Shown here piece after piece: positions 1 through 24,541 of a stretch of 24,541 nt of DNA. The position numbers and the translations under genes were made by a program. Source of the DNA: a virus; IMG/VR virus record IMGVR_UViG_3300025120_000520, positions 1 through 24,541 of that record. One strand, written 5' to 3'. Every line of letters starts with the position of its first letter. Within the stretch, counting starts at the first letter, position 1. The notes below the pieces were generated by a model, which was not told the DNA's origin, made no database searches, and was given only the letters and a program-made list of their open reading frames with translations.

Positions 1-1
1 A

Positions 2-465
2 GTAACAGAAGAAGTAACAGAAGAAGTTACACCCACAGAAGAACAAGACATATTAGAAATACTAGAACCTACAACCACACCCACAGAAGAAGTTACGCCT
101 GCAGTTGAGCCTACGCTTGACGTAGCGAAAGACACTGCAACGCCGGTAAATCAAGAAATCATAGATGCAGTAACAGAGTTTACAGGTAAAACAGAATCAC
201 AAGTTACAGATTCAGATGTAGACCTGTTGCTAGACCTTGCGGCTATAGAGAATATTACAACAGAACAGAATACCACGACAGAACAAGATACCACGACAGA
301 ACAAGACACTACACAGGAACTTATAGATTTAATAAAACAAGACCAAGATATAGATATAACACAGCAAGTTGATCCTGTTGTTGATCCTACCGTTGATCCT
401 GAAGTTGAAACTGATGTAAACACTAACGTGGACACACAGGTAGAAACTGAAGTTGAAACTGAAGT
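2..465 (+). repeat. Short in-frame tandem repeats in the acidic protein gene
   Basis: There are several small tandem arrays, all with periods that are multiples of three, so they extend the protein without shifting frame. A 12-base unit AGTAACAGAAGA is repeated at the left edge. An 18-base unit TACCACGACAGAACAAGA occurs twice, perfectly, at 271-288 and 289-306. A 12-base unit starting GTTGATCCT recurs at 368, 380 and 392, and related GTAGAAACTGAA / GTTGAAACTGAA units follow up to about 465. The pattern is typical of replication slippage in a disordered region. Confidence 0.7.
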
Positions 466-730
466 ACCTGAAGAAGAAAAAGAAACACCTGAAGAAAACA
501 TATTGCGTCAGTTAGGCATGACCCCTAACACTCGTCGTGTTAATATAGAAACACCTGAAGCTAAGAAATCAAATTACATATATGATTTTAGCAGTATTTT
601 TCCTAATTTAGAAAACGATAACGAGTACGTGTACCCATTTGCAAACCCTAACAAGAAAACTTTTGTACGAGGTGGACAAATAGAGGACGAAAATGATAGA
701 CTATTAAGAATACTTGGAGAAATGCAATGA
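2..730 (+). CDS. Acidic Thr/Glu/Val/Pro-repeat protein, 5' end cut by window edge
   Basis: The frame is open from the left edge to TGA at 728-730, so this is the last 242 residues of a longer protein. A TTG at 227 could be read as a start, but the same reading frame and the same repeat style continue upstream of it, so I treat it as internal. The visible part is highly acidic and of low complexity: V-T-E-E repeats at the edge, then T-T-E-Q-D repeats, then V-D-P and V-E-T repeats, followed by a less repetitive tail with aromatic residues (YIYDFSSIFPNLE) that may be folded. No family is recognised. Its position directly before virion genes, with its TGA overlapping the next ATG (ATGA), suggests a virion-associated or assembly protein. 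That role is inference. Confidence 0.75.
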   Translation, partial: VTEEVTEEVTPTEEQDILEILEPTTTPTEEVTPAVEPTLDVAKDTATPVNQEIIDAVTEFTGKTESQVTDSDVDLLLDLAAIENITTEQNTTTEQDTTTEQDTTQELIDLIKQDQDIDITQQVDPVVDPTVDPEVETDVNTNVDTQVETEVETEVPEEEKETPEENILRQLGMTPNTRRVNIETPEAKKSNYIYDFSSIFPNLENDNEYVYPFANPNKKTFVRGGQIEDENDRLLRILGEMQ

Positions 731-1488
731 GTTGGCTTTCAGATTTAACAGGCATTGATATAGATTTTAATGATCTCTCCAATAGCCAAGGGTTTACAGA
801 TAAGGACAGGGCTTATTCTACGTTAGGTTTCGGTGCTAGTATGTTAGGTCTATTGGATAGTGACAGTAGTAGTAATATGCTAGGGTATCAGGGTCAAGTT
901 CCAGAGCTTGTAGCACAACGCAGTCGTGTACCAAACACATATGACCCCACCAGACGCCCCGGAAGTGGGGGTCAACGGTACTTTACTGGTACACAGTATA
1001 TACCCAAAGCAGACTACGTTGCACCAGAACCAGAAACAACGGCAGGGCTTGCAGCATTAAACGCAGCTAATCCTGCTCGACAAACAAGACCATTACCCGT
1101 AGTACCTGCACAAAAAGAAACAACAACAGCAGCGCAAGGAGCGTCTTCTGTTATAGACCAACTACCTGTGCCAACTTACGACGCACAAGGTAATACTGTA
1201 GGTATGGCTGCAGGCGGTATAGCAGCACTCAAGAAGGGCAAATACCTTAACGGCGCAACTGATGGAATGGCTGACAAGATACCAGCGAACATAGATGGCG
1301 TGCAAGAAGCGGCATTAAGTGATGGTGAATTTGTTATACCTGCAGATGTGGTAAGCCACCTTGGTAACGGCAACTCTGATGCAGGCGCAAAAGTTTTAAC
1401 TAAGATGATGGCCCGTGTGCGTAAAGTTCGTACAGGCAACGATAAACAGGGTAAAGAAATAGACCCTAAAAAATTCTTACCAGCGTGA
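727..1488 (+). CDS. Virion-associated protein with GGI and DG-(E)FVIPADVVSHLG motif
   Basis: 253 residues. The ATG overlaps the previous TGA by four bases, and GGAG lies about 9 bases upstream. The N-terminal 150 residues are Gly/Ser/Pro-rich without clear domains. The C-terminal part holds a striking motif run: MAAGGIAALKKGKYL (160-174), DGMADKIPANIDG (179-191), then LSDGEFVIPADVVSHLG (197-213), NGNSDAG and a basic end. From memory, this motif string is widespread in uncharacterised virion-block proteins of marine phages; I could not check it. No enzyme motif is seen. It is probably a structural, tail or internal virion component, given co-directional overlap with neighbouring virion genes. 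Confidence 0.85.
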   Translation: MSWLSDLTGIDIDFNDLSNSQGFTDKDRAYSTLGFGASMLGLLDSDSSSNMLGYQGQVPELVAQRSRVPNTYDPTRRPGSGGQRYFTGTQYIPKADYVAPEPETTAGLAALNAANPARQTRPLPVVPAQKETTTAAQGASSVIDQLPVPTYDAQGNTVGMAAGGIAALKKGKYLNGATDGMADKIPANIDGVQEAALSDGEFVIPADVVSHLGNGNSDAGAKVLTKMMARVRKVRTGNDKQGKEIDPKKFLPA

Positions 1489-1496
1489 GGTAAATT

Positions 1497-2387
1497 ATGT
1501 CTATTATAGGCGATGTTGCTACAACTAACGAAAACCCCATTAAAACAGGGGTTGAATCTTCTATATCTAACTACGCTGGTCCTTATGTTACTAATATGCT
1601 TGGGCAAGGCGCTGCTGCAGCGAACGAGCCGTATCAGGCTTATATGGGACCGCTTACTGCGGGTACGTCAGAGCTGCAAGATCAAGCATTTCAAGGTCTT
1701 GGTAGTTTAGATTTTACTAGCGGTATGGGACAGTTTAACCCGCAGACGTTTACAGCCGACACTGCCGCTCAATATATGAACCCCTACATAATGTCTGCAT
1801 TACAACCGCAAATTGATGAAGCACGCAGGCAATCCGAGATAGACCGTATCGCTAATGCTGGACGTTTAACCAAAGCAGGGGCATTTGGAGGGTCACGTCA
1901 GGCTGTGTTAGAGGGAGAGAACCAACGTGCGTTGCAGGCAAATCTAGCTGGAATTACAGGTAGAGGTTATGCGGATGCTTTTACACAAGCTATGGGGCAG
2001 TTTAATGTTGAGCAAGACCGAGGTATAGATGGACAAAAAGCGATAAACGAATACGGCTTAGAAGGTTTAGCTGGGCTAGCTGGTGCAGGTGGTATACAAC
2101 GTGACATTGAATCTGAAGGTATAGTGGCAGACAGGTTGCAGTTTGAAGAAGAACGTGATGACCCGCTGAAAAAAGTGCAGTACATGGCGTCGCTGCTGCA
2201 AAACTTGCCTCTTGAATCACAAGCGGTTAGCTACGAAGAACCAAATTATTTAGCTAGATTAACTTCTGATGCTGCGGATGTTGAAGGTTTGTTAAGTACT
2301 TTGTTTGGAAAAACAGAAGCGCAAAAAAAGAAAGATGCAGAAGATTTACAAATTAGAACACTTGCAGCACAGTCAGGAAACGCATAA
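1497..2387 (+). CDS. Putative virion-associated (tail or internal virion) protein
   Basis: 296 residues. The start ATG follows GAGGT with 6-base spacing, 8 bases after the previous stop. The N-terminal part is Gly/Ala-rich with a short repeated pattern (YQAYMGPLTAGTSELQDQAFQGL). The middle (about 95-190) is predicted helical, with QIDEARRQSEIDRIANAGRL and then GAFGGSRQAVLEGEN, a motif I associate with virion-block proteins of marine podovirus-like phages. The end is charged and helical (KTEAQKKKDAED). There are no catalytic motifs, signal peptide or membrane segment. Its stop overlaps the next start by one base (TAATG), consistent with coupled translation and stoichiometric production with the 820-residue protein. 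The exact virion role is unknown. Confidence 0.85.
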   Translation: MSIIGDVATTNENPIKTGVESSISNYAGPYVTNMLGQGAAAANEPYQAYMGPLTAGTSELQDQAFQGLGSLDFTSGMGQFNPQTFTADTAAQYMNPYIMSALQPQIDEARRQSEIDRIANAGRLTKAGAFGGSRQAVLEGENQRALQANLAGITGRGYADAFTQAMGQFNVEQDRGIDGQKAINEYGLEGLAGLAGAGGIQRDIESEGIVADRLQFEEERDDPLKKVQYMASLLQNLPLESQAVSYEEPNYLARLTSDAADVEGLLSTLFGKTEAQKKKDAEDLQIRTLAAQSGNA

Positions 2388-4849
2388 TGTCTTTAACTGA
2401 TTTTAACGGTGGTATTGGGCAAGAAGTAAACAACCGTATGGACGTTTACAGAAACGAGCCGCAAAAGTTGCAGCAGAAAGCCGCAGTAAGTAAAGACTTG
2501 CTAGACCTTATGGCGTTACAGAAACTAAAGAATGAAAAAGCTGCTGCTGCACGTGAACTTTCGTTATCTATGGAACAAGACCCTGCTACTATACGTTCTC
2601 AAATGGAACGTGAAGCGTTGCAGATGCAAAAACAAACCATGGGTGACACGGTTAAAAATGTAAGCGGTGCGATAGGCACTCAAAACGCCAAACGACAGAA
2701 AAATTTAAACGCTGTGGCAGAAAAGGGTCTTGCTGGTTTACGTGGTACTTCTCGGGGCGGTGGAGTAAATGACGCGGCCAACTTAAAAGTAGCGGGTATG
2801 GGTACAGGTCTTACTAACCCTGCAACAGTTAAACGCGCTCAAGGTGGTATTGTAGGTTTTGCCGAAGGTAAAAAAGTTACTTTGTCGGAACAGCAAAGAG
2901 ACCAATTAAAAAAAATGTTACCATTTAATGCGTATGCAGAGATAAGACGTATACAACAACTAGACGAGGACAGCCCTGCTGCTGCCAGTGCGTTAGCAGC
3001 TATTGAAGCTGCTGAAGCTGCCTCAACCGATACATCAAAAGCAAAGACACCTATTGTCAGGGACTTCCTTGATTTTATGAATCAGTTATCTGCCCCTATA
3101 GGCAGCGCATACACAGCAGGGACTCCAGAAAGTAAACTAGAAGCAATAATATCAGAAAAATATGGCCCTGCCAGTGCACTGGTTGGTTCGTTCACAGAAC
3201 AAACTGATGAAAGTCAGCAGTACGCTAAAGATGTTATTTCAAAATTACGTGCTGGAGAATTGAGTTATGAAAATCTAGAAAAACTAGCCATTACACCTTA
3301 TGACCCTACTAATTTTGATTTATCAACAATGCCTGTTCTTCCTGAACAAACTAATTCTACTGCACTAGACACAGGTTTAAAAACTGATTTAACGGCAGAT
3401 GTAAATACTCTTCCTTCAGTGGGTCCACAACCTCAAACAGCCCCACAAGCAAAAGCTCCTGTACCGTATATACCGTCTGACCCCACTACATTAGTAGACC
3501 CTAGTTACCAAACAGAACTAGATACGGCCATAGCGTCCGCTCAGGCGGCACAAGATCAAACAGCAAAAATGGCTAATATTGATCCATTAGAAGCTAGAAC
3601 AATAGATACAGCGGAATTAAAACCTGTATCGCCCGAAACGTATTTAACGCCGCAAGCATTAGACGCAAGACGGGCATTAATTCAATCTAGCGCAGACAAT
3701 TTTAATTTAGACCCTGCTGCGGCAGGAGCTTCTGCGCGAGGAGCTTACGATGCGTATAGTGGTAGACAAGAAAAAAAGGATACATATGATAGACAAGTTG
3801 CTGACCGTCAGGCGTTTATAGATCGTCAATTAGACCCCGCTAGAATGGCAAAATTAAAACGTCTAGAGACATTTGGTGGTGGAGCTAAGTATGGTAGAGG
3901 CGGTATTGGACAAGGCTACGTAGAAGCAGAAAGACGTTTTGACGATTTAGAAAGTAAAGGTTTAGCTACACTAGCTAATTTAGAAAATCTTGGTATTCAA
4001 ACTGATACAGAGTTAGTACGTCAAGGTGGTATTTCAGGTGAAAACGCCGCTAGCCGTACCCAAGCGGATAAAACTGCAGCACGTACTTTTGCTGCTAACC
4101 TAATAGCAAATGACCAAGCACTGGCAATAGGGCAACAAGCGTTAGAACAACAAACTAATGTTGCTAATCAAAGTCAATTAGGTGCTACAGATAGAGAAAA
4201 CTTTGATTATAAAAAGAAAATTGCAGAGTTTAATGCTAAATTTGACATGCAATCAATTAATAATAAACAAGCGTTAATGAAAGAGTTAGTTAGAACAAGG
4301 ACTAGTGAACTTAGAGGCGCTATTGACTTGGCTAACAAACTTAGTGAAAATCAAAATAAAGCTCTGTCCGATGAATACAAAGCTAAAACAGAAATCGCCA
4401 TAAAAAATGCAGAACTAAACTTAAAACGTAACGAAAACTTGCGTACCAACGTTATTGAGTTAAAAAAATTGTTAGCTGCTGAAAAAACAGAATTACGTAA
4501 TACTGCTAAAGAAATTTTAGGGTCAAATAATCCTGCAACACCATACGGTCAACTGCAGCAAAAATTACTTGAGTTAGCTGGGTCAGAAACTGCGCCCGAG
4601 GCAAAAAAAATTAGAGAAGTACTAACTCAACTAGAACAACAAGTTATAGAGGGGCTTACTCTTATGACTGATGGAGGGGCTGTAGCTAGCATGATTGCTT
4701 TACAACGTATGATTTCAGCATACAGTATGGCTGATAGTGGTATAAATTTATTTGATTTTAACACTAAAGACGAGGACGTTACAGTAAAAGAGATATTTGA
4801 TCCCAACGCTGCCAAGCAAGGGCAGACAGAATCACGCACATTTAACTGA
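2387..4849 (+). CDS. Large helical virion-associated protein (820 residues)
   Basis: The start is chosen at the ATG that overlaps the previous TAA by one base. The protein begins MSLTDFNGGIGQEVNNRMDVYR and is Gln/Lys/Ala-rich and strongly helical to about residue 115. A GGI motif (AQGGIVGFAEGKK, about 151-163) resembles the one in the 253-residue protein. Residues about 300-420 are Pro/Thr/Ala-rich and probably disordered. Residues about 430-540 include an ordered-looking stretch with GGGAKYGRGGIGQGYVEAERRF. Residues about 600-720 form long charged helices (ELRGAIDLANKLSENQNKAL, AELNLKRNENLRTN), likely coiled coil. This layout resembles internal (ejection) virion proteins of podoviruses, and the giant gene directly after it fits that reading, but there is no direct proof. 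Confidence 0.85.
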   Translation: MSLTDFNGGIGQEVNNRMDVYRNEPQKLQQKAAVSKDLLDLMALQKLKNEKAAAARELSLSMEQDPATIRSQMEREALQMQKQTMGDTVKNVSGAIGTQNAKRQKNLNAVAEKGLAGLRGTSRGGGVNDAANLKVAGMGTGLTNPATVKRAQGGIVGFAEGKKVTLSEQQRDQLKKMLPFNAYAEIRRIQQLDEDSPAAASALAAIEAAEAASTDTSKAKTPIVRDFLDFMNQLSAPIGSAYTAGTPESKLEAIISEKYGPASALVGSFTEQTDESQQYAKDVISKLRAGELSYENLEKLAITPYDPTNFDLSTMPVLPEQTNSTALDTGLKTDLTADVNTLPSVGPQPQTAPQAKAPVPYIPSDPTTLVDPSYQTELDTAIASAQAAQDQTAKMANIDPLEARTIDTAELKPVSPETYLTPQALDARRALIQSSADNFNLDPAAAGASARGAYDAYSGRQEKKDTYDRQVADRQAFIDRQLDPARMAKLKRLETFGGGAKYGRGGIGQGYVEAERRFDDLESKGLATLANLENLGIQTDTELVRQGGISGENAASRTQADKTAARTFAANLIANDQALAIGQQALEQQTNVANQSQLGATDRENFDYKKKIAEFNAKFDMQSINNKQALMKELVRTRTSELRGAIDLANKLSENQNKALSDEYKAKTEIAIKNAELNLKRNENLRTNVIELKKLLAAEKTELRNTAKEILGSNNPATPYGQLQQKLLELAGSETAPEAKKIREVLTQLEQQVIEGLTLMTDGGAVASMIALQRMISAYSMADSGINLFDFNTKDEDVTVKEIFDPNAAKQGQTESRTFN

Positions 4850-4858
4850 GGCACGTAA

Positions 4859-7800
4859 ATGGCTTTATATGAACTCGCGGATGCTAATGGCAACACGGTA
4901 CGCGTACAAGCTCCTGCAGGTGCTACCAAACAAGAATTACTATCTCTAGTTAGAAATAGCGATAGAGTAGAAGCAGATCGTCGTGTACGAGCAGGAGCAG
5001 AACGTTTTGGCGGTGCTCTACGCACTCAAGCAGATGCTATGGAAAGTATTGCCCGTAGCAGAAAACCTTCGTTCTTAGACAGAGTTGGCGAAATACCAAA
5101 AGGTGTAATTAGTGGCGCTGCTAATGTGCTTGAATCTGGCGCACTAGGTGTAGCCACACTATTACCTGAAGGCGCAGAAAACGTAGTGCGTAGCGGAATA
5201 CAATCAGCATTTAAACCTGTGCAAGATTATGTAGCCCCTGATTTTAACTTAGAGGAAAGTGTACCGCGTAAGTTTAGCGAAGCCGCAGGTTCTTTTGCAG
5301 GTATAGTCGGTGCGTCGCTTGTAAACCCTCTTGCAGGGGCTGGATTAGCTGTATCTGCGGGGTCAGGAGAAGCTAGTGAACGCGCAAGAGCCGCTGGCGC
5401 TACACAAGGGGAACGTAACTTAGCTGCGCTTCAAGGTATACTTCCGGGTGCTTTAGAATTAATACCTGTAGGTCGTTTGGTTAAAGGTATTAAACAGTTA
5501 TACAAAGGTGAAGCCAAACCTGTTGAATTAATAGTAAATCGTATTGCTCGTGCTACTCGTGAGGGTGGCATTGAAATGGGGCAAGAAGTTGCATCTGGCA
5601 TAGCTCAAAACATGATTGAACAGGGGTATAATCCAGAACAAGGTACATTTGAAGGGTCAGGAGAAGCGGCTGGATACGGCGGTTCTGTTGGTTTTCTAGC
5701 ACAAGCATTACTTGATCTCGCTACACCTAGAGCCAGAGGTGACGCAGGGCCATTACAGATTACCGATCAACGCGCAGAACCATTACAGGTTGAAGATCAA
5801 CGTGAAGGCATTGCAGGGTTGTTGCCTGCTCCACCAAAACAAATAGGCCAGCAGCGCACAGGAGCAACAATCCAAGCCCGTGCAGATGTAGGCAAGATGC
5901 TTGACACTGAGGGAAATATAACTCTTGAAAATATGCAAAACATTGTAGCACGCACAGGGGTAACTTTACCTGACCTTGAGCGTGTTGCGTCTGAGGAAAT
6001 AGCTAAACGCGGATCAGCTTTGGCAGGGCGTGCACAAGAAGAAATTGAAGATGAACTAACAACTCCTGACGTAGAAATACCGCCTTCACGTATGGCTACA
6101 GCTACAGCGGATGCTAGAGAAGGTCGTAGCGCAGTACAAGCAGCGGCACGTCGTCGCTTAGACCAAACAGCATTAGAACAAGATGATATGACTGGGTTTG
6201 AACAACCCGACTTATTAGCCGCAGAATTAGAACAGGCGCGAAAAGAACGTCCCGAAGCCGCGTTAAGTGATGATTTACGTGCACAAGAAGAAATTGATCC
6301 TGTTACACCTAAAACTACAAAACCAGAACCAAAACTTGAGACTGACCTTTTAGACCTAATACAACAGGACGAAGCTCAAGATGCTAACGCAACGGTACGT
6401 CGTGCCAGAGCCGAGGCACAAGAGAAAGATTTAGCTGCACGTACAGCAGAGCCTTTAGTAAAGACAGCAGAAGAAGCACCGTTCCGTCAAGCAGCAACAC
6501 GTCGTAAACAAATAGTAGATGACACGTTAGCTAAATCCACAACAAGCAGTTTAGTAAACACAGAACGTAGTGTACAGAAAGCTCTAGCCGCTGCGGGTAT
6601 GCCGCGTACCGATCTTACACGCAATGAAAAGTTAGCAGTAAAGAAAAAAATTGCCGAAGTTGCGCAAGCACAACCTATAAGAGACTCTGATGCTCCTACA
6701 GACTTTGCGCTTGGTACAGCCAACGAAGAACAATTTGTATTTCCAGCAGATGTTAGTAGAGCGCCTAAACGCGTTGGCGACGAACCCCCCGCAAAAATAG
6801 GAGCCGCTAATGTCCAAAGTAAAGAAACTCAGCCAGAAACAAGTGGAGCAAGCGTTTTACCTGTTGGACCAGATGTGGGAGCAGAAGGACAATCCTCAGA
6901 TGTTGTTAATGTTTCCAATACCCCCGAAGGTGCCAAAAGAATTAAACCACCTAGAAGTAACAGACTGGGAAGCGCTAAGTTGGAGCCTAGACCAGTTGAT
7001 GGAACAAAAATCGTTAAGCCCGATCCAATAAAGACAGCTACGGATCAACCTGACAGCATCAAACGCTCAGTAATGCCTACGTTTCCTGAACTAACTAAGA
7101 CTACAAAACCTAAAGGTGGTGTACGTTTTGTGTCCACAAAAGCATCTCAGCCTACACGCAAAGATAAAGTTGAGGAGCAAGCAGTAGATAAAGAAGTGGC
7201 GGCTAAAAACGTACGAGCAAAACTTAAAAAACGTTGGGATGACACTGCTACTGACCAACGTAAACGTGAGTACAACCCCGAAAATAACATTGTAAAAGGT
7301 GATCCGTTTACTCCAGCAGAAAACCGCAAGATACTGAAAATTGTAGAAACTCCTGTCAAGTCACGGGACAAAGCAGGAATGGATGCGGTTGTAACTTATC
7401 TGGGGCTATACCCTAACCCCGCAGAAGGCATATATGCAGCTATATATGATATGGCTGATGGCACTCCTCAAGTCAGAGGCGATCCGCTACTAAAAGGTAC
7501 GGGCGGTAAAGCAGCAGAAAAAATGGTTGCTTGGGCCAATAAAAATTTAGATAACACTGGCAAAAAATGGTTAGAAGTTACCACCGCTAAGATAGCTGCA
7601 GATTTAAACAAAGTAGCAGATGCAAACAGAACTGTAGCGGAGCTTAAAGTTCAAGGCGTGTCTGATCCTGTACAAGAAGCTAGAGACAAAGCCGCACGCG
7701 AAGCAGAGCTTGATGCAAAAGACGCTGCACGCGAAGCCAAAGATGTTGAAAACTACGATGTAGAAAAACAATTACGTTTCATACGCACGTTTAAAAAGAA

Positions 7801-10800
7801 GTTGTTAGAAGCAAACGCAGTTGTAGGTTTAGATTTACCTCAACACCCCGCAGTTACGGCTGCGATTAAAGATGGCAACTTGGGCGTTGCGCTATCTAGA
7901 CTGGAAGAAACTTCACCAAGCCAACAAGTACGTAAATTAGCTAAAAAACTAGCCAGTTTGGTGGGCACTACAAAGGTTGTCATTAAGAAAAACTTGAAGG
8001 CCGAAGATGGACGACCAGCAGCAGGTTTGTTTGATCCTAAGACTAACACAGTAATGCTCGACGCAGACACTGGTATCAATACGCACACAATATTACATGA
8101 GGTGGTGCACGCAGCGGCTAGCAATACACTGTCTAACAAGTCACACCCACTTACTAAACAACTTACAAAACTTTTTAACGACGTAAAAGATCAGCTTGGT
8201 ACAGTGTACGGCGCTAAAGACGTAGATGAGTTTCTATCTGAGGCGATGAGCAACCCAGAGTTTCGTTCTACTTTAGCCAAAATAAATGCAAAGGGAGAGC
8301 CTATTGGTGCGTTACGGCGGTTCCTAAACTCTGTAGGAAACTATGTGCGTACGCTTATGGGGCTTGAAACAAATGCCATAACTTCCTTGGACATAACAGA
8401 CAAGTTTGCTGAAGGTGTCCTAGCCCCTGCGCCAAAGTACCGTAACTCTGGTCAACTTCTTATGATGTCTACACCCGACGTTGCTAAAAAAGCCGCTAAA
8501 ATGATGTTGGATAAAACACAACAGTCCTTGGGTCCAGAGGGGCGCAAACAATTTAAGTTTGACTCAACACAGTTTATGAGAACCGCAAGTGCTAAATCTA
8601 GGAGACTACTGATCCGACTGACTGGGTTACAAGGGCTAGCAGAAATTGCTGAAGCCACAGGGCTGCAGAAACTTGGTTTTGTATTAGATAAAATTGTCAA
8701 CGATCAACGCGGTGACATCCGTAGAGCAAACGAAATAGTCAAACGTGAAATAGATAAAATTATAACTTGGACAAATAGCGTTAGTCCTGAGATGAAACAA
8801 ACTTTGGACCGTTTGATATACAACGACAAGTATGGCGCTACGATATACCAAGTAGACCCAACAAAAGCTCGTACTGAATACTCTAAGTTCTGGTTAAAAA
8901 ACACAGTCACGGGCAAGCGTATAGCGTACAATGATAAGAAGGCCCGTGATGCAGAAGTAAAACGTCTTAATTTTGAAGCCAATAAAGGCAAAGACAAAGC
9001 TGATAAAATAAATATTGCCTTTAGGGATGGCAACCGCGATGAAACCAAACTGGAAGTATGGGACGAGCAGCGTGCAGATTGGAACGCCTTAGAGAAAAAC
9101 GGTGGGCAGAAGGCTTATCTGGATATGCGTAACCACTACCGCACACAATACGAAAAGATGCGCGACGTTGTGTTTGGTGAGATAGATAGCCTTATGGGTG
9201 ACAAAACTAAAGAAGCCAAGAAACTAAAGAACGAGGTGTACGCTAGGTTGTTTGATAAGACCACACTAGATGTGTATTTTCCCTTGGTGCGCGAAGGTAC
9301 ATATAAGTTAACATACGCTGCTAAAAACCCAAGCTCTGACAGAGAAGCTCTTATCGTGCGTATGTTTACCACGGCACCAGAACGAGACGCAGCGGCTAGA
9401 AAAATAAAAAACAACTCTGCGTTTACGGGTGTTACCACTGAAGATGGGGAACTAACACTAGCTACATTTAGACAAGCTCCAAGCAATTCTTTTGTAAAAC
9501 AAACGCTAGATGCCTTAGACGCAAACGGTGTTGACAATGACGTACAAGAGCAGATTATGCGGTTGTTTATAGATACACTGCCCGAAACATCTTTTGCTAA
9601 GTCACTACAGAAACGTCAAGGTACGCCGGGATTTATTCAAGATTCAGTCTTTGCTATGAAGTCTAAAGCGTACGATCTAGCAGGGCAGACAGAGAAACTA
9701 CGCACCTCTGCCAAACTACGGGCCTTCCAAAGAGAAGTTCTTGGCCGAAAAACTCCCATTGACGCTGTGCAGGGCAAAGGTATTACAAATAGAGCTGCAC
9801 AATCTTTACGCGCACCGTTTGAGGAAGTACAAGCGGAACTATTGGACCGCGCACAGTTCGCAAGCGAAGGCGCTCAAAACAAAAATCTTGAAGCCATAGG
9901 ACGTAGGCTTAACCAGACAGCATTTATCGCAACTATAGGTTTTAACGCTTCGTCCGCATTAGTAAACTTATCGCAAGTGCCTCTGTTTGTGCTGCCCTTC
10001 TTGGGCGCTAAGTATGGGTACGGCGCTGCCTATACAGCGGTAAAAGAAGCTGGCACGTTAGTAGGTGGTTCTAAAAACTCGTTGTTAAATAACTACGATA
10101 TACGTGATGATGGCGTGCTTGTAGTCAAAAAAGATATTCCCCCTGAACGTAAAAAACAATTAGAAGAACTTAAACCCTTAGTGTCCGAAGCCATGCAACG
10201 TGGACAACTTGGACAGGGGTATCTTGCGGAAGCTCTTGGTTTAGATGAGTCGGGTCGCATATCCAGAAGTGGTAGGGCAGGCACTGCTATGGATAACATT
10301 TCAGTTTTATCTGCGTACCTGTTTAACCATGGGGAGCAGTTTAACCGCCAAGTAACGCTTGTCACGTCTTATAGATTAGCTTTGCAGGCCGTAGGCAAAG
10401 ACCCCAAAACAAAAAATTTACCTTCCGCTCAACGTGAGCAGCTTGCCGCAGAACAAGCCATACGAGAAACTCAAGAAACGAATGGTGGGTCATTCTTAGA
10501 GACAGCGCCACCCATAGCACGTCAAGGGTACGGACGTGTCATGTTTATGTACAAGAGCTACGGGCTACAGATGTACTACAGCATGTTTAAAGCAGCCAAG
10601 ATTGCAATGGACAGCGACAAAGGTAAGTTATTCGGTAAGGATGGGTCGCCCGAGCGTAAAGCCGCTGTAAAACAACTGTTGGGGCTACACGGTACGGCGT
10701 TGTTCTTTGCAGGTATACAGGGTATTCCACTGTACGGTGCCGTGCAGATGATGGCCGACTTATTCTTCCGTGATGATGAAGAGGATGATTTTGACACTAT

Positions 10801-11506
10801 TGTGCGTAAATACGTAGGTGAGGGCTGGTATAAAGGCGCTATCACTGAGTTTGCTGGCATAGACGTAGCTAGTCGAACCGCGTTGACAGGGTTACTACTG
10901 CAAGAAAACCGCTTTAATAATGATCCGTCTTTGGAAGAACAACTTGGACATTATCTTGGCGGCCCTGCGTTTAGCGTAACCAAAAGGATTTTACGTGGTG
11001 GTCGAGACATACTTGACGGTGAGTTTAGTCGAGGCATCGAAAGTCTTTTGCCTGTGGCTGGAACAAATTTTTACAAAGCTACGTTCGGTAGGTACGCCCA
11101 AGAAGGTGGCGCGTTTACACGACGAGCCGATCCAATATACGATGACATAACAGGCGGTGAGTTAGTAGCGCAGATACTTGGTTTTCCCCCAACCGAATAT
11201 ACATTCCGCCAAGAACAAAATCAAAATAGCAAACGTATAGATATAGCTGTTAATAAAAAACGTTCAAAGCTACTGAAAAAATACTATGTGGCTACCCGTG
11301 TAGGAGACTATGAGGCTGCTAATGACGTAAACAAAGATATGCTTGCGTTCAGTAAACGGCACCCAGAAGCAGCCATAGATGGCGAAACTATAGATCGGTC
11401 TATGAAACAACACATGAAAACATCGACTGAAATGTACAACGGTGTAACGCTTAGTTCGCTGTACCGCGATACGTTAGAACAGGGGCGCAGGGAGTATAAG
11501 CAATAA
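4859..11506 (+). CDS. Giant polyvalent virion protein with zincin metallopeptidase motif
   Basis: 2215 residues; the start follows GAGG at 4848-4851, which overlaps the previous stop. The N-terminus (YELADANGNTVRVQAPAGAT) resembles a short module seen at the front of phage internal or tail proteins. Hydrophobic Gly/Ala segments lie at about 82-105 and 146-168. A long charged, probably disordered linker spans about 395-800. A metallopeptidase region follows: HEVVH at 1080-1084, preceded by NTVMLDADTGINTHTIL, with DEFLSEAMSNPEF at 1123-1135, where E1128 is a plausible third zinc ligand. The last 1000 residues are helical with two strongly hydrophobic segments (about 1684-1732 and 1940-1970) and a basic tail. 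This mix of peptidase and membrane-active helices fits the polyvalent proteins packaged in virions and injected with DNA, possibly to open the envelope channel or cleave host proteins. That role is inference. Confidence 0.88.
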   Translation: MALYELADANGNTVRVQAPAGATKQELLSLVRNSDRVEADRRVRAGAERFGGALRTQADAMESIARSRKPSFLDRVGEIPKGVISGAANVLESGALGVATLLPEGAENVVRSGIQSAFKPVQDYVAPDFNLEESVPRKFSEAAGSFAGIVGASLVNPLAGAGLAVSAGSGEASERARAAGATQGERNLAALQGILPGALELIPVGRLVKGIKQLYKGEAKPVELIVNRIARATREGGIEMGQEVASGIAQNMIEQGYNPEQGTFEGSGEAAGYGGSVGFLAQALLDLATPRARGDAGPLQITDQRAEPLQVEDQREGIAGLLPAPPKQIGQQRTGATIQARADVGKMLDTEGNITLENMQNIVARTGVTLPDLERVASEEIAKRGSALAGRAQEEIEDELTTPDVEIPPSRMATATADAREGRSAVQAAARRRLDQTALEQDDMTGFEQPDLLAAELEQARKERPEAALSDDLRAQEEIDPVTPKTTKPEPKLETDLLDLIQQDEAQDANATVRRARAEAQEKDLAARTAEPLVKTAEEAPFRQAATRRKQIVDDTLAKSTTSSLVNTERSVQKALAAAGMPRTDLTRNEKLAVKKKIAEVAQAQPIRDSDAPTDFALGTANEEQFVFPADVSRAPKRVGDEPPAKIGAANVQSKETQPETSGASVLPVGPDVGAEGQSSDVVNVSNTPEGAKRIKPPRSNRLGSAKLEPRPVDGTKIVKPDPIKTATDQPDSIKRSVMPTFPELTKTTKPKGGVRFVSTKASQPTRKDKVEEQAVDKEVAAKNVRAKLKKRWDDTATDQRKREYNPENNIVKGDPFTPAENRKILKIVETPVKSRDKAGMDAVVTYLGLYPNPAEGIYAAIYDMADGTPQVRGDPLLKGTGGKAAEKMVAWANKNLDNTGKKWLEVTTAKIAADLNKVADANRTVAELKVQGVSDPVQEARDKAAREAELDAKDAAREAKDVENYDVEKQLRFIRTFKKKLLEANAVVGLDLPQHPAVTAAIKDGNLGVALSRLEETSPSQQVRKLAKKLASLVGTTKVVIKKNLKAEDGRPAAGLFDPKTNTVMLDADTGINTHTILHEVVHAAASNTLSNKSHPLTKQLTKLFNDVKDQLGTVYGAKDVDEFLSEAMSNPEFRSTLAKINAKGEPIGALRRFLNSVGNYVRTLMGLETNAITSLDITDKFAEGVLAPAPKYRNSGQLLMMSTPDVAKKAAKMMLDKTQQSLGPEGRKQFKFDSTQFMRTASAKSRRLLIRLTGLQGLAEIAEATGLQKLGFVLDKIVNDQRGDIRRANEIVKREIDKIITWTNSVSPEMKQTLDRLIYNDKYGATIYQVDPTKARTEYSKFWLKNTVTGKRIAYNDKKARDAEVKRLNFEANKGKDKADKINIAFRDGNRDETKLEVWDEQRADWNALEKNGGQKAYLDMRNHYRTQYEKMRDVVFGEIDSLMGDKTKEAKKLKNEVYARLFDKTTLDVYFPLVREGTYKLTYAAKNPSSDREALIVRMFTTAPERDAAARKIKNNSAFTGVTTEDGELTLATFRQAPSNSFVKQTLDALDANGVDNDVQEQIMRLFIDTLPETSFAKSLQKRQGTPGFIQDSVFAMKSKAYDLAGQTEKLRTSAKLRAFQREVLGRKTPIDAVQGKGITNRAAQSLRAPFEEVQAELLDRAQFASEGAQNKNLEAIGRRLNQTAFIATIGFNASSALVNLSQVPLFVLPFLGAKYGYGAAYTAVKEAGTLVGGSKNSLLNNYDIRDDGVLVVKKDIPPERKKQLEELKPLVSEAMQRGQLGQGYLAEALGLDESGRISRSGRAGTAMDNISVLSAYLFNHGEQFNRQVTLVTSYRLALQAVGKDPKTKNLPSAQREQLAAEQAIRETQETNGGSFLETAPPIARQGYGRVMFMYKSYGLQMYYSMFKAAKIAMDSDKGKLFGKDGSPERKAAVKQLLGLHGTALFFAGIQGIPLYGAVQMMADLFFRDDEEDDFDTIVRKYVGEGWYKGAITEFAGIDVASRTALTGLLLQENRFNNDPSLEEQLGHYLGGPAFSVTKRILRGGRDILDGEFSRGIESLLPVAGTNFYKATFGRYAQEGGAFTRRADPIYDDITGGELVAQILGFPPTEYTFRQEQNQNSKRIDIAVNKKRSKLLKKYYVATRVGDYEAANDVNKDMLAFSKRHPEAAIDGETIDRSMKQHMKTSTEMYNGVTLSSLYRDTLEQGRREYKQ
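6799..6803 (+). promoter_or_regulatory. Ribosome binding site inside the giant gene
   Basis: AGGAG lies 6 bases before the ATG at 6810, which is in a different frame from the giant gene. The match and spacing are as good as those of the confirmed neighbouring genes. It supports translation of the nested 73-residue ORF. Confidence 0.5.
6810..7031 (+). CDS. Possible overprinted 73-residue protein nested in the giant gene
   Basis: This ORF lies wholly inside the giant gene, shifted by one base. ATG is preceded by AGGAG at 6-base spacing. The protein looks like a real, compact helical protein rather than a shadow: two amphipathic stretches (VEQAFYLLDQMWEQKDNP and VTDWEALSWSLDQLMEQK) flank a proline turn, and it ends SLSPIQ. 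In contrast, the giant protein over the same bases (residues about 651-724) is low-complexity linker rich in Pro, Ser, Lys and Asp, where a second frame could evolve freely. I recall similar short proteins from marine phages but could not verify this. Function unknown. The alternative is a chance ORF. Confidence 0.5.
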   Translation: MSKVKKLSQKQVEQAFYLLDQMWEQKDNPQMLLMFPIPPKVPKELNHLEVTDWEALSWSLDQLMEQKSLSPIQ

Positions 11507-11534
11507 AAAAAAACCCCGCTAAAGATCAGCGGGG
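11505..11534 (-). terminator. Rho-independent terminator of the early (- strand) transcript
   Basis: A 7-base-pair stem, CCCCGCT (11514-11520) with AGCGGGG (11528-11534), encloses a 7-base loop. On the - strand the stem is followed by nine Ts (complement of A at 11505-11513), the classic intrinsic terminator layout. On the + strand no T-run follows, so it should stop early transcription from the right. The A-tract overlaps the TAA stop of the giant gene, so the two converging blocks meet without spare bases. Confidence 0.88.
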
Positions 11535-11581
11535 CCAGTCAGGAGGAGAACGACAAGTCAGAACCTGCCACGGCAACTATA
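11535..11581 (-). ncRNA. Early-transcript 3' UTR with CU-rich anti-Shine-Dalgarno stretch
   Basis: These 47 bases lie between the stop of the last early gene and the terminator. Read on the - strand they contain TTGTCGTTCTCCTCCTGAC. Its complement contains GGAGAACGACAA, identical over 12 bases to the leader of the VRR-NUC gene, and AGGAGAAC, the ribosome binding site of several other early genes. A CU-rich seed followed by a terminator stem with a long U tail resembles 3'-UTR-derived Hfq-type small RNAs. An alternative is that the + strand carries a vestigial gene start (ribosome binding site without a start codon). Neither is proven. Confidence 0.3.
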
Positions 11582-11809
11582 TCACACCGTCCTCCAGATG
11601 CGAAGCCCAAACATATTATTTTCTATACGCACGCGAGTTTCGGTCTTCCACCCTTTTAGCTCTGCGATTTTTTCTGTTTGCTGCTTTGCCTTCACAGTGT
11701 CCACACAAGGTACAAACACCGACGCTCCGACGACCATAACCTCCCAGTCTACTATGACCTTAACTTTGTCGGGGCTTAAATCATCAATCCGTAACGGTTT
11801 TTGGTACAC
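11582..11809 (-). CDS. Small conserved-looking phage protein, last gene of early block
   Basis: 75 residues from a GTG start. An in-frame TAG lies five codons upstream, so no earlier start is possible, and GAAGGG sits upstream as a weak ribosome binding site. It overlaps the end of the primase-helicase gene by 26 bases, suggesting coupled translation. The sequence is ordered-looking: MVVGASVFVPC (25-35), then a basic helix (KAKQQTEKIAELKGWK) and RVRIENNMFGLRIWRTV, probably a beta hairpin. The FVPC ... GLRIWR pattern seems familiar from small phage proteins of unknown role. The + strand ORF over the same bases is a shadow. Function unknown. Confidence 0.75.
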   Translation of the reverse strand: MYQKPLRIDDLSPDKVKVIVDWEVMVVGASVFVPCVDTVKAKQQTEKIAELKGWKTETRVRIENNMFGLRIWRTV

Positions 11810-14591
11810 TGCCCAGCCCTTCTAATTTCACCGCTACTGCCCGTGTTGCAGGTAAGTTAAAGTTAGTGCCTTTGGTTATACGCATTGTAATTTTTTTAGC
11901 CCCCATCTGCTGCTCCATACCTGCCAATGTACTTGTGTAGTCCAGCTTCTGTTCACCGAGCCACGTCTTAAAGTATTTTGGCACTATGTATAACATTTCA
12001 GTGTCAGGCTCAAAACGAGCTACAAGCATACGTGGGTCTTTCTCTGGTACGACCATAGAGGTTATACCTTCTGCGTTGCGTCCACTTTCCGTGCTCTTGA
12101 TTTTCAGTATGTTACCCCAGTTTTCAGCCGCAAACTCTGTTACCAATGTCTGCACGGACGCTGTGCTATCGTCTACAAAAGCCTTAACTGTGGTCAACAT
12201 AGATACAACCCACTTATACAATTTCTTTAAATCGTAGTTAATTATACCTGCTTCTTTTGCTACCGAAGCCCCCGTCAATATAGCCGCACAGCCACCAGAC
12301 CAGAAACGATTTACGTTAGTTAACCCTGCCGCTTTGTCTACCTTGCTCTTAATAAGTTTGTATCTAGCGGCTATCTCTTCTTTGTTTTTTATCACGTGCT
12401 GCACGTAGGTAGGTCCGAAGTGGCCGTAATTATTCTGTACGTCACGGAATAGTGCTTCACCTACCAACGGGTCTACTACAACCAACGGCATGTCATCCAC
12501 TCGTAGCTCTAACAGTCGTTGCATCTCGGCTTTCACATCACCTTTTGCTATTTGCATCTGCGCATAAAAACTTACGTTACCCGTAGAAAAAGCTATCAGT
12601 CGCCATGGCTTACCTCTAACACGTTCCATGTTGCCACCACCTGCCATGCGGTTCTTCTGTTTACCTTCAGATAGTTGGTACGCATAGTCTGACACAGCTT
12701 GACCTTTAGTGTTCGTCATCTCGTCAGTGTTCAACATAAGGTTGTGCATTACTTCCGCACGGTTCATGCGAGAGTTGTCTGTGTCTTTTTTTGTTAATGT
12801 CAACGGCGCAGGGTCACCCCATATAGACGTACCTGCAAACATAGCAGTGGTCTTACCGCCACCTGTCTCTCCAAACAAATTCACGCCCAAACTGTACAGC
12901 CCCGTCAGTGGCATTAGCACCGTGCCAAAACCCCCACACACTGTAAACTGTTGTAGCTCCATACCTTCACGGTCGTAAAAGTCCAGTATCTCTTTGTTTC
13001 GCTCCATAGTGCCCTTGGGTTTAAAAGCATCAATAAGCCCTGCTGTTTTACTAGAGGGTGGGTTATATTCTATACCGTTGGCTGTAATAAGCTGATCGCC
13101 TAACACGAACTCATCCATAGTGTCATCGTCAGTCCAGCCAAACTGTTGGTGCGCTTCACTAGCGGTTGTTGTCTGTTGCAATTCATTAATCCATGCTGCT
13201 GTATATTTCATAAGTTTCTCCACGTCCGCGCCAAAGGCGGTTATGCCCTTCATCGCCATGTTCTTGCGAAAGTCTTCTTTAGACGTAATTGCGGTTAGTG
13301 GTATGGTAAACTCTCGCACCCCATCTTTGGGTAGATGCAGAGCAAATGCTACAACTTCACCTAACTCTACATCGTGTAGTCTGCGTGTAACATAAAAGTC
13401 GTAGTGGTATATGCAAATCTCGTCTGGGTTTCCGTCCGCGTCCTTAGTCCGTATGTACACCCCACCGTTCTGCCCACGAAAATATGGTTTAGGCAGCGTT
13501 GGTATTGTATGAATTTTTGGTGTCTTGGTTGTGATGTCCTCTACTATGTTATCGTCTGGGTCTGCTTCAACTACTTCTTTGGTCAACATCGCAGGAGTAG
13601 ATATTTTACCTTTGTGTGGACATTTTGTGCAAGTGTCGGGATTATGCGTCTCAAACGTAGAACAAAAATGTGGGCCACCCGTGTCTTGCATCTTGCGTAG
13701 CGTAGCGTGAAAGTCATAGTCTTCGTGCTTGGACGACATCAGCACTGCTGCCTTGTCTCCATCTTTACATACGTTGGCTATGGATAACCCAGAGCGCCAC
13801 ATGTCGTGAGATATAGTTTTTTGATTAGATATTATGTAGCGTATCTGTTCGCAACCTGTGCCGTTCCGCAGCCTATCAAGCATACGTTTAAAGCTACCCT
13901 GTTGGCTCTTATTCATAGCATCTTGAAATGCACTTACAGCGCTGTTAGGCGAATATCGCTTGGGTACTGGTATCGGCGCACCCCCCAGCAACTCTGAAAA
14001 AACATCGAAGTCTACCGTAGTCGGCGTAGATATGCCGTAAAAATCGACAGGCAAAGGCGTATCGTATTTATAATTACGTGTCTTAGGTACACGTAGTATA
14101 CTAGCAGCATCCGCTGTACGCGCAGGGTCTGCCTTGGGAAACAATACTTTTAACCGCGAAGCTACAGGCCACCAATCGTCTCTACATACTGAGTTGGATA
14201 GTATCCAATACACATGTACGCCACGTCCCGAGTTAACAAGCGTAGGTGTAGGTAACTCGTACTCATCACAAAAATCTTTTAGTTCATCTATCGCGGCTTC
14301 TTGCGACATAAATTCTTTGTCGGGGCCACAATCTAAATCTAAGAAAAACGACTTCATCCACTGCACGTTGTCCGCTTTGCGTGAATTTGTGTTCTCAAAG
14401 GTTCCCATAGCAAAGAAAGCGTTCCACCCGTTTGCGCTTAAATCGTTAGCGGCATCTATAACGTGATCTACGGACGGGTAAAACTTCTGTTGTATTTCTG
14501 GGTCTCTTTGCCCTTTAATGGTGCGGTTGGCCCACACGCAATAATTACCCTCATGCGCTAACACAAGGTCTAAAAATCTTTTCGTTTCCAT
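11784..14591 (-). CDS. AEP-type primase fused to DUF927-like helicase/ATPase
   Basis: About 935 residues. Residue numbers here count from the upstream GTG at 14600. I prefer the ATG at 14591 because GGTGA lies just before it; GTGs at 14600 and 14597 are alternatives. The primase part has the archaeo-eukaryotic primase signature: FLDLD (86-90), SGRGVHVYW (124-132, His129) and DPARTADAASILRVPKTRNYK (158-178). A probable zinc site follows: C313, C324, C327, H329. The second half has Walker A GETGGGKT (577-584), a Walker B-like LMLNTDE (621-627) and downstream features of the DUF927 family (SEGKQKNRM, WRLIAFSTGN). It should make primers and unwind DNA at the phage fork. It lies just downstream of the SSB gene in the same transcript. 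Confidence 0.9.
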   Translation of the reverse strand: METKRFLDLVLAHEGNYCVWANRTIKGQRDPEIQQKFYPSVDHVIDAANDLSANGWNAFFAMGTFENTNSRKADNVQWMKSFFLDLDCGPDKEFMSQEAAIDELKDFCDEYELPTPTLVNSGRGVHVYWILSNSVCRDDWWPVASRLKVLFPKADPARTADAASILRVPKTRNYKYDTPLPVDFYGISTPTTVDFDVFSELLGGAPIPVPKRYSPNSAVSAFQDAMNKSQQGSFKRMLDRLRNGTGCEQIRYIISNQKTISHDMWRSGLSIANVCKDGDKAAVLMSSKHEDYDFHATLRKMQDTGGPHFCSTFETHNPDTCTKCPHKGKISTPAMLTKEVVEADPDDNIVEDITTKTPKIHTIPTLPKPYFRGQNGGVYIRTKDADGNPDEICIYHYDFYVTRRLHDVELGEVVAFALHLPKDGVREFTIPLTAITSKEDFRKNMAMKGITAFGADVEKLMKYTAAWINELQQTTTASEAHQQFGWTDDDTMDEFVLGDQLITANGIEYNPPSSKTAGLIDAFKPKGTMERNKEILDFYDREGMELQQFTVCGGFGTVLMPLTGLYSLGVNLFGETGGGKTTAMFAGTSIWGDPAPLTLTKKDTDNSRMNRAEVMHNLMLNTDEMTNTKGQAVSDYAYQLSEGKQKNRMAGGGNMERVRGKPWRLIAFSTGNVSFYAQMQIAKGDVKAEMQRLLELRVDDMPLVVVDPLVGEALFRDVQNNYGHFGPTYVQHVIKNKEEIAARYKLIKSKVDKAAGLTNVNRFWSGGCAAILTGASVAKEAGIINYDLKKLYKWVVSMLTTVKAFVDDSTASVQTLVTEFAAENWGNILKIKSTESGRNAEGITSMVVPEKDPRMLVARFEPDTEMLYIVPKYFKTWLGEQKLDYTSTLAGMEQQMGAKKITMRITKGTNFNLPATRAVAVKLEGLGSVPKTVTD

Positions 14592-14614
14592 TGTCACCAC
14601 TCATCATAAGGTTA

Positions 14615-14640
14615 ACCACGGCCACATAAGCAGCCGTGGT
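14615..14640 (-). other. Hairpin between SSB and primase genes
   Basis: A perfect 8-base-pair stem (ACCACGGC at 14615-14622 with GCCGTGGT at 14633-14640) has a 10-base loop. Neither strand has a T-run after it, so it is not a standard terminator. It sits in the 59-base gap upstream of the primase start. Beside it, on the - strand, is GTTCCCTA (14640-14647), a half-copy of the palindrome found before other early genes. It may be an mRNA processing or stabilising structure that lowers primase output relative to SSB. Confidence 0.5.
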
Positions 14641-14650
14641 AGGGAACATA

Positions 14651-15361
14651 TTAATCGTCCCAGTTTTCTATGATGGCCCCAAGCTCTACCTCATCTGAAG
14701 CTGGCGGCGGTGTTGTTGCTTTTTTAGCAATCTTTTTCACTGGCGCTTCTTCGTCAAAACCCGTACTAGCCATGTCATCCAAGACGTTATTGCTCTTAGT
14801 AGGTTTTGATGATGCAGCAAACGGGTTCGTGTCGTCAATGGTAAAACCACCTTCAACCTTACTAAATGGGTTACGTATTTCCATAGGAATAAGATTAATC
14901 ACCTGCACGGCTTTAAGGCGCAGCGATACGCTTTGCTTACCACCGAAATCATAAGGTATTAACTGCACGCAAACATTTACAGTGCTGCCCGTTGTTAATT
15001 GAAACTCGTCGGGCATTGTGTTGCCTTGAGAATCAAATTGTATAGGCTTGCTGGTTACCTGACCCTTATACGCGCCTTTTATTACTGACTTGTGCGTGTA
15101 CGTACCGTTGTCATCTTTGACAAACGGATTAGCCAACTTGGGTTCCCAAGCATCACCTTTGTTAGCATCGTATGCAGCCTTCATCTGCATAAACAGTGCT
15201 TTGGCTGTGTTCTCCTTCATGCGAAACGCAATAGAAAACTCCGCATTTTGATCGCGTGGATTACACGGAACGCTACGTTTTACTTTTTGGTCATAGACAT
15301 ACGTCTGGTCAAGTTTGGGCCATAACGCTTCCACGTTCTCAATGATATATTGTTCTGCCAA
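14651..15361 (-). CDS. Single-stranded DNA-binding protein, T7 gp2.5-like
   Basis: 236 residues from a TTG start, chosen because AAGGAG lies 7 bases upstream and the next in-frame ATG would remove 47 residues. The body looks like an OB-fold ssDNA-binding protein: EFSIAFRMKENTAKALFMQM near the front and PYDFGGKQSVSLRLKAVQVI at 136-155, the conserved strand region of phage gp2.5-like proteins. From about 175 a flexible linker rich in Ser, Thr, Pro and Lys leads to a strongly acidic C-terminus (SDEVELGAIIENWDD) with an aromatic residue, the usual contact for polymerase and helicase partners. It would coat ssDNA at the fork and help recombination. The next gene downstream is the primase-helicase. 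Confidence 0.85.
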   Translation of the reverse strand: MAEQYIIENVEALWPKLDQTYVYDQKVKRSVPCNPRDQNAEFSIAFRMKENTAKALFMQMKAAYDANKGDAWEPKLANPFVKDDNGTYTHKSVIKGAYKGQVTSKPIQFDSQGNTMPDEFQLTTGSTVNVCVQLIPYDFGGKQSVSLRLKAVQVINLIPMEIRNPFSKVEGGFTIDDTNPFAASSKPTKSNNVLDDMASTGFDEEAPVKKIAKKATTPPPASDEVELGAIIENWDD

Positions 15362-15379
15362 TGTTATTCTCCTTCTGGC

Positions 15380-15622
15380 TTATACGTCTTCGTCAGCGTT
15401 GAAATCAAATTCTAGCTGCTCTTCCATAGGCGTCTCATCCACATCTTGTGCAGTTTTTGTTAACGCCTCTGTTACTGAGGTTTTGTTAAACCGATACGTG
15501 TTACCGATTTTTATGTACGTGTCTTTAGGGACGTGTCCCTGTCGTACCCACGCACGGATAGTAGAGATTGATACAGCAAAATGTTTTGCCAAATCCTCTA
15601 TTGGTACGAATGGTTGTGCCAT
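15380..15622 (-). CDS. Excisionase/MerR-like helix-turn-helix protein
   Basis: 80 residues. The ATG follows GGAAG and overlaps the previous TAA by one base (TAATG). Residues 6-46 form a helix-turn-helix of the excisionase (HTH_17) type: IEDLAKHFAVSISTIRAWVRQG, then a short wing ending KIGNTYRF. The C-terminal 25 residues are acidic and end EEQLEFDFNADEDV, resembling an SSB-style tail. QLEFDF vaguely resembles a sliding-clamp-binding peptide. With no integrase in view, a role as transcription regulator or replication-initiation accessory is as likely as excision. It is a candidate, not proven, to bind the early palindromes. Confidence 0.85.
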   Translation of the reverse strand: MAQPFVPIEDLAKHFAVSISTIRAWVRQGHVPKDTYIKIGNTYRFNKTSVTEALTKTAQDVDETPMEEQLEFDFNADEDV

Positions 15623-16023
15623 TATTTCTTCCTTACTGATATGACATACTCGGTATCTACGTTCATACCCTTGGGCATAACGTCTGGGTTTTCCTCTAAA
15701 AATTGTTTTACGTTAGTCTGGTTTAACCGCCTGTCCAAAAACTCGGGCACGTCATGCTCTTTTATAAAGCTGTACATTTGATCCCAATCACCAGTCCAAT
15801 ATTTGGTTTTAGTAGACCTAAAAAACAAACCTTCAGAGGTTCGTACGCTTTCAACACTGTGAGAATCACAGTAGTCTAATAACGCCTTCTTCAAGACATC
15901 CTGTTGGCGAACCAACGCTCCGTCTCTTTCTTTAAACTCCGCAGACAAAGACGCTCTTTCCGCCCTTATATTTATGTAAGCCTTTGTTAGCTTGTCCGCA
16001 GGGATGTCAGAACTTTCGCTCAT
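15622..16023 (-). CDS. Phage protein of unknown function (133 residues)
   Basis: The ATG is preceded by AGGAG with 8-base spacing, and a candidate promoter lies just upstream (16052-16080), so this seems to be the first gene of the final early transcription unit (HTH, SSB, primase-helicase follow). Residues about 12-52 are a charged helix, likely coiled coil (AERASLSAEFKERDGALVRQQDVLKKALLDY). A compact alpha/beta part follows: SEGLFFRSTKTKYWTGDWDQMYSFI, then FLDRRLNQTNVKQFLEENPDVMPKGMNVDTEYVISVRKK. The arrangement recalls small phage proteins encoded next to SSB. I cannot name the family. No catalytic motif is seen. Confidence 0.82.
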   Translation of the reverse strand: MSESSDIPADKLTKAYINIRAERASLSAEFKERDGALVRQQDVLKKALLDYCDSHSVESVRTSEGLFFRSTKTKYWTGDWDQMYSFIKEHDVPEFLDRRLNQTNVKQFLEENPDVMPKGMNVDTEYVISVRKK

Positions 16024-16051
16024 CGCTCTCTCCTACAATAACGAGAATTAC

Positions 16052-16080
16052 AATCTAGTAGTGTTTAGTAAGCTAGTCAA
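16052..16080 (-). promoter_or_regulatory. Candidate sigma70 promoter for the SSB/primase unit
   Basis: On the - strand TTGACT (complement of 16075-16080; 5 of 6 matches to consensus) is followed after 17 bases by TAGATT (complement of 16052-16057; 4 of 6). It lies in the 49-base gap between the helicase stop and the 133-residue gene, with the -35 box overlapping the helicase stop. The transcript would start about 20-25 bases before the ATG. Confidence 0.45.
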
Positions 16081-17608
16081 GTAGTTCTTTGTATAAATCT
16101 ATCATTTTTGTGTGTACGTCTATTCTGTTATCAAGTAATGAGTAAACACGCTTTTCTACAGCAGAACCTTGTAGTTGTACAACAGTACATGGGTGCTTCT
16201 GCCCTGACCTGTGCACCCTAGCGTTTGCCTGTGCATAGATTTCTAAGGAAGGTGTCGGCCCCCACCACACCACAGTATTAGCTGCGGTTAATGTAACACC
16301 GTGCGCTGCCGATTGCGGCTGTATAACTAACACGCGTGGATTATCTGTTGTTTGGAAGCGTTTAAATATATCTGTACGTTGAGACACAGGCACATCGCCC
16401 CGTATCACGGCTGTGTTGATCCCGTCTTTGCGTAGCTTATCCACCAAAATATCTATGGTGTGTTTGAATGGCACAAAGATCAATACTTTCTGACTGCTCT
16501 CGTCTATGACTTCACGTAAAACTTTGTATCTGTGCTTGATGTCAAACTCTAAGGTGTCACCTTCGTCTGTGTACACAGCACCTGCGGATATTTGTAATAG
16601 CTTGTTCATAATGACTGCCGCGTTCACAGCGGTAACTTCGTCATCACCAACCTTCATAACCAGTTTCTTTTTTAGCGTGTCGTAGTATTTTTGCTGCTGA
16701 CGTGTAAGCTCTACTTTTCGCTTAACGTATGTCATATCAGGCAGGTCAAGACATTCTTCTTTGGTAAACCGTATCGCAGGTTGTAACACCCTATACACAA
16801 GGTCTGTCGCTTCGGGTCTTACTATCCACCTAAACTGTGTAATCTTTGTCATAACCATGTCACGGAACGAACCAAAGAAACGTGGCACTGCATTTGTGTT
16901 AACTAACTTAGCCAAACCATACGCATCCAACGGTGACTGCGCGGCAGGTGTACCCGTCATCATCCATAACCACGTGTTATCATTGACGAGTTTGTTGAGT
17001 ATCTTCCACCGTTTAGACTGCGCGTTCTTGTAGTGCGTAGCTTCGTCAACTACTATCAGATCGAATCCACCTTTCGCTATCTCTTCGGACACAATTTCTA
17101 CACCGTCATAGTTTATTACCACAAAGTCTGCGCCTTGCTCTATGATCTGTTTGCGTTTATTTGATGCGCCATGAGCTATATCCACGCTACGGTGTGGAGC
17201 AAAGGTAAACAGGTCTTCACGCCATGCGCTATCCATAATAGACAAAGGACATATAACGAGCACACGTTTTATTTTACCTTGCTTCATCAGGTAGTCCGCA
17301 GCCCAGATAGCACTGGCTGTTTTGCCAGTACCTTGTTCATTAAAACAAAATGCTTTGCGGTTCATAGTCAGAAATGCAGCGGTCTTTTTTTGGTGCGAAA
17401 AGGGTGCATGTTTACCTGTCCACTTGTACTGTGTTTGAATGGGTGACGGTGCTTTGATGTTTAAGTTTCTAAGCGTGTGTATTTCGTCAACACCCCAGTT
17501 TACCAACACCTCGTTTTTACGTACAGCTTGGCTTTTAGGAATGACTTCAGTGACACGTTTTGGATTGCGTAGCTTTAGCAGCAACGCCTTACCGTCGATG
17601 ATCTTCAT
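16073..17608 (-). CDS. SNF2-type (superfamily 2) DNA helicase/translocase
   Basis: 511 residues, the usual size of phage SNF2-like helicases. Motifs in order: motif I EQGTGKT (91-97), Ia ICPLSI (119-124), motif II DEAT (188-191), motif III MTGTP (217-221), then in the second RecA-like domain VLIFVPFKHT (375-384), motif V SAAHGVTLTAANTVVWWG (433-450) and motif VI QANARVHRSGQ (460-470). The VHRSGQ form is typical of SNF2 enzymes. It hydrolyses ATP to move on duplex DNA, probably in replication restart, recombination or displacement of proteins. The ATG follows AAGGAG, itself directly preceded by the palindrome at 17620-17638. Confidence 0.93.
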   Translation of the reverse strand: MKIIDGKALLLKLRNPKRVTEVIPKSQAVRKNEVLVNWGVDEIHTLRNLNIKAPSPIQTQYKWTGKHAPFSHQKKTAAFLTMNRKAFCFNEQGTGKTASAIWAADYLMKQGKIKRVLVICPLSIMDSAWREDLFTFAPHRSVDIAHGASNKRKQIIEQGADFVVINYDGVEIVSEEIAKGGFDLIVVDEATHYKNAQSKRWKILNKLVNDNTWLWMMTGTPAAQSPLDAYGLAKLVNTNAVPRFFGSFRDMVMTKITQFRWIVRPEATDLVYRVLQPAIRFTKEECLDLPDMTYVKRKVELTRQQQKYYDTLKKKLVMKVGDDEVTAVNAAVIMNKLLQISAGAVYTDEGDTLEFDIKHRYKVLREVIDESSQKVLIFVPFKHTIDILVDKLRKDGINTAVIRGDVPVSQRTDIFKRFQTTDNPRVLVIQPQSAAHGVTLTAANTVVWWGPTPSLEIYAQANARVHRSGQKHPCTVVQLQGSAVEKRVYSLLDNRIDVHTKMIDLYKELLD

Positions 17609-17619
17609 GTAGTTCTCCT

Positions 17620-17638
17620 TTTAGGGAACTTCCCTAAA
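17620..17638 (-). promoter_or_regulatory. Palindromic early-gene operator-like site, copy 1
   Basis: A perfect inverted repeat, TTTAGGGAA (17620-17628), one central base, TTCCCTAAA (17630-17638), lies 11 bases upstream of the helicase ATG and directly beside its AAGGAG. The same element precedes the VRR-NUC and 362-residue genes. It could be the binding site of a dimeric regulator. In RNA it could fold as a 7-pair stem with a 5-base loop next to the ribosome binding site. Confidence 0.65.
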
Positions 17639-17896
17639 TTACTTTTTCTTCTGGTAGTTACGCGCTCGGTTCTTGCTTGAACTCTCTATACGTATCCCAT
17701 CTTTATTCTTGCCGCCCTTTACCAGAGCTTTCTTGTGGCTAACGTCCTTGCCCTCACGCTTGTCTGCTTTACCGTTACCGTTACGATCTGCGCCTTCTTT
17801 ATCTACTTTGCGCCTAGCACGTTGGCGCTCCATACGGCGTTCAAAGGTTGCACTACCCACGGGGGCGTTAACTTGTTTCTTGCGCGGTTTCTTCAT
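17639..17896 (-). CDS. Small very basic protein with degenerate HNH-like and EF-hand-like motifs
   Basis: 85 residues from the ATG at 17896, which overlaps the nuclease stop (TGATG) and has GGAG upstream. An ATG eight codons earlier would extend it, but I prefer the coupled start. Roughly a third of residues are Lys or Arg. Residues 37-48 (DRNGNGKADKRE) match the spacing of an EF-hand calcium loop. Residues 51-77 (DVSHKKALVKGGKNKDGIRI ... SKNR) resemble the His and Asn part of an HNH nuclease core (x-H ... GG-x-N ... NR), though the usual first acidic-His pair is altered. It may be a small nucleic-acid-binding protein or a decayed HNH protein. The next gene downstream is the SNF2 helicase. 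Confidence 0.78.
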   Translation of the reverse strand: MKKPRKKQVNAPVGSATFERRMERQRARRKVDKEGADRNGNGKADKREGKDVSHKKALVKGGKNKDGIRIESSSKNRARNYQKKK

Positions 17897-18567
17897 CAGT
17901 TGGCTCCGTTGTGAACACATTCGATTACAGGACAGTGGCGTCTACATAACCCGTTAGGGCGTGCGTTCCACACATCTTCGTCTGCGGATGTTTGCATTTG
18001 GCCGTACTTGCCTAACCACTTTTCCCACAGTTTGCCAGTATCATACCCCATGTAGGTATCTTTTACCAAGTTATTACTTATAACGAACAACAACCCAGCA
18101 CGTATTTTTTTAAGCTGCGGATACCTAGCAAATAAGGCCAAAGCCATAAGTTCTAACTGACCTTTATCCGCGTACTTTGCTGACTTGCTTGTCTTATAAT
18201 CTACCACCGTTGCGGTATCACCATCCATAATAACCAAGTCCGCTACACCACGAAACCACACGTCCTTTGCGTAGAAATCACAGTCTTCTAAGTTTTTAGT
18301 CAAACCCAATTTTATTTCGCACAACTTAACGCCCTTTTTGTTCTTCAAGGATGTTAGGAGTTTCTCCGCAAAACTAAACTTTGCGGGGACGGGTATGTCT
18401 TTACCAATAAAATCTTCAGCTACGGTATGAAACGCCGTGCCGTACAAAGTCGCCTCTGTTTGTTTAAACGGTATCTCTTTCAAGATATGTTTGTGGTAAT
18501 ATTGCTTGGGGCATTGATCGTAGTCTTTAATCTTACTAAACGACCACGGCGCTACTTTAGCTGTCAC
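17896..18567 (-). CDS. PD-(D/E)XK nuclease, Cas4/RecB-like with Fe-S cysteines
   Basis: 223 residues from a GTG start that overlaps the polymerase stop (GTGA) with GGAG 7 bases upstream. Nuclease motifs: His47 in YGTAFHTVAEDF, D110 in GVADLVIMDG, then VVDYKTSK (D123, K125) and Q137 in GQLELMALALF. C19 near the N-terminus plus C208, C212 and C217 near the C-terminus have the spacing of the four-cysteine iron-sulfur cluster of Cas4 and AddB nucleases. It is expected to be a ssDNA exonuclease or endonuclease acting in phage recombination and replication. There are no CRISPR repeats or cas1/cas2, so a CRISPR adaptation role is not indicated. Confidence 0.9.
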   Translation of the reverse strand: MTAKVAPWSFSKIKDYDQCPKQYYHKHILKEIPFKQTEATLYGTAFHTVAEDFIGKDIPVPAKFSFAEKLLTSLKNKKGVKLCEIKLGLTKNLEDCDFYAKDVWFRGVADLVIMDGDTATVVDYKTSKSAKYADKGQLELMALALFARYPQLKKIRAGLLFVISNNLVKDTYMGYDTGKLWEKWLGKYGQMQTSADEDVWNARPNGLCRRHCPVIECVHNGAN

Positions 18568-20393
18568 TCACATTCTCCGTATGATTTACCTGTGCCACTC
18601 TCACAGGTTATAGGTAGACCTTCAGCCCAGTGAGGCGTTTGGCTCATACATTCTTCCATATATGTTCGCGCTGCGGTCAGTTCTTCGTCGGGCACACATA
18701 TAATAATTGAATCGTGTACAGTTAGCACAGCTTTGTATTGCTTGGCAAGCAACAACATTTGATGCCCTATGATACAACGTGCAATAGCTTGACACACGTT
18801 CTCCACAACTTTACCGCCATAAATTCTGTTTGGACCTTTTCGGGTTTTGTAAGTGTACTCTGTACCACTAGTAGTTTTCTCTACAGCTAACCCATGATAA
18901 AACATAGGCAGACCAGAGGGTAATATTATAGCATTGTTACGTGCGTTTACTTTCAACACGTCCTCGCGCCCAAACTGCACGTTATCTCCACGCTGCATGT
19001 GTTGTATCATGTTGTTTGCATCGACCCATAGCTGGCTGATTGCTCCGTTGGTTTCGCGGTATATATTTATGATGCGCCTAGCCTCGTCTAGTTTTATATC
19101 CACATCCATCCCTGCCAACTGCGCTTGGAATTTCACCGCGCCCATGCCGTAACCAGCACCGAGAATTGTAGTCTTACCCACAAACCGTTGTGACTTACTT
19201 ACCTCATCTGTTGGTACGCCATATATAGCAGACGCCATGTGTTTGTATACGTCTTCGCCTTTATCAAACTGGTCAACTAAATCATCTTGCTCTGCTAACC
19301 ACGCCAACACACGGGCTTCGATTTGCGAACTATCACAGTCTATTAGAGAATGACCTTCGGGAGCCACAATGCTGCTCTTTAATTTCTTACCGTTAGGCCC
19401 ACGGCTGGGTAGGTTCTGCAGATTGATCTTGTCATCGCCACCCCACCTACCTGTGTGCGCTGCATAATATCTTACAGGTACAGGCAAGAGGCCACGTCCT
19501 GCTATATCTATAAAACGCTGCGTCCTAGTTTCTTCCAGCGTGCTCTTCAAGCCTAGTCTTGCTGATACCAGTGCTTGCACTTTGTCGTCTTCGTGCACCG
19601 CCAACGCTTTAAACTGCTCATCGTTTTTGGCAAACGCAAACGTCTCTTTATCCGTGGTGGGGCTAATCTTCATCGGTGGAGTTACACCTAAGTTTTTAAG
19701 CAACTCGGCAAACTTCGGATTACTCATCAGGTCTTTCTTGTCAGTTAAACCTGCGTCCTCTAACAACTTATCCTTACGCTGCTTAATATCATCCAAGTGC
19801 GAGGTCAGCAGGTCAACGTCTAATTCTAGTGTGGGGTCAGTATACATCTTCAGCGTGTGGTTTATCAGGCGTATCTCCGACTTTGGGAACCTACGCGACA
19901 TCAAACGGAACAGTTTATATGTTAACTCAACATCGTTGATGCAGTAATCCCCGTAGGCTTCTAACTCTTCGGTTGTGAAGTCTTCGCGTCGTTTTCCAAG
20001 TGCATCAAGGACTTCCGTGCCTTTAACTCCAATATCGTATCGTTCAGATAATGCTTTGAGACTAGCGCTAGCTTCAGTGCCATGTAGCGCACGGGCGATA
20101 CACAGAGTATCAGCGTACATCCGAGGACAAATACCAAAACACCAAGACAGGATAGCACCGTCAAACATAGTATTGTGGGCAAGTACCATACTGTCAGTCC
20201 AATCGAACGTGCCAAGATACCTAGCGATTTGTTGTTTTGTTCCACTTGCCCACTCCGTTGGTTTATTGTTTACTTTGATAGCCACGCCGATCACCTCAAA
20301 AAGAGGGTCACGGACGTAGGCTTCTGTCGTTAACTTACGCAAGGAATAAACCTTGTCGTAGTATGTTTCAAAGTCTAGGGTTATAAGGTCCAC
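18564..20393 (-). CDS. polA: Family A DNA polymerase with 3'-5' exonuclease
   Basis: 609 residues from a GTG start overlapping the previous TAG by one base. The exonuclease domain is intact: DFE (7-9), HNTMFD (73-78) and YCIND (150-154). Polymerase motifs: the RYYAAHTGRWGG (308-319) region, motif A DSSQIEAR (354-361), motif B/O-helix RFVGKTTILGAGYGMG (403-418) and motif C VHD (559-561). Aligning K407 and Y415 to E. coli K758 and Y766 puts Leu411 at the position of Phe762. Leu at this site has been linked in virioplankton surveys to slower or temperate replication. There is no 5'-3' exonuclease domain, as usual for phage enzymes. It replicates the phage genome with the SSB and primase encoded downstream. 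Confidence 0.96.
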   Translation of the reverse strand: MDLITLDFETYYDKVYSLRKLTTEAYVRDPLFEVIGVAIKVNNKPTEWASGTKQQIARYLGTFDWTDSMVLAHNTMFDGAILSWCFGICPRMYADTLCIARALHGTEASASLKALSERYDIGVKGTEVLDALGKRREDFTTEELEAYGDYCINDVELTYKLFRLMSRRFPKSEIRLINHTLKMYTDPTLELDVDLLTSHLDDIKQRKDKLLEDAGLTDKKDLMSNPKFAELLKNLGVTPPMKISPTTDKETFAFAKNDEQFKALAVHEDDKVQALVSARLGLKSTLEETRTQRFIDIAGRGLLPVPVRYYAAHTGRWGGDDKINLQNLPSRGPNGKKLKSSIVAPEGHSLIDCDSSQIEARVLAWLAEQDDLVDQFDKGEDVYKHMASAIYGVPTDEVSKSQRFVGKTTILGAGYGMGAVKFQAQLAGMDVDIKLDEARRIINIYRETNGAISQLWVDANNMIQHMQRGDNVQFGREDVLKVNARNNAIILPSGLPMFYHGLAVEKTTSGTEYTYKTRKGPNRIYGGKVVENVCQAIARCIIGHQMLLLAKQYKAVLTVHDSIIICVPDEELTAARTYMEECMSQTPHWAEGLPITCESGTGKSYGECE

Positions 20394-20848
20394 TAGTGGT
20401 TACCTGCTATCTCACCGCCACATGCCATATAACCACACGCGTCTACCCAATTATCAGGATGCTTTGGGTTAGAATGAATACGAGCTACCTTCAGCAAAGC
20501 CATCATTACAGCAACATCTTTACTGGTAATGATTAAGTCAAAGCCCAAATAAGCAGTCCACAGGTCAGAGATACGTTGAAAGTTATCTTCCATGTCGCCG
20601 TGGTCTGCCGCCCGATCTTTGGTGACGTACTGTTTGGCTGTGTCTAATATACCACCCCGTGTTACTTGACGTACATCAACTGGGGGTTGAGCTAACACTT
20701 CTCTCGGTGTTCCGATCTTGGACATGAGTTTATGCACATAGCTCACGGATGAGTTAGTTTCTAATGCTATCTTCCTCGTAGTAGCCATAGGGTGCTTTAC
20801 CTTATACGCCCATACTTTTTCTTGCTTCTTAGTCATCTTCTTAGTCAT
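20393..20848 (-). CDS. HTH domain fused to DUF6378-like phage protein
   Basis: 151 residues. The first ATG has AGGAGAAC 4 bases upstream; a second ATG four codons on is less well placed. Residues about 8-48 look like a helix-turn-helix (QEKVWAYKVKHPMATTRKIA ... SVSYVHKLMSK). Residues 66-148 match the pattern I know as DUF6378: ILDTAKQYVTKDRAADHGD, NFQRISDLWTAYLG, ITSKDVAVMMALLKVAR, DNWVDACGYMA. This family is all-helical, often beside phage replication genes, and of unknown activity. The His/Asp-rich DNWVD segment could bind metal. The fusion to a DNA-binding-like front is unusual. It overlaps the polymerase gene by one base. Confidence 0.82.
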   Translation of the reverse strand: MTKKMTKKQEKVWAYKVKHPMATTRKIALETNSSVSYVHKLMSKIGTPREVLAQPPVDVRQVTRGGILDTAKQYVTKDRAADHGDMEDNFQRISDLWTAYLGFDLIITSKDVAVMMALLKVARIHSNPKHPDNWVDACGYMACGGEIAGNH

Positions 20849-21175
20849 TTAGTTCTCCTTGGTTTCTTCTCTAGGAAGGTTATAGCGAGATTTAATTTGT
20901 ATTACGGACTTGTCCGAAACTTGCAGCACCTCGCTTATGTTTTGAATAGACATATTTAGTTTTAGCATACGGTCTACCATTTTTGCTTTTTCGGTAAGCT
21001 CTAATTTAGGGCGTCCACCTTTTTCACCATAGGATGCGCCCTTCCTACCGTTTCTAGCGTTGTAGCTACCCGTCATTTCACGCAACTTGGGGTTAGCGGC
21101 CATATCTTTTTTTGTTTGCTGCTCCCAACATTGTTTGTATAGCTCTTCGTAGCCCACGCGTTCACGTTCATTCAT
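20849..21175 (-). CDS. Putative DNA-binding protein, C-terminal helix-turn-helix
   Basis: 108 residues. The ATG overlaps the end of the 115-residue gene by 8 bases, with AAGGGTG upstream. The first 35 residues are charged and helical. A Gly/Arg/Lys-rich linker follows (NARNGRKGASYGEKGGRPKL, 39-58). Residues 63-98 form a likely helix-turn-helix (MVDRMLKLNMSIQNISEVLQVSDKSVIQIKSRY) of the sigma-region-4 or resolvase style. The GGRPK segment could sit in the minor groove, as in AT-hook-like linkers. It may be a phage transcription regulator and is a candidate to recognise the early palindromes. Its stop abuts the next gene (20848), with the ribosome binding site of that gene inside its 3' end. 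Confidence 0.8.
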   Translation of the reverse strand: MNERERVGYEELYKQCWEQQTKKDMAANPKLREMTGSYNARNGRKGASYGEKGGRPKLELTEKAKMVDRMLKLNMSIQNISEVLQVSDKSVIQIKSRYNLPREETKEN

Positions 21176-21515
21176 AGTGTGTCACCCTTATAGCTAAGAA
21201 ATACCTAAAGCCACCAAGGTCATCACTGTGGGGTAAAAACGTCACTATATCCCCTGCCTTGGCTTTGGCTTTTGTTGTAAGCCCCATAATTGATAAGAGT
21301 TTATCGCCCCGTGGACGTCTATACATGCGTAACGCTGACGGTGTAATATTTTCGTCTTTGTCTATAAGCAACGCTTTAAACACGCAGCGTTCACCGTTAT
21401 TAATGTCTGTGTAGTTAACAGGTAGGTGTTCTTTTGCAAACGCGACTACCGATTTATTTGCATCCATAATGCTCTTGTTCAGCATACGTTGCGTTACCTT
21501 TATCTTTGCTTCCAT
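21168..21515 (-). CDS. Unrecognised phage protein (115 residues)
   Basis: The ATG follows AAGGAGAAC at good spacing, directly after the stop of the 59-residue gene. The N-terminal 28 residues look helical (MLNKSIMDANKSVVAFAKEH). The rest appears to be mixed beta: GERCVFKALLIDKDENI, RMYRRPRGDKLLSIMGL, then KAKAKAGDIVTFLPHSDDLGGFRYFLAIRVTHYE. The GDIVTF ... YFLAIRV pattern suggests a small beta-barrel. I do not recognise a family or see catalytic residues. Co-transcription with regulators and polymerase suggests an early role. Confidence 0.8.
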   Translation of the reverse strand: MEAKIKVTQRMLNKSIMDANKSVVAFAKEHLPVNYTDINNGERCVFKALLIDKDENITPSALRMYRRPRGDKLLSIMGLTTKAKAKAGDIVTFLPHSDDLGGFRYFLAIRVTHYE

Positions 21516-21526
21516 TGCGTTCTCCT

Positions 21527-21706
21527 TTATATGTCGTAACCTTTTTTACGTAGGTCATCTTTAAATTTGTGTAGTTCGTTACGTGCCACCCAAGCGTCTT
21601 GCCCTACGGACTTACCACTGTCTCTAACACGTATTAAATCATCCATCCTACGGACTTCGTTTTGCAGAAACTTTAGCTCTGCCTGTAATGCAGGTGTTAT
21701 TTTCAT
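21527..21706 (-). CDS. Small protein of 59 residues, helical
   Basis: The - strand ATG at 21704-21706 opens a 59-codon frame ending in TAA at 21527-21529. The protein begins MKITPALQAELKFLQNEVRR and continues with GQDAWVARNELHKFKDDLRKKGYDI. It is Lys/Arg/Glu-rich and probably a helical hairpin. AAGGA lies about 12 bases upstream, a weak site. The ribosome binding site of the following gene starts immediately after this stop (TAA then AGGAGAAC), which is how genuine neighbours here are packed. It fills a gap that would otherwise be unexplained. Function unknown. Confidence 0.65.
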   Translation of the reverse strand: MKITPALQAELKFLQNEVRRMDDLIRVRDSGKSVGQDAWVARNELHKFKDDLRKKGYDI

Positions 21707-21877
21707 TTGCTCTGGTCCTTATGTTGCCCTGTGCAACTAACACAGGGACTAACCTTATCGCGGTTTCTTCGGTGTAGTCATGGGGCGAAAGGACCGCTCA
21801 CAACGCATGGAGAACACGTCGGAGCAGAGAAAAATCCCACCTACACTGCTGCGGTTAATAGCTCTCCAGCTTGCCAC
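21707..21877 (-). other. Structured intergenic region of the early block
   Basis: No confident gene lies in these 171 bases. They hold a perfect hairpin, CCCTGTG (21727-21733) with CACAGGG (21741-21747) and a 7-base loop, about 20 bases upstream of the 59-residue gene. They also contain one arm (TTGCCA at 21871) of a second inverted repeat whose other arm (TGGCAA, 21886-21891) lies in the VRR-NUC 3' end. A 40-codon - strand frame (GTG at 21877 to TAA at 21755; cysteine- and arginine-rich) starts directly after the VRR-NUC stop but has no clear ribosome binding site. A short + strand frame from ATG 21780 also exists. It could be a tiny gene, a leader or small RNA, or a replication origin. Confidence 0.4.
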
Positions 21878-22210
21878 TCACAGCTTGGCAACTACGTTGG
21901 ATAAATTCACCGTCTGATGTATCCTATGCCCACCAGCAACCAACTTATGCACATCGTGCATGTTGGCCTCATTAATAACCAAGTCAAACCCACCTGCGGT
22001 TCGTATGTCGTTCAAGTTTTTTTCCTGCAAAGGCGTGGGCTTGTTGATACCAGCTTTGCACTCAAACCCAAAAAACATACCCTTGTAACATCCTACAATG
22101 TCAGGCACGCCACTCTTACCGTATCCGCCAGTGGCAGGGTAAAAGTAATACGCGCCCATAGCTTTAAGATGCTTGACCACGGTCTTTTTAACTTTAGCTT
22201 CGGGTGTCAT
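21878..22210 (-). CDS. VRR-NUC domain nuclease
   Basis: 110 residues, a complete stand-alone VRR-NUC domain. The start MTPEAKVKKTVVKHLKAMGAY is the usual helix. The catalytic core is SGVPDIVGCYKGMFFGFECK (33-52): the PD (36-37) and ExK (E50, K52) residues of the PD-(D/E)XK fold. Then KPTPLQEKNLNDIRTAGG (57-74) provides the conserved Q and closing helix. Such phage proteins are thought to act as structure-specific nucleases, for example at Holliday junctions or forks. The ATG follows GGAGAAC, which in turn follows palindrome copy 2. It is the first gene of its sub-operon. Confidence 0.92.
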   Translation of the reverse strand: MTPEAKVKKTVVKHLKAMGAYYFYPATGGYGKSGVPDIVGCYKGMFFGFECKAGINKPTPLQEKNLNDIRTAGGFDLVINEANMHDVHKLVAGGHRIHQTVNLSNVVAKL

Positions 22211-22223
22211 TGTCGTTCTCCAT

Positions 22224-22242
22224 TTTAGGGAAGTTCCCTATT
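22224..22242 (-). promoter_or_regulatory. Palindromic early-gene operator-like site, copy 2
   Basis: TTTAGGGAA, a central base, then TTCCCTATT. The inner 15 bases (TAGGGAA-N-TTCCCTA) form a perfect inverted repeat; only the outer bases differ from copy 1. It lies 14-15 bases upstream of the VRR-NUC ATG, just before GGAGAAC. On the - strand it is preceded by TAAAAT, which could be a -10 box, so a bound regulator would sit at the transcription start. Confidence 0.62.
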
Positions 22243-22493
22243 TATTTTACTACCCAATACAAGTATGGGCCAATCCTACAACCTACACCCTCTACATCAT
22301 TAGGTGGCGGTGGTACGGGCAACATAGCCAATGCTGCCAGCCGTTCTTGTACCCATGTTGGTAGTGCTCCCACAGATTTATAATCACTCTTTAGTTCCGT
22401 GTCAACACTATCTGTGCCAAAACATTGTACCGCGACAGTTTTAGTGTCAAACGCTATCTCTACGCGGTACGTTCTATCATCCACGTAACTCAC
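22242..22493 (-). CDS. Small conserved-looking phage protein (83 residues)
   Basis: The GTG start overlaps the previous TGA by four bases (GTGA). The protein is compact: RTYRVEIAFDTKTVAVQCFG (7-26) as likely beta strands, then LPTWVQERLAALAMLP (44-59), a helix with a Trp, a proline run, and VEGVGCRIGPYLYWVV (67-82). The LPTWVQERLA ... GVG-x-RI ... YWV pattern seems familiar from small early proteins of other phages, but I cannot name a family or function. It is the last gene of the first early sub-operon, ending just before palindrome copy 2. Its coding sequence contains a promoter-like sequence (22377-22405). Confidence 0.78.
   Translation of the reverse strand: MSYVDDRTYRVEIAFDTKTVAVQCFGTDSVDTELKSDYKSVGALPTWVQERLAALAMLPVPPPPNDVEGVGCRIGPYLYWVVK
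22377..22405 (-). promoter_or_regulatory. Near-consensus sigma70 promoter inside the 83-residue gene
   Basis: On the - strand TTGACA (complement of 22400-22405; 6 of 6) is followed after exactly 17 bases by TATAAA (complement of 22377-22382; 5 of 6). It would start transcription near 22370 and drive VRR-NUC and the genes after it, with a leader of about 160 bases that includes the palindrome. Being inside a coding sequence, it could be chance. Confidence 0.4.
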
Positions 22494-23419
22494 GTGGTAG
22501 TATCTTCTGTGTAGAAGTAGAACATAGCGTCACTAGCTTTGTACCCAACGTCCTCCACAAACTGCTTGTCTGCACACATACCCATCACGGCTATCTTACC
22601 TTGCAACTCTTCGTCCACATCCTTCATAAGTAACGTGGAAACTTCAACTTGAGCGCTTGTCCATCTAGTGTTGTGGTAGTTGTACATGTCAGCGATTGCC
22701 ACTTTGTCCATACACTGCTTACCAAATTTCTCGTACACACGTATGAAGTCCATGGGTAGCATACCTCGTTTGGGGAACCTGTCAGCAATCTTTTTCTTAG
22801 CTATAACATCTTCCATCTTGGTATGTACCTCGGGCGAAAACGCGTGTCCGCTTTGAAATATACTTATCAATTCTCGTACAGTATCCCCTCTGCCTTTACT
22901 TACTTTGTAGCTATCGCTGAAACCCAATGCTTCAAGACTAGCGGTATACGCGTCGTACGCCTCATCTTTTACCCTGTGCACGTTACCTCTCACTAGTGCT
23001 GATGCAGCATACGAAACCTCGGAAGGCGAATAGCTTCGTAGCTCTGCCCCTGCGTATTTTACTGCTGTACCCATATTAAGTGCCATACGCATATAATGCT
23101 GTTCTTTACCTTCGGAGTACTTACAGTTATCTATATCCCGTGAATACACCACGTACTTGTGTTTGCCGTTTTTGCTGGTCTGGAAGTCACCATAGCCAAT
23201 CCAGCCTAGTACATACGGATCATCGTCCATGTATACATACGCGGTGTTGGAAGTACGTACCATGGTCTTAGCTCCACGCATTGCTCGTTCAACCTCACGT
23301 CGAAAGGTCCAAAGCTCCATAGAATGTATGCCTCGCGGATCGTCGTGTGGATGGTTGATTGTATTGTTTCTGGCGGAGTGCTTCTTAGCTTCCTCTAGTG
23401 TTATGTTCTGTATACCCAT
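22490..23419 (-). CDS. Unrecognised early phage protein (309 residues)
   Basis: The ATG lies 6 bases after the previous stop, with AAAGGGT upstream. The sequence is ordered with no low-complexity parts: MELWTFRREVERAMRGAKTM (34-53), TAYVYMDDDPYVLGWIGYGDF (59-79), KYVVYSRDIDN, then helical segments (YMRMALNMGTAVKYAGAELR; SPSEVSYAASALVRGNVHRV), a basic stretch (AKKKIADRFPKRGMLPMDFI) and an acidic, Thr-rich end. No Walker, nuclease or helix-turn-helix motif is clear. It shares the leading position of the early block with the 362-residue protein, a place where phages often put host-takeover genes. That role is inference only. Confidence 0.82.
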   Translation of the reverse strand: MGIQNITLEEAKKHSARNNTINHPHDDPRGIHSMELWTFRREVERAMRGAKTMVRTSNTAYVYMDDDPYVLGWIGYGDFQTSKNGKHKYVVYSRDIDNCKYSEGKEQHYMRMALNMGTAVKYAGAELRSYSPSEVSYAASALVRGNVHRVKDEAYDAYTASLEALGFSDSYKVSKGRGDTVRELISIFQSGHAFSPEVHTKMEDVIAKKKIADRFPKRGMLPMDFIRVYEKFGKQCMDKVAIADMYNYHNTRWTSAQVEVSTLLMKDVDEELQGKIAVMGMCADKQFVEDVGYKASDAMFYFYTEDTTT

Positions 23420-23425
23420 AATGTT

Positions 23426-24514
23426 TTACCCTTTCACGGTTTTAGTAAAGTTACATACCCTGTTTATCTTTGTATTGTATTGCGCCACCACGTTCCCTGC
23501 GTTTGGGTCACCTCGCATATGCCACTTATAGTCAGTGTCATTCAGCAGGTAGTAAGCTAGATGCAGGCGTAGTGGGTGATCCTCATTTTTTATTACCTCG
23601 CGTGTTGTTTTCCAGTTATCTACAAATACGCCTAACATACTCCACTGGCCCCAGCGACTTGTAGGCATGTGTTCCTTTAGTTCGTTACGCATACGCTCTT
23701 CATAATCCCTGTCACCTTCGGGCAGTAGAGGGAACATAGTGAACGCCCACTCTTTAAACGTGGCAAGCTCGGCCTTCAGCTTGGCTTTCGCGTCTTTGTT
23801 TACAACCACTCTTGGGGCTTTCGGTATCGGCTTACCACCGTGTGAAAGATATGCGTCGCCAGATGTGATAAAGAATGACAGAGCCGTGCCATCATCACGT
23901 GAACTCCAAGACGTGTTCCATCTGTTAGGGCTATGTGGCACGTCACACGCAGCGACAGTTATACTTTTAGCCAGATAATACTTGCCAGCAGCAGGGCCAC
24001 CACACAATATGTACTGTTTGCCGTTTTCTATGCGAAACGTCAGGTGGGACGGTATGCACCGCTGTAAGAAACTATACCTAGACATGTGAGCGCCTTGCCC
24101 TGTGCCATTACGTATCGTCACTGTCTCCGTACCGTTTTTATGTTTGCGCCACACGATAGGAGCCAGCTTCTCGACCTCGGCTTCAGTCGGTCCTCTGCCG
24201 TACAACGCTGGGTTACGCCGCATATGGTCTGTGACTTTATCTGCTGGAATTGCGGTTTTGACCCCGTTTACCATGGTGTAGAAGTCACCCCAACAATACC
24301 CGAACACATCGTCACCGCTGTAGTACCCATCCATAAGCGCGTAACAGTTGTCGTTGATCTTTTTAATGCGCTCGTATTTGCGCTTGCGATCACCAAGGGG
24401 GCGTATGTCTTGCTCTAACGTATGACACTTTGATACCAGAGGTTTAGTGTTATTGTACCACGAAGCGACTTTATCGAACGTGTCCAGTTGGCGGTTCATG
24501 TATGACATAACCAT
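23426..24514 (-). CDS. Unrecognised early phage protein (362 residues), first early gene in view
   Basis: The first ATG is used because GGAGAAC lies 5 bases upstream; ATGs at codons 3 and 6 are weaker. The N-terminal 60 residues are helical and basic (DIRPLGDRKRKYERIKKINDN). GDDVFGYCWGDFYTMVNG (67-84) is Gly/aromatic-rich, followed by RNPALYGRGPTEAEVEKLAPIVWRKH, then a central part with RYSFLQRCIPSHLTFRIENG and YILCGGPAAGKYYLAKS (168-184). The last third is helical and charged. The GGPAAGK stretch resembles a P-loop but lacks the Ser/Thr. No family is recognised. Its leader carries the truncated third palindrome, so it probably heads an operon expressed early. Confidence 0.82.
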   Translation of the reverse strand: MVMSYMNRQLDTFDKVASWYNNTKPLVSKCHTLEQDIRPLGDRKRKYERIKKINDNCYALMDGYYSGDDVFGYCWGDFYTMVNGVKTAIPADKVTDHMRRNPALYGRGPTEAEVEKLAPIVWRKHKNGTETVTIRNGTGQGAHMSRYSFLQRCIPSHLTFRIENGKQYILCGGPAAGKYYLAKSITVAACDVPHSPNRWNTSWSSRDDGTALSFFITSGDAYLSHGGKPIPKAPRVVVNKDAKAKLKAELATFKEWAFTMFPLLPEGDRDYEERMRNELKEHMPTSRWGQWSMLGVFVDNWKTTREVIKNEDHPLRLHLAYYLLNDTDYKWHMRGDPNAGNVVAQYNTKINRVCNFTKTVKG

Positions 24515-24531
24515 TATTTGTTCTCCATGTT

Positions 24532-24541
24532 TTTAGGGAAG
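24532..24541 (-). promoter_or_regulatory. Palindromic early-gene operator-like site, copy 3 (cut by window edge)
   Basis: TTTAGGGAA plus the central G are present at the right edge; the expected second arm lies outside the window. It is 17 bases upstream of the ATG of the 362-residue gene, with GGAGAAC between, the same order as at copies 1 and 2. Confidence 0.5.

Follow-up and report, generated by a model that had tools for sequence, protein, structure and literature searches.

Palindrome Copies at the Heads of Early Genes

The stretch analyzed, referred to below as the window, comprises positions 1 to 24,541 (24,541 nucleotides) of the virus record IMGVR_UViG_3300025120_000520, which is itself a partial virus contig. 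Three genes on its minus strand, coding for an SNF2-type helicase, a VRR-NUC-like endonuclease and a 362-residue protein, have a copy of the same palindrome at their heads (Table 1). The original prediction described a perfect palindrome in front of the helicase gene, a perfect 15-bp core (22226–22240) in the second copy and a restart of the element at 24532. All of these were present as described, the third copy being cut by the window edge after the start of TTCCCTAAA. The distances to the ATG (11, 13–15 and 17 bases) and the GGAGAAC that comes next were also confirmed. A scan of the window allowing up to three mismatches gave two full copies (17620 and 22224), with 0.01 expected in shuffled sequences; the palindrome is real and far above chance expectation. 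In relatives the junction of the 17620 copy holds palindromes of other sequence, and the junction of the 22224 copy is likewise occupied.

Table 1. Positions of the palindrome copies, associated genes and other features of the window and related loci.
Feature	Position	Strand	Remarks
Perfect 19-bp palindrome TTTAGGGAACTTCCCTAAA (TTTAGGGAA-C-TTCCCTAAA)	window 17620–17638	.	flanked by 93-aa gene and SNF2-type helicase gene
Palindrome copy	window 22224–22242	.	junction of 83-aa gene and VRR-NUC gene
Arm of third copy, truncated	window 24532–24541	.	full form ATTAGGGAACTTCCCTAAA in overlapping contigs
SNF2-type helicase gene	window 16073–17608	-	17620 copy at its head
VRR-NUC-like endonuclease gene	window 21878–22210	-	22224 copy at its head
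362-aa gene	window 23426–24514	-	function unknown; 24532 copy at its head
115-aa early gene	window 21168–21515
CLP gene (g186)	L200:3696–4256		in 3300001460_000248 (G002)
CLP genes of types A, B and G	L286:5001–5540; L314:5001–5579; L319:300–830
GATACCAG places	L200:4680–4940; L201:220–480; L206:12234–12479		and other places
TGTTACAATGTTGCA-kind repeats	L200:4980–5200; L201:500–720; L206:11970–12190
First early gene	L200:5386–5619		and relatives
Modular early protein	L200:9651–10427; L215:12889–13509
EVB41_076, Rhizobium phage RHph_TM3_14A	L280:18384–21467		annotated putative integrase

The Complete Early Region

Two contigs, 3300001460_000248 (G002) and 3300001472_000209 (G001), showed 99.6% and 99.3% identity to the window across the overlap and are further assemblies of the same phage. 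Both run beyond the window end, and the missing arm of the third copy was found there, as anticipated in the original prediction, completing it as ATTAGGGAACTTCCCTAAA. In G002 ten exact TAGGGAANTTCCCTA copies were located within 21.9 kb. Copies at gene heads precede a small zinc-ribbon-like gene, a DUF3150-like gene and the genes for a MoxR-type ATPase, a DUF2201 metallopeptidase/VWA protein, the 362-residue protein, VRR-NUC and the SNF2-type helicase; elsewhere, one copy separates the divergently oriented terS from a 186-aa gene, and two, about 100 bp apart, lie in a non-coding stretch. The placement of the sites upstream of early genes thus stands for the three window copies and not for the whole phage, in which three copies are in or beside this non-coding control region. 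The proposed division of the early block into three units is too coarse, because about ten sites exist.

Many copies are wedged between the preceding stop codon and the following Shine-Dalgarno sequence, and in 80 of 149 copies collected across the phage family the start codon is 10–34 nt downstream. In several genomes strong TTGACA-17-TATATT-like promoters precede the first gene-head copies by about 40–85 bp; most internal copies have no strong promoter nearby. In this family the copies occur only on the early side, at gene junctions.

Several other features of the early region were recorded. The first early gene codes for a small CxxC...CxxC zinc-ribbon-like protein which recalls TraR/DksA zinc fingers and had no Pfam match above threshold. 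The control region contains TGTTACAATGTTGCA repeats (TGTTCCAATGTTCCA in relatives) in opposite orientation on either side of an AT-rich stretch, an arrangement resembling a replication origin; the repeat sequence also varies among genomes. In palindrome types A, B, C and G, as well as in the genome G007, the motif GATACCAG is enriched about tenfold (6–8 copies in several stretches versus 0.3–0.7 expected). It occurs in the window too, and next to the control-region palindromes it takes the form GATACCAGTA...GCG. A modular early protein combines a C-terminal membrane-spanning tail, common to its versions, with an N-terminal DNA-binding domain that is exchangeable and either Myb-like or AlpA/MerR-like.

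Palindrome Types in Related Phages

Relatives 73–90% identical around the helicase gene have a palindrome of another sequence at the helicase junction, or none. The type TTCGGGCA-NN-TGCCCGAA is present in ten copies each in G003 and G015, TTTAGGGA-NN-TCCCTAAA in at least ten copies in G004, GTTAGTG-NNN-CACTAAC in nine copies in G027, and GTTAGGGA-NN-TCCCTAAC in eight copies in G030; CTAGGGAA sites were found in G010 and GTTAGGGAA sites in G011. G007 was at one point taken as palindrome-free from a stretch holding two sites only; it has a type of its own, GTTATAACACGTGTTATAAC, at six sites. Each multi-copy genome examined contains a single type; types are mutually exclusive, and in shuffled sequences of the relatives the best recurrence was one or two. 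The occupied junctions are homologous across all types, as seen when relatives were checked for palindromes at these places: the palindromes are there, and their sequence is concertedly different.

On the helicase tree the type label requires 15 changes (minimum possible 8; shuffled mean 37.5), and therefore the types interleave. The most striking pair, L076 (type A) and L135 (type B), short contigs with one visible site each, is 97.2% identical over 3,977 bp. Nine of the 110 differences fall inside the 20-bp palindrome and are mirrored between its arms. The bases beside the palindrome are also somewhat more divergent, and therefore recombination may have imported the other type. Switches of type occur among closely related phages. 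At least seven specificities are represented. Since every multi-site genome is uniform in type, selection by one trans-acting factor is implied, and the earlier claim of a shared element under one regulator gains support from this uniformity and from the concerted difference at the same junctions in relatives.

Candidate Binding Proteins

None of the helix-turn-helix genes of 80, 108 and 151 residues, proposed earlier as coding for the binder, tracks the palindrome type, and the gene that does so lies outside the window. The recognition helix of the 80-residue protein is near-identical in all types; the 151-residue DUF6378 protein does not follow type; the 108-residue protein is patchy and does not follow type. 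An 83-residue protein has some type-associated columns, yet its gene adjoins a palindrome, and the G010 stretch yielded no homologue. The variable Myb-like/AlpA-like membrane-tailed proteins were unseen in type G and showed no correspondence to type. The 115-residue gene had seemed specific to type A; it was set aside on finding 40 relatives in other phages, in which a recurrent palindrome of this kind was not observed. Identity of the 115-residue product to some 40 loci of other phages is 39–61%.

The gene that tracks type codes for a protein of about 180 residues, termed here the control-locus protein (CLP). This gene has the divergent terminase genes on one side and the early control region on the other. 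Its product in the phage of the window belongs to the g186 family (179–186 aa). Family scans gave 24 g186 carriers, all 24 with TTTAGGGA half-sites, 10 f61 carriers, all 10 with TTCGGGCA half-sites, and 6 f89 carriers, all 6 with GTTAGTG half-sites. CLP subfamily and palindrome type thus agree in 40 of 40 loci (three subfamilies, three half-sites); types D, E, F (G030) and H do not enter this comparison. In 38 of the 40 carriers the CLP gene is preceded, at 38–179 nt, by a palindrome of matching type; of the two recorded without one, the L291 locus starts too near the gene to judge, and in L320 none was seen.

Since the carriers are in part near-copies or close relatives, the 40/40 figure overstates their independence, and the argument is carried by three conflicts with the phage backbone. 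In L300 the adjacent TerL nests in the f61/B clade (support 99), yet the CLP of this locus is of g186 type and its palindrome of type A. In the MoxR tree f61/B phages are nested among g186/C phages. G003 has a MoxR near types C and A, but type B sites and an f61-type C-terminus. By these conflicts, CLP and palindrome switch together against the phage backbone.

The g186 and f61 subfamilies are only about 15% identical, and their common descent is weakly supported. The more distant genomes G010, G011 and G007, with their further palindrome types, fit the pattern: each has a divergent protein at the CLP locus, and a core AIV.GF...QQQ.G...D...L..R is weakly common to several of the divergent versions. 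Comparison of CLP with Pfam, PHROGs and the PDB gave no convincing match and no recognizable DNA-binding domain, nor was a convincing relative found among annotated phages; the stretch of Pseudomonas phage Rollin examined contains no recurrent palindrome. The model of g186-type CLP is mostly helical and of moderate confidence (pLDDT 81, pTM 0.59). Fold searches with it yielded no clear match: Foldseek reached an E of 1.4 at best, and VIA-align a Z of 6.0, an ambiguous value for a helical model. The model of the f61-type protein was unusable (pLDDT 47). It is because of the co-variation of CLP and palindrome, and not because of fold, that we infer direct binding of CLP to the palindrome.

Interpretation of the Palindrome Array

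The reading that best accommodates these data, with a probability of about 0.6, is that the palindromes serve as operators for a single sequence-specific DNA-binding regulator encoded by the phage, most likely CLP. It is unlikely, though deserving of some weight, that the sites are DNA operators bound by a host protein or another phage protein and that CLP merely travels with the control region. The absence of a recognized DNA-binding fold in CLP would suit such a binder, as would the position of the several-site control region: it adjoins the CLP gene, and therefore one recombination event could move both. Against it, sites far from CLP, at the junctions of the 362-residue gene, VRR-NUC and helicase, switch as well, and no other gene family examined tracks type, the 115-residue candidate included. 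A host regulon was not apparent either: the type A and B palindromes gave a single match each in 398 Pseudomonadota genomes, a search that a narrow host group could escape. The host search itself returned only binned contigs of 57–64% identity in one Rhodobacteraceae, one Actinomycetota and one betaproteobacterial MAG.

A role in replication, genome organization or segregation instead of transcription, with an origin or nucleoid protein, possibly CLP, as the binder, appears improbable. Two or three copies flank the non-coding region with the TGTTACAATGTTGCA-like repeats and the origin-like AT-rich stretch, which favors such a role. So does a cultured distant relative, Rhizobium phage RHph_TM3_14A (MN988472.1; L280, L282 and L283), which has the same MoxR, metallopeptidase, PolA, exonuclease, VRR-NUC, SNF2 and DUF927 genes: its 18 copies of GTTACC-N5/6-GGTAAC are spread over early and late genes, several of them within coding sequence. 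In the present phages, by contrast, copies are confined to the early side, at gene junctions and near start codons. RHph_TM3_14A could serve as a laboratory model for such palindrome arrays. The annotation of its EVB41_076 product as a putative integrase looks wrong, because it can be aligned over most of its length to the window's early protein containing DUF927.

The original prediction had also offered a shared RNA hairpin acting on ribosome access. An RNA element governing ribosome access or mRNA ends could form a stem of 6–8 bp beside the Shine-Dalgarno sequence, and the start codon is often 10–20 nt away. This alternative is nevertheless very improbable. Among 149 distinct copies, 17 arm pairs depart from the dyad, of which none is compensated, three are G-U, five A-C and nine other; the copy search tolerated two mismatches, and therefore a single compensated pair was detectable. 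Neither compensatory changes nor a preference for G-U was found in this set. Two copies sit between a terminator and the early promoter, upstream of the latter, and some copies are probably untranscribed. At the DUF3150-like gene, the type-G copies fall within the coding sequence, a few codons past the start codon. In four predicted RNA folds the Shine-Dalgarno sequence was unpaired throughout, and fold energies were unremarkable in three of the four. Because of the lack of compensation and of G-U preference, the in-gene and probably untranscribed copies and the free Shine-Dalgarno sequence, a dyad-symmetric DNA site bound by a dimer accounts for the palindrome better than an RNA hairpin. A second hairpin, CGCGCC..GGCGTTGCG, is found between the palindrome and the Shine-Dalgarno sequence upstream of the helicase gene in many type-G phages (L156, L166, L167, L171, L173 and L180); its sequence changes with compensating changes, unlike that of the palindrome.

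That the copies represent a mobile or gene-converted REP-like repeat devoid of any regulatory role is scarcely credible, for all that they are multi-copy, palindromic and mostly intergenic: their flanks differ, the palindrome alone being in common, and homologous junctions are occupied in all types despite the changed sequence, so that the sites did not move.

Returning to CLP as regulator, a CLP dimer would, with fair confidence, occupy the palindrome. It may control its own gene through the palindrome in front of it, and may block or modulate transcription at the early-operon junctions. With less confidence, CLP bound at gene heads, downstream of promoters and within operons, would hinder elongation, and expression of the early genes and of CLP itself would be reduced. 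The copies located about 40–85 bp downstream of strong promoters would act in the same way on the first transcripts, and early genes would go down as CLP accumulates. Because internal copies mostly have no strong promoter to themselves and lie near the start codon, a roadblock of the stoperator kind seems likelier than classical promoter occlusion.

In temperate phages, where operator arrays with many sites are familiar, genome-specific types reflect immunity. The same operator logic would here belong to uncultivated marine phages for which a search confined to PF00589 (integrase) and HTH_3, across 18 mostly incomplete contigs, gave no sign of lysogeny genes. This raises the question of what selects type switching in a lytic cycle. 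Each type offers a testable protein–site pair, and the palindrome types provide a way to read possible interaction groups out of metagenomes. A bolder reading, tentative and rather doubtful, is that CLP represents a new class of phage regulator with no known relatives, acting at palindromic operators genome-wide and in an immunity-like manner in phages without lysogeny. If so, specificity types would be swapped as a module, a resident phage would silence a co-infecting phage of the same type and not of other types, and types would turn over rapidly among otherwise near-identical marine phages.

Comparison with Known Systems

In the temperate phage phiC31, whose repressor proteins are known, conserved inverted repeats are bound by the repressor; these palindromic sites recur between genes in the early portion of its genome. 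The likeness to the present array lies in this repetition of palindromic sites in early intergenic regions.

The extended start-associated sequences (ESAS) of Cluster K mycobacteriophages are inverted repeats just upstream of gene starts, at non-structural genes only; they are conserved with the gene family, their consensus differs by subcluster, RNA pairing is unsupported, and the binder is not named in that paper (PMC3203893). They consist of paired imperfect 17-bp repeats with a 4–13 bp spacer, tied to a 13-bp SAS with the ribosome-binding site (PMC3203893). The location of the sites at the starts of non-structural genes and a consensus specific to a phage subgroup are shared with the present palindromes, which differ in being compact dyads of 17–20 bp with 0–3 central bases. 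No SAS (GGGATAGGAGCCC) was seen here, the downstream motif being GGAGAAC only, and a co-switching candidate protein was found.

Stoperators of Cluster A mycobacteriophages (L5 type) are scattered in many copies through the short gaps between early genes, with one motif per genome that varies with the regulator among relatives (PMC9283540, PMC6550527). They are 13-bp, asymmetric, monomer-bound sites, more than 20 per genome and oriented with transcription, in temperate phages where they serve lysogenic immunity, and their repressor has an N-terminal HTH and a C-terminal stoperator domain (PMC9283540, PMC6550527). Site motif and regulator co-vary here as well, in all 40 loci and with co-switches against the backbone. 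The sites in the present phages, in contrast, are dyad-symmetric, 15–19 bp long and ten in number, and CLP, which matched nothing in Pfam or PHROGs and had no clear structural counterpart, is not recognizably related to the stoperator repressor.

The SPBRE of phage SPbeta, a repeated intergenic element, was recognized in sequence well before the discovery of its unexpected binder, MrpR, a protein with a tyrosine-recombinase-like fold which silences the prophage (PMC10516654). The 18 contigs contained no match to PF00589. Of known systems, ESAS, stoperators and SPBRE come closest: the palindrome array would function like all three, but it lacks defining features of ESAS and stoperators, and no relation to SPBRE was found.
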